Shown: in pieces, positions 1 through 64,000 of the stretch | Layout: each line of letters begins with the position of its first letter | Position numbering within the stretch: position 1 is the stretch's first letter | Assembly (NCBI RefSeq): GCF_000807925.1 | Contig: NZ_JRVC01000002.1 | Span: forward strand, 62,001 to 126,000 | Reading direction: 5' to 3' | Source of the DNA: Novosphingobium subterraneum | Lineage (GTDB): Bacteria > Pseudomonadota > Alphaproteobacteria > Sphingomonadales > Sphingomonadaceae | DNA length: 64,000 nucleotides | The notes under the pieces: model-generated | Told to the model about the DNA's origin: nothing | The model's database searches: none | Seen by the model: only the letters and a program-made list of their open reading frames with translations | Position numbers and translations under genes: made by a program

Positions 1-1056
1 CTCGGTCGCCTGGAATTCGCGGAGAATTTCCTTCTGGCGCGCCGAAAGCTTGGTCGGGGTCTCGACGTGGATTTCGACGACAAGATCGCCGATGCCGCGG
101 CCCTGCAGCACGGGCATCCCGCCGCCACGTTTGCGCAACTGCTTGCCCGACTGGATGCCGGCCGGAATTTCAATCGTGTGGACCTTGCCGTCGAGGCCCG
201 GAATCTCGATCTCGCCGCCCAGCGCTGCGGTCGTGAAGCTGATCGGGCAGCGTGTCAGCAGAGTCGTGCCTTCACGCTCGAACACCTTGTGGCGCTGGAT
301 ATGCAGGAACAGGTAGAGGTCGCCCGGAGGCGCGCCGAACGGCCCCGCCTCGCCCTTGCCGGCAAGGCGGATGCGCGTGCCATTGTCGACGCCCGCCGGA
401 ATGTTGACCTGCAGGCGCTGCTCGGCATCTACCCGGCCTTCGCCGCGACAGGCCTTGCACGGGCTCTCGATCACTTCCCCCCGGCCGTGGCAGTTCGGGC
501 AGGCCCGCTCCACCATGAAGAAGCCCTGCTGCGCCCGCACCTTGCCGTGCCCGCCGCAAAGGTTGCAGCGTCGCGCCGAAGTGCCGGGTGTTGCGCCTGA
601 ACCACCGCAAGGGTCGCACTTCTGCGAAACCTCGACCGCGATCTCGGTCTCCTTGCCGTGGAATGCGTCCTCGAGGCTAATTTCCATGTCGTAGCGCAGG
701 TCCGCGCCGCGCCGCGCCTGCTGACGGCCACCGCCGCCAAACGCACCGCCGAAGATCGTCTCGAAGATATCGCCAATATCGCCGAAGTCTCCGCCACCGA
801 AGCCACCTTGGCCGCCACCTGCGCCCTGCTGGAACGCGGCGTGACCATAGCGGTCATAGGCTGCCCGCTTCTGCGGGTCGGAGAGACAGGCATACGCCTC
901 GTTGATCTGCTTGAACTTGGCCTCGCTCTCGGCACAGCCCGGATTCTTGTCCGGGTGGAACTTCATGGCGAGTTTTCGGTATGCAGACTTCAGGACCTTC
1001 TCGTCCGCAGTCCGCTCAACTTCGAGCAATTCGTAGAAATCGATCTCGGCCGACAT
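1..1056 (-). CDS. dnaJ: Chaperone DnaJ (Hsp40), C-terminus cut by window edge
   Basis: Co-chaperone that stimulates the ATPase of DnaK and presents unfolded substrates. 352 codons are visible and only about 25 residues are missing compared with a usual length near 375. The N-terminal J domain carries HPD at residues 34-36, then a Gly/Phe-rich linker with many GGFGGG-type runs, then four zinc-binding CxxCxGxG repeats (CDPCGGSG, CNLCGGHG, CPNCHGRG, CKACRGEG) and the C-terminal beta domain. The ATG at 1054-1056 gives MSAEIDFYELL. It lies 70 bp downstream of dnaK in the same direction, the classical dnaK-dnaJ order. Confidence 0.97.
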   Translation of the reverse strand, partial: MSAEIDFYELLEVERTADEKVLKSAYRKLAMKFHPDKNPGCAESEAKFKQINEAYACLSDPQKRAAYDRYGHAAFQQGAGGGQGGFGGGDFGDIGDIFETIFGGAFGGGGRQQARRGADLRYDMEISLEDAFHGKETEIAVEVSQKCDPCGGSGATPGTSARRCNLCGGHGKVRAQQGFFMVERACPNCHGRGEVIESPCKACRGEGRVDAEQRLQVNIPAGVDNGTRIRLAGKGEAGPFGAPPGDLYLFLHIQRHKVFEREGTTLLTRCPISFTTAALGGEIEIPGLDGKVHTIEIPAGIQSGKQLRKRGGGMPVLQGRGIGDLVVEIHVETPTKLSARQKEILREFQATE

Positions 1057-1077
1057 TGCGCTTCCCTAACGCGAAGA

Positions 1078-1109
1078 CCCGCCGCCAGCGCATTCACGCG
1101 AGCGGCGGG
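1078..1109 (-). terminator. Hairpin between dnaK and dnaJ (attenuator-like)
   Basis: CCCGCCGC at 1078-1085 pairs perfectly with GCGGCGGG at 1102-1109 across a 16-nt loop. No T-run follows, so it is more likely a partial attenuator or mRNA stabiliser that sets the DnaK to DnaJ ratio than a full terminator. Confidence 0.45.
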
Positions 1110-1126
1110 CCGGTTTCATCGCAACA

Positions 1127-3034
1127 TCACTTGTTGTCGTCGACTTCCGAGAACTCGGCGTCGACCACGTCGTCATCAGCCTTCGGAGCCTCGGCGCCTG
1201 GAGAAGCCGCAGCAGCCTGCTCCTTCTCGTAGATCGCCTGGCCCATCTTCATGGCCTTTTCAGTGAGCGCCTGGGTCTTGGCGGTCATCTCTTCCGAGTT
1301 ACCACTTTCAACCGCTGCCTTCGCCTCGGCGATGGCGGCTTCGATCTCTGCCTTCAGCGATGCGTCAATCTTGTCGCCGTTCTCTTCAAGCTGGCGCTCG
1401 GTCGCGTGGATGAGGCTTTCGGCGTTGTTCTTGGCTTCCGCCTCGGCACGACGCTTCTTGTCCTCTTCGGCGAACTTCTCGGCATCGCGGACCATCTGGT
1501 CGATGTCAGCGTCCGACAGACCACCAGACGCCTGGATGCGGATCTGCTGTTCCTTGCCGGTGCCCTTGTCCTTCGCGCTCACGTTCACGATGCCGTTGGC
1601 GTCGATGTCGAACGTCACCTCGATCTGCGGCACGCCGCGCCGTGCGGGCGGAATGCCGACGAGGTCGAACTGGCCGAGGAGCTTGTTGTCCTGCGCCATT
1701 TCGCGCTCGCCCTGGAAGACCCGGATCGTCACTGCCTGCTGATTGTCCTCGGCAGTCGAATAGACCTGGCTCTTCTTGGTCGGGATCGTGGTGTTGCGGT
1801 CGATCATCTTGGTCATGATGCCGCCCAGCGTCTCGATCCCCAGCGAAAGCGGGGTCACGTCGAGCAGCAGCACATCCTTGACGTCGCCCTGCAGCACGCC
1901 TGCCTGGATTGCAGCACCCATGGCGACGACTTCGTCCGGGTTCACACCGGTGTGCGGATCCTTGCCGAAGAAGTCCTTCACCACTTCGCGGACCTTGGGC
2001 ATGCGGGTCATGCCGCCGACGAGAACGACGTCATCGATGTCCTTGGCCGAAAGACCGGCGTCAGCCAGAGCCTTCTTGCAGGGGTCGAGCGTGCGCTGGA
2101 TCAGGCCTGCGACCAGCTTTTCAAGATCGGCGCGGGTGATCGTCTCCACCAGATGGAGCGGGGTGGTGCTGCCACCTTCCATGCGGGCGGTGATGAACGG
2201 CAGGTTGATTTCGGTCGTCTGGGCAGACGACAGCTCGATCTTGGCCTTTTCCGCGGCTTCCTTCAGGCGCTGCAGGGCAAGCTTGTCGCCGCGCAGGTCC
2301 ATGTTTTCCTTCGACTTGAACTTGTCGGCAAGGAATTCCACCAGCGCCGTATCGAAGTCCTCACCACCCAGGAACGTGTCGCCATTGGTCGACTTTACTT
2401 CGAACACGCCATCACCGATCTCGAGGATCGAGATGTCGAAGGTCCCGCCACCGAGGTCATAGACCGCGATCGTCTTGCCGTCCTGCTTGTCGAGGCCATA
2501 GGCCAGCGCCGCAGCCGTCGGCTCGTTGATGATGCGCAGCACTTCGAGACCCGCAATCTGCCCGGCGTCCTTGGTCGCCTGGCGCTGCGCGTCGTTGAAG
2601 TAGGCCGGCACGGTGATCACCGCCTGCGTCACGGTCTCGCCGAGATAGGCCTCGGCGGTTTCCTTCATCTTCTGCAGGGTGAAGGCCGAGATCTGCGACG
2701 GGCTGTAGTCCTGGCCACCGGCCTTGACCCAGGCATCGCCGTTCTTGCCCTTGGTGATGGTGTAGGGGACGAGTTCCGTGTCCTTCTGGGTCAGCGGATC
2801 GTCAAAGCGGCGGCCGATCAGGCGCTTCACCGCGAAAATCGTGTTGTCGGGGTTGGTCACCGCCTGGCGCTTGGCCGGCTGGCCGATAAGGCGCTCGCCA
2901 TCCTTGGTGAATGCGACGATCGACGGCGTGGTGCGCGCACCTTCCGAGTTTTCAATGACCTTGGGCGTGCCCCCGTCCATAACAGCAACGCAGCTGTTGG
3001 TCGTGCCAAGGTCGATGCCGATAACTTTAGCCAT
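1127..3034 (-). CDS. dnaK: Chaperone DnaK (Hsp70)
   Basis: ATP-dependent cytosolic chaperone working with DnaJ and GrpE. 635 residues. The nucleotide-binding domain opens with [15 protein letters not shown] and contains the [11 protein letters not shown] and [11 protein letters not shown] signatures. The interdomain linker is [12 protein letters not shown], followed by the substrate-binding domain, a helical lid and an acidic tail ending [14 protein letters not shown] chose the ATG at 3034, which gives the universal MAKVIGID start; an open frame extends seven codons further upstream but has no family support. A purine-rich stretch including GGGGAA precedes the start. The promoter upstream is heat-shock (RpoH) type; no CIRCE box is present. 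Confidence 0.98.
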
Positions 3035-3123
3035 GAGTTCCCCAGTTCCTTCCATTCAAGACACCGCGTGGGAAAGCGATCCCCCTGCCGGGCAGACCGC
3101 CATGTGCGGCTCGATTGTCCGCG

Positions 3124-3151
3124 ATATAGGTGCGCTTCTTCTTGGCACAAG
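3124..3151 (-). promoter_or_regulatory. RpoH (sigma-32) promoter of dnaK
   Basis: On the minus strand CTTG (3151-3148), a 17-nt spacer and CCTATAT (3130-3124) match the alphaproteobacterial RpoH consensus CTTG-N17/18-CYTATNT. Transcription would start near 3117, leaving an 80-nt leader before the dnaK ATG. Confidence 0.75.
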
Positions 3152-3202
3152 GCCCCCACGCGCTTACCTCGGGACACATATTGGCAACAGGAGTCGCCCT
3201 TC

Positions 3203-3754
3203 ATGCGCAAGCTTGCAATCATTGGACTTTCCGCCCTCGCCCTGTCGCTCGGCGCCTGCGGCCAGAAGGCAGAAGATCCGACGGATCAGGCCAGCAGCAG
3301 CGCCGCAGCCGGTCCCGAAAGCGCACCCGGCGTCACGGTGACCGACGCGATGGTCCGCCTGCCCGCAGTGCCGGGCACGCCGGGCGCTGCCTACTTCACC
3401 GTCTCGCAGGGCAGTGGCGCGCCGCGCAAGATCGCCTCGGTCTATGTCGAAGGCGCGCAGCGCGCCGAGATGCATGAAACCGTCACGAAGAACGGCATCT
3501 CCTCAATGCAGCAGGTCAAGGACGTGCCGATCGAAGCGGGCAAGAGCGCGGAGTTCAAGCCGGGCGGTCTCCACGTAATGCTGTTTGACGTGGCTGACAC
3601 GCTCAAGGCCGGAACCACCACGGAACTCACGATCACGCTCGACAATGGCGACAAGGTCAGCGTTCCCGCCAGGGTCGAAGCGCTCGGCGGTGGCAGCGAC
3701 GCCGAGGCGATGGAAGGCATGGACCATTCCGGCCACGACATGAGCAAGATGTGA
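3203..3754 (+). CDS. PCuAC-type periplasmic copper chaperone lipoprotein
   Basis: 183 residues. The N-terminal signal peptide ends in a lipobox LGAC (Cys19), so it is probably membrane-anchored. The mature part is a PCu(A)C domain with the metal motif H-x10-M-x(about 21)-H-x-M: MHETVTKNGISSM followed by GLHVM. A Met/His tail (MEGMDHSGHDMSKM) adds a second probable copper site. The family delivers Cu(I) to the CuA centre of cytochrome oxidase. The ATG at 3203 is preceded by CAGGAG. The stop overlaps the GTG start of the next gene by 4 bp. Confidence 0.88.
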   Translation: MRKLAIIGLSALALSLGACGQKAEDPTDQASSSAAAGPESAPGVTVTDAMVRLPAVPGTPGAAYFTVSQGSGAPRKIASVYVEGAQRAEMHETVTKNGISSMQQVKDVPIEAGKSAEFKPGGLHVMLFDVADTLKAGTTTELTITLDNGDKVSVPARVEALGGGSDAEAMEGMDHSGHDMSKM

Positions 3755-4245
3755 GAAAAGCCGACGCTCCCTGCCCGCCTGGCGGGGAGCGCCGCCTCAC
3801 GCCAGGCGAATGCGCGCTGGTTTTCGAAGTGTTTGGCGCCGCCGTAGACACCCGACCCGTCCGCATCCGCCGCCGCCGCTGGTTTCCCTTCCAGCCGGCG
3901 GCCACGGTCATGGCCCCGATGGGGCACCTCCACTTCGCTGCCGCCAGCCCGCACTACGAGCACGACTTCGCAGACGCACCGCTTCCGGCCCAAGGGCTGT
4001 TCATCCATGAAATGGTCCACGTCTGGCAGGCCCAGACGCGCGGCCGATGGTGGCTCCCGCTGATGCGCCACCCGTTCTGTCGCTACAGCTACACCTATGA
4101 TCCCGGCCGCCCGTTCGAACGCTACGGCATCGAACAGCAGGCTGAGCTTGTCCGCCACTGGTTCATGGCAAGACGGGGCGCACCGTCACCGGCCGCCCCG
4201 CCATTGCAAGCGCTTGACGCGCTTGTTCCGTTCAATCCAGGCTGA
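3751..4245 (+). CDS. Vgr-related protein with HExxH motif
   Basis: 164 residues, no signal peptide. The visible hallmark is HEMVHVWQ near residue 89 (HExxH, the zinc ligand and general-base motif of gluzincin-like peptidases), then LPLMRHPFCRYSY and EQQAELVRHWF, whose Glu could be a third ligand. I recognise it as the short sphingomonad family usually annotated Vgr-related; its biochemical role is unknown. The GTG start overlaps the stop of the copper-chaperone gene, so translation is probably coupled. The first 15 residues (before LTPGE) are encoded by a palindromic GC-rich element (3765-3791) and may not be conserved. Confidence 0.65.
   Translation: MRKADAPCPPGGERRLTPGECALVFEVFGAAVDTRPVRIRRRRWFPFQPAATVMAPMGHLHFAAASPHYEHDFADAPLPAQGLFIHEMVHVWQAQTRGRWWLPLMRHPFCRYSYTYDPGRPFERYGIEQQAELVRHWFMARRGAPSPAAPPLQALDALVPFNPG
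3765..3791. repeat. GC-rich palindrome inside the start of the Vgr-related gene
   Basis: CGCTCCC (3765-3771) pairs with GGGAGCG (3785-3791), with inner complementarity CCCGCC/GGCGGG. It resembles the small REP-like palindromes near 5360-5438 and 28312-28350. It could act as a 3' stabiliser of the upstream message although it lies within the coding start of the next gene. Confidence 0.4.
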
Positions 4246-4506
4246 TCAGCAGCGGACTTCGTATTCCCGGCCATAGCGATCGACCTGATAGCAGCGATTG
4301 TCGCGCTTGCGAATCTGCGAACCGCCAACCGCGCCAACCGCGCCACCGATGGCCGCACCCTGCACAACGTCGCCGCCAGTCGCTGCGCCGATTCCTGCAC
4401 CAACCGCGGCGCCCACAGCAGCACCCTCGCCTGCATAGTTCCTCGCGCAGCCGCCCAAAGTGACGGCCGAACCCATGATAAGCGATGCAATGATGATCTT
4501 GCGCAT
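4246..4506 (-). CDS. Glycine-zipper outer-membrane lipoprotein
   Basis: 86 residues. The signal peptide MRKIIIASLIMGSAVTLGGC ends in a lipobox. The mature region is a glycine zipper (GAAVGAAVGAGIGAATGG, then GAAIGGAVGAVGG) followed by a short polar tail with two Cys (RCYQVDRYGREYEVRC). Glycine-zipper lipoproteins of this size (YmgG/OsmB-like) sit in the outer membrane and are often stress induced; the exact role is unknown. It is convergent with the Vgr-related gene, with the stops directly adjacent. The ATG at 4504-4506 was chosen because it starts the signal peptide. Confidence 0.75.
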   Translation of the reverse strand: MRKIIIASLIMGSAVTLGGCARNYAGEGAAVGAAVGAGIGAATGGDVVQGAAIGGAVGAVGGSQIRKRDNRCYQVDRYGREYEVRC

Positions 4507-4671
4507 AATGTATCTCCGTTTCCCGGAGACGACGCGCCGACCTTCTTCGCGTTCCATGCCTTGCGATGAAGCGTTTTATCCAGCGTTTCTCCTGCCGAAA
4601 CCGCGAAAGCCTGTTGAGGACAGTCGGCATGCGAACAGGCAAGATGGCCGGCAGCAGGAGATCTGACCGCC

Positions 4672-5349
4672 ATGCCTCATGCCGTTGACCATCGCGCCAT
4701 CCTTGCCCGCTTCGCCCCCACGCGCGGTGGTGATGGCAATATCTTCCAAGATATCGAACCCGCGCGGCTCGCCCATATCGTCGTCGACATGCAGAACGGC
4801 TTCATGGAGGAAGGCGCGCCGGTAGAAGTGCCGATGGCCCGCACCATCGTCGACAATATCAACCGCATCAGCGCCGCAATTCGTGCCAGCGGCGGCCACA
4901 ACGTGTTTCTCCGCTACACCACACCGCCCGATGGCGGCCCGAGCTGGTCGAATTTCATGGTTCGCATGGGGAGCAAGGCGCAAGGGCACCAGGAGGCCTT
5001 CACCCCGGGCGCGCATTACTGGCAGCTCTGGCCAGCGCTCGAAGTAGCCGCGAACGATACGGTGATCGACAAGCACCGCTTCAGCGGTTTCACGCCCGGA
5101 ACCTGCATGCTCCACGCCGTCCTGCAGGATCGCGGCATAGATACGGTGCTGATTACGGGCACCCTCACCAACTGCTGCTGCGAAAGCACTGCCCGCGACG
5201 CGATGCAGCACAACTACCGCGTGCTGATGGCGGGCGATGCCATGGCCGCACTGTCAGACGAGGAACACGCTGCGACGCTCCACAACATGGCCTTCGTATT
5301 CGCCGATCTCTATTCGACGGATGAAATTGTCGGATTGCTCGGCGGGTAA
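4672..5349 (+). CDS. Isochorismatase-family cysteine hydrolase
   Basis: 225 residues, the usual length. The alpha/beta fold of the isochorismatase/nicotinamidase superfamily carries the expected triad: Asp39 (VVDMQNGF), Lys134 (IDKHRFSGF) and Cys169 in GTLTNCCCESTARDA. Three consecutive cysteines at the active-site turn are unusual; Cys169 aligns with the nucleophile. The cis-peptide region and overall shape resemble N-carbamoyl or ureidoacrylate-type amidohydrolases, but the substrate cannot be read from sequence. The gene stands alone between the lipoprotein and grpE, so context does not help. Confidence 0.8.
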   Translation: MPHAVDHRAILARFAPTRGGDGNIFQDIEPARLAHIVVDMQNGFMEEGAPVEVPMARTIVDNINRISAAIRASGGHNVFLRYTTPPDGGPSWSNFMVRMGSKAQGHQEAFTPGAHYWQLWPALEVAANDTVIDKHRFSGFTPGTCMLHAVLQDRGIDTVLITGTLTNCCCESTARDAMQHNYRVLMAGDAMAALSDEEHAATLHNMAFVFADLYSTDEIVGLLGG

Positions 5350-5358
5350 AAAGCTCTG

Positions 5359-5438
5359 CGCCCCTGCGAAGGCGGGGGCCTCGGTGGTTTCACGAACCAT
5401 CAAAGCAAACCGGCTGAGGTCCCCGTCTCCGCGGGGAC
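5359..5438. repeat. Pair of GC-rich inverted repeats between convergent genes
   Basis: Two small palindromes lie between the isochorismatase-like gene and grpE: GCCCC/GGGGC (5360-5379) and GTCCCCG/CGGGGAC (5419-5438). Size, base composition and position between convergent genes suggest REP-like elements or a bidirectional terminator without T-runs. Confidence 0.45.
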
Positions 5439-5457
5439 GCATCAGCGTGTGATAAAA

Positions 5458-6033
5458 TCAGTCCGGCTTCTTGGCCACTGCCACCATTGCCGGTCGCAGC
5501 AGACGGTCCTTGATCATATAGCCTGCCTGCAGCTCCGAGATCACCGTGCCCGGTTCGGCATCGGCCGAGGGCATCTCGATCATCGCCTGGTGCTGGTGTG
5601 GATCGAGCGGGAGGCCCATTGCGGCGATGCGGGTGATGCCGTGGCTGCCGAACACCTTCTCGATCTCGCGCCCCGTGGCTTCAAGCCCGGCGACGAGGTT
5701 CTTGAACTTCTCGTCCTCGCGCAGGTCAGCCGGGATCGATTCCAGGGCGCGCGCCAGATTGTCCGCTACCGAAAGGATATCGCGGGCAAAGCCGGTCGCG
5801 GCATAGGCGCGGGCGTCGGCGATGTCCTTCTCCATGCGACGGCGCACGTTCTGCGTTTCGGCCTTGGCATAGAGCACGTCCTGCTTGGCCGCCTTAAGCT
5901 CCTCGCGCAGCCTGGCCGCTTCATCGCCTGAAGAGGAATCCTTGGCGGAAGACTGGTCGATCATGTCCTCGGGCACACCCTTCAGTTCCGCCTCGACTTC
6001 AGCGTCAGTGGGGCGCGTCTCGTTATCGCTCAT
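5458..6033 (-). CDS. grpE: Nucleotide exchange factor GrpE
   Basis: 191 residues. It releases ADP from DnaK and acts as a thermosensor of the chaperone cycle. An acidic N-terminus is followed by the long coiled coil (about residues 38-100, AARLREELKAAKQDVLYAKAE) and the beta domain with AVGKxx-like elements: GIEATGREIEKVF-type helix, DPHQHQAM and AGYMIKDRLLRPAMVAV. Its ATG overlaps the hrcA stop by 4 bp (ATGA), so hrcA and grpE form a translationally coupled operon. Confidence 0.96.
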   Translation of the reverse strand: MSDNETRPTDAEVEAELKGVPEDMIDQSSAKDSSSGDEAARLREELKAAKQDVLYAKAETQNVRRRMEKDIADARAYAATGFARDILSVADNLARALESIPADLREDEKFKNLVAGLEATGREIEKVFGSHGITRIAAMGLPLDPHQHQAMIEMPSADAEPGTVISELQAGYMIKDRLLRPAMVAVAKKPD

Positions 6034-7094
6034 TTTCTCGAAAATCCGTCTTGTCCGATGAATCTGCCCAGCGTCTGGGCGGTGAAATCAACCATGGGGA
6101 CGACGCGCGCATAATTCAACCGCGTTGGGCCGATCACGCCGACCACGCCGACCACCCGCCCCTCGCTGTCGCGCCATGGTGAGGCAATGACCGACGACCC
6201 CGAAAGCGAGAACAGGCGGTTCTCGCTCCCGATGAAAATACGCGTCGCTTGCGCCTCGCGCGCGGCATCCAGCACCCGCGCGATCGCCTCGGCGCTCTCC
6301 AGTTCGTCAAGTAGCTGGCGGACGCGTTCGATATCGCTCAGCGCCGCTTCGTCGAGCAGGTTGGCCTGCCCGCGCACGACCATCACTGGTCGCGCCGCGG
6401 CATCCTGCGTCCACACCACCAGCCCGCGCTGCACCAGATCGGCACTGGCTGCATCCAGCGCCGAACGTCCCCCATCGACCTCCGCTCGCACCACGCCAGA
6501 CGCTTCGCCAAGCGTGCGACCCTGCAACCGGCTCGTCAGATAATTGCCAGCCTGCTCAAGCACCGCAGCACCCACCGGCTCGGGCAAGTCTATCACCCGG
6601 TTCTCGATCCCGCCGTCCTCGCTGACCAGCACGGCGAGCGCCCGCACGGGCGAGAGCGGCACGAACGAAATCTGCACCAGCCGGGGCTCGCGCTTGGGCA
6701 CCATGACCACCGCAGCCCCCGCTGACAGTTCGGACAGCGCCGAGCTGGCCGCTGCCAGTGCATTCTCGATGGTTCCGCCATGAGCGAGCCCGCGCTCGAT
6801 CTGCGCCCGCTCGGCCACGGTGGGCTCGGCCACCTGCATGATGCCGTCGACGAAGAGCCTCAGGCCCACCTCCGTCGGCATCCGTCCTGCACTGGTATGC
6901 GGCGCAGCAAGAAGCCCGGCGTCCTGCAGTTCCTGCAATACAGAGCGGATCGAAGCGGGCGACAAGTTCACGCCCCCCGGCCCCGCCAGTGCCTTGGAGC
7001 CCATCGGCTGTCCACTGGCGATATAACCCTCCACGACGAGACGGAAAATCTCGCGTGCGCGGTCGGTCAGATCGGAGAGCGTTGGGCCGTGCAT
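6030..7094 (-). CDS. hrcA: Heat-inducible transcription repressor HrcA
   Basis: 354 residues, typical. HrcA binds CIRCE elements and represses groESL-type operons. The N-terminal winged helix (LTDRAREIFRLVVEGYIASGQPMGSKAL) is followed by the GAF-like regulatory domain. No CIRCE box is seen in this window, so its target (probably groESL) is elsewhere. The ATG at 7092-7094 lies only six bases downstream of a candidate -10 box and has no Shine-Dalgarno sequence, suggesting a leaderless message. It is divergent from rph. Confidence 0.94.
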   Translation of the reverse strand: MHGPTLSDLTDRAREIFRLVVEGYIASGQPMGSKALAGPGGVNLSPASIRSVLQELQDAGLLAAPHTSAGRMPTEVGLRLFVDGIMQVAEPTVAERAQIERGLAHGGTIENALAAASSALSELSAGAAVVMVPKREPRLVQISFVPLSPVRALAVLVSEDGGIENRVIDLPEPVGAAVLEQAGNYLTSRLQGRTLGEASGVVRAEVDGGRSALDAASADLVQRGLVVWTQDAAARPVMVVRGQANLLDEAALSDIERVRQLLDELESAEAIARVLDAAREAQATRIFIGSENRLFSLSGSSVIASPWRDSEGRVVGVVGVIGPTRLNYARVVPMVDFTAQTLGRFIGQDGFSRK

Positions 7095-7100
7095 GGTGAC

Positions 7101-7128
7101 AATCTAATCCACGCTCTTGCAGGCTCAA
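7101..7128 (-). promoter_or_regulatory. Candidate hrcA-grpE promoter giving a leaderless mRNA
   Basis: On the minus strand TTGAGC (7128-7123), a 16-nt spacer and TAGATT (7106-7101). Six bases separate the -10 box from the ATG, so the start site would coincide with the initiation codon. Confidence 0.5.
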
Positions 7129-7171
7129 GCCCAATGCGCCAGAGGCTGGCCAAACTTTTGAGGGAAAATCC

Positions 7172-7888
7172 ATGCGACCTTCCGGCCGTGCGCCCGATGA
7201 AATGCGCCCCATCATCATTGAAACCGCCTTCACCAAGCACGCCGAAGGCTCGGTCCTGATCTGCTTCGGCGATACCAAGGTGCTCGTCACCGCCTCGGTG
7301 GAAGAGCGCGTGCCGCCATTCCTGCGCGGCAAGGGCGAAGGCTGGGTCACGGCGGAATACTCGATGCTTCCCCGCGCCACCCACACCCGCGGCAGCCGCG
7401 AGGCGGCGAAGGGCAAGCAGTCCGGCCGCACGCAGGAAATCCAGCGCCTGATCGGCCGCAGCTTGCGCGCCGTCACCGATCTCAAGAAGCTGGGCGAGCG
7501 CCAGATCACGCTCGACTGCGACGTGATCCAGGCCGACGGCGGCACCCGCACCGCCTCGATCTCCGGCGCTTGGGTCGCCCTGCGTCTCGCCGTACAGAAG
7601 CTGCTTGATAGCGGCGCGATCAAGGAAGACCCGCTGACCGAAAAGGTCGCCGCGATCTCCTGCGGCATCGTCAATGGCCAGCCGGTGCTCGACCTTGATT
7701 ACATTGAAGATTCCTCGGCAGATGCCGACGCCAACTTCGTCCTGATCGAAGGCGGCAAGATCGCCGAGGCGCAGGCCACGGCCGAAGGCGCGACCTACGA
7801 CGAAGAAGGCCTCCTGCGCCTCCTCCGCCTCGCCCGCATCGGCTGCAACGAGATCTTCGCGGCGCAGGAAAAGGCGGTTCGCGGCTGA
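7172..7888 (+). CDS. rph: Ribonuclease PH
   Basis: 238 residues. Phosphate-dependent 3'-5' exoribonuclease that trims tRNA 3' ends. Clear family sequence from [17 protein letters not shown] through [19 protein letters not shown] and [28 protein letters not shown] to [20 protein letters not shown] lies just upstream of the ATG. The stop shares one base with the rdgB start (TGATG), so rph, rdgB, hemW and xerC are probably co-transcribed. Confidence 0.97.
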
Positions 7889-8562
7889 TGTCTTCGCCCC
7901 GTCTCGGCACCGGCAAGCTGGTCATCGCCACGCACAACGCCGGAAAGCTCAAGGAAATTCAGGCCCTTCTCGCGCCCTACGGGATCGAGTGCCTGTCCGC
8001 CGGCGCACTCGGCCTGCCGGAGCCTGCCGAGACGGGCACGACCTTCGTCGAGAACGCGCTGATCAAGGCGCGGGCAGCGGCGGAGGCTTCGCAGATCCCC
8101 GCCCTCGCCGACGACTCCGGCCTCTGCGTCGACGCCCTCGGAGGAGCACCGGGGGTCTACACCGCGGATTGGGCCGAGGCGGACGTGTTCGAGGGAGGGC
8201 CCGGTCGCGACTGGTACATGGCGATGGGCAAGGTTGAGGGAAAGCTCGCGGGAGTTGAGGCTGAGTTCGCGAGAGTTGCGGCAGAGTCCGGGGAGAGTGC
8301 CCCAGAGTTGGAAAGAGGCTGCCACTTTGCCTGCGTGCTCGCCATCGCGTGGCCAGACGGCTCCCACGCGGTCTACGAAGGCCGGGCGCATGGCACTCTC
8401 ACCTGGCCTCCGCGCGGAACAATGGGCTTCGGCTATGACCCGGTGTTCGTGCCCGTGGGCGACACTCGCACCTTCGCAGAACTCGATCCGGCCGAAAAGC
8501 ACGCGATCAGCCACCGCGCCGACGCCTTCGCCAAGCTGGTAGCGGACCAGTTTTCGGCCTAA
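7888..8562 (+). CDS. rdgB: dITP/XTP pyrophosphatase with heptad-repeat insertion
   Basis: House-cleaning NTPase that hydrolyses non-canonical purine NTPs. 224 residues versus about 197 in E. coli. Family motifs: [52 protein letters not shown] and HAISHRADA. The extra length lies mainly at residues 116-143, where four 7-residue imperfect repeats ([28 protein letters not shown]) are encoded by a 21-bp tandem repeat. The insertion falls in a variable surface region between conserved blocks, so activity should be retained. Confidence 0.95.
8233..8316 (+). repeat. 21-bp imperfect tandem repeat (4 units) within rdgB
   Basis: Units start at 8233, 8254, 8275 and 8296. The first three begin GTTGAGG, GTTGAGG and GTTGCGG; the fourth is more diverged. 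The repeat is in frame and adds seven residues per unit. Confidence 0.7.
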
Positions 8563-8572
8563 GGCTCTGGCC

Positions 8573-9724
8573 ATGGCCCTAGCGCTCTACATCCACTGGC
8601 CATTCTGCCTCGCAAAGTGCCCCTATTGCGACTTCAACAGCCACGTCCGTGATCGGACGGACATGGCGGCTTGGGCCGACGCGCTGCTGGCGGACATGCG
8701 CCATGAAGCGCAGTTGACGCCGGGCCGGAAGCTTACCTCGATCTTCTTCGGCGGGGGCACGCCTTCGCTCATGCCGCCAGCGCTGGTCGAAACGCTGCTG
8801 CGTGAGGCACAAGGCCTGTGGGGCTTTGCCCCCGGTATCGAGATCACGCTTGAGGCCAACCCGAGCTCGGTCGAGGCTGCCAATTTCGCTGCGCTGGCAA
8901 GCGCTGGGATCGACCGCGTTTCGCTCGGCCTGCAGGCGCTCGACGACAAGACGCTGAAGTTTCTCGGCCGACTGCATGGCGTCACGGAAAGCCTTGCCGC
9001 ACTGGACCTGGCGCAGTCCCACTTCAGCCGCGTCAGCTTCGATCTAATCTATGCCCGCCCTGAACAGACGCCAGCGCAATGGCAGGCAGAGCTGCAGCGC
9101 GCGCTGGCCTTCGGGACCGGCCATCTCAGTCTCTACCAGCTGACCATCGAACCCGGCACCCGCTTCGCCACACTAGTTCGCGAAGGCCAGCTCACACCGC
9201 TCGACGACGATCAGGCCGCCGACTTGTTCACGCTCACCCGCGAACTGACCGCCGCTGCCGGCCTCCCCGCCTACGAAACCAGCAACCACGCCCGCCCCGG
9301 CGAGGAAAGTCGCCATAACCTCACCTATTGGCGCTATCAGGACTACGTCGGCATCGGCCCCGGTGCACATGGGCGCAGGCTCGGCGCGGCGACTGTGCGG
9401 CACAAGAAGCCTGAGAACTTCCTGCGCGCGGTAAGCGAGCAGAAGCACGGCATTGCCGAGGAGCGGCATCTGATCCCCTCGGATCAGGCAATGGAAGCGG
9501 TGCTGATGGGCCTGCGACTGGCCGAGGGTATCGAGCCGGTGCCCCTCGCTGCGCGGTTCGGCTTCACTGCGAATGATCTTATCGACCCGGCAAAACGCGA
9601 TTTCTACGTGCGGCTGGGCCATCTTGCCGAGGACCGCGGACGCCTGAGCGTGACCGAACAGGGCGCGCCGCTGCTTGAAGCCCTGCTCGCGGAACTCGTG
9701 CCGGCGGCGCTGGTCGGCGCATGA
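8573..9724 (+). CDS. hemW: HemW-type radical SAM protein
   Basis: 383 residues. The radical-SAM cluster motif CxxxCxxC is at Cys12, Cys16 and Cys19 (FCLAKCPYC), followed by FFGGGTPSL and EANPSS (SAM-binding), and the HemN/HemW signature SRHNLTYWRYQDYVGIGPGAHG. HemW proteins resemble coproporphyrinogen III dehydrogenase but lack its fourth N-terminal Cys and are thought to be heme chaperones. A substrate-free annotation as HemW is safer than HemN. It follows rdgB by 10 bp and overlaps xerC by 4 bp. Confidence 0.9.
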   Translation: MALALYIHWPFCLAKCPYCDFNSHVRDRTDMAAWADALLADMRHEAQLTPGRKLTSIFFGGGTPSLMPPALVETLLREAQGLWGFAPGIEITLEANPSSVEAANFAALASAGIDRVSLGLQALDDKTLKFLGRLHGVTESLAALDLAQSHFSRVSFDLIYARPEQTPAQWQAELQRALAFGTGHLSLYQLTIEPGTRFATLVREGQLTPLDDDQAADLFTLTRELTAAAGLPAYETSNHARPGEESRHNLTYWRYQDYVGIGPGAHGRRLGAATVRHKKPENFLRAVSEQKHGIAEERHLIPSDQAMEAVLMGLRLAEGIEPVPLAARFGFTANDLIDPAKRDFYVRLGHLAEDRGRLSVTEQGAPLLEALLAELVPAALVGA

Positions 9725-10614
9725 CCACGGCGGACTTTCTCGAGGCTTGGCACAATCACTTAGCTCTCGGCCGCCGTCGCTCACCCCATACCGTGCGCGC
9801 CTATACCGCAACCGTCGCGCGCCTGCTTCATGCCTTGCCCGAAGGCCAAAGCTGGTCAACGCTCGCGCGGATCGACGCTACAACCTTGCGCAATCATCTG
9901 GCCGAGCGCCGCGCCGATGGCCTGGGCAATGTTTCTGCGGCGCGCGAACTTTCGGCGCTCAAGTCCTTCATCGCCTTCGCCCGCGAGCAGGCTGGAGATG
10001 CTGACACCAGCCGCCCACGATTGCGCGGCCCGCGCGTAAAGAAGGGCTTGCCGCGCCCCGTCACGCCAGACGAAGCGGTCAATCTTGCCGAAATGGTCGC
10101 CGACGATGCGGGGGTACCATGGATCGCCGCGCGCGACCGTGCCGTCCTGCTCCTGCTCTATGGTGCTGGAATGCGCATTGCTGAAGCGCTGGCGCTGCCG
10201 GCCTCGGTCTTGCCGCTGGGCGAGACTGTCGTGATTACCGGCAAGGGTGGCCGCCAACGCGTCGTTCCCCTGCTGCCGATCGTGAGCGAGGGTGTTTCCG
10301 ACTATGTGGCGCAATGTCCTTGGCCGCTTGCCAAGGACGAACCGCTGTTTCGCGGCGCGAAGGGCGGTCCCTTGGCGCAGGGCATGGTGCAACGTGCTGT
10401 GGCAAGGGCGCGCACCGCGCTGGGTTTGCCGGCCACGGCGACGCCGCACGCCCTGCGTCACTCCTTTGCCACGCACCTGCTAAGCGCCGGGGCTGACTTG
10501 CGCTCCCTGCAGGAACTGCTCGGCCACGCGAGCCTGTCGTCAACCCAGATCTATACCCGGGTCGATGCGGCAACGCTGCTGGACGTCTACCGGAATGCCC
10601 ATCCGCGGGCGTGA
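9721..10614 (+). CDS. xerC: Tyrosine recombinase XerC
   Basis: 297 residues. Resolves chromosome dimers at dif together with XerD. The N-terminal SAM-like core-binding domain (MTTADFLEAWHNHLALGRRRS) precedes the catalytic domain, with R152 (GAGMRIAEAL), K175, H243 and R246 (HALRHSFATHLL), H269 (LLGHASLSSTQIYTR) and nucleophile Y278. All catalytic residues are intact. XerC rather than a phage integrase is favoured by length and by placement at the end of the rph-rdgB-hemW run. ATGA overlap with hemW. Confidence 0.88.
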   Translation: MTTADFLEAWHNHLALGRRRSPHTVRAYTATVARLLHALPEGQSWSTLARIDATTLRNHLAERRADGLGNVSAARELSALKSFIAFAREQAGDADTSRPRLRGPRVKKGLPRPVTPDEAVNLAEMVADDAGVPWIAARDRAVLLLLYGAGMRIAEALALPASVLPLGETVVITGKGGRQRVVPLLPIVSEGVSDYVAQCPWPLAKDEPLFRGAKGGPLAQGMVQRAVARARTALGLPATATPHALRHSFATHLLSAGADLRSLQELLGHASLSSTQIYTRVDAATLLDVYRNAHPRA

Positions 10615-12009
10615 TCACTGTTTGGCAGTGGCACTCCGTGGCAATCGCAGCACCGACAGCAACCCGCCGAGGTCTTCACTTTCCCTGAGTTCGACGCTGC
10701 CGCCGTAGATTTCTGCAACATCCCGCACGATAGCGAGGCCAAGGCCGGTTCCGGGCTTTCCGGTATCGAGCCTGGCGCCACGATCGAAGATGCGCTCGCG
10801 GGACTCCTCGGGAATGCCGATGCCATCGTCCTCGACCCAGATTTCGCAGAACTTCGGATCGGCGGGTGCAGCGTCGATGGTAATGAAGACCGATCCGCCG
10901 CCGTACTTGGCCGCATTCTCGATCAAGTTGCCAAGGATCTCGTCGAGGTCCTGACGCTCGATCGATACCTCGGCGGTGCGGTTGCCGTCCATGTCGAAGC
11001 GCACGTTCGGGTAGAGGCGGACAACAGCCCGTTCCACTGCTTCGGCGCTTTCCCACACCTGGGCGCGTGACATGCCCACCGCGCGGCGACCGACTGCGCG
11101 CGCGCGCGCGAGGTGATGGTCGACTTGACGGCGCATGACCGCAGCTTCGCGGATCACCGTATCGGCAAGATCATCGGCCTTGGCGGTTGCTGCATTCATC
11201 ACCACGGTGAGCGGGGTTTTGAGGGCGTGGGCAAGATTGCCTGCATGGGTGCGCGCCTCTTCGGCCTGGCGCTCGGAGTGTTCGAGCAGGGCGTTGAGTT
11301 CGACCACGAGTGGCTGGACTTCGAGGGGCAAGGGTTCGGTGACGCGGCTAGCCCCGCCCTCGCGCATGCGGGCTATCGCCAGCCTCACACGACGCAAGGG
11401 GCCAAGACCGTAGAACGTCTGCAGTCCCGCCATGGTGAACAGCCCGAGGCCGAGTGCGAGGAAAGACCAGATCAGGATCGAGCGGATGCGCCGGATCTGT
11501 GCGTCGATCTCGCCACGGCTGGCGGCGACCTGAAATTCCCACAGCGTGTTGGCACCCGGCAGGATCACAGAGCGCTTGATGATGCGCAGGCGCTCACCCT
11601 CGAACTGGTCGCTGTCGTCGATCTTCGGGTCGACATAGTTCTGATCGGGATCGGTGCGGAGCGAACGGTCCCACAGCGAGCGCGAAGGGAAGTCCTCGTG
11701 CCCTTGCCCGGAGATTTGCCAGTAAAGGCCGCTGTTGGGCTCAAGGAAGCGCTGGTCGCCGAGGGGGCGGTTGAAGAAGACTTCACCGTCCGGCCCGATC
11801 TCGGCCGAGGCGACCATTGCGGTCAGCATATAGCCGAGTTGTTCATCGAAATTGCGGGTGACCAGCCCAGTCAGCGTCTGGTCGAGCGCCAGACCACCAC
11901 CGAGCAGGAGGACGCTGATCCATCCTGCCGCGATAAGCAGCATTCGCCGCGCCAGCGAGCCGGTATGCGGCGCTGGCTGCGGCGTGTCGTTGCTGCCCTT
12001 CTCCGGCAC
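10615..12009 (-). CDS. Sensor histidine kinase (PhoQ-like)
   Basis: 464 residues. TM1 at about 22-45, a periplasmic sensor of about 125 residues, TM2 at about 177-197, a HAMP-like linker, the H-box NLAHALKTPL with phospho-acceptor His261, N-box NLIENAAKYGG, G1 DDGIGIP and G2 GTGLGLAIV. The GTG start at 12009 lies 16 bp after the response-regulator stop, so the two are co-transcribed. Organisation with an upstream PepSY protein recalls PhoPQ-like envelope or cation-sensing systems; the signal is not known. Confidence 0.88.
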   Translation of the reverse strand: MPEKGSNDTPQPAPHTGSLARRMLLIAAGWISVLLLGGGLALDQTLTGLVTRNFDEQLGYMLTAMVASAEIGPDGEVFFNRPLGDQRFLEPNSGLYWQISGQGHEDFPSRSLWDRSLRTDPDQNYVDPKIDDSDQFEGERLRIIKRSVILPGANTLWEFQVAASRGEIDAQIRRIRSILIWSFLALGLGLFTMAGLQTFYGLGPLRRVRLAIARMREGGASRVTEPLPLEVQPLVVELNALLEHSERQAEEARTHAGNLAHALKTPLTVVMNAATAKADDLADTVIREAAVMRRQVDHHLARARAVGRRAVGMSRAQVWESAEAVERAVVRLYPNVRFDMDGNRTAEVSIERQDLDEILGNLIENAAKYGGGSVFITIDAAPADPKFCEIWVEDDGIGIPEESRERIFDRGARLDTGKPGTGLGLAIVRDVAEIYGGSVELRESEDLGGLLSVLRLPRSATAKQ

Positions 12010-12025
12010 CTATTGCCTGCGCGGA

Positions 12026-12706
12026 TTACCCACGACCGGGTTCGGCCGGATCATCGAGGCTGTACCCAAGACCGCGGATCGTGGTAATCACATCGGGGCC
12101 CAGCTTCTTGCGGATACGGGTGACGAAGACTTCGATCGTGTTGGAATCGCGGTCGAAATCCTGATCGTAAATGTGTTCGATCAGTTCGGTCCGGCTGACC
12201 ACCTTGCCCTTGTGGTGGAGTAGATAGGACAGGAGCTTGTATTCCTGCGCTGTCAGCTTGACCGGTTCGCCGTTGAGCGTGACGCGGCCTGAACGCGTAT
12301 CGAGGCGCACGTCGCCAGCGGTGAGTTCGGATGAGGAATTGCCGGAGGCGCGGCGGATCAGCGCACGCAGGCGGGCGATCAGTTCCTCGGTCTGGAAGGG
12401 CTTGGCAAGATAATCGTCAGCACCGGCATCGAGCCCGGCAACCTTGTCGGACCAGCTGTCACGCGCGGTGAGAACGAGGACGGGGAACTTGCGCCCCTCC
12501 TTGCGCCACATGCCGAGCACTGTCAGGCCGTCGATCTCGGGCAGGCCGAGGTCAAGGATGACGGCGTCATACTCTTCGGTAGAGCCCATGAAATGCCCGT
12601 CTTCGCCATCGACCGAAAGATCGACGGCATATCCGTTCTGTTCGAGCGTGTTCTTGAGCTGCTTGCCGAGAGTGGGTTCGTCCTCGACGATCAGAATGCG
12701 CATCAT
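12026..12706 (-). CDS. OmpR/PhoP-family response regulator
   Basis: 226 residues. The receiver domain carries the phospho-acceptor Asp52 (DAVILDLGLPEIDG), Thr80 and Lys102 (DDYLAKPFQ). The C-terminal winged helix (about 128-220) includes GEPVKLTAQEYKLLSYLLHHKG and the recognition segment RDSNTIEVFVTRIRKKLG. Two ATGs are adjacent (12706 and 12703); AAGGGG upstream fits the second slightly better. Partner of the downstream histidine kinase. Confidence 0.93.
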   Translation of the reverse strand: MMRILIVEDEPTLGKQLKNTLEQNGYAVDLSVDGEDGHFMGSTEEYDAVILDLGLPEIDGLTVLGMWRKEGRKFPVLVLTARDSWSDKVAGLDAGADDYLAKPFQTEELIARLRALIRRASGNSSSELTAGDVRLDTRSGRVTLNGEPVKLTAQEYKLLSYLLHHKGKVVSRTELIEHIYDQDFDRDSNTIEVFVTRIRKKLGPDVITTIRGLGYSLDDPAEPGRG

Positions 12707-12748
12707 TTGCCCCTTACTGCACGCCGCACGGGCGCGAACACTTGCAGG

Positions 12749-12779
12749 GCTAGATGGGGCGCGAAACCTGAACGGTCAA
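12749..12779 (-). promoter_or_regulatory. Candidate promoter of the two-component operon
   Basis: On the minus strand TTGACC (12779-12774) is followed after 19 nt by TCTAGC. The spacer is long. An inverted repeat TGAACGG...CCGTTCA flanks the -35 side, and TTTCGCGCC occurs twice nearby. A weak call. Confidence 0.3.
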
Positions 12780-12816
12780 GGAACTGGCGCGAAAGCCACC
12801 GTTCACCAACAGGCTC

Positions 12817-13113
12817 TCATCGACTTTCGCCGAGAACCTGACCGGTGCGGGCGTCAACATCCACGAACATGACCCGGCCATCACGGATGAACTTCAGGCG
12901 ATAGACCATCGCGGACGGATCGTACTCAGGGCCGAGATACTGCATTCCCGGTTTGGTCGGCAGCACGCGGCGTTCGATATCGCGGAGCGAACGCACGTTG
13001 CCAGCGCGCAGGTCGCGGCGGGCCTCGTTCTGCTCGTCGGGCCGCTGCTGGGCGTGCGACGTTACGGGCAGGAGAGCCAGTGATGCGGCAAGAAGGGCAA
13101 TGGCACGGTTCAT
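12817..13113 (-). CDS. Small secreted PepSY-domain protein
   Basis: 98 residues. Signal peptide MNRAIALLAASLALLPVTSHAQ, then an Arg-rich segment and a PepSY-like fold (YRLKFIRDGRVMFVDVDARTGQVLGESR). Secreted PepSY proteins often sit beside PhoPQ-type two-component genes and may modulate the sensor. I placed the start at 13113 (MNRAIALL) because it begins the signal peptide; an in-frame ATG 15 bp upstream is possible and neither has a good Shine-Dalgarno sequence. It lies about 110 bp upstream of the response regulator in the same direction. Confidence 0.75.
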   Translation of the reverse strand: MNRAIALLAASLALLPVTSHAQQRPDEQNEARRDLRAGNVRSLRDIERRVLPTKPGMQYLGPEYDPSAMVYRLKFIRDGRVMFVDVDARTGQVLGESR

Positions 13114-13224
13114 GATGTGCGCATGCATAAGCCGAGGGCATTGAACAAGCGGTGAATGCGAAGCCGCGTTATCGTTCAGCGTCGGGCGTTGCGCGAGGGC
13201 AACGCTGCGGCTAAGCGGCAGGCC

Positions 13225-15021
13225 ATGGCGGCACCGATACTCAGCTGGGAGGGCCTCGGCCTCGTCCAGGGCAATGGCTGGCTCTTTCAGGATCTCGACA
13301 TCCATATCCAGCAGCGCGACCGGCTCGCGCTGATCGGGCGCAATGGCGCAGGCAAGACAACCCTGCTCAAGCTGTTGGGCGGGCAGGTGGATGCGGACAA
13401 GGGCACGCGCTCGATCCAGCCGGGGACAAAGATCGTCACGCTGGAGCAGGACCCGTTCTTCACCGGCTTCGATACGCTGATGGACTTTGCGCTATCCGGC
13501 AAGGACGCCCCTCCCCGTCACGAAGTCGAATCCATTGCCGGGCAGCTCGGCATCGACATGAACCGCAAGGCCGATAGCGCCAGCGGTGGCGAGCGGCGCC
13601 GCGCCGCCCTTGCCCGTGCGCTGGCTAGCGAGCCGGATCTCCTGCTGCTCGACGAGCCGACCAACCACCTTGATCTTGCCGCGATCGACTGGCTGGAAGA
13701 CTGGCTGCAGCGCTATCGCGGGGCGTTCGTGGTCATCAGCCATGACCGCACCTTCCTAGAACGGCTGACCAAGGCGACGCTCTGGCTCGATCGTGGCTCG
13801 CTGCGCCGGAAGGATATCGGCTTCGGCGGATATGAGGCGTGGATGGAACAGGTCTATGCCGAGGAAGCACGCGCCGCCGACAAGCTCGATGCCAAGCTGA
13901 AGATCGAGGCGCACTGGCTCGAGCGGGGGGTTACCGCGCGGCGCAAGCGCAACATGGGACGGCTGGAAAAGCTCTACGAGATGCGCGCGCAAAGAGCAGC
14001 CATGCTCTCTCCGCAGGGGACCGCGAAGCTGGCCATCGCCAGTGACGATGCCAAGAGCAAGGCAGTGATCGTTGCGGATCACGTCAACAAGTCGTTCGGC
14101 GATCGCCCCATCGTCAAGGACTTCACCCTGCGCATCACGCGCAAGGACCGCATCGGCGTGGTCGGCTCGAATGGCGCGGGCAAGACCACCTTGCTCAAGC
14201 TGCTGACCGGTGAACTGGAGCCGGACAGCGGGACGATCACCCTTGCCAAGACGCTGCAGGGGATCATGATCGATCAGCAGCGCAGCCTGATGGCGCCCGA
14301 CAAGCGCGTGCGCGACGTGCTGGCCGATGGCAGCGACTGGATCGACGTGCGCGGTGTCCGCAAGCATATCCAGGGCTATCTCAAGGACTTCCTGTTCGAT
14401 CCGGGGCTGGTCGAAGCACGCATCGGCACGCTTTCCGGCGGTGAGCGTTCGCGCCTGCTGCTGGCACGCGAGTTTGCGCGCTTTTCAAACCTGCTGGTCC
14501 TCGACGAGCCGACCAATGACCTCGACCTCGAAACGCTCGATCTCTTGCAGGAAGTGATCTCGGACTACGACGGCACGGTACTGATCGTCAGCCATGATCG
14601 TGACTTCCTCGATCGCACGGTGACCATCACGCTGGGAATGGACGGCTCGGGCAAGGTCGACATCGTCGCGGGCGGGTACGCTGATTGGGAGAAGATCCGC
14701 AAGCAGAGGCAAGCAGGCAAGCCAGTTGCCCGGTCTGCAGGGGCGGACAAGCCAGAAGCGGCAGTGGCAGCGCCCGTCCAGCCTGCAAAAAAGGGCAAGC
14801 TTTCATACAAGGATCAGCGCGACTACGAATTGCTGCCCAAGCGGATCGAGGAACTCGACGCTGCGATTGCACGCGGCGAGGCTCAGCTGGCCGATCCAGA
14901 TCTCTATGCCAAGGACCCCAGGAAGTTCGATGCTTTGATGGCTGCGCTGGAAAAGGTCCGGGCCGAAAAGGAAGCCGCTGAAGAGCGCTGGCTGGAACTG
15001 GCCGAGATGGTCGAGGGCTGA
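13225..15021 (+). CDS. ABC-F family ATPase (Uup-like)
   Basis: 598 residues, soluble, two ABC domains in tandem without membrane segments. Walker A motifs are GRNGAGKTT and GSNGAGKTT; signatures are SGGERRRAALARA and LSGGERSRLLLARE; Walker B segments are LLLLDEPTNHLD and LLVLDEPTNDLD. A C-terminal Lys/Glu-rich coiled coil (KGKLSYKDQRDYELLPKRIE onward) matches the Uup branch. ABC-F proteins act on the ribosome E site. The upstream frame is open but the family start is MAAPILSWEG at 13225. Confidence 0.9.
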   Translation: MAAPILSWEGLGLVQGNGWLFQDLDIHIQQRDRLALIGRNGAGKTTLLKLLGGQVDADKGTRSIQPGTKIVTLEQDPFFTGFDTLMDFALSGKDAPPRHEVESIAGQLGIDMNRKADSASGGERRRAALARALASEPDLLLLDEPTNHLDLAAIDWLEDWLQRYRGAFVVISHDRTFLERLTKATLWLDRGSLRRKDIGFGGYEAWMEQVYAEEARAADKLDAKLKIEAHWLERGVTARRKRNMGRLEKLYEMRAQRAAMLSPQGTAKLAIASDDAKSKAVIVADHVNKSFGDRPIVKDFTLRITRKDRIGVVGSNGAGKTTLLKLLTGELEPDSGTITLAKTLQGIMIDQQRSLMAPDKRVRDVLADGSDWIDVRGVRKHIQGYLKDFLFDPGLVEARIGTLSGGERSRLLLAREFARFSNLLVLDEPTNDLDLETLDLLQEVISDYDGTVLIVSHDRDFLDRTVTITLGMDGSGKVDIVAGGYADWEKIRKQRQAGKPVARSAGADKPEAAVAAPVQPAKKGKLSYKDQRDYELLPKRIEELDAAIARGEAQLADPDLYAKDPRKFDALMAALEKVRAEKEAAEERWLELAEMVEG

Positions 15022-15120
15022 ACGGCCCCTTCGCGCAAAGCCCTTGCTTCGGCCTGCAATTTGTAGGTAAGCAAAAAATCACCGTTACGGTTAAGACGGT
15101 CACGAACAGGGGTCGCGCGC

Positions 15121-15693
15121 ATGATCAATCGAATCCGCGATATACGCCGCCAGAAGGGCATGACGCTGGCCGATGTGGCTGCGCGCTGCGATCCGCCGAC
15201 CACCGCGCAGACGATCGGCAGGCTTGAAACCGGCACGCGCAGCCTGTCGCTGACGTGGATGAACCGTATCGGCGCTGCGCTCGGGGTTGAGCCGCAATTG
15301 CTGGTCAAGGCCGAGGAGGATACCCCTACCCACCTCGTTGCCCGGCTCGGACCGAACGGCGCCGAGGCTCTTGCCAAGCCGATGGATGCCATCCTCCCCG
15401 TGGCCCTTGACGGTTCCGCCCGCCTCCTCGCGCTGGCCGTTGAGGCAAGCGCTGGCGAGTATCGCGCAGGCGATCAGGTATGGTTGCGCCAGATCGATCC
15501 GGAGGACTTCGCCCGCGCCTTCAACCGTGATGTCCTTGCTCCACGCACTGCCGGTCGCTTTGCTTTCGGCCGCTTGATCGATCAGCGTGACGGGCGCGTT
15601 GCGCTGCTTCCGCCGGGTCCTGGCCAGAGACAGGTGGTGATCGATCGGCCGGCATGGCTGGGCGTCGCCGAAATGCTCGTGCGCAAACTTTGA
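15121..15693 (+). CDS. XRE-type helix-turn-helix regulator
   Basis: 190 residues. The N-terminal HTH_3 domain (about 1-60, IRDIRRQKGMTLADVAARC and TIGRLETGTRSLSLTWMNRI) is followed by a 120-residue beta-rich domain (VWLRQIDPEDFARAFNRDVL, GRFAFGRLIDQRDGRVALLPP) resembling an S24/cupin-like effector region without a visible Ser-Lys protease dyad. AGGGG precedes the ATG. It ends one base before the glycosyltransferase GTG, so the two are co-transcribed. Target unknown. Confidence 0.75.
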   Translation: MINRIRDIRRQKGMTLADVAARCDPPTTAQTIGRLETGTRSLSLTWMNRIGAALGVEPQLLVKAEEDTPTHLVARLGPNGAEALAKPMDAILPVALDGSARLLALAVEASAGEYRAGDQVWLRQIDPEDFARAFNRDVLAPRTAGRFAFGRLIDQRDGRVALLPPGPGQRQVVIDRPAWLGVAEMLVRKL

Positions 15694-15694
15694 C

Positions 15695-16882
15695 GTGAAG
15701 CGCCTCCTCTCGATCTCCACGCTTTATCCCGCAACAGGTCGTCCCGGCTTCGGCCGCTTCGTCAGCCGCCAGATGCAAGCCCTGGCCGAACGGGGGGACT
15801 GGGACGTGACGGTCGTCAACCCGATCGGCATTCCACCGGTGCCAATGAAGCGCTACGCCATGCTTAAAGGTGTGCCGGAAGTTCAGGAACAGGGCGCGGT
15901 GACAATCCATCACCCGCGTTTTCTCCTGATTCCCGGTCTATCCGGACCGATCAACCCGGCGCTGATTGCCCACGCGATCCTGCCGCTGGCAAAACGGCTC
16001 CATGCCGAGCGGCCGTTCGACATGATCGATGCGCAGTTCTTCTATCCTGACGGACCTGCCGCGGCCAAGGTCGCGCGCGCGCTTGAAGTGCCGCTGGCAA
16101 TAAAGGCGCGCGGGTCGGACATCCATCTGTGGGGGCAGCGGTCATGGCCGCGCCACCAGATGATCGAAGCCGCGCGCCAATCGGCCCTTCTGCTTTCCGT
16201 TTCCCAAGCGCTGGCAAACGACATGATAGCGCTGGGCATGCCCGCTGACCGTATCAGAGTTCATTACACCGGACTCGATCGATCGCGCTTCCGCCCGCTC
16301 GAGCGCCAAGCAGCGCGACAGTTGGTATCAGCTTTGCCGTCGCTTCAGATCTGGCCCGAGGGCCGTCTGCTGCTGTGCGTTGGCGCGTTGATTGCGATCA
16401 AGGGGCAAGCGCTGGCAATCCGTGCGATGGAGCTGCTGCCCGACGACGTCCGGCTCGCCATTGCAGGCACCGGCGCGGATGAAACCGGTTTGAAGCGGCT
16501 GGTCCAGCAGCTTGGCCTGGAATCGCGAGTCCACTTCTTGGGTTCGGTGGAACACGACATCCTTCCGCATTTGCTCTGCGCGGCGGATGTCATGGTTCTG
16601 CCCTCTGAACGCGAAGGGCTTGCCAATGCCTGGATCGAATCGCTCGCCTGCGGGACGCCGGTCGTGATCCCCGACATCGGCGGCGCGCGTGAGGTGGTGG
16701 CCGATGTAAGCGCCGGGCGGATCGCGGAGCGCACACCTGAAGCCATCGCCGAGGCCGTGAGCGAACTGCTCCAATCACCCCCGACGCAGGATGCGGTTGC
16801 GGTAAACGCCGCACGGTTCAGCTGGGAAGCCAATGCCAGTGCGCTCGCCGCCATGTACGAAGAAGCGGCGACGAAGCGTTAG
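15695..16882 (+). CDS. GT4-family glycosyltransferase
   Basis: 395 residues with a GT-B fold. The N-terminal half has ATGRPGFGRFVSRQM (glycine loop) and IKARGSDIHLWG. The C-terminal half holds the nucleotide-sugar EX7E element EREGLANAWIE and the preceding LLCVGALIAIKG. Probably transfers a hexose during exopolysaccharide or glycolipid synthesis, but no other polysaccharide gene is adjacent, so the acceptor is unknown. The GTG start at 15695 follows the regulator stop by one base. Confidence 0.85.
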   Translation: MKRLLSISTLYPATGRPGFGRFVSRQMQALAERGDWDVTVVNPIGIPPVPMKRYAMLKGVPEVQEQGAVTIHHPRFLLIPGLSGPINPALIAHAILPLAKRLHAERPFDMIDAQFFYPDGPAAAKVARALEVPLAIKARGSDIHLWGQRSWPRHQMIEAARQSALLLSVSQALANDMIALGMPADRIRVHYTGLDRSRFRPLERQAARQLVSALPSLQIWPEGRLLLCVGALIAIKGQALAIRAMELLPDDVRLAIAGTGADETGLKRLVQQLGLESRVHFLGSVEHDILPHLLCAADVMVLPSEREGLANAWIESLACGTPVVIPDIGGAREVVADVSAGRIAERTPEAIAEAVSELLQSPPTQDAVAVNAARFSWEANASALAAMYEEAATKR

Positions 16883-16917
16883 ACTTCGCCGCCGCCAATC
16901 GGTTTGCCTACGCGGGA

Positions 16918-17895
16918 TCAAACGCCTTCGCGTGCAATCCGCTCCTGCTTTTCGAGTGCCGTCTCGGTCGGCACGAAGCTGTTCGGGTTTACCTTCAGCC
17001 AGATCAGGATGGGCGCCGCCATGTAGATCGAACTGTAGGTACCGACGAAGATGCCGAGCGTGATGGCCGCAGTGAAGCCGAAGATCACGTCAGGCCCCAG
17101 CAGCAGCAAGGCCACCAGCGTGATAAGCATCGACAGCGAGGTCACGATCGTCCGGTGCAGCGTCTCATTGACCGAGAGGTCGAGCAGTTCCGGCATCGGC
17201 ATCCGGCGATACTTCTTCATGTTCTCGCGGATGCGGTCATAAACGACAATGGTGTCGTTCAGCGAATACCCGATAAGCGTGAGCAGCGCGGCCACGATGT
17301 TCAGGTCGAACTCCATGCCGGTGACGGCAAAGAGGCCTAACGTCAGGGTCACGTCGTGCACCAGCGCGAATAGCGCGCCCACGCCAAACTGCCATTCGAA
17401 CCGCAACCAGATGTAGGCCGCAACCGCCAGAGACGCGAGGCCGAGCGCCTTGAACGCATCCCAGCCCAGTTCCTTGGAGACCTTGCCCGATACCGAATCG
17501 ACGCCGTCGATTCGCGCGTCGGCATGGTTCTTCTTGATGTCTGCGGTGATGGTGCGGGCCATCTTGTCGGCAAGAGCCGCTTCCTGGCCTGCGCCTTCCG
17601 GCAGCTTCATGCGGATCGAGATTTCGTTGGGCTTGCCATAGCGCTGGATGATCGGTTCGCCGTAGCCAAGCTTGCCGACTTCTTCGCGCAATTCACCGAC
17701 TGGCGCTTCGGCGCTGCGTTCGAAAGTCACGCGGATCATCTGACCGCCGATGAAATCGACGCCCAGGTTGAGGCCCTTGGTTAGCACCAGTCCCCAGGAG
17801 GCCGCCATCAGGATGATGCTGATGACGTAGAACGGCACACGCCACTTGAGGAAGTGAATGTTGGTGTTGTCGGGTACGAGCTTGAGGAGTTTCAT
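16918..17895 (-). CDS. secF: Protein translocase subunit SecF
   Basis: 325 residues, six predicted membrane segments. Family motifs: NLGVDFIGGQMIRVTF in the first periplasmic region, and LTLIGYSLNDTIVVYDRIRENM. Works with SecD as a proton-driven RND-type motor that pulls substrates out of SecYEG. Lies 15 bp downstream of secD in the same operon. Confidence 0.97.
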   Translation of the reverse strand: MKLLKLVPDNTNIHFLKWRVPFYVISIILMAASWGLVLTKGLNLGVDFIGGQMIRVTFERSAEAPVGELREEVGKLGYGEPIIQRYGKPNEISIRMKLPEGAGQEAALADKMARTITADIKKNHADARIDGVDSVSGKVSKELGWDAFKALGLASLAVAAYIWLRFEWQFGVGALFALVHDVTLTLGLFAVTGMEFDLNIVAALLTLIGYSLNDTIVVYDRIRENMKKYRRMPMPELLDLSVNETLHRTIVTSLSMLITLVALLLLGPDVIFGFTAAITLGIFVGTYSSIYMAAPILIWLKVNPNSFVPTETALEKQERIAREGV

Positions 17896-17910
17896 CGGTC
17901 TGTCCTCCTC

Positions 17911-19518
17911 TTAAAGGGCAATGTCGGTGGGGCGGGCACGGCGAAGCCACTGTGCGACCCACATGCGCGTCAGGGTGACGGCGGTGAACACCGACGTCGC
18001 GATGCCGATCATGAGAACCACGGCAAAGCCCTTCACCGGTCCCGAGCCGAAGGCGAACATCAGCACGGCGGCAATGACGTTGGTGATATTCGCATCGAAA
18101 ATAGCGCGGCTGGCTTCCTTGTAGCCAAGCTCCACCGCCTGGACGACCTTGCGGCCGCGGTGTCGCTCCTCGCGGATGCGCTCGTTGATAAGCACGTTTG
18201 CGTCAACCGCCGCGCCGATGGTCAGCACGAAGCCGGCGATGCCCGGCAGCGTCAGCGTGGTGCCGATTATGCCCATGATGCCAAGGATCATGATCACGTT
18301 GATGATCACGGCGAGGTTCGCGTAGACGCCAAAGCGGCCATAGGTGACGAGAATGAACACCGCGAGGGCCAGCGTGCCGACGCCCATCGCGATCACACCC
18401 TTGCGGATCGAGTCCGCACCAAGGTCAGGCCCAACGGTGCGCTCTTCCACGACCTTCAGATCCACTGGCAGCGCGCCCGAACGCAGCGAGATCGCCAGCG
18501 CGTTGGCGCTTTCCGTGGTAAAGCGGCCAGAAATGATCGCGCTGCCGCCAAGGATGGGCTCGTTGATCGTCGGGGCGGAAAGGACCTTGCCGTCGAGAAT
18601 GATGGCGAATTGCTTGCCGACATTCTGCGTGGTCAACTTCGCGAACTTAGCGCCACCGTCGGTGTTGAAGGTGATGTTGACGACCGGCTCGTTAGTCTGC
18701 TGGTTGTTTGTCTGCTGGGCGTTGGTCAGCTGATCACCACGGATGCCACCAAGACGCTTGACTGCGATCGACGGTACGCCGCCGCCTTCTGCAGGGCTGA
18801 CGAAGGGCACGATCTCGCTGCCCGGGGGCGCGATGCCTTGCGCCACGTCAGAAGGCAGTGCCGAAGTATCGACGAGCTTGAACTCGAGCTTGGCGGTCTG
18901 ACCAAGCAGGTTCTTGAGCGCCTGCGGGTCCTGCAGGCCGGGAACCTGCACGACGATGCGCGTCGGCCCCGAACGGATGATCGTTGGCTCCTTCGTGCCG
19001 AGTGCGTCGATGCGCTTGCGCACGACTTCGACCGCCGTGTCCATCGCTTGGGTAACGGCCTGCTGGATACCGGCGTCGGTCGGCTTCAGGACGAAGCGGT
19101 TGCCATCGACGACGTTGATGTCCCAATCACGTTGGCCGGTGAGCCCTGCCCCGTTGGTCAGCGGCAGCACCGCTTCGCGCACTGCATCGACTTGCGAGGC
19201 ATCGGCGACAACGAAAGTCAGCGCACCATCGCGGTTGGAAATATCGCTGATGCGGATGTCTTTGCCATCCTGCTTCAGCTTGTTGCGAACCGATTCCTCC
19301 ATGCCTTCGATGCGCTGCTGGCGCACCTGCGAGGGATCGGCTTCAAGCAGGATGTGGCTGCCGCCTGCAAGATCGAGGCCGAGGTTGACCTTGGGCTCGG
19401 GCAGTGCACTCGGCCAACCAAGACCCATGGTTGCAGTGAGCGACGGGATGGCGGCTGCAACGCAAACCAGCGTTATCAGCCAAAGCCAGATCACCTTCCA
19501 GCGCGGAAATTCGAGCAT
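17911..19518 (-). CDS. secD: Protein translocase subunit SecD
   Basis: 535 residues, usual length. N-terminal TM, large periplasmic P1 domain starting with LGLDLAGGSHILLE, and five C-terminal TMs with TIGAAVDANVLINERIREE. A Gln/Asn-rich stretch (NAQQTNNQQTNEP) sits in the periplasmic part. Part of the yajC-secD-secF operon on the minus strand. Confidence 0.97.
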   Translation of the reverse strand: MLEFPRWKVIWLWLITLVCVAAAIPSLTATMGLGWPSALPEPKVNLGLDLAGGSHILLEADPSQVRQQRIEGMEESVRNKLKQDGKDIRISDISNRDGALTFVVADASQVDAVREAVLPLTNGAGLTGQRDWDINVVDGNRFVLKPTDAGIQQAVTQAMDTAVEVVRKRIDALGTKEPTIIRSGPTRIVVQVPGLQDPQALKNLLGQTAKLEFKLVDTSALPSDVAQGIAPPGSEIVPFVSPAEGGGVPSIAVKRLGGIRGDQLTNAQQTNNQQTNEPVVNITFNTDGGAKFAKLTTQNVGKQFAIILDGKVLSAPTINEPILGGSAIISGRFTTESANALAISLRSGALPVDLKVVEERTVGPDLGADSIRKGVIAMGVGTLALAVFILVTYGRFGVYANLAVIINVIMILGIMGIIGTTLTLPGIAGFVLTIGAAVDANVLINERIREERHRGRKVVQAVELGYKEASRAIFDANITNVIAAVLMFAFGSGPVKGFAVVLMIGIATSVFTAVTLTRMWVAQWLRRARPTDIAL

Positions 19519-19545
19519 GGGCGTTCAGCCTTCAGGAAAGTGAGA

Positions 19546-19875
19546 TCAGTCGTTCGCAGGCGAAGAGCCGACAGGCGGCACGATGTCGCCAATTGTGGCG
19601 CGCACGGCCTTGACCTTGACGTTCGGGCCGAGTTCCAATTCGACGTAGTGATCGTCGAGCTTGATCACCTTGCCGATCAGTCCGCCGGCAGTGACGACCA
19701 TGTCGCCCTTCTTCATGCCTGCGATCTTTGCCTTGTGCTCCTTCTGCTGGCGCATCTGCGGCCGCAGGATCAGGAACCAGAAGATGAAACCCATCGCCAC
19801 CAGCGGCATGAAAGTCATCCAGGCAGGCGGCTGGCCGGCATTTGCTGCGGCGGCGGAAAGAGTGCTGAGCATCAT
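19546..19875 (-). CDS. yajC: Preprotein translocase accessory subunit YajC
   Basis: 109 residues. One TM (about 18-37, MTFMPLVAMGFIFWFLILRP) followed by QMRQQKEHKAKIAGMKKGD and a small beta domain (VVTAGGLIGKVIKLDDHYVELEL). Forms the SecDF-YajC complex. Two adjacent ATGs (19875 and 19872) are possible starts. First gene of the sec operon, 27 bp upstream of secD. Confidence 0.93.
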   Translation of the reverse strand: MMLSTLSAAAANAGQPPAWMTFMPLVAMGFIFWFLILRPQMRQQKEHKAKIAGMKKGDMVVTAGGLIGKVIKLDDHYVELELGPNVKVKAVRATIGDIVPPVGSSPAND

Positions 19876-20062
19876 GGGTCCGTTTCTGGGATCGCAAGGC
19901 AAGGATTACAACCGGGCCGACTGCGGTTATCCCGCATTTACCGGCCCCGGCATGAACAAGCGGCGCGGTTAGCAGTTTGAACTGCGCAAGGCAATCTGAC
20001 GCGCTGGCCGAGAGGCTGGGCACGCCGCAGCCGATCCTCCGAACCTTTCGCCAATCTCGCGC

Positions 20063-20091
20063 TTGCCATCCTCAAAAGTGCTGCCTATAGG
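20063..20091 (+). promoter_or_regulatory. Promoter of tRNA-Pro
   Basis: TTGCCA (20063-20068), 17-nt spacer, TATAGG (20086-20091). The start site would fall about six bases before the mature tRNA 5' end at 20104. Confidence 0.65.
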
Positions 20092-20103
20092 CGCGCTTCC
20101 GGT

Positions 20104-20180
20104 CGGGACGTAGCGCAGCCTGGTAGCGCATCACACTGGGGGTGTGGGGGTCGGAGGTTCGAATCCTCTCGTCCCGACCA
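20104..20180 (+). tRNA. tRNA-Pro (anticodon GGG)
   Basis: 77 nt with encoded CCA. The acceptor stem CGGGACG pairs with CGTCCCG, discriminator A, CCA at 20178-20180. D arm TAGCGCAGCCTGGTAGCGCA, anticodon loop CTGGGGG with GGG at 20138-20140, T arm GAGGTTCGAATCCTC. The anticodon reads CCC/CCU proline codons. Confidence 0.97.
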
Positions 20181-20185
20181 ATTCA

Positions 20186-20224
20186 AAAGGCTCGCGAAGC
20201 GCATTGTGCTCGCGGGCCTTTTTG
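20186..20224 (+). terminator. Rho-independent terminator after tRNA-Pro
   Basis: GGCTCGCG (20189-20196) pairs with CGCGGGCC (20211-20218) and is followed by TTTTTGCT. Confidence 0.7.
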
Positions 20225-20296
20225 CTGTCTTCGTTTTCCTACACCGCGTCTTGTGGTTATATGCACCCGCGTCCCGCAACCTGGAAGGACGCAAGC

Positions 20297-20710
20297 ATGG
20301 CAAACTCCGAAGCCCTGATTTCATCGGTTTCTGCGATTATCGACAAGATCATCCCCGATGCTGCCTCACGCGATCAGGCAAAGCTCGAACTGCTTCGCCT
20401 TGAGAGCGCACGAGAATTGAAGCCGCTGAAGGCGCGCATCTCGGCGACCCTCGCCGAATCCCGCGCTGACGATCCGTGGACTCGCCGGGCGCGCCCTGCC
20501 TTTCTCTATGTGATGTACGCCGTGATCCTGTGGGCCTTGCCCATGGGCCTGCTGGCCGGGCTCGATCCGGCTGCTGCGCGGGCGATCATGACCGCGACGA
20601 GCGCCTATCTCAACGGCTTGCCCGAACCGCTCTATGCCTTGTTCGGCACCGGCTACCTTGGCTATACTGCGGCACGGCAGTGGGGAAAGGCCCGAGGAAC
20701 GGACCGCTGA
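20297..20710 (+). CDS. Three-TM holin-like protein (GTA_holin_3TM type)
   Basis: 137 residues. A soluble amphipathic N-terminus ([20 protein letters not shown], then a charged helix to about residue 60) precedes membrane segments around [20 protein letters not shown] and a C-terminal hydrophobic hairpin ending [19 protein letters not shown]. The pattern fits the holin family linked with gene-transfer-agent release in alphaproteobacteria. No GTA capsid, portal or terminase gene is in the window. GGAAGGA upstream supports the ATG at 20297. Confidence 0.65.
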
Positions 20711-20752
20711 ATGCGCAACGCCTTGGTTAGTTTCTGGTAACCTCCGCCTGAT

Positions 20753-21133
20753 ATGAAAGCAGGCATGAGAACGAGGTCGGACCGCTTTTTGATGCCTTTG
20801 CTGGCCGCAGGCAGGCGCGCGCCGCTTGTAGCCAGCCTTGCTCCGCTTGGCTTGATCCTTGCGCTCGGCGGCTGCGGATCCTCCGACAACGAAAAGCTCG
20901 AAGCGCGGATCGCAGCGCTGGAGGCGAAGGCAGACGCGGCCGACAAGCGCTCGCGGCAAGCGTTGAGCATGGCGGCCACCAGCAACCCCGCGCCAGTTGT
21001 CGAGAGCGGCACAACCGACAGCTTCGGCGAGCCCTCGCTGTCGGATGAAGTCACCGACGGATCCGCCGACAGCGCGATATATGAAAACACGATCGAGGCA
21101 CCTGCGGGTCCCCCCATCGCCCCCGGCTTTTAA
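20753..21133 (+). CDS. Putative lipoprotein with coiled-coil segment
   Basis: 126 residues; not a family I recognise. A long basic N-region leads into the hydrophobic stretch LAPLGLILALGGC, a lipobox with Cys41. After it a short heptad-like helix (NEKLEARIAALEAKADAADKR) and an acidic low-complexity tail. The N-terminus is long for a lipoprotein signal, so a later in-frame ATG (Met14) may be the true start. It lies between the holin-like gene and aroQ. Confidence 0.55.
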   Translation: MKAGMRTRSDRFLMPLLAAGRRAPLVASLAPLGLILALGGCGSSDNEKLEARIAALEAKADAADKRSRQALSMAATSNPAPVVESGTTDSFGEPSLSDEVTDGSADSAIYENTIEAPAGPPIAPGF

Positions 21134-21208
21134 TAATCACCTCCCTCTTGCCCTTGCGACTTTGCCCGCATTGTCTATCACGACAGGCATTCGCGATCGG
21201 GGGATCTG

Positions 21209-21661
21209 ATGACACAAGCTTCCGGCCAGGGCACGACCGTCTATGTGCTCAATGGCCCCAACCTCAACCTGCTCGGCCTGCGCGAACCGGAAATCTACGG
21301 TTCGCAGACGCTCGACGACATCGCCGGCATGCTCGAAGATCGCGGCCGTGAACTGGGTCTCGAGATCGACATGCGCCAGTCCAACCATGAAGGCCATCTG
21401 ATAGACTGGCTCCATGAGGCGCAGGCCGAGGGCGTAAAGGCCGTGCTGCTCAACGCCGGTGCCTACACCCACACCTCGGTGGCGATCCACGATGCGATCA
21501 AGTCGATCAAGGTGCCGGTGATCGAGGTTCACCTGTCGAACCCGCACAAACGCGAGGCTTTCCGCCACCATTCCTATGTCGGCATGGCCGCGCTTGGCAC
21601 TGTCTGCGGCTTCGGCGCAAACAGCTACCTTGCGGCATTGGACGCCGTTTCGCGCCTTTGA
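21209..21661 (+). CDS. aroQ: 3-dehydroquinate dehydratase, type II
   Basis: 150 residues. Shikimate-pathway enzyme forming 3-dehydroshikimate. VYVLNGPNLNLLGLREPEIYG includes the catalytic Tyr of the lid; MRQSNHEGHLIDWLHEA, NAGAYTHTSVAIHDA and VIEVHLSNPHKREAFRHHS carry the substrate-binding residues and general-acid His. Followed by accB-accC, a common alphaproteobacterial neighbourhood. Confidence 0.97.
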   Translation: MTQASGQGTTVYVLNGPNLNLLGLREPEIYGSQTLDDIAGMLEDRGRELGLEIDMRQSNHEGHLIDWLHEAQAEGVKAVLLNAGAYTHTSVAIHDAIKSIKVPVIEVHLSNPHKREAFRHHSYVGMAALGTVCGFGANSYLAALDAVSRL

Positions 21662-21674
21662 AACAGGCGTTTTT
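21653..21674 (+). terminator. Weak terminator overlapping the aroQ stop
   Basis: CGCCT (21653-21657) and AGGCG (21665-21669) form a 5-bp stem followed by TTTTT. The stop codon lies in the loop. It may reduce read-through into accB. Confidence 0.4.
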
Positions 21675-21762
21675 CCACTTTCACTGATCGCTGCCACTTG
21701 CCAGTCCATCGCGTTGGGGGCATGGCGCGCGGTCAGAATTCATACCCCGCGAGGAAATTCAA

Positions 21763-22251
21763 ATGGGTCACGAACGCGGCGACAAGGCCGAAAACATGGC
21801 GATCGACGGCAAGCTTGTACGCGAACTGGCAGAGCTTCTTGCCGAAACCGGGCTGTCTGAAATCGAGGTCGAGGATGGCGAGCGCAAAATCCGCGTAGCC
21901 CGTCAGCTGACTGCTGCGCCGGTCGCTCAGGTTGCGGTTGCAGCCCCGGCCCCGGTCGCTGCACCTGCCGCGACGGCAGCACCTGCTGCGCCTGCCGCTG
22001 CTCCTGCAGAAGACCATTCCAACGCCGTGAAGTCACCGATGGTCGGGACCTGCTACCTCGCCGCCGAACCGGGCGCTGCCAACTTCGTCACCGTCGGCCA
22101 GAGCGTGAAGGCGGGCGAAACCCTGCTGATCATCGAAGCGATGAAGGTGATGAACCCGATCACCGCGCCTGCCGCAGGCGTGGTAAAGGCGATCCTGGTC
22201 GAGAACGCGCAGCCGGTCGAATTCGACCAGCCGCTGGTCGTGATCGCGTAA
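21763..22251 (+). CDS. accB: Biotin carboxyl carrier protein of acetyl-CoA carboxylase
   Basis: 162 residues. An N-terminal helical part is followed by a Pro/Ala-rich flexible hinge (about 50-88) and the biotinyl domain with EAMKVMN; the Lys is biotinylated. Part of the ACC complex that makes malonyl-CoA. GAGGAAA upstream of the ATG. Ten bases separate it from accC. Confidence 0.97.
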
Positions 22252-22261
22252 AGGTCCGCTG

Positions 22262-23608
22262 ATGGCCATCAAGCGCCTGCTTATCGCCAACCGCGGCGAA
22301 ATCGCGCTGCGCATCCACCGCGCCGCGCACGAAATGGGCATTGAGACGGTCGCGGTGCACTCCACCGCCGATGCCGACGCGATGCACGTGCGCCTCGCCG
22401 ATCATGCGGTGTGCATCGGTCCGCCCGCAGCGAAGGATAGCTACCTCAACGTCGCGGCGATCATTTCGGCAGCCGAAATCACTCACGCTGACGCGATCCA
22501 CCCGGGCTACGGCTTCCTTTCGGAGAATGCCAAGTTCGCCGAGATCGTCGAAGCCCACGACATCACCTGGATCGGCCCCAAGCCCGAACACATCCGCACG
22601 ATGGGCGACAAGATCGAGGCCAAGCGCACCGCTGGCGCACTCGGCCTGCCGCTGGTGCCGGGTTCGGACGGCGCGGTTTCGGATCTCGAGGAAGCCAAGG
22701 CCATTGCCGAAAAGGCCGGCTATCCGGTGATCATCAAGGCAGCATCGGGCGGCGGCGGTCGCGGGATGAAGGTCTGCAACACCCCTGAACAGCTTGAAAC
22801 CCTGATTCAGCAGGCTGGCAGCGAAGCCAAGGCCGCCTTCGGCGACGCGACGGTCTACATCGAGAAGTACCTCGGCAACCCGCGCCACATCGAATTCCAG
22901 ATCTTCGGCGACGGCAATGGCAATGCCATCCACCTCGGCGAACGCGACTGTTCGCTGCAGCGCCGACATCAGAAGGTGCTTGAAGAAGCGCCCTCGCCGG
23001 TGATCTCGACCGAAGAGCGCAACCGCATGGGGGGCATTGTCGCCAAGGCCATGGCTGACATGGGCTATCGCGGTGCGGGTACCATCGAGTTCCTGTGGGA
23101 AAACGGCGAGTTCTACTTCATCGAGATGAACACCCGCCTGCAGGTGGAGCATCCTGTTACCGAAGCAATCACCGGCGTCGATCTGGTGCGCGAACAGATC
23201 CGCATTGCCGATGGCAAGCCCCTGTCGGTCAGCCAGGACGAGATCGAGTTCAAGGGGCACGCGATCGAGTGCCGCATCAATGCGGAAGATCCGTTCACCT
23301 TTGCCCCTTCGCCCGGCCTGGTTAAGAGCTATCACGCCGCGGGCGGCATGCACGTACGGGTCGATTCCGGGCTCTATGCCGGGTACAAGATCCCGCCGTA
23401 CTATGACTCGATGATCGCCAAGCTGATCGTCTACGGCCGTACACGCGAAGGGTGCATCATGCGCCTCAAGCGCGCGCTTCAGGAAATGGTGATCGAAGGA
23501 CCCAAGACCTCGATTCCGCTTCACCAGCGCCTTTTGAACGAGCCTGATTTCCTCTCTGGCGACTACACCATCAAGTGGCTGGAAGAGTGGCTGGCCAAGG
23601 ACGCCTGA
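22262..23608 (+). CDS. accC: Biotin carboxylase subunit of acetyl-CoA carboxylase
   Basis: 448 residues. ATP-grasp enzyme that carboxylates biotin on Acc[23 protein letters not shown] start, [15 protein letters not shown], the glycine-rich loop [12 protein letters not shown], and [22 protein letters not shown] with the catalytic Glu/Arg. Ends at a strong terminator. Confidence 0.98.
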
Positions 23609-23626
23609 TCCGCCATCTTCCCAAAC

Positions 23627-23656
23627 AAAAAGCCCCCGCATTGCGGGGGCTTTTCC
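23627..23656. terminator. Bidirectional intrinsic terminator after accC
   Basis: AGCCCCCGCA and TGCGGGGGCT form a near-loopless hairpin with AAAA on the left and TTTT on the right, so it can stop both accC and the convergent small gene. Confidence 0.85.
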
Positions 23657-23663
23657 GTTCTGC

Positions 23664-23882
23664 TCAGTCCATGACCGGCAATCTTGCACGAATGGCCCGC
23701 CAAGCCGGCTCGGGCCGGTCGTTCTTCACCAGGATCGCTTCCACCTCGTCGAATTCCTCGAGTTCGAGCGCCTCTGTCACGCTGAGCGGAAAATAGACAT
23801 TCTCGTCGTTGTCCATGCGCACGGCATAGGCGCCGCGCCCTTCCTCGCTTTTCGTAACGATGCACATCGCCTTCACTGCCAT
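23664..23882 (-). CDS. Small acidic protein of unknown function
   Basis: 72 residues: starts MAVKAMCIVTKSEEGRGAYAV, then NDENVYFPLSVTEALELEEF and a C-terminal basic helix. The predicted strand-rich N-terminal half could be a small beta barrel, but I do not recognise the family. The ATG at 23880-23882 has AAAGG upstream. Support is position (convergent with accC, terminator between) and sensible codon use; it could be spurious. Confidence 0.5.
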   Translation of the reverse strand: MAVKAMCIVTKSEEGRGAYAVRMDNDENVYFPLSVTEALELEEFDEVEAILVKNDRPEPAWRAIRARLPVMD

Positions 23883-23971
23883 GGACAATACCTTTTATTT
23901 CGTAGCGTTACATAAGACCGCCAATCCGGCAGGCTTCGAGACAAAGCCCGCAAGGCGCCGCATAGTCAACC

Positions 23972-24574
23972 CTAGCGCTCGCGCGGCTTCCACGTAAGTA
24001 CGCGCCAGACATAGCCGATAAGCACGATGACCAGCGTCGCAGTCGCGATCGGCCCGGTGTACTTCTCGATCTCTCCAAAGTTGCGCCCGAGGTAATAGCC
24101 CGCGCCACTCAGGATCGCATTCCAGATTGCAGCGCCAGCGAAGGTGAACAGTAGAAACCGTACATGCCCCATGTGCGTAAGACCGGCTGGCAATGAGATC
24201 ATCGTGCGCATGAACGGGGCAAACCGCACAGCGAAGACTACCCACTGGCCATGCCGCCGAAAGAACCGGACTATTGCCTCTACGTCCTCCCATTCGACGG
24301 TAAGCCAGCGCCCGAAGCGACCGACAAAGGGGCGCAGTCTCTGATAGCCCAACGTCCGGCCGAGGAGATACCAGCAATAGTTGCCCAACGTCGATCCGAC
24401 AGTGCCTGCCAGCATCAGCGGCCAGAATTCCATTCGGCCCCGCGCCACGGCGATCCCGCCCAGCCCCATGATAAGCTCGGATGGAATTGGCGGAAACACG
24501 TTTTCGATGACCATCAGGAACGCGATGCCCCAATAGCCACCGCCTTCGATCAGGTGGACGATCCAGTCATTCAT
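23972..24574 (-). CDS. DedA-family membrane protein
   Basis: 200 residues, four to five membrane segments. Family features: FPPIPSELIMGLGG near residue 30, GSTLGNYCWYLLGR, and FFRRHGQWVVFAVRFAPFMRTMISLPAG with the membrane-embedded Arg pair. DedA proteins are undecaprenyl-phosphate or phospholipid flippase candidates needed for membrane-potential homeostasis. It lies 63 bp from gshB in the same direction; an operon is possible. Confidence 0.87.
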   Translation of the reverse strand: MNDWIVHLIEGGGYWGIAFLMVIENVFPPIPSELIMGLGGIAVARGRMEFWPLMLAGTVGSTLGNYCWYLLGRTLGYQRLRPFVGRFGRWLTVEWEDVEAIVRFFRRHGQWVVFAVRFAPFMRTMISLPAGLTHMGHVRFLLFTFAGAAIWNAILSGAGYYLGRNFGEIEKYTGPIATATLVIVLIGYVWRVLTWKPRER

Positions 24575-24637
24575 GAGAAGGGTAACGATTCCAAACGGCC
24601 AAAAGCTCCTGCTTCCGATGGAGGAGCCCGGATGCCC

Positions 24638-25585
24638 TTACAGCCGCCGCTCGATCGCGTCCCAGATCATCCCCGGCGTATCGGTGCCGTTGAACTTGTC
24701 GATCGCGACAATCCCGGTCGGCGAAGTTACGTTGATCTCGGTCAGGTACTTGCCGCCGATCACGTCGATGCCAACGAAGATCAGGCCAAGACGCTTCAGC
24801 TGCGGCCCGAGCGCTGCACAGATTTCCTGCTCTTCCGCCGTCAGTTCCGTCTTCTCGGCATAGCCGCCGACCGCAAGGTTCGAGCGGAACTCGCCCTCAC
24901 CCGGCTTGCGGTTGATGGCGCCGGCGATCTCGCCATCGACCAGCACGATACGCTTGTCGCCCTTGGCGACCTCGGGAAGAAACGCCTGCACCATGTGCGG
25001 CTCGGGCCAGGTCTGGTTGAACACCTCAAACAGCGCGCCAAGGTTTTCGCCTTCGGGCCCGACGCGGAAAATAGCCTTGCCGCCATTGCCGTGGATGGGC
25101 TTCACGACGATCGCGCCATGCTTCTTCTGGAACAGCCGCACTTCCTCGACCGAGCGGGTGACGATCGTTGGCGGCATGAAGCGCCGATAATCAAGCACCA
25201 TGACCTTTTCAGGCGCATTGCGAACGCTCCGGGGATTGTTGACGACCAGCGCTTCACCCTCGATCCGCTCGAGCAGATGGGTGGCCGTGATGTAGCCCAT
25301 GTGGAACGGAGGGTCCTGCCGCATGAGGATCACGTCGATATCGCGCCCAAGGTCGAGCCGGCGCACGTCGCCTGTCTTGTAGTGGTCGCCCTCCACGCGC
25401 TGCACCGTCACCGGACGGGCATGAGCGATCAGCCGGTCATCCTCGTCCAGCGTCAGCGAACCTACGTCGTAATGGTAAACCTCGTGCCCGCGCTCCTGCG
25501 CCGAAAGCATGAGTGCGAAGCTGGAATCTCCAGCGATATTAATCGAGTGGAGCGGGTCCATCTGGACCGCAACGCGAAGAGTCAT
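24638..25585 (-). CDS. gshB: Glutathione synthetase
   Basis: 315 residues, usual length. ATP-grasp enzyme ligating glycine to gamma-glutamylcysteine. MTLRVAVQMDPLHSINIAGD start, QDPPFHMGYITATHLLE, VKPIHGNGGKAIFRV (ATP loop), and GIDVIGGKYLTEINVTSPTG (Mg ligands). Supplies the glutathione used by the GST and GFA-type proteins found 8 kb away. Confidence 0.97.
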   Translation of the reverse strand: MTLRVAVQMDPLHSINIAGDSSFALMLSAQERGHEVYHYDVGSLTLDEDDRLIAHARPVTVQRVEGDHYKTGDVRRLDLGRDIDVILMRQDPPFHMGYITATHLLERIEGEALVVNNPRSVRNAPEKVMVLDYRRFMPPTIVTRSVEEVRLFQKKHGAIVVKPIHGNGGKAIFRVGPEGENLGALFEVFNQTWPEPHMVQAFLPEVAKGDKRIVLVDGEIAGAINRKPGEGEFRSNLAVGGYAEKTELTAEEQEICAALGPQLKRLGLIFVGIDVIGGKYLTEINVTSPTGIVAIDKFNGTDTPGMIWDAIERRL

Positions 25586-25700
25586 GCTTGCACAGATCCT
25601 CAGGGGTTTATCTCAGGTGCGCCTTAAAGCCGATTTGTAGCTTGTGCGACCATTTTCAGATCGCGCCTCGAAGGCGCCCCCCAAATCCAAGGAGCCATTG

Positions 25701-25889
25701 ATGCGCAAGCTGTTCACCGTTGCCGCTGCCGGAATCGCCGTTCTCGGCTGGTCGTCACAGGGCGTTGCCAACCCCGACCCGCACCCCACCAGCGCCCCGA
25801 AGGACGATCACAAGGGCGACAAGAAGGACGAGCATCACGACGAGCACAAGGACGGCGAACACAAGGAAGAGCACAAGCCCGCCCACTAA
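25701..25889 (+). CDS. Small secreted His/Lys/Asp-rich protein
   Basis: 62 residues. Signal peptide MRKLFTVAAAGIAVLGWSSQGVA, leaving a mature peptide of about 39 residues made almost only of His, Lys, Asp and Glu (DDHKGDKKDEHHDEHKDGEHKEEHKPAH). Such composition suggests periplasmic binding of Ni, Zn or Cu, but no function is demonstrated. AAGGAG lies 9 nt upstream of the ATG, and a GCGCCT/AGGCGC hairpin (25663-25677) is in the leader. Confidence 0.65.
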   Translation: MRKLFTVAAAGIAVLGWSSQGVANPDPHPTSAPKDDHKGDKKDEHHDEHKDGEHKEEHKPAH

Positions 25890-25896
25890 GCGTCGG

Positions 25897-26253
25897 TCAG
25901 GTGCCGGGTTGCCAGGCGTTGGCAATCCGGTACGGCCACTTTCCCTGTGCCATCAGGATAACGTCAATTCGGACGTCATCGCCAGGCCTTGCATACTTTC
26001 CGGCAAGCATTTCCGCCGCCCTTGCGACGCGTCGCAGGCGGTGAGCGTCAATCGCGGCGCCCAGTTGCCGGGCATCCTTGCGCCATTTCACTTCGATGAA
26101 CGCAACCGTTCGCCCTTTTCGCGCGATCAGGTCGACCTCGCCTGCCATGAGCTTCACCCGCTGCGCCAGAATGCGCCAGCCCTGAAGCCGCAGCCACCAC
26201 GCTGCCAGCCATTCGGCCCGCCGTCCTTGCTGCTCAGCCTCGGCACGCCTCAT
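25897..26253 (-). CDS. yraN: YraN/UPF0102 family nuclease-like protein
   Basis: 118 residues. Endonuclease-like fold with AGEVDLIARKGRTVAFIEVKWRKD (the D...EVK catalytic pattern) and DVRIDVILM. The family is predicted to be a Holliday-junction-resolvase-like nuclease of unknown role. Translationally coupled to rsmI (4-bp ATGA overlap), the conserved rsmI-yraN pairing. Confidence 0.88.
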   Translation of the reverse strand: MRRAEAEQQGRRAEWLAAWWLRLQGWRILAQRVKLMAGEVDLIARKGRTVAFIEVKWRKDARQLGAAIDAHRLRRVARAAEMLAGKYARPGDDVRIDVILMAQGKWPYRIANAWQPGT

Positions 26254-27086
26254 TCCTTGAGTGCCATGGCCCGTGCGTAAAGCACCTTGCGATCCAGCCC
26301 AAGCGCCTTTGCCACCTTGCCTGCCGCTTGCGATGTAGACATCTCGGCCAGCGCTGCGCGCAGTTCCGCGTCGATGACGTCGTCCTCGGGCGCTTCGGCC
26401 TCTCCGGGTGGCGCAATGAGAAGCACGATCTCACCTTTCGGCGGCTGCGCCGAGTAGTGCGCCGCAAGTTCCGCTGCAGAGCCGGAACGACACTCCTCGT
26501 GCAACTTGGTCAGCTCACGCGCAACCGCGACCTCGCGTCCGGGCAAACGCTCGGCGATTGCTTCCAGCGAAGCCACAAGGCGGGGCCCCGTTTCATAGAA
26601 TGCCAGCGTGGCCGGGACGCCGGATAGTTCGGTCAGGACATCGCCCCGCGCCTTCTCCTTGTTCGGCAGGAACCCCGCAAACAGGAACCGATCCGTCGGC
26701 AACCCCGCCATCGACAAGGCGGTCACGACCGCGCTCGCACCGGGCAACGACGTGACCGATATCCCCCGCGCCCGCGCCTCTCGCACCAACCTGTAACCCG
26801 GATCGGAGATCAGCGGCGTTCCGGCATCCGATACCAGTGCAACCGCCTTGACCGCCATTTCTGCCAGCAGCGCTTCCCTCGCGCCGTCGCTGGCATGATC
26901 GTCATACCGTCGCATCGGCTTGTGAAGGCCCAGCAGATTCAGCAATTTCCCTGTCACCCGCGTATCCTCGCAGGCTACCAGATCGCAGCGCCCAAGCGTG
27001 TCTGTGGCGCGACGGGTCATGTCACCAAGATTGCCAATAGGCGTGGCAACAATATAGAGACCGGGTGCAAGAGGCGACGTATCCAT
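26250..27086 (-). CDS. rsmI: 16S rRNA (cytidine1402-2'-O)-methyltransferase RsmI
   Basis: 278 residues. LYIVATPIGNLGDMTRRA at the N-terminus, DHASDGAREALL, VSDAGTPLISDPGYRLV and GASAVVTALSMAGLPTDRFLFAGFLP are diagnostic SAM and rRNA-binding blocks. Modifies C1402 in the ribosomal P site. Divergent from the LppC-like lipoprotein. Confidence 0.96.
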   Translation of the reverse strand: MDTSPLAPGLYIVATPIGNLGDMTRRATDTLGRCDLVACEDTRVTGKLLNLLGLHKPMRRYDDHASDGAREALLAEMAVKAVALVSDAGTPLISDPGYRLVREARARGISVTSLPGASAVVTALSMAGLPTDRFLFAGFLPNKEKARGDVLTELSGVPATLAFYETGPRLVASLEAIAERLPGREVAVARELTKLHEECRSGSAAELAAHYSAQPPKGEIVLLIAPPGEAEAPEDDVIDAELRAALAEMSTSQAAGKVAKALGLDRKVLYARAMALKE

Positions 27087-27136
27087 GGCTTTTCCATGGA
27101 CCGGCGATGACAGAGCGACAAGAGGGTGTGCAGGGA

Positions 27137-28303
27137 ATGATCGAGGGACAATCGGGCGACTGGCGCGAAACTGGCTTGCGCCGCTCCCGCAGATGGGTTG
27201 TCACCGGCACGCTGGCCCTTCTGGCAGGTTGCACCGTCATCCCCAAGGGCACTGGCCCGATCGCAGAACCGACCGAAAAGGCTCCTGACGCAAACGTCCT
27301 GCCAACCGATGCCGGCCGCCATCGTGTCGCGCTGCTGGTGCCAATGACAGGGCCAAACGCATCGGTTGGTCAATCGATAGCCAATGCTGCAACGATGGCC
27401 GTGCTCGATACCAGCGCGGCAAACCTGCGCATCACAACATATGACACAGCAACGGGCGCTGGCAGCGCGGCCGCCCGCGCCATTGCCGACGGCAACAAGC
27501 TGATCCTCGGCCCCCTGCTGTCCGATGATGTCGTTCTGGTCTCAAATGTTGCGCGCCCGGCCAAAGTCCCGATGATTACCTATTCGAACGACAGTGCCGT
27601 CGCTTCGCGAGATGTCTTTGTCATGGGTCAGGCCCCCGGCCAATCGATCACGCGCGTTCTCGGCTTCGCCAAGTCGCGTGGGATCAAGTCCGTTGCCGCA
27701 ATCATCCCGACCGGTGATTACGGGCAGCGGGCGACCGCAGGGTTGACCGAGGCCGCGCGGGCCAATGGCGTCGCCGTCACCGCCATCGAAACCTATGATC
27801 GCGGCAATACGTCGGTTGCCAGCGCAGTACGCCGCGTCAAGGACAAGGGCCGTTTCGACGCGCTGCTGATCGCGGATGGCAGCCGCATCGCGCTTCAGGC
27901 GGGTCCGCTGGCGGGCAAAGGCGTCAAGCTTCTGGGAACCGAACTGTGGAGCGGTGAAGGCGCGATCGCGAAATCTGTCGCCATGCGCGGCGCATGGTTC
28001 GCTGCCGTCTCCGATCAGCGCTTCGGTCAATTTGAAAAGAGCTACGCCACACGTTTCGGCGCGACGCCATCGCGGCTTGCAACGCTGGGCTACGACAGCG
28101 TCCTGCTGACGCTCAACATTGCCCGAACATGGAAGCCGGGCACCACCTTCCCAACGGCGAAGCTCTACGATCCGCAGGGCTTCATCGGCCTTGATGGCGT
28201 CTTCCGCTTCACGGCAAGCGGCATGGCCGAACGGGCGATGGAGGTGCGTGAAGTTGGCACCGGCACCTTCACCACCGTATCGCCCGCTCCGGCAAAATTC
28301 TGA
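27137..28303 (+). CDS. Penicillin-binding-protein activator (LppC/LpoA-like) lipoprotein
   Basis: 388 residues from this start. The N-terminal signal with lipobox LLAGC is followed by a periplasmic-binding-protein type 1 fold: RHRVALLVPMTGPNASVGQSI, KLILGPLLSDDVVL, RPAKVPMITYSND, AIIPTGDYGQRATAG. LpoA-type lipoproteins activate PBP1A from the outer membrane. I placed the start at 27137 because GAGGG lies about 10 nt upstream; another in-frame ATG at 27107 is possible. The usual gene order next to rsmI-yraN supports the call. Confidence 0.82.
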   Translation: MIEGQSGDWRETGLRRSRRWVVTGTLALLAGCTVIPKGTGPIAEPTEKAPDANVLPTDAGRHRVALLVPMTGPNASVGQSIANAATMAVLDTSAANLRITTYDTATGAGSAAARAIADGNKLILGPLLSDDVVLVSNVARPAKVPMITYSNDSAVASRDVFVMGQAPGQSITRVLGFAKSRGIKSVAAIIPTGDYGQRATAGLTEAARANGVAVTAIETYDRGNTSVASAVRRVKDKGRFDALLIADGSRIALQAGPLAGKGVKLLGTELWSGEGAIAKSVAMRGAWFAAVSDQRFGQFEKSYATRFGATPSRLATLGYDSVLLTLNIARTWKPGTTFPTAKLYDPQGFIGLDGVFRFTASGMAERAMEVREVGTGTFTTVSPAPAKF

Positions 28304-28311
28304 TAGGCCGA

Positions 28312-28350
28312 AAGCGGGGGATTTCGCAGGATAAGGCGGCATCCCCGCTT
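28312..28350. repeat. GC-rich inverted repeat before parE
   Basis: AAGCGGGGGAT (28312-28322) is complementary to ATCCCCGCTT (28341-28350) with one bulged G. No T-run. Similar in composition to the palindromes at 5359-5438; possibly REP-like or a weak terminator for the lipoprotein gene. Confidence 0.45.
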
Positions 28351-28383
28351 GCGCCGGGATTCCCGTGTTCTATACCCGTTCGC

Positions 28384-30384
28384 ATGTCCGACGACCTTTT
28401 CGACAAGCTCCCCGCCACCAGCGCAGCCGAGGCCTATGACGGCTCCGCCATCGAAGTTCTCGAGGGCCTCGAACCGGTCCGCCGCCGCCCCGGCATGTAC
28501 ATCGGCGGCACGGACGAGCGCGCGCTGCACCACCTCGCCGCCGAAGTGCTCGACAATGCGATGGACGAGGCGGTCGCCGGCCACGCCAACCGCATCGAGG
28601 TCATGCTGGAGGAAGGCAATCGGCTGACCATTTCGGACAATGGCCGGGGTATCCCCGTTGACGAACATCCGAAATACCCCGGCAAGTCGGCGCTGGAAGT
28701 CATCCTCACAACGCTTCACTCCGGCGGCAAGTTCTCCGGAAAAGCCTACGCAACCAGTGGCGGTCTGCACGGCGTCGGCGTTTCGGTGGTCAACGCGCTT
28801 TCCTCACTCACCCGGATCGAGGTGGCGCGAAACAAGGAGCTATACGCGCAGGAGTTTTCGCGCGGAAATCCGACGACCAAGCTGTTGAAGATCGGCAATG
28901 CCCCCAATCGGCGCGGCACGCAGGTCACGTTCATCCCCGATCTCGAGATATTTGGCGAAGACGCGAAGTTCAAGCCTGCCCGCCTGTTCCGGCTGGTCCG
29001 ATCCAAGGCCTATCTCTTCGCAGGCGTCGAAATCCGCTGGAAGTGCGCTGCCTCGCTTGCCAGCGAGGAAGTGCCGGCGGAAGCCGTCTTCCAGTTCCCC
29101 GGCGGCCTTGCCGATCATCTCGCGGAACAGGTCTCGGGCCGCGAATGCGTCACCTCCGTGCCTTTCGCCGGCCGACAGGACTTCCCGCTCGGCCCCAATG
29201 GCGAAGAGAACGGCCGCGTAGAATGGGCTATCGCCTGGCCACTGTGGTCCGATGGTTCCTATTCGTGGTACTGCAACACCATCCCCACGCCCGATGGCGG
29301 CACCCACGAACAGGGCCTGCGTGCCGCACTGACCAAGGGCATCCGCGCCTTTGCCGAACTGATCGGCCAGAAGAAGGCCAAGGACATCGCGCCAGAGGAC
29401 ATGATCACCGGCAGCGAGATCATGCTTTCGGTCTTCATCCGCGATCCGCAGTTCCAGAGCCAGACCAAGGACCGCCTGACTTCGCCAGAGGCAGCGCGCA
29501 TGGTTGAAGCTGCGGTGCGCGACCATTTCGACCACTATCTCACCGACAACATGGAGCGCGGCAAGGCGTTGCTCGGCGCGGTGATGGAGCGCATGGACGA
29601 ACGCCTGCGCCGCAAGGCGGAGCGCGAGGTCAAGCGCAAGACCGCCACCAACGCCCGCAAGCTGCGCCTTCCCGGCAAGCTCACCGATTGCTCGGGCGAA
29701 GGTGAAGGCGAGACCGAACTGTTCATCGTCGAAGGCGATTCCGCAGGCGGCAGCGCCAAGCAGGCGCGTGACCGCAAGACGCAGGCAATCCTGCCAATCC
29801 GCGGCAAGATCCTCAACGTCGCCAGCGCCACGGCCGACAAGATCCGCGCCAACCAGGAAATCGCGGACCTCGCACTCGCGCTCGGCTGCGGCATGCGCAA
29901 GGACTGCAACCCGGACGCGCTGCGCTATGATCGGGTAATCATCATGACCGACGCCGACGTCGATGGCGCACACATCGCCACGCTGCTGATGACGTTCTTT
30001 TTCCAGGAGATGCCCGAGCTGGTCCGGCGCGGCCACCTCTACCTCGCCCAGCCTCCGCTCTATCGCCTGACCAGCGGCAGCACCTCCGCCTACGCCAAGG
30101 ACGACGCCCACCGTGCCGAGCTGGAAGCGACCAAGTTCAAGGGCAAGAAGGTTGAAGTCGGTCGGTTCAAGGGCCTTGGCGAAATGAACCCGCAACAGCT
30201 GCGCGAAACCACGATGGCGCCTGCCACCCGCAGCCTCATCCGCATCACCCTGCCGCCTGAATACGAGGGCCGAGCGGCGGTGAAGGAACTCGTCGACCGC
30301 TTGATGGGCCGCGATCCCGCCCAGCGCTTCATGTTCATCCAGAACCGCGCGAGCGAGATCGATCCGGAGTTGATTGACGCGTAA
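28384..30384 (+). CDS. parE: DNA topoisomerase IV subunit B
   Basis: 666 residues. GHKL ATPase with EVLDNAMDEAVAG, DNGRGIPVDEH and GGLHGVGVSVVNALS, transducer domain, and Toprim motifs EGDSAGGSAKQARDRK and MTDADVDGAHI. Decatenates sister chromosomes with ParC (not in window). Length near 660 and the N-terminal GTDERALHHLAAEVLDNAMDE block favour ParE over GyrB, which is usually about 800 residues with an insertion. Confidence 0.94.
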   Translation: MSDDLFDKLPATSAAEAYDGSAIEVLEGLEPVRRRPGMYIGGTDERALHHLAAEVLDNAMDEAVAGHANRIEVMLEEGNRLTISDNGRGIPVDEHPKYPGKSALEVILTTLHSGGKFSGKAYATSGGLHGVGVSVVNALSSLTRIEVARNKELYAQEFSRGNPTTKLLKIGNAPNRRGTQVTFIPDLEIFGEDAKFKPARLFRLVRSKAYLFAGVEIRWKCAASLASEEVPAEAVFQFPGGLADHLAEQVSGRECVTSVPFAGRQDFPLGPNGEENGRVEWAIAWPLWSDGSYSWYCNTIPTPDGGTHEQGLRAALTKGIRAFAELIGQKKAKDIAPEDMITGSEIMLSVFIRDPQFQSQTKDRLTSPEAARMVEAAVRDHFDHYLTDNMERGKALLGAVMERMDERLRRKAEREVKRKTATNARKLRLPGKLTDCSGEGEGETELFIVEGDSAGGSAKQARDRKTQAILPIRGKILNVASATADKIRANQEIADLALALGCGMRKDCNPDALRYDRVIIMTDADVDGAHIATLLMTFFFQEMPELVRRGHLYLAQPPLYRLTSGSTSAYAKDDAHRAELEATKFKGKKVEVGRFKGLGEMNPQQLRETTMAPATRSLIRITLPPEYEGRAAVKELVDRLMGRDPAQRFMFIQNRASEIDPELIDA

Positions 30385-30474
30385 CCTCCCGGAAGGCGTC
30401 GTCGGCGTCATCCAAGCAGCCACTACAGAAAATGGCTGCTTACCGATCGATACGCCTAAACAAACGCGCCAGCG

Positions 30475-30960
30475 CTAGCCATGCTTGTCCTGCGCGGGTT
30501 TGGCAGGTTGGACAGTCCATTCAGGGGGCGTATCGTTCGGCTCATCGGCTTCGGCTGCCTCCTTCGTAGGATGCACGCGCGATGCGGCATGGTGGACAGG
30601 CGCGTAAATCGTATAGAGCTGGATAGGCTCGTCGCCGATGTTCGTGACGTTGTGCCAGGTGCCAGCGGGCACCAAAACGCACCAGCCATCCGACACTTGC
30701 CGCTCGAACGTCAGCTCATGCTCGGTTGGCCCCATCTGCACCAGGCCTTTTCCCGCGTCGAGCCGTAGGAACTGGTCCGTCTCGGGATGTGCTTCCAACC
30801 CGATGTCTCCGCCGACAGGAATCGACATGAGCGTTACCTGCAAATAGCGCCCCGTCCAGGCGACCGAGCGATAGTCGCCATTGGTCTTGGTCGCCACTTC
30901 GATATCGAAGGCTTGGGGTTGCGGGCCGATATCCTGAATGCGTTCTCCACTACTTGCCAT
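30475..30960 (-). CDS. Cupin-domain protein
   Basis: 161 residues. A single cupin barrel: motif 1 is IGLEAHPETDQFLRLDAGKG and motif 2 is VPAGTWHNVTNIGDEPIQLY. The metal ligands are incomplete (one His in motif 1, Glu, and His in motif 2), so it may bind metal weakly. The N-terminal AFDIEVATKTNGDYRSVAWTGRYLQVTLM is typical of small bacterial cupins near mannose-6-phosphate isomerase. The start is placed at MASSGERIQD. Substrate unknown. Confidence 0.78.
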   Translation of the reverse strand: MASSGERIQDIGPQPQAFDIEVATKTNGDYRSVAWTGRYLQVTLMSIPVGGDIGLEAHPETDQFLRLDAGKGLVQMGPTEHELTFERQVSDGWCVLVPAGTWHNVTNIGDEPIQLYTIYAPVHHAASRVHPTKEAAEADEPNDTPPEWTVQPAKPAQDKHG

Positions 30961-31037
30961 GAAACGATCCCTTCGCAGTTTACAGTGATCGTTGCCCGCC
31001 ACGGGGATTATGTTTCCGCACCACTTCCCATTCGGGT

Positions 31038-31796
31038 TTAGCCAGCAACTTGACGATCAGGATCGCCCTTTTTCGCTCGGAAATCAAACCGTATCCGCAC
31101 CCACTCCCCGATCTGAGGCTTTCCATTCACCTTGGGTGGTCGCACCAAAAACTGCCAGCTCGCCTGCCGGATCGCGCGGGCAAGGCCTGATCCCGGCGGG
31201 CTTTCGCCAAGTTCCTGGCAATCCTCGACGTGGTACTTCTCCACCGTCCTGCACGCGATCATCGCCCAGTCCCCCTGCATCCGGCGCTGGGGCAGGTAGG
31301 GGCCGATCTCGGCATCGGTGGGTTCGCGATACCATTGCGCGGCAAAGAGCCGCACGCCGCCCGGACCTTGCCCTACGCTGGCGGAATCGCCCGGACTGCC
31401 CGCGCCCACCCGTTGCGCCCCGCCGGACTCTGCCCGCTTCATGTTGCTGATGTCGGTCGCGCGGTAGTCGTTGCGCGACAGCTCGATGAATCCTTCGGGC
31501 CATTCGACCTTGCCAGGCACTGGCACTTGAGGCGGCGCAGCCACCGGCTGGCTCACAGCGGCTTCGGCGGATTCCGCCTGCTTCTGCCGCTTCTGCTCCT
31601 GCTTTTGCGCCTTCTCTTCGTCCTGCCCCTGAGCGGATAGGTCGATCGCGGTCAGGTGCGTGCCCTTCCCATCGCCGAAGCCGGTAACCGCGCCCATTCG
31701 CCACATGATCAGGAACACCAACAAGGTTGTGACTGCGGCAAACGCCATTGCTCCGGCCCGCTCGCGCGACGATGCCTGATAGCCTTGCTTCGCCAT
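31038..31796 (-). CDS. TonB-like membrane-anchored protein of unknown function
   Basis: About 252 residues from MAKQGYQASSRER; two other in-frame starts lie 21 and 90 bp upstream. One N-terminal TM (AMAFAAVTTLLVFLIMWRMGA) is followed by a charged KQEQKRQKQAESAE stretch, a Pro/Val linker and a C-terminal domain ending WQFLVRPPKVNGKPQIGEWVRIRFDF, resembling the end of a TonB-type domain. No ExbB/ExbD are adjacent. Divergent from moxR, so it may share the operator array between them. Confidence 0.6.
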   Translation of the reverse strand: MAKQGYQASSRERAGAMAFAAVTTLLVFLIMWRMGAVTGFGDGKGTHLTAIDLSAQGQDEEKAQKQEQKRQKQAESAEAAVSQPVAAPPQVPVPGKVEWPEGFIELSRNDYRATDISNMKRAESGGAQRVGAGSPGDSASVGQGPGGVRLFAAQWYREPTDAEIGPYLPQRRMQGDWAMIACRTVEKYHVEDCQELGESPPGSGLARAIRQASWQFLVRPPKVNGKPQIGEWVRIRFDFRAKKGDPDRQVAG

Positions 31797-31902
31797 GACA
31801 TTGCGGGGTGCGACCATTTCCGCGTCGCTACACGGCGGTTTCGGGCACTTCAATCGCCGAGACGGCCAAGCATAAGTTAGCGACAATTTGACACGACATA
31901 CA

Positions 31903-32009
31903 TGACGAATGCGTCACCAACCGAGTTCAAAAATGACGCGTGCGTCATCAACATGCTCCGAAACTGACACGTGCGTCTAACTATGAGTTCGAAGATGACG
32001 CGGCCGTCA
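31903..32009. promoter_or_regulatory. Array of four palindromic operators at exact 31-bp spacing
   Basis: Four 14-bp sites begin at 31903, 31934, 31965 and 31996: TGACGAATGCGTCA, TGACGCGTGCGTCA, TGACACGTGCGTCT and TGACGCGGCCGTCA. The core is TGACG-N4-CGTCA, perfect in three of four. Every step is exactly 31 bp, about three helical turns, so bound dimers would lie on one face of the DNA. Spacers 2-4 also share sequence (AAC...GAGTTC-like), so this is a degenerate 31-bp tandem repeat. It lies between the TonB-like gene and moxR. Confidence 0.75.
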
Positions 32010-32023
32010 GTTCAGCAACCCCC

Positions 32024-32051
32024 TTGCGCCGCACTCTCCGCCGCCTTATCG
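32024..32051 (+). promoter_or_regulatory. Candidate moxR promoter
   Basis: TTGCGC (32024-32029), 16-nt spacer, TTATCG (32046-32051). The start would fall near 32058, inside the TTAA dyad. Confidence 0.35.
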
Positions 32052-32069
32052 CTTAACCGAACGATTAAG
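32052..32069. promoter_or_regulatory. TTAA dyad upstream of moxR, shared with the VWA gene
   Basis: CTTAACCGAACGATTAAG, ending 16 nt before the moxR ATG. Its reverse complement matches the site before the VWA gene (36493-36510) at 16 of 18 positions. Confidence 0.6.
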
Positions 32070-32085
32070 CACACAGGAACCGCCG

Positions 32086-32931
32086 ATGCGCTTTGAAGGC
32101 ACCAGCAATTACGTCGCTACCGAAGATCTCAAGGTCGCCGTCAACGCAGCCGTCCTGCTGCGCCGCCCTCTTCTGGTAAAGGGAGAACCCGGCACCGGCA
32201 AGACCGTGCTCGCTCATGAAATCGCGAAGGCGGTGAACGCGCCGCTTATCGAATGGAACGTGAAATCCACCACCAAGGCTCAGCAAGGCCTTTACGAATA
32301 CGACGCAGTCGCCCGCCTGCGCGACGGCCAGCTCGGCGATGAACGGGTCCACGACATTCGCAACTACATCAAGAAAGGCAAGCTGTGGGAGGCCTTCACC
32401 AGTCCCACCCTTCCCGTTCTGCTGATTGACGAGATCGACAAGGCGGACATCGAGTTTCCGAACGACCTCCTGCAGGAGCTCGATCGCATGAGCTTCGACG
32501 TGTACGAGACGCAGGAGCGCATCGAGGCGCGTGAACGCCCGATCGTCGTGATCACCTCGAACAACGAGAAGGAACTGCCCGACGCCTTCCTGCGCCGCTG
32601 TTTCTTCCACTACATCAAGTTCCCGGACCGCGACACGATGCAGGCAATCATCGACGTCCACTTCCCCGGTATCCAGAAGACCCTGGTGAGCAAGGCGATG
32701 GAGGTGTTCTACGAGATCCGCGAAGTGCCCGGCCTCAAGAAGAAGCCCAGCACTTCCGAACTGCTCGACTGGCTCAAGCTCCTGCTGAACGAGGACATGC
32801 CATTGGACGTCCTCCAGAACCGCGATCCGACCAAGGCGATCCCGCCGCTGCACGGCGCGCTGCTCAAGAACGAGCAGGACATCATGCTGTTCGAGCGCCT
32901 GGCCTTCATGGCCCGGCGTCCGGGGAACTGA
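32086..32931 (+). CDS. MoxR-family AAA+ ATPase
   Basis: 281 residues. Walker A GEPGTGKT (33-40), Walker B LLIDEIDKAD, sensor 1 VITSNNEKELPDAFLRRC and the arginine-finger region FFHYIKFPD. MoxR ATPases act as chaperones with a VWA-domain partner to insert cofactors or mature large complexes. The partner is the VWA gene at 36529, four genes away but with the same upstream dyad. AGGA precedes the ATG. Confidence 0.9.
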   Translation: MRFEGTSNYVATEDLKVAVNAAVLLRRPLLVKGEPGTGKTVLAHEIAKAVNAPLIEWNVKSTTKAQQGLYEYDAVARLRDGQLGDERVHDIRNYIKKGKLWEAFTSPTLPVLLIDEIDKADIEFPNDLLQELDRMSFDVYETQERIEARERPIVVITSNNEKELPDAFLRRCFFHYIKFPDRDTMQAIIDVHFPGIQKTLVSKAMEVFYEIREVPGLKKKPSTSELLDWLKLLLNEDMPLDVLQNRDPTKAIPPLHGALLKNEQDIMLFERLAFMARRPGN

Positions 32932-32942
32932 GGAAGATTGCC

Positions 32943-33359
32943 ATGCCCCATGTCGGCGGATGCCTTTGCGGCGCGGTTCGCTACACAATCTCCGCCGACC
33001 CACTGGGCGCCCGCATGTGCTGGTGCCGAGATTGCCAACGCATCGCCAGCGGATCGGCTACGGTGAACGTGCTTTTCCCGGAAGCCGCCGTGGCGATCGA
33101 AGGCAAACTCGGAACCTTCGTGATGATTGCCGACAGCGGCAACACAGTCGAACGTGGCTTTTGCAATGTCTGTGGCGCGCAAATCTACAGTCGCACCGTC
33201 ACGCCGACAGGCCTGCCGATGCGCGTTCGCGCGGGAACACTCGACGACCCCGAACTCGCGCCGCCAACGGCAGTCATCTGGGCGGACAGTGCGCCGAGCT
33301 GGGCTCCGCTACCCGGACATCTCCCGCGCCATCCCAAAGGTCCGCCGCCCGCCAGTTGA
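32943..33359 (+). CDS. GFA/CENP-V family zinc protein
   Basis: 138 residues. The GFA fold (glutathione-dependent formaldehyde-activating enzyme / CENP-V) with zinc-binding cysteines in GGCLCGAVRY, CWCRDC and FCNVCGAQIYSR. The family binds glutathione adducts; catalysis by the founding Gfa has been questioned, so substrate is open. It follows moxR by 11 bp, so it is probably in the moxR transcript. A second paralogue lies at 34238, with a GST between them. Confidence 0.88.
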   Translation: MPHVGGCLCGAVRYTISADPLGARMCWCRDCQRIASGSATVNVLFPEAAVAIEGKLGTFVMIADSGNTVERGFCNVCGAQIYSRTVTPTGLPMRVRAGTLDDPELAPPTAVIWADSAPSWAPLPGHLPRHPKGPPPAS

Positions 33360-33389
33360 GCGTGCGGACCTTGCCGATGCAAGGGCGTC

Positions 33390-34145
33390 TCACTCCCGCG
33401 GCCCAAGCTTTTCCAGCTCTACCTGCGCGAACATCGCCTTTACCGCCGGCCGCTCGTTGATCTGTTCGATCCAGCGCACCAGGTGAGGCGTGTCCTCCTT
33501 GTTCACCAATTCCTTGAAGCCGAACGGCATGCCGTTGGCGATGGCGAAGTTGCAGATGTCGGCCAGGGTGTACTGCCCCGGCACCAGCCATTCATGGTCG
33601 GCAAGGTGGTCGTCCAGCTTTCGCACTGAGTAGCCGATCTTGCGCATTTCCTCGTCGAGCATGTCCTGCGGGAAGCCTTCGCGGGCGCGCCGCCACTTCA
33701 CCTGCTGCTCGACCACCGGGATCGCTTTCACCTTTTCCTCGAACTCGGCGTCAGTAAGGCCCTTGACCATGTTGCCGACATAGCGATGCCAGCCAATGGT
33801 CGAGACGCACCAGCAGAAGTATTCGTCCACCCACTTCGTCCAGATGCGCATCTGTGCGCGCCCGAAGCTGTCGGCTGGGCGGAGCGAGACTTCCGTCGGG
33901 TATTCGTCCTCGAGATACTCGCAGATCACCGTTGATTCAGTGATGACCTTGTCGCCGTCCACCCCAGAGTCGACCAGCGCCGGCACCTGACCGCGCGGAT
34001 TGATCGCCTTGAACCAATCGGTGTGATGCTCGAACTTTGCAGGATCCAGCCGATGCTTCTCGACATCGAGGCCCTTTTCGAACACCGTCAGCAGCGGTTT
34101 CATCGAGTTGGCAGCCGGTCCGAAACTGTAGAGCTTGAGTGTCAT
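33390..34145 (-). CDS. Glutathione S-transferase similar to beta-etherase LigF
   Basis: 251 residues. Thioredoxin-like N-domain MTLKLYSFGPAANSMKPL, cis-Pro RGQVPALV and glutathione-binding ESTVICEYLEDEYP; helical C-domain with WTKWVDEYFCWCVSTIGW and LADICNFAIANGMPFGF. From memory these blocks are almost identical to LigF of Sphingobium SYK-6, which cleaves beta-aryl ethers of lignin dimers using glutathione. The usual ligD/E/G partners are not present, so the substrate is not certain. The start is placed at MTLKLYSFG. Confidence 0.82.
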   Translation of the reverse strand: MTLKLYSFGPAANSMKPLLTVFEKGLDVEKHRLDPAKFEHHTDWFKAINPRGQVPALVDSGVDGDKVITESTVICEYLEDEYPTEVSLRPADSFGRAQMRIWTKWVDEYFCWCVSTIGWHRYVGNMVKGLTDAEFEEKVKAIPVVEQQVKWRRAREGFPQDMLDEEMRKIGYSVRKLDDHLADHEWLVPGQYTLADICNFAIANGMPFGFKELVNKEDTPHLVRWIEQINERPAVKAMFAQVELEKLGPRE

Positions 34146-34180
34146 GGCGTTATCCTCTCCAAGTGGCAGCACCATAGACA

Positions 34181-34201
34181 ATTGTATGTAACACTAACAA
34201 T
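34181..34201. promoter_or_regulatory. Candidate operator between GST and GFA genes
   Basis: ATTGT (34181-34185) and ACAAT (34197-34201) form a 21-bp dyad; CAATTG also occurs at 34180-34185 and 34205-34210. It is placed centrally in the 92-bp divergent intergenic region, as for a MarR- or TetR-like repressor controlling both genes. Confidence 0.4.
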
Positions 34202-34237
34202 ACCCAATTGCTGAAAGCCTGAAGGAAGCCTTTTGCC

Positions 34238-34660
34238 ATGCCCTATTCCGGTCAATGTGCTTGCGGTTCCGTCCACCTCGAGGTCGCCGGAGAGCCAGTT
34301 GCGACTCGCCAGTGCTGGTGTCGCCAGTGTCAGCAGATTGCGGCCGGTGGCCCGACCAATAACGCGATCTTCAAGGCGGAAGACGTCAACATCACCGGCA
34401 CCCTGGCCCATTCCGAATGGACGGCGGCCAGTGGCAACACCCTGACGTTCCACTTCTGCCCCGCCTGCGGCACGCAGATCTTCGCGCAGAGTTCTGCACG
34501 CCTTCACCTGAAGACAGTGCGCTTCGGTGCCCTTGACGCAGGCCACGGCCTGCGCCCCGAAGCGATCATCTGGACCGAGGATGCACCGCCCTGGGCTCAG
34601 TTCGACCCTTCTCTCGAAAGCTGGCCGCAACAGCCCCCTGCTCCGTCGCCCGTCAGCTAA
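34238..34660 (+). CDS. GFA/CENP-V family zinc protein (second copy)
   Basis: 140 residues. Cysteines in GQCACGSVHLEV, CWCRQC and FCPACGTQIFAQ form the zinc sites; SGNTLTFHF is the family's conserved strand. Divergent from the LigF-like GST with a dyad operator between. GAAGGAAG precedes the ATG. Together with the first GFA protein it sandwiches the GST, suggesting the three handle one glutathione adduct. Similar to, but clearly diverged from, the copy at 32943. Confidence 0.88.
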   Translation: MPYSGQCACGSVHLEVAGEPVATRQCWCRQCQQIAAGGPTNNAIFKAEDVNITGTLAHSEWTAASGNTLTFHFCPACGTQIFAQSSARLHLKTVRFGALDAGHGLRPEAIIWTEDAPPWAQFDPSLESWPQQPPAPSPVS

Positions 34661-34663
34661 GGC

Positions 34664-35518
34664 GTGAGCGACCTTGCGCCGAGGCACACCGCCCATACGC
34701 GGTTTGCCGCCATTCGCGCGCGGCTGGAGGCCATCGATCCAGCGCCGGGGCCGACGGCGTGGATCTACGAATTCCTGCTGTTCGGCTTCAAGCAGGGGTG
34801 GGCCTGCCTGTTCGGTGGCCTGATGCTGGCGATGCTGCTGGGTACGCATCTGTTCTGGCCGACGGATGCACCGATCGCCCGCTATGACGCGCTGACGATC
34901 GGTGCAGTCGCGATCCAGATCACCATGCTGCTGCTCCGGCTTGAGACTCTGTCAGAGGCCAAGGTCATCCTCGCCTTCCACGCGGTCGGCACGATCATGG
35001 AACTTTTCAAGACCGCCTACGGGTCATGGACCTACCCGGAACCAAGCCTGCTGCGGATCGGCGGCGTGCCGCTGTTCTCCGGATTCATGTATGCCTGCGT
35101 CGGAAGCTATATCGCCCGTGTCTGGCGCATCTTCGATTTCCGCTTTCCGCATTATCCGCCTGCAATCTGGAGCTACGTGCTCGCAGTTGCAGTCTACGTG
35201 AACTTTTTTGCGCATCACTGGCTGCCAGACGTCCGCCTGCTTCTCTTCGCGGCGATGGGCCTGCTCTTCTGGCGCACCCGCGTGATCTTCCGCGTGTGGC
35301 GGGAAAACCGTTCCATGCCGTTGCTGCTTGGCTGGTTCCTCGTGGCGCTGTTCATCTGGTTGGCGGAGAACATCGCCACTTTCTCACGCGCGTGGATCTA
35401 TCCCAGCCAGGAGGCGGGCTGGACCCTTGTCTCCCCTGCAAAGCTCGGCGCTTGGTACCTTCTGATGTACATCTCGTTCGTGCTGGTTGCGGCCGTGCAC
35501 CGGGTCAGATCACGTTGA
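34664..35518 (+). CDS. DUF817-family integral membrane protein
   Basis: 284 residues, about eight membrane segments. Recognisable blocks: YEFLLFGFKQGWACLFGG, FHAVGTIMELFKTAYGSWTYPE, GVPLFSGFMYACVGSYIARVWR and ENIATFSRAWIYPSQEAGW. DUF817 has no known activity. The GTG start at 34664 is three bases after the GFA stop, so it is in the same transcript. The 3' end overlaps the convergent L,D-transpeptidase by 14 bp. Confidence 0.82.
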   Translation: MSDLAPRHTAHTRFAAIRARLEAIDPAPGPTAWIYEFLLFGFKQGWACLFGGLMLAMLLGTHLFWPTDAPIARYDALTIGAVAIQITMLLLRLETLSEAKVILAFHAVGTIMELFKTAYGSWTYPEPSLLRIGGVPLFSGFMYACVGSYIARVWRIFDFRFPHYPPAIWSYVLAVAVYVNFFAHHWLPDVRLLLFAAMGLLFWRTRVIFRVWRENRSMPLLLGWFLVALFIWLAENIATFSRAWIYPSQEAGWTLVSPAKLGAWYLLMYISFVLVAAVHRVRSR

Positions 35519-36392
35519 AACAGTCCTGCCCCGAACGCTTCAGCACGCCGCACAGCGCATGGGCGCCGGGGGCGCTGGCGCGCAACCGCCAATAGCGGCG
35601 CTGGCCGACCACCGCAGGGACAACGGCCTTCTCGAAACTCGCCAGTTGCGGGTACATCGCGACCGCGCCCTGCCAATGCGCCTCTGCTTCGGCAGGGCTC
35701 AGCGCCGCAGCAAGCTGGATCGTCTGGACCGACGTCGCGGCAGCCATCACTACGCCATTGCCTGCTGCGGGCATGGCAGCGGGAGCTTGCGAATTGAGCG
35801 CCAGAGTCACCGCCCCCTGCTCTGAACGCAGCGGAGCATTCGTCACCACCACTGTCGTCCGGTCTGGCTTCGTCAGGTCGAACAGCGCCTTGGCAAAGCT
35901 GCGCGGCAAGCGGATGCAGCCGTGGGAGGCCGGATAGCCCGGGACATACCCGGCATGGATTGCAATGCCGCGCCAAGTCAGCCTCTGCATGTAGGGCATC
36001 GGGGCGTTACTGTAGATATTGGAACGATGGAACACCCGCTTCTGCAGGATCGGGAATACACCGGCCGGGGTCGAATGTCTGCGCTTGCCTGTAGAGACCG
36101 GCGAGGAACCCCAATGCGAGCCATCTTTGAACACGTGCATCCGTTGCGACGCCTTGCTAACCACGACCAGCACACCCGATTGCAGAACGTCCGCAACCGG
36201 CGGGGGCAATTGTGGGCGGACAGGCTGCGCGACTAGCGGGGCGACCTGAGGGGCAACCGGCGGGGGCGCGATCTGCTGGATCACCGCCTCCTGCACATCT
36301 GCCCGCGCCTCCCGCGCCGGCAGCGCCAAGCCGAGGCCCGCCAAACCCAGCAGAAGCCCAACGATCGCAAGCAAACCCGTAGCGCGACTCAT
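35505..36392 (-). CDS. Secreted L,D-transpeptidase (YkuD)
   Basis: 295 residues. Signal peptide (about 1-31), a Pro/Val-rich linker, then a YkuD domain with VLVVVSKASQRMHVFKDG and the catalytic HAGYVPGYPASHGCIRLP (His and Cys). Makes 3-3 peptidoglycan cross-links or anchors proteins. The C-terminal 80 residues (YPQLASFEKAV, YWRLRASAPGAHALCGVLKRS) look like a SPOR-type peptidoglycan-binding domain. The upstream region has two GGTTAAG boxes spaced 21 bp. Confidence 0.88.
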   Translation of the reverse strand: MSRATGLLAIVGLLLGLAGLGLALPAREARADVQEAVIQQIAPPPVAPQVAPLVAQPVRPQLPPPVADVLQSGVLVVVSKASQRMHVFKDGSHWGSSPVSTGKRRHSTPAGVFPILQKRVFHRSNIYSNAPMPYMQRLTWRGIAIHAGYVPGYPASHGCIRLPRSFAKALFDLTKPDRTTVVVTNAPLRSEQGAVTLALNSQAPAAMPAAGNGVVMAAATSVQTIQLAAALSPAEAEAHWQGAVAMYPQLASFEKAVVPAVVGQRRYWRLRASAPGAHALCGVLKRSGQDCFNVI

Positions 36393-36404
36393 GGTAAACT
36401 GCCC

Positions 36405-36431
36405 TTAACCATGTTTCCTCATGGCTTAACC
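36405..36431. promoter_or_regulatory. Two TTAACC boxes spaced 21 bp upstream of the L,D-transpeptidase
   Basis: TTAACC at 36405-36410 and 36426-36431 flank CCATG/CATGG (36409-36424), a small dyad. They read GGTTAA toward the transpeptidase gene and resemble CtrA half-sites; two turns of helix separate them. Confidence 0.4.
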
Positions 36432-36492
36432 GTTTGTCGCTTCCGCTCAACCGCCTATCGCGCAACAGCCCTTGCCGATCGCAGCGGCAGCG

Positions 36493-36510
36493 CTTAATCA
36501 CTCGGTTAAG
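36493..36510. promoter_or_regulatory. TTAA dyad upstream of the VWA gene, shared with moxR
   Basis: CTTAATCACTCGGTTAAG, ending 18 nt before the GTG start. It is the moxR site in inverted orientation with two central differences. A possible promoter (TTGCCG 36472-36477, 16 nt, TTAATC 36494-36499) overlaps it. Confidence 0.6.
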
Positions 36511-36528
36511 TCAGAGGAGCCGCAGCCC

Positions 36529-37710
36529 GTGTTTTTCAATTTCGTCGACGAGTTGCGTGCCGCAGGCATTCAAGCCAGCTTCAAGGAGCACCTTGTCCTG
36601 CTCGAAGCGCTGGACAAGGACGTGATCGAGCAGACACCGGAAGCATTCTACTACCTTAGCCGCGCGACCTTCGTGAAGGATGAAGGTCTGCTCGACCGCT
36701 TCGACCAGGTGTTCAACAAGGTCTTCAAGGGCCTGCTCACCGATTACGGCCAGCGCCCGGTCGACATCCCCGAGGACTGGCTCAAGGCCGTGGCCGAAAA
36801 GTTCCTGTCCGAAGAAGAGATGGAGAAGATCCAGTCCCTCGGCTCGTGGGAGGAGATCATGGAGACGCTCAAGAAGCGTCTCGAAGAGCAGGAGAAGCGC
36901 CATCAGGGCGGCAACAAGTGGATCGGCACGGGCGGCACCAGCCCGTTCGGCAATTCCGGCTACAACCCGGAAGGCGTCCGCATCGGCGGCGAGAGCAAGC
37001 ACAAGCGCGCGGTAAAGGTCTGGGAAAAGCGCGAATTCGCAAATCTCGACAACACTCGCGAACTCGGCACGCGCAACATCAAGATCGCCTTGCGCCGCCT
37101 GCGCCGCTTCGCCCGCGAAGGGGCAGCAGACGAGCTCGATCTCGACGGCACGATCGAAGGCACGGCGCGCCAAGGCTGGCTGGACATCCGGATGCGGCCG
37201 GAAAAGCGCAACGCGGTCAAGCTCTTGCTGTTCCTCGATGTCGGCGGATCGATGGACCCGTTCATCAAGCTGGTCGAGGAACTGTTCAGCGCGGCAACCG
37301 CAGAATTCAAGAACATGGAGTTCTTCTACTTCCACAATTGCCTGTATGAAGGCGTGTGGAAGGACAACAAGCGCCGCTGGTCGGAACGCACCAAGACCTG
37401 GGACATCCTCCACAAGTTCGGCCACGATTACAAAGTGGTGTTCGTTGGCGACGCGGCAATGAGCCCCTACGAGATCAGCCATCCCGGCGGCAGCGTCGAG
37501 CATTTCAACGAGGAATCGGGCGCGGTGTGGATGCATCGCGTGGCGCAGACCTACCCCGCCACGGTCTGGCTCAATCCGGTGCCGGAAAAGCAGTGGACGT
37601 ATTCGCAGTCGACCAAGATGATCAAGGACCTGATCGGCGGCAGCATGTACCCCCTGACTCTCGAGGGACTCGACGGGGCCATGCGCGAACTCACTCGCAA
37701 GAAACACTGA
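36529..37710 (+). CDS. VWA-domain protein (CoxE-like partner of MoxR)
   Basis: 393 residues from a GTG start with AGAGGAG 8 nt upstream; an ATG at 36472 in frame lacks a Shine-Dalgarno sequence. The N-terminal helical domain (MFFNFVDELRAAGI to about 150) is followed by a Gly-rich linker and a C-terminal VWA domain. Its MIDAS motif reads DVGGS (Asp237), with Gly where most have Ser (DxSxS). CoxE-type VWA proteins work with MoxR ATPases. Same regulatory dyad as moxR. Confidence 0.85.
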   Translation: MFFNFVDELRAAGIQASFKEHLVLLEALDKDVIEQTPEAFYYLSRATFVKDEGLLDRFDQVFNKVFKGLLTDYGQRPVDIPEDWLKAVAEKFLSEEEMEKIQSLGSWEEIMETLKKRLEEQEKRHQGGNKWIGTGGTSPFGNSGYNPEGVRIGGESKHKRAVKVWEKREFANLDNTRELGTRNIKIALRRLRRFAREGAADELDLDGTIEGTARQGWLDIRMRPEKRNAVKLLLFLDVGGSMDPFIKLVEELFSAATAEFKNMEFFYFHNCLYEGVWKDNKRRWSERTKTWDILHKFGHDYKVVFVGDAAMSPYEISHPGGSVEHFNEESGAVWMHRVAQTYPATVWLNPVPEKQWTYSQSTKMIKDLIGGSMYPLTLEGLDGAMRELTRKKH

Positions 37711-37726
37711 CTCCGGGGGGCAGGCA

Positions 37727-38506
37727 ATGGGCAAGACGATCCTCGCGCAACGGACGGCAGAGGGTCGACACGACCTGCTGCTGAATCGACCTGACAAGTT
37801 CAATGCCCTGTCGCAGGCCGTCCTCGCCGAACTGCTGGCCGAACTTTCGGACATCGCGAGCGACAATGAAGCGCGCGTCGTGGTCCTTGCCGGAGCGGGA
37901 AAGGCCTTCTGTGCCGGACATGATCTTGCCGAGATGCAGGCTGACCGCAATCTCGACGCCTACCACAGGCTTTTTGCTGCCTGTACCGACGTGATGGAGG
38001 CGATTGCTGCTCTCCCTGTTCCCGTCATTGCCAAGGTCCATGGCGTTGCCACCGCCGCAGGTTGCCAATTGGTCGGCGCCTGCGACCTTGCCGTCGCTTC
38101 CGAAGACGCGCGCTTTGCTGTTTCAGGAATCAACGTCGGCTTGTTCTGCTCAACCCCTGCCGTGGAGCTCAGTCGGAATGTGCCTGCAAAGCGTGCTTTC
38201 GAGATGCTGGTGACCGGGAAATTCATCGATGCCCGCACCGCCGCCGACTGGGGCCTTGTCAATACCGTCGCTCCGGCCGAGGCGCTTGATGCCGCAACCG
38301 ATGATCTCGTCGCCACGATACTCGCCAAGAACCCCGATGCGATCCGCCGTGGCAAAAAGCTTTTCAACACCCAGCGCGAGTGCTCCCGCTCCGAAGCATA
38401 TGCTCTCGCTTGCGAAGTCATGGCGCAGAACATGATGGACGAAAACACCGACGAGGGGATCAATGCCTTTCTGGAAAGGCGTGCTCCAGTCTGGCGGACG
38501 GCCTGA
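37727..38506 (+). CDS. Enoyl-CoA hydratase/isomerase family protein (ECHDC3-like)
   Basis: 259 residues, crotonase fold. The oxyanion-hole segments are AGAGKAFCAGHDLAEM and GVATAAGCQLVGACDLAVAS. The block VSGINVGLFCSTPAVELSR is characteristic of the ECHDC3 branch, where the two catalytic Glu of classical hydratases are not obvious; hydration activity is therefore uncertain. GGGGGGCAGG precedes the ATG. It follows the VWA gene by 16 bp and may be co-transcribed. Confidence 0.83.
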   Translation: MGKTILAQRTAEGRHDLLLNRPDKFNALSQAVLAELLAELSDIASDNEARVVVLAGAGKAFCAGHDLAEMQADRNLDAYHRLFAACTDVMEAIAALPVPVIAKVHGVATAAGCQLVGACDLAVASEDARFAVSGINVGLFCSTPAVELSRNVPAKRAFEMLVTGKFIDARTAADWGLVNTVAPAEALDAATDDLVATILAKNPDAIRRGKKLFNTQRECSRSEAYALACEVMAQNMMDENTDEGINAFLERRAPVWRTA

Positions 38507-38593
38507 CGGATAGAAACAGTTCATATTCTCGGCAATTAGTATTGTCCGTTCCAGAAACCCCGCTAGTCATCAGCTGACGTTGGGGGGATTGCC

Positions 38594-40177
38594 ATGAATT
38601 TGAAGAATGCTCTTGCCGGGCTCACGGCTATATCGCTTGTGCTGCAGCCCATCACAGCATTCGCAGCAGACCAACCGACACCAGCTCCAACTGCTCCAGT
38701 TCCTGCTGCCCCAATTCCTAATGGCAAAGCTCCCGCCGGTCCATCGGCCTTTGTCCGCTGCGACGGCTTCCCGAACAAGGCCTCTACCTTGGGCACGGTT
38801 GCCCGGCTTGTGGCGATCACTGCCGTGATCGGTCTGCTCCTTCCTCCGCGCGAAGGCTATGATCCCAAGAAACGCGCCAACGGTGTGGACGGCATCAAGG
38901 CTTGTGACGAAGCCCTTTCCGGTCCCGAGCCTGCAAAGGACGGCGGTCGGCGCATCGAGCTGATCTTCGGTCGTGCAATTCACCGGATGGAAATGCAGGA
39001 CTGGGACCGCGCCATTGCCGACATCCGCTCGGTCACGACGGACCAGCCCGATCTCACTGCCACGCTTGCCTACAAGCAAAGCCTGGGCCTCACCGCGATC
39101 GAGCTGCAGGCCATGGCGCTGACCGGCAAGGGCGATTACGCAGGCGCCCACGCACTCGGCCTTGAGCTGGCCAATCAGGCGCCCTTCGATATCAAGGCCC
39201 AACTCTCCGCGATGCAATATCTCGCGATCGCCAGGGCTTACGGTAGTGCCGAAGCGGCTGTTTTCGATCAGGCGGTGCGTGTCTACCCGCTCGCCGTGCT
39301 CGAACGCGCTGCAGCACGGGCCGTCGATGGACGTTTTCTTGAAGCAGCGTCCGACTACAAGGCCTTTGCCGATCTTCTCGGCACCGTTCCCAAGGTACGC
39401 GGCTATTCCTCGCTGGCACGCGCCGCTGTCGCGTACCGTCTCGGCGGGAACGTGGCAGAGGGCGATCGACTGATGAAACTGGCACTCGCCGCAGCAGAAG
39501 CCGACACGGCCCAGGGCAAGACTGACTCACCGGTAACTGCAACAAACGAAGCCAATGACCTCTACGCCATCGTTGTGGCGCTCGATTCCGGACAGGGCAT
39601 GCGCGCCCGCACGCTGTTTTCCGCGCGTTCGCGCTGGCCGACGATCAACGCCGGGCTGGTTGCCGGAGTGGCCCGAAAGCTGGAGACGGTGGGCACACCT
39701 GCGGAACGCGCCAACACGCCAATTCCGACAGCCAAGGAGGTTCTGGCAGCGGAGGAGACACGCATCGCCGCCCAGATAAACAATACCGGCGATGACAATT
39801 CCGATCGGTTCGACACTTTCCGTCCTGCCTTCGCCCAGACCGAATTCGCCAAGTTCGCCGCGAACGTATGGAAGACGGACAAATCGAAATACGTGACCAC
39901 GCCGAAGACCGACATCGAGTATGGCGAGTTTGTGGACACTTCGCGCAATGGCACCGGTACACCCGGCACCTATGCCTTGCTCCTGCATCTTGCACTGCTG
40001 ACCAAAGCCCGGGGGCATAGCCACTTCATGCTCATGCCTGCCCAGACCTCGCTCTATCGCGCCAGATTCCGCACCGGCACGCCAGGTGACGGAAAAGTCT
40101 TTGCGGAAATGGCATTCGAGCCCGAGGCGGTCATTGCCTCGCTGGCGCCGCTGATCCCTCAGCCCCTCAAGAAGTGA
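38594..40177 (+). CDS. Secreted TPR-like protein of unknown function
   Basis: 527 residues. Signal peptide (MNLKNALAGLTAISLVLQPI, cleavage after AFA), a Pro-rich linker, a short hydrophobic segment (about 70-85) and a long helical region with degenerate TPR-like pairs (RRIELIFGRAIHRMEMQDWD, ELQAMALTGKGDYAGAHALG). I do not recognise the family. It stands 87 bp after the crotonase gene and is followed by another secreted unknown. Confidence 0.65.
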   Translation: MNLKNALAGLTAISLVLQPITAFAADQPTPAPTAPVPAAPIPNGKAPAGPSAFVRCDGFPNKASTLGTVARLVAITAVIGLLLPPREGYDPKKRANGVDGIKACDEALSGPEPAKDGGRRIELIFGRAIHRMEMQDWDRAIADIRSVTTDQPDLTATLAYKQSLGLTAIELQAMALTGKGDYAGAHALGLELANQAPFDIKAQLSAMQYLAIARAYGSAEAAVFDQAVRVYPLAVLERAAARAVDGRFLEAASDYKAFADLLGTVPKVRGYSSLARAAVAYRLGGNVAEGDRLMKLALAAAEADTAQGKTDSPVTATNEANDLYAIVVALDSGQGMRARTLFSARSRWPTINAGLVAGVARKLETVGTPAERANTPIPTAKEVLAAEETRIAAQINNTGDDNSDRFDTFRPAFAQTEFAKFAANVWKTDKSKYVTTPKTDIEYGEFVDTSRNGTGTPGTYALLLHLALLTKARGHSHFMLMPAQTSLYRARFRTGTPGDGKVFAEMAFEPEAVIASLAPLIPQPLKK

Positions 40178-40315
40178 CGGCCTGAGGAAGCGAGAGCTTT
40201 GACATCGAGGGCGCGACCTATCACCGCATCCTCGCGCAAATCGCGTATTGCGCGACAGGTCGAGGGCAACCCAGTCTCCGGCAAGAGGTTCGGATCTTCC
40301 GGAAACAAAGGACCA

Positions 40316-40912
40316 ATGACCTTGAAGCTTGTAGCAGTCTGTCTGGCGGTTTCGGCACTATCGCCCACAATCGTGGCATCACCTGTGCTCGCCGCCGAGA
40401 GCGATAAAGCCCAGCCACCCCTCGTCCCCGCCGAATTCAGCGTGCCTACCCTCGTCGAAGAACCAGCCTTCAAGCTGGTTCCGCTGGGTCCTGAACTCGT
40501 GAAGATCGACTATGACGCCTACATGTCGTCGATCGAGCACCTGCAGAAGACCTTCACGCGCAGCACGTCGTGGCCTCATGCCGGGATAACCGACGCCGAG
40601 GCGATGGCCGACATGCAGACCGAGCAGGCCCGTTTTGCCCTGCGCAAATCATTTGCCTATGCAGTGTTGACGCCCGACGGGAAGCGCGAGCGGGGCTGTG
40701 TCTATGTGCAGCCGAGCCCGGTTGCAGGATATGATGCCGTGGTCCTGATGTGGGTAACCAAGGCAGAGCATGAAGCCGGCTTCGACAAGGAGCTGCAGGC
40801 GTGGGTAATGCAGTGGATTGCCAGCAAATGGCCGTTCAGGAAGGTAGCCTATCCCGGGCGCACAATTAGTTGGGACAAATGGGACGCGCTTGTTCCTGCA
40901 AAGGCACATTAG
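40316..40912 (+). CDS. Secreted protein of unknown function, possibly GNAT-like
   Basis: 198 residues. The N-terminal signal (MTLKLVAVCLAVSALSPTIV, then ASPVLA) is followed by a domain with RKSFAYAVLTPDGKRERGC, VYVQPSPVAGYDAVVLMWV and WPFRKVAYPGRTISW. The strand-turn pattern recalls GNAT-fold proteins, but the acetyl-CoA P-loop is not visible and the protein appears exported, so I treat the fold as a weak guess. AAAGGA precedes the ATG. Confidence 0.6.
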   Translation: MTLKLVAVCLAVSALSPTIVASPVLAAESDKAQPPLVPAEFSVPTLVEEPAFKLVPLGPELVKIDYDAYMSSIEHLQKTFTRSTSWPHAGITDAEAMADMQTEQARFALRKSFAYAVLTPDGKRERGCVYVQPSPVAGYDAVVLMWVTKAEHEAGFDKELQAWVMQWIASKWPFRKVAYPGRTISWDKWDALVPAKAH

Positions 40913-40987
40913 GGCCGCCAGCGAAATCCTTGACTCCCACCCCGCATCTGCCAGCCTTGCGCGGGGGTTCGATCAACGGGAGCGATC

Positions 40988-42262
40988 GTGTCAGGGCATA
41001 CCGTAGAAGAGCGTAAGCTTGCCCGACGCGCGGTGATTGCCGCCACAACCGGCAATGCGCTGGAATTCTACGATTTCATCACCTTCAGCTTTTTCGCGAT
41101 CCAGATCGGCAAGGTATTCTTCCCTTCGGAAGATCCGTTTGTCAGCCTGATGGCCTCGTTGGCGACTTTCGGCGTCGGCTTTATTGGTCGCCCGCTTGGC
41201 GCATGGGCGATCGGCGCATGGGCAGATCGGCACGGACGCAAGCCGGCGATGCTCATGAGTATGACCCTGATGGGCGTATCGGTCGCGGTCCTCGCGCTCA
41301 CGCCGTCCTATGCCGCCATCGGTGCCGTTGCGCCAGTGGTCGTGGTGCTGGCGCGCCTGCTGCAGGGTTTTGCTTTGGGCGGCGAAGTGGGCTCGGCCAC
41401 GACCTACATGCTCGAAACCGCGCAGGATCATCGGCGTGGCTGGTCGATCAGTTGGCAAGGGGCGAGCCAGGCCATCGCATCATCGGCCGGATCGCTGGTC
41501 GGCCTCTGCCTCAGCCTTGCCCTCACGCCTGACCAGTTGACTGCCTGGGGCTGGCGAGTGGCCCTGCTGCTGGGCACGGTGATAGTGCCGTTCTCGCTGT
41601 GGATCCGCCGGTCCCTGCCTGAAACGATCCATGCGCCGGACCACCTGCCCACCGGTCACGTTCCTGCCGGAGTCTGGCGCACCGTCATTCTCGGGATGAT
41701 GATGATCTCGGGCGCGACCATCGCCACCTACCTGTTCAACTACATGGCGACCTATGGCCAGAACACTCTGGGCTATTCTGCCAGCATCTCGCTGGGCAGC
41801 ACGCTGGCGGTAAATGTCGCGCGGTTCTTCGCGATCCTGCTCGGCGGCTGGATGAGCGACCGGTTCGGGCGGCGGCCACTGATGATCTGGCCGACATTGG
41901 CTTTCACGCTGGCGATCGTGCCGGCTTACATAACTCTGACCAATGCGCATGATCCGGCGATGTTCATCGCGGTCAACGGCTTGCTTGCATTCGTCTCGAC
42001 CCTGCCGAGCGGTGCCGTCTATGCCGCAATTGCCGAAAGCCTGCCCAAGGCAAGCCGCGCCCGCACCTTCGCACTGGTATATGCCCTGCCCGTCACGTTC
42101 CTGGGCGGATCGACGCAGTTGGTGATCACCTGGCTGCTGAAAGTCACCGGAAATCCGATGGCCGTCGCCTGGTACATGGTCTCGGCCGCCGCCGTGGCCC
42201 TTCTGGCAATGGCCTTGATGCACGAGAGCGCCCCGCGGCGGACACAGGCAGCCTCAGCCTGA
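40988..42262 (+). CDS. MFS transporter, metabolite:H+ symporter (MHS) type
   Basis: 424 residues, 12 membrane segments. NALEFYDFITFSFFAIQIG and RPLGAWAIGAWADRHGRKPAM are diagnostic of the MHS branch (citrate, alpha-ketoglutarate, shikimate, proline/betaine carriers); WMSDRFGRRPLM is the second-half loop. The substrate cannot be read. GTG start at 40988. Convergent with the DUF1343 gene, 6 bp between stops. Confidence 0.87.
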   Translation: MSGHTVEERKLARRAVIAATTGNALEFYDFITFSFFAIQIGKVFFPSEDPFVSLMASLATFGVGFIGRPLGAWAIGAWADRHGRKPAMLMSMTLMGVSVAVLALTPSYAAIGAVAPVVVVLARLLQGFALGGEVGSATTYMLETAQDHRRGWSISWQGASQAIASSAGSLVGLCLSLALTPDQLTAWGWRVALLLGTVIVPFSLWIRRSLPETIHAPDHLPTGHVPAGVWRTVILGMMMISGATIATYLFNYMATYGQNTLGYSASISLGSTLAVNVARFFAILLGGWMSDRFGRRPLMIWPTLAFTLAIVPAYITLTNAHDPAMFIAVNGLLAFVSTLPSGAVYAAIAESLPKASRARTFALVYALPVTFLGGSTQLVITWLLKVTGNPMAVAWYMVSAAAVALLAMALMHESAPRRTQAASA

Positions 42263-42268
42263 GGTTCG

Positions 42269-43483
42269 TCAGTAAAGCAGGAAGCGCGCCCGCTCTTCGA
42301 TCCACTCCGTCTCATCGGCTCCTGCCAAGGCGTCGAGATCGTCCGCAGTGCTGGCCGCATCGTCCACCCACTCGCGCAGCGCAGTGCCGCCATTGATCAC
42401 GTCGATCGCCAGCTTGTCGAAAACGTACTCGTAAGGAAAATCGCGCCAGATCGGGTAATCCGGATAGAGCCTGCGGATGGCCTTGAAGGCCAGCGCCTGC
42501 AGCCGCCACGGACGGAAAGCGTGGTGGTCGTAGAACGCGCCCTCGGCATGGATCATCAGCGCATTGCATAGTGTTTTCGCATGCTTGTGGAAGGTCGGCT
42601 CGAACCAGCATTCGCGGATGGCGCATCCCTCCATCCATTGCGGCGCGAAACTGCGCATTTCGGCAAGGACAGCCCTGGCGTCAACGTCGGGCGCCCCGAA
42701 CAGCACTTCCAGCGGGCGCGTCGTGCCACGCCCTTCGGACAAGGTCGCGCCCTCGATCATCACGGTCCCGGCATAGGCTCGCGCCATGTTGAGACTGGCG
42801 GCGTTGGGTGACGGGTTGATCCAGATCCGGCTCTGCGGCCAACCGAAGCCGGGACCTTCAGGCTCCCAGCCCTCCATGGTGATCACGCGGTAGTCGACGT
42901 CGAGCTTGAAGTGCTCCACGAACCATGCGCCCATCTCGCCCAGCGTCATTCCGTGCCGCATCGGCATCGGGCCAGCACCAACGAAGCTCTCCCAGCCCGG
43001 CAGCAGCGTGGTGCCTTCGACAGGGCGGCCCGCGGGATTGGGCCGGTCAAGCACCCATACCGCCTTGCCGGTTCCGCCATTCCTGTTGGACTCGGACGCA
43101 GCCTCAAGCAGATAGAGCAGCGTGGTAACGAAGGTGTAGATGCGGCAGCCGAGGTCCTGCAGGTCGAAAAGGAACACCTCCGCAGTGTCCATCATTGCCG
43201 CGGTCGGCCGGCGCACCTCGCCATATAGGCTGAACACGGGGATGCCGTAGATCGGGTCCATCTCGTCGGCGGTCTCGACCATGTTGTCCTGCTTGTCGCC
43301 CTTGAGGCCATGCTGCGGGCCAAGGGCGGACGTGATGTTGATGCCGCCGGCGATCAGCGCATCGAGCGAATGGACCAAGCCTTCGGTGACCGAGGCCGGA
43401 TGGGCCACCAGCGCGACGCGCTTTCCTTCGAGTGGCTTCCTCAGGGCGGGGTCGGCAAGCAGCCGGTCGATACCGAATTTCAT
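42269..43483 (-). CDS. NamZ/DUF1343-family exo-N-acetylmuramidase
   Basis: 404 residues. MKFGIDRLL start, GKRVALVAHPASVTEG, LGPQHGLKGDKQDNM, DLQDLGCRIYTFVTTLLYLLEA, VLDRPNPAGRPVEG and GLKxxGGFDGPDG-like segment replaced by WINPSPNAASLNMARAYAGT. DUF1343/NamZ removes terminal MurNAc from peptidoglycan chains, consistent with cell-wall recycling. No signal peptide is evident, so it may act in the cytoplasm or be exported by another route. ATGA overlap with the DOMON-like gene. Confidence 0.85.
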   Translation of the reverse strand: MKFGIDRLLADPALRKPLEGKRVALVAHPASVTEGLVHSLDALIAGGINITSALGPQHGLKGDKQDNMVETADEMDPIYGIPVFSLYGEVRRPTAAMMDTAEVFLFDLQDLGCRIYTFVTTLLYLLEAASESNRNGGTGKAVWVLDRPNPAGRPVEGTTLLPGWESFVGAGPMPMRHGMTLGEMGAWFVEHFKLDVDYRVITMEGWEPEGPGFGWPQSRIWINPSPNAASLNMARAYAGTVMIEGATLSEGRGTTRPLEVLFGAPDVDARAVLAEMRSFAPQWMEGCAIRECWFEPTFHKHAKTLCNALMIHAEGAFYDHHAFRPWRLQALAFKAIRRLYPDYPIWRDFPYEYVFDKLAIDVINGGTALREWVDDAASTADDLDALAGADETEWIEERARFLLY

Positions 43484-44022
43484 GGCTGGTGCGGTGCCTC
43501 AAGGCGGCTCGCGAAGCAAGACTCGTGATGGAAGTCTGGCCGGTCTTCACGGTGGGCCATCGCCCAGTATGACTTGTGCCCGCCCTCCTCCTCGATCACC
43601 GCAGTCAACCCGTACACGAAAGGAAGCGCGGGCAAGGCCGCCGTGGGCAGCGCGACGTCGAAGATCAGCACTGACTGCCCCCGGCGCGGCGTACAGACCG
43701 GTGGACGAGGCATCGCACGCTCAACCATCCCCTCGCGATAGCCGCAAAAATCATAGGCCGCCCACGCCTGCGAAGGCGAGAAGTTGAACTCGACATACTC
43801 GTCGCGATGCTGAGGCCTCATGAAAAGCTCGAAGCACGTCGTCTGCCAAAGGCCATCAGCCCGGACCTTGCCTGCAAACGGTGGCAACACGATGCGCCCT
43901 GCGCCCTCCACCCGCCAGCGCAAGGTCAACCATCGCGGCTCGAACGCAAGTATCCGCGCGCAAAGTCCGGTAACGCCAAGCGGCGGCGTCGTGGGGTGAT
44001 GCACAAGCTCGAACGTTTCCAA
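43480..44022 (-). CDS. DOMON-like domain protein, TTG start
   Basis: 180 residues. Beta-rich with [56 protein letters not shown] and a C-terminal [16 protein letters not shown], the pattern of DOMON-like carbohydrate- or heme-binding folds. The start is TTG at 44020-44022; GGAGAAC lies 7 nt upstream and no in-frame ATG is suitable. Coupled to the NamZ-like gene, suggesting a sugar or peptidoglycan-related role. Confidence 0.72.
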
Positions 44023-44069
44023 GCGCTGTTCTCCGTGCTAGGCGCGCCGCCACAGGAAAGAAGGCTCCG

Positions 44070-45299
44070 ATGACCCAGTACCAATCCACCCTCCTCCGCC
44101 TGCTTGACGAGCGCGGCTACATTCATCAGCTGACCGATGCCGAAGGGCTCGACAAGCTGGCCAGCGAGGGCGTGGTGCCGGGCTATATCGGCTTTGACGC
44201 CACCGCGCCATCGCTCCACGTCGGCAGCCTCGTGCAGATCATGATGCTGCGCCGCCTCCAGCAGGCCGGGCACAAGCCGGTGGTGCTGATGGGCGGCGGC
44301 ACGACCCGTATCGGCGACCCGACGGGACGGGACGAGAGCCGCAAGATGCTGTCGGACCAGACGATCGAGGACAACATCGCCTCGATCTTCACGGTGTTCT
44401 CGAAGCTGCTCAGGTTCGGCGATGGACCTACCGACGCCGTGATGGTCAACAATCACGATTGGCTGGGAAAACTGGGCTACATCGAGTTGCTCCAGGAAGT
44501 CGGCACGCACTTCACGGTCAATCGCATGCTCACGTTCGATTCGGTCAAGCTGCGGCTCGAGCGCGAGCAGCCGATGACCTTCCTCGAATTCAACTACATG
44601 ATCCTGCAGGGCTACGATTTCCGCCATCTCAACAAGGCGATGGGCGTGCGCCTGCAGATGGGCGGTTCGGACCAGTGGGGCAATATCGTCAACGGCATCG
44701 AACTCACCCGCCGCAAGGATGGCAAGGAAGTCTTCGGTCTAACGACGCCGTTGCTCACCACCGCCGATGGCAAGAAGATGGGCAAGACTGCGGCCGGCGC
44801 GGTGTGGCTCAACGAGGACGCGCTGCCTGCGTGGGATTTCTGGCAGTTCTGGCGCAACACGGATGACCGCGATGTCGGCAAGTTCCTGCGCCTGTTCACC
44901 GATCTCCCTCTCGACGAGATCAAGCGGCTCGAGGCACTGAAGGGTAGCGAGATCAATGCCGCGAAAGTCGTTCTGGCCAACGAGGTAACCCGGCTTGTGC
45001 GTGGCGAAGAAGCCGCCAAGGCGGCCGAAGCCACCGCCTCGGCGACCTTCGCTGGCGGCGGGCTCGGTCAGGACCTGCCGGTTTTCGAATCAGCCGAAGA
45101 CAGCATCGGAATCATCGACGCGCTTGTCGGGCTTGGCTTTGCAGCCAGTAGAGGGGAAGCGAAGCGCCTTGTGGCCGGCGGCGGAGCAAAAGTTGCGGGC
45201 GAACCGGTCACCGACGAAAGCCTTCGCATTGCCCTGTCCTCCGAAGAGATCCGCATCTCGTCGGGCAAGAAGAAGCACGGCATCCTTCGGCGCGCCTGA
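44070..45299 (+). CDS. tyrS: Tyrosyl-tRNA synthetase
   Basis: 409 residues. Class I synthetase with the HIGH-equivalent HVGS ([14 protein letters not shown]), [28 protein letters not shown] and the KMSKS-equivalent KMGKT, then a C-terminal S4 RNA-binding domain. Divergent from the DOMON-like gene. Confidence 0.98.
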
Positions 45300-45334
45300 C
45301 ATGCGTGCTCTCGTCAATCTTACGTGATCCATAA

Positions 45335-45370
45335 CGGCAGAGGCCTGCCGGTTCCGGCAAGCCTCTGCCG
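45335..45370 (+). terminator. Hairpin after tyrS
   Basis: CGGCAGAGGC pairs with GCCTCTGCCG, with an inner GCCGG/CCGGC helix. A long stable stem, but no T-run follows, so termination would be Rho-assisted or partial. Confidence 0.5.
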
Positions 45371-45441
45371 CAGCTTTACGAATTGTTCGCCATTTCGGTC
45401 CTATATCCTTCGGCATAGTCACTCATGCGCCAGGAGGAACG

Positions 45442-45780
45442 ATGCGCGGCGGAGCCCAGCTTTCAGTCACCGATCTGCGTCGTTCCACCCGGCACCCGGT
45501 CAATTTGCCCGTGATCGGGGAACATCGCGCACGGGGCGACATCATGCTGCAGTTCGCCAATATCTCGACAACCGGGTTCATGGCCAATGGCTGCGGCGAT
45601 CTTGGCCGAGGAGAACGCGTTACAGTGCGGCTGCCGGTCATCGGACGCATTGAGGCCTTTCTCGTGTGGACCGACGGCGATCGCGCCGGTTTCCAGTTCG
45701 AGCGAATCATACGTCTTGATGATTTCAACAAGCTGATCCGCGCCATCCAGCCCGGACCCCGGTCGCGCAGTCAGGGCTGA
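45442..45780 (+). CDS. PilZ-domain protein
   Basis: 112 residues, one PilZ domain: RRSTRHPVNLP (the RxxxR c-di-GMP motif) and NISTTGF, a variant of DxSxxG with Asn in place of Asp. Likely a c-di-GMP effector, with reduced affinity possible because of the Asn. A strong AGGAGG precedes the ATG. No cyclase or phosphodiesterase is in the window. Confidence 0.85.
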   Translation: MRGGAQLSVTDLRRSTRHPVNLPVIGEHRARGDIMLQFANISTTGFMANGCGDLGRGERVTVRLPVIGRIEAFLVWTDGDRAGFQFERIIRLDDFNKLIRAIQPGPRSRSQG

Positions 45781-45876
45781 CGCTTCGCGCATGGTCCTTG
45801 CCGCAGCCCAGTTGCTGCGCCAGCCCCAAATTTTGCTTTCTTGGCATCGTCCCGGTCGGCTGGCATTGCACCGGCC

Positions 45877-47172
45877 GTGACCAAAGCTCCTCCTGATTCC
45901 CCGACTTCGGCTTCGCCCTCCTCGCCGCTTGCCATTCCCGATTACCGGCGATTCTGGATCGCCCGCTTTTTTTCGGTGCTTGCGACATCGGGAATGGTAG
46001 TGATCCTCGGGTACCAGCTTTATGACGTTGCCCGCGGACAATACGGGATGTCGATCGCCCAGGCCGCATTCCAGCTTGGCTTGCTCGGCCTTGCGCAGTT
46101 TCTGCCGCTGTTTCTGCTTACTCCCGTAGCCGGAGTTGTCGCCGACCGGTTCGATCGGCGCAACGTTGCGGGGCTTGCGATGTGCATCGACCTGGTTGTC
46201 GCCCTGTCACTAGCGCTCTGCACTTATGCCGAGGCCCTGTCGTTACCTTTGCTGTTCGGGCTTGGCGCTCTCCACGGAACCGCGCGCGTCTTTATCGGCC
46301 CTGCGCTATCCTCCATTGCACCCAATGTCGTACCTGCAGAACTGATGCCAAAGGCGGTGGCGATCAATTCGATGGCATGGCAGACCGGCTCGGTCGGCGG
46401 CCCGGCCATTGCTGGCCTGCTTTTCGCAGGGCACCCGTCCCTGCCCTATTGGTTGTCGACCGGGTTGCTGGCGCTGGGCGCTTTCTGCATCTTTGGCATC
46501 CGCAGGATTCCGCCGCCGGAAGGCAACCGCAACGCGCACCCCTTGCGCCAGATTCTCCAAGGCCTCTCGTTCGTGTGGAACGACCGATTTCTGCTTGGTT
46601 GCGTCACGCTCGATCTATTTGCAGTGCTCCTCGGCGGAGCCACCGCACTGCTGCCGGTTTTCGCTCGCGACATTCTCTTCATCGACGGACGACCGGTCGG
46701 CGCGGATGGCCTCGGCTTGATGCGGGCAATGCCGGGCCTCGGTGCTGCGCTTGTCGCGTTCGTCCTGGCCCGCAAGCCAATCACGCAGAATGTCGGCAAC
46801 AAGATGCTATTGGGCGTCGTGATCTTCGGCCTCTTCACCATCGGCTTCGGACTATCGACGAACTATTACCTGTCGCTGCTGATGCTGGTCGGCATCGGCG
46901 CGGGGGATATGGTTTCGGTATTCATCCGTAGCACGCTCGTGCAGTTGCACACCCCGGATGACGTTCGCGGACGTGTCTCCTCCATCTCCGGCCTGGCCAT
47001 TTCGGCATCCAACGAACTGGGCGAAATGCAATCGGGCGTGGCCGCGGCCCTGATCGGTGCTGTCGGCGCCGTGATCTTCGGCGGCATCAGCGCCATTGCC
47101 GTGACGGCGGCGTGGTTTTTCCTTTTCCCGGAACTGAAGAACGCGCGAACCTTTGCAGCGCGGTACAGATAG
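45877..47172 (+). CDS. MFS exporter (EntS-like family)
   Basis: 431 residues from GTG at 45877; a TTG start at 45841 is also possible. Neither has a clear Shine-Dalgarno. Twelve membrane segments: YRRFWIARFFSVLATSGM opening, TPVAGVVADRFDRRNVAG, MAWQTGSVGGPAIAGLLFAG and DVRGRVSSISGLAISASNELGE. These blocks fit the DHA3-type efflux family that includes EntS; no siderophore genes are nearby, so the substrate is unknown. Confidence 0.85.
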   Translation: MTKAPPDSPTSASPSSPLAIPDYRRFWIARFFSVLATSGMVVILGYQLYDVARGQYGMSIAQAAFQLGLLGLAQFLPLFLLTPVAGVVADRFDRRNVAGLAMCIDLVVALSLALCTYAEALSLPLLFGLGALHGTARVFIGPALSSIAPNVVPAELMPKAVAINSMAWQTGSVGGPAIAGLLFAGHPSLPYWLSTGLLALGAFCIFGIRRIPPPEGNRNAHPLRQILQGLSFVWNDRFLLGCVTLDLFAVLLGGATALLPVFARDILFIDGRPVGADGLGLMRAMPGLGAALVAFVLARKPITQNVGNKMLLGVVIFGLFTIGFGLSTNYYLSLLMLVGIGAGDMVSVFIRSTLVQLHTPDDVRGRVSSISGLAISASNELGEMQSGVAAALIGAVGAVIFGGISAIAVTAAWFFLFPELKNARTFAARYR

Positions 47173-47229
47173 TCCTAGGCTGTCCCCCGCGACTCCATCC
47201 AATCCCTTCACCAAGAGGAGCCAAGCGAC

Positions 47230-48147
47230 ATGAGAGCGGATTCCATCCTCGCCACTATCGGCAACACACCGCACGTTCGCCTGTCCCGCCTGTTTCCCGA
47301 CCACGAGGTATGGGTGAAGAACGAGCGCGCCAATCCCGGCGGCTCGATCAAGGACAGGATCGGCCTTGCCATGATCGAGGCAGCAGAGGCTGATGGCAGC
47401 CTCAAGCCCGGCGGCACGATCATCGAGCCGACCTCGGGCAACACCGGTATCGGTCTTGCCATGGCCGCAGCGGTCAAGGGCTACAAGCTGGTCCTCGTCA
47501 TGCCCGAATCAATGTCGCTCGAACGCCGCAGGCTGATGCTCGCCTATGGCGCCACCTTCGACCTCACCCCGCGTGAAAAGGGCATGAAGGGCGCCATCGA
47601 GCGCGCCCGCGAACTCGTCGAATCGACTGAGGGTGCATGGATGCCCCAGCAGTTCGACAATCCTGCCAACGTCGCCGTCCACGTACGGACGACGGCCCAG
47701 GAAATCCTCAAGGATTTCGCCAGCGAACCGATCGACGTGCTGATTACCGGAGTCGGCACCGGCGGCCACCTCACCGGCTGCGCCGAGGAGCTGAAGAAGC
47801 ACTGGCCCTCGATGAAAGCCTACGCGGTCGAGCCGACGCTTTCGCCGGTCATCTCGGGCGGACAGCCCGCCCCTCACCCGATCCAGGGCATCGGCGCCGG
47901 TTTCATTCCCGGCAACCTTCACACCAAGTCTATCGACGGAGCCATTACCGTCGATCCGGCCGATGCCAAGGAAATGGCGCGGCAGTGCGCGGCCAAGGAA
48001 GGCATCCTCGTCGGCATTTCCTCAGGCGCGACCTTGGCTGCGATTGCCCAGAAGCTTGGAACCCTGCCCGCCGGCAGCCGCGTGCTCGGCTTCAACTATG
48101 ATACCGGCGAGCGCTATCTTTCGGTTCCGGACTTCCTGCCGGAGTAA
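47230..48147 (+). CDS. cysK: Cysteine synthase A (O-acetylserine sulfhydrylase)
   Basis: 305 residues. PLP-dependent: [11 protein letters not shown] (PLP Lys), [31 protein letters not shown] (phosphate loop) and [13 protein letters not shown]. Makes cysteine from O-acetylserine and sulfide. Five bases separate it from the downstream hydrolase, so the two are co-transcribed. CysK and cystathionine-beta-synthase-like variants cannot be fully separated by eye. Confidence 0.93.
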
Positions 48148-48152
48148 GCGCA

Positions 48153-48857
48153 ATGGCGGTCGAACAGGTCGATTACGCCGACGGTGACTTGGCCCTCACC
48201 GGCTTTCTGGTGAAGCCTGACGGGCCGCCCCGCGCCGCCGTGCTGGTCCTGCCGACGATCGCCAACTGCAATGCCCCGATGATCCGCCGCGCCCACATGC
48301 TGGCGCAGGCGGGTTGTCTGGCGATGGTCGCCGATTTCTACGGCGTACAGGTCCGCGATTTCGACCACGCGCGTGAACTGGCGGGGCCATTGCGCGCAAG
48401 CGTGGAAAGCTACCGCCAGCGCCTGCACGCCGCCCTTGCTGCTCTGACCGGGCGAGCGGAAGCGCAAGGTCTGCCCGTTGCCGCGATCGGCTACTGCATG
48501 GGCGGACAGGCCGCACTCGAGTTGGCGCGCGACGGGGCGGAACTCGTCCTGGCCGCCAGCTTCCACGGCCTGCTCGACACGCAGGCCCCCGCCGCACCCG
48601 GCGCCGTGAAAGCCCGAATCCTGGTCTGCCATGGCGACGCCGACCCGATGGTTCCGCGCGCGCAAGTCATGGCATTCTGGGAAGAAATGGACGCTGCCGG
48701 GGCCAACTGGCACTTTCACAGCTACAGCGGCGTGCGCCACGGCTTCACCGATCCGGGCAGCGACGAGCGGGGCATGGCCGCCATCAGCTATGACGCCAGC
48801 GCCGACCGACAGAGCTGGGCTGCGTTGATGGAACTGCTTGACGAAGTCCTGGGCTAG
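48153..48857 (+). CDS. Dienelactone hydrolase-family protein
   Basis: 234 residues, alpha/beta hydrolase. The triad is Cys in AIGYCMGGQAALE, Asp in CHGDADPMVP and His in GVRHGFTDPG, as in dienelactone hydrolases. Cys as nucleophile supports lactone or ester cleavage, but it stands beside cysK and not in a catechol operon, so the physiological substrate is uncertain. The stop shares CTAG (48854-48857) with the convergent gene. Confidence 0.83.
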   Translation: MAVEQVDYADGDLALTGFLVKPDGPPRAAVLVLPTIANCNAPMIRRAHMLAQAGCLAMVADFYGVQVRDFDHARELAGPLRASVESYRQRLHAALAALTGRAEAQGLPVAAIGYCMGGQAALELARDGAELVLAASFHGLLDTQAPAAPGAVKARILVCHGDADPMVPRAQVMAFWEEMDAAGANWHFHSYSGVRHGFTDPGSDERGMAAISYDASADRQSWAALMELLDEVLG

Positions 48858-50311
48858 GCCAGACCCCAGTCCCGCAGCGCTGCAACATTGCGCTCGGCAA
48901 GGGTCAGCAGCAACCGATCGCCGTGATCGCTCTCCGGCATGGCAAGGATCGCGCCCACCGTGAACTGCAAGGGGACCGGCAAGGCCGTCGCATATTCGGC
49001 CCGCGCCTGTTCGAGTCCCCACTCGGGTGCAACCTCCGCCATCGCTGCAACATGGCGTTCAATCAACGCGGCCTCGCAAGCCCGGCGATCCTCAGGCGAA
49101 AGTGAACCCGACAAGAAATAGGCAAGGTCGAACATCGGACTGCCGCGCGCGGCAAATTGCCAATCGATCAGCCACGCGCGTGGGCCCTCTGGTGTATCCT
49201 CGAACAGGACATTGTCGACGCGGGGCTCGCCGTGAATCAGCGCGTCCCCCTTCGCCGCAGTTTCGATATGCCCGCGAATGCGCGGCACCAAACTCTCTAT
49301 TGCGTCGATCAGCGCGGGCTCTGCCCTTCCGGCAAAGCGCCGCTTCCACTCCGTCACAGCGAGCGCGAACCCCTCGGCAGACCGCCCTGCAAGCGCCGCG
49401 CGATCAAACAGCCAATCGGCTGCATCCAAGCGCGGATCACCCCAGGTTGCCGAATGCAGCGCTGCGAGTTCACGCGCCACCGCCCCTGCTTCGGCCACGC
49501 TGCAGCCGGCGATCTGGTCTCCCGGACGGGCTCGCTCAGACAGGTCCTCGAGCACGAGATTGATCGTGCGACCGTCTGCGCCGGTCCTGGCCCAATAAGC
49601 GCGCGGCGTAGCGAGCGGCGGCACAGTCCCAAGGAACCGGTAGACCTCGCACTCCCGGTGATAGACGCCAAAATCGCCCGCCACGGACACGGCCTGCGGA
49701 ATGCCCGATGTGATCTTGCAGATGACGGACCCAACCGCATCCGCCGCATTCGCATTGTAGGTTACCGCCGCCCGGATCGTCTGCGACAGATTGCCGTGTC
49801 CGATGGGCTTTGTGGCAACGAGGCTCACCCTCGGCGCAGGCACATCTCCATGCTGGAACACCGCCTGCAGCCATGCGGGCGTGATCCCGTCCATCGTGGC
49901 AACAAGCGCAGGTTCGGGCAGGTCCTGCGGCACCGAGGCGTCGCCTTCACGCCCCCAGCGACCGGCAACGTAGCTCGAATTCCAGCAGTCGGTGAACTTG
50001 CCGTCGACCGCCTTGAACACTTCGATTCCGCAGAGTTCGATCCGCTCACCCTTGCGGGTGTGCATGTTCCAGACCGAGGTCACATAGGTATCGTCGGCAT
50101 GCAGCACTTCGTGCTCGAAGTACGGCTCAGCCTTTTCGCTCTGCTGACGCACCCGCGCAATCTGGTCCTCGAGCGAAAGCGCCGACACACTGCCGGGATC
50201 GTGACGAACAATCGGATCGGCACAGAGCTCTCGAATGAGTTCGGCGTTGCGGTTGTTCCAGACTTCCGTCCAGTAGAGCTCGATAAGCTCCTTGGGGCTG
50301 CGCCTGATCAT
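48854..50311 (-). CDS. SnoaL-like/NTF2 domain fused to an APH-type kinase domain
   Basis: 485 residues. The N-terminal 130 residues are a SnoaL-like fold (LIELYWTEVWNNRNAELIREL, ADPIVRHDPG, VWNMHTRKGERIELCGIEVFKA). The rest is an APH/ecdysteroid-kinase-like domain: LIHGEPRVDNVLFE and AWLIDWQFAARGSPMFDLAYFL. The catalytic HGD motif reads HGE, an Asp to Glu change, while the metal-binding Asp (IDWQ) is kept. Adjacent to an acyl-CoA dehydrogenase in the same direction, recalling the ACAD10/11 kinase plus dehydrogenase arrangement. The stop lies in the shared CTAG. Confidence 0.8.
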   Translation of the reverse strand: MIRRSPKELIELYWTEVWNNRNAELIRELCADPIVRHDPGSVSALSLEDQIARVRQQSEKAEPYFEHEVLHADDTYVTSVWNMHTRKGERIELCGIEVFKAVDGKFTDCWNSSYVAGRWGREGDASVPQDLPEPALVATMDGITPAWLQAVFQHGDVPAPRVSLVATKPIGHGNLSQTIRAAVTYNANAADAVGSVICKITSGIPQAVSVAGDFGVYHRECEVYRFLGTVPPLATPRAYWARTGADGRTINLVLEDLSERARPGDQIAGCSVAEAGAVARELAALHSATWGDPRLDAADWLFDRAALAGRSAEGFALAVTEWKRRFAGRAEPALIDAIESLVPRIRGHIETAAKGDALIHGEPRVDNVLFEDTPEGPRAWLIDWQFAARGSPMFDLAYFLSGSLSPEDRRACEAALIERHVAAMAEVAPEWGLEQARAEYATALPVPLQFTVGAILAMPESDHGDRLLLTLAERNVAALRDWGLA

Positions 50312-50390
50312 GCCTGTCTCCCATTATCGGCAGAACTAGGCCTCAGCGAGGCGCAGCCCGTCAAGCGAGCCGGCTTGTCAGATCACCGCA

Positions 50391-52193
<1,803 letters not shown>

Positions 52194-52222
52194 TTGGTCC
52201 TGTCCCTTTAAGCGTTCGGCTT

Positions 52223-52699
52223 TCAGACCGTTGGATCGCGGCCTTCAGACCGCTCCTTGGCGATGACGAGATCGACAAAGCTGGTCAGCTCGTCGATGGT
52301 CGCAGCAATGTCCGCCTGTTGGCGACGCAGGTTCTCGATCCGCTCACGACACTTGGCAATCGTGACGCGGCGCTGCTCGGCGCGCCCGTCACCCATGTCG
52401 TAAAGATCGATCATGTCGCGAATCTCGGCGAGGCTGAAACCCACGTTCTTGGCGCGCATGATCCAGGCGAGACGCGCGCGGTCCCGCTTGGAATAGATGC
52501 GTGACAGCCCGATCCGTTCGGGCGCGATCAGCCCTTCGTCTTCATAGAAGCGCAGTGCACGGGCCGTCACCCCGAACTCGTTGGAAAGATCGGAAATGGT
52601 GAACTGGTCACGCTTGAGCGCATCGGGCTGATCGAGATGCCCGGTGTGCTCGTTCTGTGCAGACGGATCGCGAGTCGCTGTGGCGGCATGCTGTGACAT
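52223..52699 (-). CDS. MerR-family regulator of the acyl-CoA operon
   Basis: 158 residues. A 30-residue disordered N-terminus precedes the winged helix FTISDLSNEFGVTARALRFYEDEGLIAPERIGLSRIYSKRDRA, then a coiled-coil dimerisation region (CRERIENLRRQQADIAATID). No effector domain or metal Cys. Similar regulators (LiuR type) control branched-chain and fatty-acyl-CoA degradation. The promoter contains a dyad operator and gives a leaderless transcript. Confidence 0.88.
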   Translation of the reverse strand: MSQHAATATRDPSAQNEHTGHLDQPDALKRDQFTISDLSNEFGVTARALRFYEDEGLIAPERIGLSRIYSKRDRARLAWIMRAKNVGFSLAEIRDMIDLYDMGDGRAEQRRVTIAKCRERIENLRRQQADIAATIDELTSFVDLVIAKERSEGRDPTV

Positions 52700-52734
52700 G
52701 TCGCCAAGCTAACTAACCTTTACGTAAGCGTCAA
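52700..52734 (-). promoter_or_regulatory. merR promoter with LiuR-like operator, leaderless start
   Basis: On the minus strand TTGACG (52734-52729), 17-nt spacer, TAGCTT, six bases, then ATG. The dyad TTGACG-CTTA-CGTAAA (52734-52719) covers the -35 side. It overlaps the last codons of hisI. Confidence 0.6.
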
Positions 52735-53066
52735 TCGACGATGCGTTGCAACGAGCCTTCCGGAGTAATGCGACGATAGAAGCAGGTCGGCGCCAGCGTG
52801 TGACACGCTGGACCTGCCGGTTCGACCCGAAGTTCCAGCGCGTCCTGATCGCAATCCACCCTGATCTCGACGATCTTTAGCACGTGGCCTGAGCTTTCAC
52901 CCTTCATCCACAGCTTGCCGCGCGAACGTGAGAAGAAGTGCGCAAAGCCGGTCTCGAGCGTCCGCTCCAGCGCCTCGCTATTCATGTGCGCCAGCATCAG
53001 TAGAGCCCCGCTCGCATGATCGACGGCGACAGCGGTGAGCAGGCCGTTCGAATCGAATTTCGGCAT
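52731..53066 (-). CDS. hisI: Phosphoribosyl-AMP cyclohydrolase
   Basis: 111 residues. Third step of histidine synthesis. DCDQDALELRVEP carries the Mg-binding acidic residues, and ACHTLAPTCFYRR the zinc Cys. HisE is not fused, as usual in alphaproteobacteria. The start is placed at MPKFDSNGLL; the frame is open further upstream but without family support. Its last bases overlap the merR operator. Confidence 0.94.
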   Translation of the reverse strand: MPKFDSNGLLTAVAVDHASGALLMLAHMNSEALERTLETGFAHFFSRSRGKLWMKGESSGHVLKIVEIRVDCDQDALELRVEPAGPACHTLAPTCFYRRITPEGSLQRIVD

Positions 53067-53512
53067 GAGTTGGTTGCCCTGCTCGCGCAGCCCGGCATCG
53101 CATGAAGATGACAAAGTGGGGGTTGCCTTCCTGAAGGTCACTGTGTGTGGCGGTTTTGTTGCACGATAACCACACAATGCTGCAAAAGCCATGGCCGCAG
53201 AACAATCTGCTTCCGTCCAAAGCATGAATGGGTGATGAAGACGCAGCGGTTTGAGGGAACCGTCAACTGAACCGCCAGCCCGCAACCGGGCGGCAGTGGA
53301 CGTAGCGCCAATGTTCAGGGACACTTGATGAGGGGCCGGTTGGCTGCCTCGCAGCAGGCCCAAAGGGGCCGCGCGAAGCGAGACCGGATGGTGAGGGTAA
53401 AAGCGGGACGGTCAGGGGGCCGTCGGTATCGCGGTCAACGCGGACGCCGCAAGATTTTCGTCACGAGGGCGCCCGGAACTTCGGTTCCGGGCGTTTCCTT
53501 TTGTCGACGGCA
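53067..53512. other. 446-bp gene-free stretch between hisI and comF; possible small RNA
   Basis: No convincing gene on either strand. The only strong element is the plus-strand terminator at 53470-53500, which has no upstream protein gene to serve, so an unidentified RNA on the plus strand (perhaps starting near 53200-53300) is plausible. A dyad TTGTTGCA...TGCTGCAA lies at 53158-53184 upstream of hisI. I looked for tmRNA, RNase P RNA and SRP RNA signatures and found none. Confidence 0.4.
53470..53500 (+). terminator. Strong UUCG-loop terminator on the plus strand
   Basis: A 10-bp stem CGCCCGGAAC / GTTCCGGGCG closed by TTCG, followed by TTTCCTTTT. On the minus strand the hairpin is not followed by T, so it points to plus-strand transcription. 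Confidence 0.75.
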
Positions 53513-54304
53513 TCAGCCCTGCACATCCGGCTCCGGGAGAGCGCGCAGACCATCAAGGGCTTCGTCGAGAACCCGCGAAAAGCAGGCAATCTTCACCTCG
53601 GCCACCTTGGCCTTGCGCAGTGCCACCATGCAGGCATCCGTCGTCGCGCCGCTGGTCATCACGTCATCGACCAGCAAGACGCGCGCTCCTGACAAGCGCG
53701 AAGCGAGGCGCGGATTGGGCTGGATCGCACCGGTAAGCGCGCGAGCTCGAGCCTTGCGGTTCAGACCGCCAAGTGACGGCGTCGCCCGCGGGCGAAGCAG
53801 TCCATCAACCATGAGTCGCTGGCCGGTCAATCTCGCAAGTTCCCGCGCCAGAAGAGCCGACTGGTTGAATCCGCGCCGCATCAGCCGCCAGCGGTGGAGC
53901 GGCACCGGCACAACAAGCCATTCTCCTTCAAGTCCGGCGAGCCTTGGCAGAATCATCCGGGCCATCATCGGCACAAGCCCGATTCGCCGTCCATGCTTGA
54001 GAGCCAGCACCAGCGCGCGGGACGGCTCGTTATAGAGCGTCGCAGCGGAGATACCGGTGTGCCTGGGTGGCTCTGCCATGCACGGCGCGCAGAGCAGGTC
54101 GGCCTCTGCCCCGTGCTGTTCCCCCATCGGGCGTTGACAGAGCTTGCAGCAAGTGCCCGACGGGACGACGATCTTGCCCCAGCAGCCCAGGCAAAGCCCA
54201 CCATGCGCCGCCACGGGACTGCCACACAGCGGGCAGCGGGGCGGGAACACGAAGTCGACGATCGGCGTCAACACGGCGGAGAACTGCGCAGCAGACAAAG
54301 GCAT
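53513..54304 (-). CDS. comF: ComF-family phosphoribosyltransferase-like protein
   Basis: 263 residues. N-terminal zinc-finger cysteines (PPRCPLCGSPV, CLGCW, CCKLCQ, LLCAPC) followed by a phosphoribosyltransferase domain with LKHGRRIGLVPMMAR, RRGFNQSALLAREL and the PRPP loop VLLVDDVMTSGATTDAC. ComF homologues take part in DNA uptake or recombination in competent bacteria; the role in this lineage is not shown. Divergent from the methyltransferase. Confidence 0.9.
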   Translation of the reverse strand: MPLSAAQFSAVLTPIVDFVFPPRCPLCGSPVAAHGGLCLGCWGKIVVPSGTCCKLCQRPMGEQHGAEADLLCAPCMAEPPRHTGISAATLYNEPSRALVLALKHGRRIGLVPMMARMILPRLAGLEGEWLVVPVPLHRWRLMRRGFNQSALLARELARLTGQRLMVDGLLRPRATPSLGGLNRKARARALTGAIQPNPRLASRLSGARVLLVDDVMTSGATTDACMVALRKAKVAEVKIACFSRVLDEALDGLRALPEPDVQG

Positions 54305-54366
54305 TGCCGCATCGTCGCACGAATGCCCCTCTTGGCAAGACCGGCGGACACGGGCACTGCCCGGAA

Positions 54367-55158
54367 ATGGCCAGTACTCCCCCCGTTATTTTTGCTCGAA
54401 ATCGGCGGAATGCCGTCCGCCGCCGCATGGCGCATCTGCAAACGCCTCCGGACGCGCCGCGCTATATCGTCGATGACATGGTCGAGGACGTGATCGAGCG
54501 CCTGTCCTTCCTCCGCCACGAACCACGGCGGGCTCTGGTCATCGGTGACTGGACCGACGCGATTGGTGCGGCTTTGGCGGCCTCGGGCGCCACTGTTGAC
54601 CGCCGCGATCCTGCATTGGGAGACGTGCTGGTCGACGAAGAGGCGCCCTACCCTGCCCCTGCCGGGTACGACTTCATCGCCAGCCTCGGCACACTCGATA
54701 CCGCCAATGATCTGCCCGGCGCGCTGGTGCACCTGCGCCGCGCTCTGGCCGATGGTGGGTTGATGATTGCGTGTTTCCTCGGGGCGGGGTCGCTACCGGC
54801 GTTGCGCGCGATCATGCTCGAAGCCGATGGTGACCGCCCTTCCCCGCGCATCCATCCTCAAGTCGACGTGCGCGCTGGCGGGCAGCTGTTGCAGCGGGCC
54901 GGTTTCGCCGACCCGGTGATCGACAGCCATCACGTCGACGTACGGTTCAGCTCGTTCGCCGGGATGATCGCTGACTTGCGTGGACAAGGTCTTAGCAACT
55001 GCCTTGCCCGACCCGGCGCACCGTTGGGGAAAGCCGCGCTGGCCCGCGCACATGCAGCTTTCGACGCTCGCCGGGATTCCGACGGCAAGGTTAACGAAAG
55101 GTTCGAGATTCTGACGCTCAGCGGCTGGGCGAAGGCCCTGCGCCCGCCCAAGTTCTGA
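54367..55158 (+). CDS. SAM-dependent methyltransferase (NDUFAF5/BioC-like)
   Basis: 263 residues. MASTPPVIFARNRRNAVRRRM opening, ERLSFLRHEPRRALVIGDWTD (a modified SAM glycine motif), DFIASLGTLDTANDLPGALVHLRRALADGG (post-motif helix). The N-terminal RRN...RR pattern is characteristic of the NDUFAF5-like hydroxylase/methylase branch. The usual GxGxG is replaced by GDWTDAIG, so activity may be reduced. Ends before the palindrome at 55191. Confidence 0.78.
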   Translation: MASTPPVIFARNRRNAVRRRMAHLQTPPDAPRYIVDDMVEDVIERLSFLRHEPRRALVIGDWTDAIGAALAASGATVDRRDPALGDVLVDEEAPYPAPAGYDFIASLGTLDTANDLPGALVHLRRALADGGLMIACFLGAGSLPALRAIMLEADGDRPSPRIHPQVDVRAGGQLLQRAGFADPVIDSHHVDVRFSSFAGMIADLRGQGLSNCLARPGAPLGKAALARAHAAFDARRDSDGKVNERFEILTLSGWAKALRPPKF

Positions 55159-55190
55159 GCCGCCCACAAGGCAAGTTCGACGCACCAACG

Positions 55191-55218
55191 TGGAGTGTTT
55201 CCCCGGGGAAACACTCCA
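55191..55218. repeat. Perfect 28-bp palindrome between convergent genes
   Basis: The left half is TGGAGTGTTTCCCC (55191-55204) and the right half its exact complement (55205-55218), with no spacer. It lies between the methyltransferase and ppdK stops. It could form a cruciform, act as a bidirectional terminator (no T-run) or bind a dimeric protein. Confidence 0.7.
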
Positions 55219-55227
55219 GATAGGTTA

Positions 55228-57891
<2,664 letters not shown>

Positions 57892-57955
57892 GCCGCCAAC
57901 GAGGCTCCCTGCGTAAGTCTGTTCTTGCCGGAACGGGCCCGGAGTCGGCCCGCTC

Positions 57956-60115
57956 TTAGCCTTCTATGCGCGAAAAGTCCGCAACTTTGTGCACTGCAGC
58001 ACGGAAGCGGTCAAGCAAGGCCAAGCGACTGGAACGCTTGTTAGCGTCCGCCTCATTGACCGTAACCTGATCAAAGAAAGCATCGATTGGCGCGCGCAAG
58101 GACGCCAATGCCGCCATAGCCGCGGTGAAGTCCTCGGCCGCAATCGCGCCTGCCGCCTGCGGTTCTGCGGAATTGAGCGCATCGACCAGCGCCTGTTCGG
58201 CAGGTTCGCGGGTGTAGTTGCATTCGGGGTGCGAGAACTGCGCAGCGACGCCCTTGAGCGCGGGGTCGTCAACCAGCACAAGCGGGTCTTCCTCGCCGGT
58301 CGGCGGGACGACGCCCTCGCCTTCGGACCCGGCGTTGGGGTTGGTGGCGAAGCCTTCCTTCTTGAGGATGTTGGCCGCGCGCTTGTAGCCCGCGAGCAGG
58401 TTGGTGCCGTCCTCGGTGCCGACGAAGGACTGCAGCGCGTGGACGCGGGCGAGCAGACGGACGAGATCGTCCTCGCCGCCGAGGGCGAACACGGCGTCGA
58501 TCAGGTCGTGGCGGACACCTGCTTCGCGTTGCTGGACTTTGAGCCGGTCGGCGAAGAAGGCGAGGAGGTCTTCAGACGAGTTTTCGACGGCGATGCCCTG
58601 ATTGCGATAGAGCTGAGCGGCAGCGCGGAACAATTGACCAAGCGACAACCGCAGATGGTTCTCGGTGATCAAGCGGATTGTTCCAAGAGCCGCACGACGA
58701 AGCGCAAACGGATCCTTAGAGCCCGTAGGTTTGAGATCGGCACCGAAAAAGCCGACGAGCGCATCAACCTTGTCGATCAGAGCTACAAGGATCGACGCCC
58801 CGGCGGTTGGTACCGCATCGGCTTGGCCCACTGGCTTGTAATGATCTCTCACCGCGTCAGAGACGGCGGAAGGCAGTGCCTCCGCTTCGGCGTAGTATCC
58901 TCCCATGAGCCCCTGAAGCTCAGGAAACTCGCCGACCATCTCTGTCACGAGGTCAGCCTTGAGGATCGCGGCGGCCTGTTTGGCAGCCGGGACGCCCGCC
59001 TCCAACTGGCCCTGAAAATCGTTTACAAGCGAAATAAAGCGCTCGTGGCGTTGCGCCACCGTCCCCAGCTTCTCGTGGAACGTGATGCGCGAGAGCTTCT
59101 CGGCGTGGAGCGACAACGGCTTCTTCTTGTCCTGCTCCCAGAAGAAGCGGGCGTCGGACAGGCGGGCGGCGAGGACCTTGCGGTTGCCGTCGACGATGGC
59201 GGTGCCGCCGTCCTTGGCCTCGATATTGGCGGTGCAGACGAAGGCGTTAGCGAGCTTGCCAGCAGCGTCGCGGCAGATGAAGTACTTCTGGTTGACGCGC
59301 GCGGTGAGCTGGATGACTTCGGGCGGCACGTCGAGGAACGCCTCGTCGAAGCGGCCCAACAGCGGGACCGGCCATTCGGTGAGGCCGGCGTTCTCGATCA
59401 CCAGACCTTCGTCCTCGACCAACACGAGACCGGCGGCCTCAGCTGCGGCCTTGGCCTTTTCGCGCACCATCGCCTCGCGCTCGACATGGTCGACGATGAC
59501 GTGGCAGGCGCGCAGCTTTTCGGCGTAGTCACTCGCGCCACCAATGGTAATCTCGCCAGCGTGGTGGAAGCGGTGGCCAAGCGTCGCATAGCCCGACTTC
59601 ACCCCGCCGATCTCGCACTCGACCAGATCCTCACCCAGGATGGCAACGATGCCGGAGAGCGGGCGCACCCAGCGCAAGCTTTCGGTGGAGAGCGAGGCTG
59701 CGCCCCAGCGCTGGCTCTTGGGCCAGGGGAAGGCGCGGATGATGGCGGGGATGGCATCGGCGAGCACGTCCCTGGTGGCGCGGCCGGGCTTTTCGGTGAT
59801 GGCGAACCAGACGCCATCGCGCTCGGTCAACTGGTCACGGGTGAGGCCGGTCTTGCGCAGGAAGCCTTCGAGGGCCTGTTCGGGGGCGGAAGTCTTGGGG
59901 CCCTTGGTTTCCTCGGACACGGCCTCGGTTGCCAGCGGCAGGTCGCGGGCGATTAGGGCGAGACGGCGCGGGGTGGACCAGACGGTGATCTCGCCAGCCT
60001 TGAGGCCGGCAGCGTCAAGCTGCTTGCGGAACAGCTTTTCGAGATCGGCGCGGGCGCCTGCCTGCATGCGGGCCGGGATTTCTTCCGAGCGCAGTTCGAG
60101 GAGGAAATCGCTCAC
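57956..60115 (-). CDS. glyS: Glycyl-tRNA synthetase beta subunit
   Basis: 719 residues. [15 protein letters not shown] start, [19 protein letters not shown]-type block, NPGSEGEGV and the C-terminal anticodon-binding region with [15 protein letters not shown] and [19 protein letters not shown] used the GTG at 60115, which overlaps the glyQ stop by 4 bp (GTGA) and yields the family start; an ATG 30 bp upstream lies inside glyQ. Confidence 0.95.
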
Positions 60116-61017
60116 TTGCTCCACTCCGGATACTTGGCCGCCCACTGATCGGCGTTCTTTTCCATGTAGGCCTCGCAGGAACCACGCGCGAGATCGCGGA
60201 CGCGGCCCATGTAGCTGGCGCGCTCCTGCACCGAGATCACGCCGCGTGCCTGCAGCAGGTTGAACAGGTGGCTAGCCTCGATCGCCTGCTCGTAGGCGGC
60301 GATGGGCACGCCGGCCTCGAGGCTGCGGAGGCATTCGGCCTCGGCACGGCGGAACCCTTCAAACAAGCTGTCGGTATCGGCGACCTCGAAGTTCCACTTC
60401 GACATCTGTTTCTCGTTCTCGAGAAACACCTCGCCATAGGTGACGCCGTGGCTGTTGAAGGCAAGGTCATAGACGTTGTCGACGCCCTGGATGTACATGG
60501 CGAGGCGCTCAAGCCCGTAGGTCAGCTCACCTGCGACGGGCTTGCAATCGAAGCCGCCCATCTGCTGGAAGTAGGTGAACTGGGTGACTTCCATGCCATC
60601 ACACCAGACTTCCCAGCCGAGGCCCCAAGCGCCCAATGTGGGAGATTCCCAGTCGTCTTCCACGAAGCGGATATCGTGGACCAGCGGGTCGATGCCGATC
60701 TCGACGAGGCTCTGCAGGTAGAGTTCCTGCAGGTTTTCGGGGCTCGGCTTCAGGATAACTTGATACTGGTAATAGTGCTGCAGGCGATTGGGGTTCTCGC
60801 CATAGCGTCCGTCAGTCGGGCGGCGGCAGGGCTGCACGAAAGCGGCGTTCCACGGTTCCGGCCCAAGCGCGCGCAGTGTGGTGGCGGTGTGGAAGGTCCC
60901 TGCCCCCATCCGCATGTCATAAGGCTGGAGGATCAGGCAGCCCTGTTCGCTCCAGAAAGCATGAAGGCGCAGGATCATGTCCTGCAGGCTGAGGGGCGTT
61001 GTAGCAGTATCGGCCAT
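60112..61017 (-). CDS. glyQ: Glycyl-tRNA synthetase alpha subunit
   Basis: 301 residues. [60 protein letters not shown] and [19 protein letters not shown] are diagnostic. Forms the alpha2beta2 enzyme with GlyS. The start is placed at [10 protein letters not shown] (61017). First gene of glyQ-glyS-ppdK. Confidence 0.97.
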
Positions 61018-61092
61018 GGTCGCGCGGCTTTGGCCGATGCGCCCGGCAAATTCAACCGGCAAGCGCGGTTTTCGCCACCATGTCAGGTATTC

Positions 61093-61138
61093 TTGACATA
61101 GTCAGAAAATCGCGACATATTGTCAGCATAACCTGACA
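61093..61138 (+). promoter_or_regulatory. Promoter and dyad operator of the small HTH gene
   Basis: TTGACA (61093-61098), 17-nt spacer, CATATT (61116-61121). Directly downstream TGTCAG-CATAAC-CTGACA (61121-61138) is an 18-bp dyad over the start site. Further TGTCAG/GTCAG copies lie at 61081 and 61101. Fits autorepression by the HTH protein. Confidence 0.6.
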
Positions 61139-61158
61139 TATGGACAGGTCAGCATGAC

Positions 61159-61362
61159 ATGAACAACCGATTGAGAGTTTTGCGCGCCGAGCGACAGTGG
61201 AGCCAGGCCGATCTTGCCCTGAAACTCGACGTGTCCCGCCAAGCGGTGAACGCGATCGAGACGGGCAAGCACGATCCTTCGCTTCCCCTCGCCTTTCGCA
61301 TCGCGCGCCTGTTCCAGCTTCGTATCGAGGAGATCTTCGATGATGGTTTCCAACATGACTGA
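61159..61362 (+). CDS. Small XRE-family HTH regulator
   Basis: 67 residues, almost only an HTH_3 domain: MNNRLRVLRAERQWSQADLA, then SRQAVNAIETGKHDPSLPLAFRIARLF and a short acidic tail. Such minimal regulators (YozG-like) often pair with an integral membrane protein gene, as here: the next gene overlaps by 8 bp. Probably autoregulated through the operator upstream. Confidence 0.87.
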   Translation: MNNRLRVLRAERQWSQADLALKLDVSRQAVNAIETGKHDPSLPLAFRIARLFQLRIEEIFDDGFQHD

Positions 61363-61999
61363 CGACCGGATCGACCAGCCCGCCATGAGCCTCGGCAAGC
61401 TTGCCTTGCACATGTTTGGCGCGACGATGGCGGCGGTGTTCTTCTCCGGCGCTGCGGCGGGCCTTATTGGTGCGCTTGGCAAGGAAGAACAGGTCAAGCC
61501 GATCGGATGGGTCATCATGGGCGTGTTTGCTGCCCTGACGCTCGCCGCATTATGGTTCGCATGGGTCAGCGCGCGCCGTTACTATCGCGAGAACGGTCCG
61601 CTTTCGCCCCGTGCCCGCCGCGCCACGATCAGCGCTGTGGTCGCAGGCGGACTCGGCCTCGTCATGGGGGCGTGGATGAGTATTGCCGGCGACGCACCGG
61701 GACAGCCGTTCGACGTGGCCAATGCCCCCCTTCCCGCAGGCGTTGCCGCCGCACTTATCGCGGTCATCGTGCTCGTCATCACACCCGTCACGTGGTTCTG
61801 GCATCGCAATATCGACGAGCACGAAGAGCAATCCTACCGTACCGGGGCCTTGGTCGGGCTCTACTTCTATAGCGCAATGGCGCCGATCTGGTGGCTGGGC
61901 CATCGCGGCGGGTTTCTGCCGGCAGTTGACGGCATGACGGTCTACCTTGCCACGATGGCGGTATGGGGCGTGGTCTGGTTCCGCCAGCGCCACCTCTGA
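61355..61999 (+). CDS. Integral membrane protein paired with the HTH regulator
   Basis: 214 residues, about six membrane segments (LALHMFGATMAAVFFSGAAA, IGWVIMGVFAALTLAALWFAW, AVVAGGLGLVMGAWMSIAG and three more). Family not recognised. The ATG at 61355 overlaps the regulator stop by 8 bp; an in-frame ATG 15 bp upstream is also possible. Perhaps it relays a membrane signal to the regulator. Confidence 0.72.
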   Translation: MTDDRIDQPAMSLGKLALHMFGATMAAVFFSGAAAGLIGALGKEEQVKPIGWVIMGVFAALTLAALWFAWVSARRYYRENGPLSPRARRATISAVVAGGLGLVMGAWMSIAGDAPGQPFDVANAPLPAGVAAALIAVIVLVITPVTWFWHRNIDEHEEQSYRTGALVGLYFYSAMAPIWWLGHRGGFLPAVDGMTVYLATMAVWGVVWFRQRHL

Positions 62000-62056
62000 C
62001 GCCACCCCTTCAAACCTTCATTCCCCTGCAACCTGTTTGCGGGCACAAGGAGCCTG

Positions 62057-62977
62057 ATGATGAAACGCGCCTATCGTACATTCGCCGCCACGGTTGCCCT
62101 GGCCGTCTTCGCCTTTGCCGGAGCAGTCCACGCCGAGGCGCCTGCTGCCAAGCCTGCTGCGGAGGCACCCGCGCCGAGGCAGTTGAAGCCTGCGCTGTGG
62201 AAGGTGGCGGACGCCGACACGACGATCTACCTGTTCGGCACGATCCATGCATTGCCAAAGGGTCTTGTCTGGCTTGACGGGCCAGTGGGACAGGCGCTCG
62301 ACGGGTCAGCCGAACTCATTACCGAGATTCCGGAAGTGCCGGCGGCAGAGCAGCAGAAAACGGTGATGGCTGTCGGCCTGCTCAAGGGCGAGACGCTGCG
62401 TTCGCTGATGCCTGATGCAGATCGCGTAGCTTATGAGGCGCTGCTGGCGAAGCTCAAGATTCCGGCGGAGGCGTTCGATCCGCTCGAACCTTGGCTGGCC
62501 GGAATCACCTTGGGCGTCATGCCCTATGCCATGGCCGGATATGGGGCCGACAGCGGCGTGGAAGCAGTCCTGCGCAAGGCCGCTTTGGCCAAGGGCAAGA
62601 AGCTCGGCGCACTGGAGACGGTCGAATACCAGCTGGGCCTGTTCGACCAGTTGCCGCGCGAGGCGCAGCTCAAGTTCCTTGGTGAAGCGGTGCGGGATTT
62701 CGACAAGAGCTTTGCCATCATCGGCACGATGACTGATGAATGGGGTTCGGGCGATCCGGAAGGGCTCGGCAAGCTGATCAACGAGAACATGGACGATCCT
62801 GAACTGGCTGAGACGCTGCTTTACCAGCGCAACCGTAACTGGGCTTCGTGGATTGCCAGGCGGCTCGACCAGCCGGGTACGGTGTTCATCGCAGTGGGCG
62901 CAGGGCATCTGGCCGGCGTGCAGAGCGTGCAGGATATGCTCAAGGCCCAGGGTCTGACGGCGACGCGGGTGCAATGA
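62057..62977 (+). CDS. Secreted TraB/GumN-family protein, copy 1
   Basis: 306 residues. Signal peptide to AVHA, Ala/Pro-rich linker, then the TraB/GumN fold with TTIYLFGTIHALPKG (GTxH) near the N-terminus and FIAVGAGHLAG near the C-terminus, the two conserved His motifs of the Tiki/TraB superfamily of putative metalloproteases. AAGGAG precedes two adjacent ATGs. Overlaps copy 2 by 4 bp. Confidence 0.86.
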   Translation: MMKRAYRTFAATVALAVFAFAGAVHAEAPAAKPAAEAPAPRQLKPALWKVADADTTIYLFGTIHALPKGLVWLDGPVGQALDGSAELITEIPEVPAAEQQKTVMAVGLLKGETLRSLMPDADRVAYEALLAKLKIPAEAFDPLEPWLAGITLGVMPYAMAGYGADSGVEAVLRKAALAKGKKLGALETVEYQLGLFDQLPREAQLKFLGEAVRDFDKSFAIIGTMTDEWGSGDPEGLGKLINENMDDPELAETLLYQRNRNWASWIARRLDQPGTVFIAVGAGHLAGVQSVQDMLKAQGLTATRVQ

Positions 62978-63891
62978 AGCAGCTGACTCGCTTCCTGCCG
63001 CGCCTGTTGTGGGCCGTGGTCCCGGCATTGCTGCTGGGCATGGCCATGGCTTGGCTGGAGCGCGGGAAACCTGCGCCGCTGCCGGATACGCGCGTGGCGC
63101 TATGGCAAATCGAGGAGAGGACCGGGGCGGTGCGCGGCTACATGTTCGGCACCGTCCATGCCCTGCCGCCTGATACACAGTGGTTGCGGCCCGCCGTTGG
63201 TGAGGCTTTGGCGCAGGCAGACCGCCTGGTGCTGGAGATCGCCGAGCCGCTGAACCAGAAGGTGGCGGGGGAGGCGCTGGCGGAACTGGCCGGGACCGAG
63301 GGCCTGCCGCCGCCCTCGCAGCGGCTTGCGCCTGCCTATCGAGCCAAGCTGGCCGAGGTCTATCGCAAGCTCGGTCTTTCCGATGCGGACTTTGCCGATA
63401 CCGAAAGCTGGGCAGTGGCGCTGCAGCTTGCGGCGATTGCCGGGCAGAAGGCGGGAGCCGATCCTGACAGCGGGGCAGAGCCTGCCCTGCGCAAGCTGGC
63501 AGTGGGCAAGCCGGTCGCGGGGTTCGAGACGATCCACAGCCAGTTCGGCGTGTTCGACGCCCTCCCTGCGCGCCAGCAACAGGTGCTGCTGCAGGAAGTG
63601 ACGGTGGAGGCCGCAAGCGACAAGGATGAAGAGGCCGACATGGTCGCGCTCTGGCTCAAGGGCGACGACCTTGGCATTGCGCGCGAGGCGAACGAGGGGT
63701 TTCTGGCCGATCCTGGGCTGCATCAAGCGCTACTGACGGACCGGAACCGGGCTTGGGCGGATCAGCTGGACGCGATGCTGAAGCAGGGCGCAAAACCGTT
63801 CGTGGCCGTGGGCGCCGCGCATCTGGCAGGGTCCGACAGCCTGCAGCGCCTGATGATGGCGCGGGGGTGGACAATCAAGCGAGTGCCTTGA
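62974..63891 (+). CDS. TraB/GumN-family protein, copy 2
   Basis: 305 residues. N-terminal signal anchor (RFLPRLLWAVVPALLLGMAMAW), YMFGTVHALPPD (GTxH) and FVAVGAAHLAGSDS at the C-terminus. Paralogous to copy 1 with moderate divergence. ATGA overlap with copy 1 means translational coupling, so the two probably act together or as a heterodimer. Substrate unknown. Confidence 0.86.
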   Translation: MKQLTRFLPRLLWAVVPALLLGMAMAWLERGKPAPLPDTRVALWQIEERTGAVRGYMFGTVHALPPDTQWLRPAVGEALAQADRLVLEIAEPLNQKVAGEALAELAGTEGLPPPSQRLAPAYRAKLAEVYRKLGLSDADFADTESWAVALQLAAIAGQKAGADPDSGAEPALRKLAVGKPVAGFETIHSQFGVFDALPARQQQVLLQEVTVEAASDKDEEADMVALWLKGDDLGIAREANEGFLADPGLHQALLTDRNRAWADQLDAMLKQGAKPFVAVGAAHLAGSDSLQRLMMARGWTIKRVP

Positions 63892-63908
63892 GAGCGCCCA
63901 CTGATTTC

Positions 63909-63936
63909 TTGCATTTCCCGGCAAACCCGCTAAGGG
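63909..63936 (+). promoter_or_regulatory. Candidate strong promoter at the window end
   Basis: TTGCAT (63909-63914), 16-nt spacer, TAAGGG (63931-63936), with a GC-rich discriminator. The gene it serves lies beyond the window. The last 60 bases contain no complete gene that I can support. Confidence 0.4.
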
Positions 63937-64000
63937 CCGCCGCTTCCCTGTCATGGTCATCCCTGGAGGCGTGGCGGAGGAAGTGTTTGAACATAGCTGA

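Follow-up and report, generated by a model that had tools for sequence, protein, structure and literature searches.

Which protein would bind the phased palindromes that separate moxR from a divergently transcribed gene in Novosphingobium subterraneum, and what would it do there? The window (the whole stretch of DNA analysed here, 64,000 nucleotides) had been described, from its letters alone, as carrying four TGACG-N4-CGTCA palindromes at this place. Direct reading confirmed them: they start at 31903, 31934, 31965 and 31996, three of the four are perfect, and every step is 31 bp (Table 1). The exact motif occurs three times in the 64-kb window, always within the array, and sites with at most one mismatch number 10 against a shuffle mean of 2.86. 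When the intergenic region was shuffled 20,000 times with dinucleotide content preserved, one perfect copy appeared in 28 shuffles and two or more in none. The genome search for TGACG-N4-CGTCA proposed in the sequence-only reading was run, and it returned 16 exact sites versus 8 for a reversed control. The motif alone is thus mildly enriched, and what is unusual is its clustering and phasing. That reading had also held that spacers 2–4 share sequence and that the array probably arose by tandem duplication. Some sharing is indeed present, but it is weaker than claimed and lies partly between other copies: spacers 1 and 2, and likewise 1 and 3, agree at 9 of 17 bases, 2 and 3 at 5 of 17, and spacer 4 agrees with any other at 2–3 of 17. 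Duplication is plausible for the fourth copy; the spacers do not show it.

Table 1. Coordinates of the array and of the genes, promoters and sites discussed with it (positions in the window unless a contig is given).
Feature	Position	Strand	Sequence	Remarks
Operator unit 1	31903..31916	.	TGACGAATGCGTCA	perfect; direct reading
Operator unit 2	31934..31947	.	TGACGCGTGCGTCA	perfect
Operator unit 3	31965..31978	.	TGACACGTGCGTCT	degenerate, two mismatches
Operator unit 4	31996..32009	.	TGACGCGGCCGTCA	perfect; 14 bp before presumed moxR -35
Inferred moxR promoter	32024..32052	+	-35 TTGCGC (32024-32029), -10 TATCGC (32047-32052)	spacer 17; consensus by eye
Inferred divergent-gene promoter	31825..31853	-	-35 TTGAAG (31853-31848), -10 TAGCGA (31830-31825)	by eye
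moxR, MoxR-type AAA+ ATPase	32086..32931	+
Divergent membrane protein	31038..31796	-		TonB-like in the sequence-only reading
Second dyad	32053..32068	.	TTAACCGAACGATTAA	at presumed moxR start site
Block between array and divergent gene	31880..31894	.	GCGACAATTTGACAC	by eye
merR gene and its own site	52223-52734			own site almost unchanged among the genus genomes examined
Candidate TetR-family gene	G000:C5:204892-205488			beside purSQ

We analysed the distribution of the array by searching 195 genomes of the genus for a paired pattern, TGAC-N6-GTCA twice with 17 bp in between, allowing at most one mismatch. The pattern matched 23 genomes, and the loci of all 23 were inspected; arrays were found in 17, every one between moxR and the divergent gene, a count in which degenerate (two-mismatch) arrays may be under-represented. 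The six other one-mismatch matches (L040, L057, L058, L067, L068 and L074) have neither moxR nor the divergent gene beside them and were set aside. Fifteen of the arrays have three units, and those of the window's genome (G000) and of G124 have four. The 36 steps between units in the 17 arrays are almost uniform (33 of 31 bp, two of 33 bp and one of 30 bp), and the TGAC/GTCA arms are perfect in 47 of 53 units, whose consensus, read off the counts, is TWnc-TGACRC-NN-GYGTCA-gnWA. Comparison of the 14 arrays that have two 31-bp steps gave a mean pairwise identity of 0.971 for the arms and 0.343 for the spacers, with the six central bases (0.475) and the outer W-W flanks (0.544) in between. Arms and spacing are thus kept while the spacers are free to change, as would be expected of an operator array and not of a young tandem or dispersed repeat.

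Upstream regions were read directly at 30 moxR loci, at the array loci and at 30 divergent-gene loci, 10 of the latter being inspected in sequence. The comparison with relatives gave a divided answer: the array is kept in the clade of the window's genome and absent from some relatives, G011 for example, and it is missing from 26 of the other 29 moxR upstream regions that were read in the genus. One further genome, G153, perhaps belongs to the clade by its MerR, and its contig ends at moxR. Outside the genus, a zero-mismatch search of 397 family genomes from 96 genera matched only the window's own genome; since zero mismatches would recover 15 of the 17 genomes known to have the array, imperfect arrays in other genera would be missed.

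These data bear on two of the possible explanations. A neutral tandem or dispersed repeat would account for the equal unit length and for the restriction of a fourth unit to G000 and G124; against it stand the difference between arms and spacers (97% versus 34% identity in the 14 arrays) and the confinement of phased pairs to one place. Dispersal of the 31-bp unit through the genome did not occur: phased pairs with at most one mismatch lie only at moxR in G000, and in all 17 array genomes every such pair lies at the moxR/divergent-gene position alone. We therefore give a neutral repeat next to no credence. Seventeen genomes, a fixed place, near-fixed spacing and diverged spacers uphold the earlier view that the array between moxR and the divergent gene is operator-like, but not the candidate binder it had named, the MerR protein encoded at 52223-52699. 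That MerR binds the array is very improbable. It is present in 17 of 17 array genomes, and its operator has the TGACG half-site and the CG-N4-CG geometry in common with the array units, as had been noted; the right half of its site, though, is CGTAA and not CGTCA. MerR matches occur in 159 of the 195 genus genomes at E 1e-20, paralogs included. We read 30 MerR loci, 13 of them from genomes without a detected array, G011 included. The MerR protein's own operator (TTGACGCTTACGTAAA-like, TTGACG-N4-CGTAAA), which we take to resemble the LiuR type of MerR site, was exact in 27 of the 30, had one mismatch in two and was not found in one. This site, TTGACG-CTTA-CGTAAA, occurs equally in genomes with and without a detected array, and neither its CGTAAA right half nor its CTTA centre appears in any of the 53 array units.

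A different candidate emerged when the 17 array genomes and G011 were scanned with a 22-bp extended motif, allowing one mismatch (for G216, among the matches listed); operator unit 2 of the window with its flanks matches this motif with 0 mismatches. A site that recurs outside the array, of the kind TAACTGACGCATGCGTCATGTA, precedes a TetR-family gene in the vicinity of purQ. The encoded protein, examined in its G193 form, has a TetR_N helix-turn-helix domain (PF00440, E 6.2e-17, above the cut-off) and an AefR-like C-terminal domain TetR_C_7 (PF14246, 43.8 bits at a cut-off of 22), and the solved chains matched by the TetR sequence include NalC (8ke8, the best match) and AefR (3cdl). Among the 195 genomes, those with an ortholog of at least 79% identity coincide exactly with the 17 that carry the array, and the next best match has 64%. 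An ortholog in N. taihuense is 97% identical. The promoter of tetR itself contains TRAC-N6-GTCA in 17 of 17 array genomes, as exact TGAC-N6-GTCA in 13. A -35-like TTTACA hexamer directly precedes this operator in 13 of the 17 (it was not seen in the other four tetR promoters), and the operator extends, by eye, to an AT-rich -10-like stretch.

The other hit families that recur between genomes number three, and all lie in coding frames: a hemN-like frame (G028, G131, G184 and G117; named by eye), a thiC-like frame (G109, G118 and G000; named by eye) and, at L109 and L115, the loci that were read, an argJ-like frame (G109, G118, G189, G202 and G011; named by eye). These were rejected. Hits in single genomes include one upstream of a metE-like gene in G082 (L140, by eye), G082:C30:162632 (L132) and one between genes in G124 (L116). 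Two of the tetR loci (L126 and L152) also have an inverted repeat, GGTGGCAGG...CCTGCCACC, on the upstream side of the tetR operator and no more than about 100 bp from it; the repeat encloses a conserved GCACCCCACGCG, and a T-rich stretch comes after it. An Rfam search of the window and of L126, L128 and L152 found one tRNA, in the window, and no match at this repeat.

How far can co-occurrence of tetR and the array be read? The 17 array genomes form one clade on the TetR tree, so any clade-specific gene would co-occur with the array. The one departure is G011, which the tree of the divergent protein places within an 18-genome clade (support 100/99), either inside the array group or as its sister. 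In G011 the array was not found upstream of moxR and no tetR was found; purSQ and an M16 peptidase gene adjoin (by eye), and its TetR matches are short chance pieces. G011 keeps MerR together with the MerR operator. As the only departure, placed inside or sister, it does not prove joint loss of the array and tetR.

We compared the TetR protein with its wider orthologs, reading 50 of the 51 listed with at least 50% identity (17 from array genomes and 33 others; G121, at a contig edge, was left out). In all 50, tetR is preceded by a predicted operator, a TGAC or AGAC site that is palindromic or nearly so. The ancestral-looking form of this self-operator is TAACTGAC-N2-GTCAGTTA. It counts against TetR as the binder that four genomes with TetR (G033, G079, G090 and G096) carry TGAC-N6-GTCA as its own site without having an array. 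The residue that follows a conserved Tyr in the recognition helix is Leu where the operator has TGAC (42 of 50 orthologs) and Ala, Ser or Gln where it has AGAC (8 of 50), with no exception; in G003 AGAC is present in one half-site only. This covariation of helix and operator amounts to one or two events on the TetR tree. The half-sites are separated by 2 bp in the ancestral-looking operator versus 6 bp in the array units, and the two geometries might be reconciled if the former were read as two overlapping TRAC-N6-GTYA dimer sites.

The neighbourhood of tetR also differs among these genomes. In all 33 non-array orthologs hlyD starts at most 8 bp from the end of tetR, mostly overlapping it; among the 16 testable array genomes hlyD adjoins tetR (at most 8 bp) in three, G065, G082 and G131. 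G018 was kept out of this test, being 80% complete with a contig that ends 10 bp after tetR. When the other 14 array genomes, G018 included, were searched elsewhere with a 110-residue HlyD N-terminal piece, 10 gave a weak match (31–39% identity) and four gave none. A tetR-hlyD-ABC ATPase-permease operon is kept in the array genome G131 (L260 4074-7718). The non-array genome G033, the one read that far, has a full export operon, with ABC ATPase and permease genes after hlyD.

We analysed where the array lies relative to the promoters presumed on its two sides. In 16 of 17 array genomes, 13–16 bp separate the last unit from the TTGC within the presumed -35 of moxR; in G166 the distance is 27 bp, about 13 bp further than elsewhere. 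The full -35/-10 pattern was matched by script in 13 of the 17, and the distances in the other four were measured separately. The units of all 17 arrays stay clear of the presumed moxR -35 and -10 hexamers. Of 30 moxR upstream regions from the genus, 20 have the second dyad, TTAA-N8-TTAA, at the presumed start site of moxR; if either TTAA or CTAA is allowed, all 17 array genomes have it too. This dyad occurs with and without the array, and may be where an older regulator of moxR binds. The block on the divergent-gene side recurs by eye, in varied form (for example GCGACATTTTGTTAC), in array genomes and in G011. As for the genes themselves, a GFA-like gene (named by eye) starts 11 bp after moxR, and the divergent protein has no Pfam match at E 0.001 and no NCBIfam match at E 0.01. 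In G216 (L081) the divergent gene has one in-frame stop, and the array there is intact.

Taken together, we consider it likely that the array is a set of three or four single-dimer operators for the AefR-like TetR protein, a pump regulator that would have been rewired to moxR and its neighbour. TetR dimers would bind the TGAC-N6-GTCA units, which are spread across 107 bp between the moxR and divergent-gene promoters; 31-bp steps correspond to three helical turns, which would set the dimers on one face of the DNA. Bound TetR would control moxR and perhaps the divergent gene too. What the sequences show directly is the sites and their spacing, the conservation of both, the co-occurrence of array and tetR, a matching operator in front of tetR and the loss of hlyD from beside it; binding, cooperation between dimers and control of the moxR region are what we infer from them. 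As to the direction of control, we lean towards upstream activation of moxR by TetR, because no array unit lies on the moxR -35 or -10, whereas the operator of tetR sits within its own promoter. The 27-bp distance in G166 speaks against contact with polymerase in a strict helical register. In more distant relatives the regulator is the first gene of a tetR-hlyD locus, with a predicted operator in its own promoter; in the array clade it would have gained the array and kept its own operator, while the pump genes were lost in most species. With the pump genes lost, moxR and its neighbour would have become the main surviving target of TetR. The fuller history, in which a TetR pump regulator was captured by a new divergent promoter, where three or four dimers act cooperatively on one face as a probable activator of moxR, and then outlived the loss of its pump, is an account that we offer tentatively and hold to be somewhat short of an even chance.

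It is possible, if unlikely, that another clade-specific regulator binds the array and that the resemblance to the TetR operator is coincidental or secondary. Co-occurrence at the level of a clade cannot separate linked markers, only the motif and synteny point to TetR, the extended-motif hits in G216 are those among the matches listed, and several single-genome hits remain. Against such a regulator stands the recurrence of the 14-bp motif in front of tetR in every one of the 17 array genomes (as TRAC, 13 exact), and the three other recurrent hit families fall in coding frames. Alternatively, an Lrp-like octamer might wrap DNA on the phased sites, given that sites of the Lrp family are described as lying two or three helical turns apart and that Ss-LrpB is reported to wrap about 100 bp around three dimers (in the parts of PMC2995911 that describe it); the one point against it is that the motif pointed to a TetR gene and fits the operator of that gene. 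We consider Lrp/AsnC-type wrapping highly unlikely here. TetR may also bind the array mainly to be titrated by it, with little effect on moxR. Units outside both presumed promoters, and a unit number that varies from three to four, would suit a sponge of this kind, yet titration does not need 31-bp phasing, and 16 of 17 genomes preserve the gap between the array and the presumed moxR -35; we consider a sponge quite improbable.

If our preferred reading, operators for the AefR-like TetR, is right, the moxR array and its regulator would be a natural, sequence-traceable case of the rewiring of a bacterial transcription factor, a process that is the subject of PMC10621929. The traces would be an ancestral-looking operator, operator bases that track one residue of the recognition helix, an array newly acquired at an unlinked promoter, old neighbours lost while the regulator was kept, and one species in which regulator and array are both missing. 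With a named binder and named sites, the function of the uncharacterised moxR locus becomes directly testable. Neither the array nor the regulator was described in the titles and opening abstracts of the best-ranked open-licence literature.

Three known systems offer comparisons. CecR/YbiH, with ybhGFSR, is a TetR-family regulator of an export pump (according to the sections of PMC6790063 on this system). Like it, the TetR gene of the relatives adjoins HlyD/ABC export genes and has an operator-like site in its own promoter; unlike CecR/YbiH, most array species have lost the adjacent pump genes and carry a phased array at the unlinked moxR promoter. EdcR of Caenibius tardaugens recognizes a palindromic TetR operator, TnnCnnTACnAnTnGTAnnGnnA, in its target promoters, with a weaker copy at its own promoter (passages on EdcR in PMC8700777). 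The system described here resembles it in having palindromic sites in the predicted target promoters and in the promoter of a TetR regulator, but the array sequence differs from TnnCnnTACnAnTnGTAnnGnnA, and those EdcR passages mention no phased array. The parallel with Ss-LrpB, as presented in the same parts of PMC2995911, is a functional one only: both have regular sites two or three helical turns apart over a total of about 100 bp. In contrast to Ss-LrpB, the candidate binder of the moxR array belongs to the TetR family, and the sites lie in a bacterial divergent promoter and not in the control region of the regulator itself. If the proposed binding is true, an Lrp-like phased assembly would have been achieved with a TetR protein.
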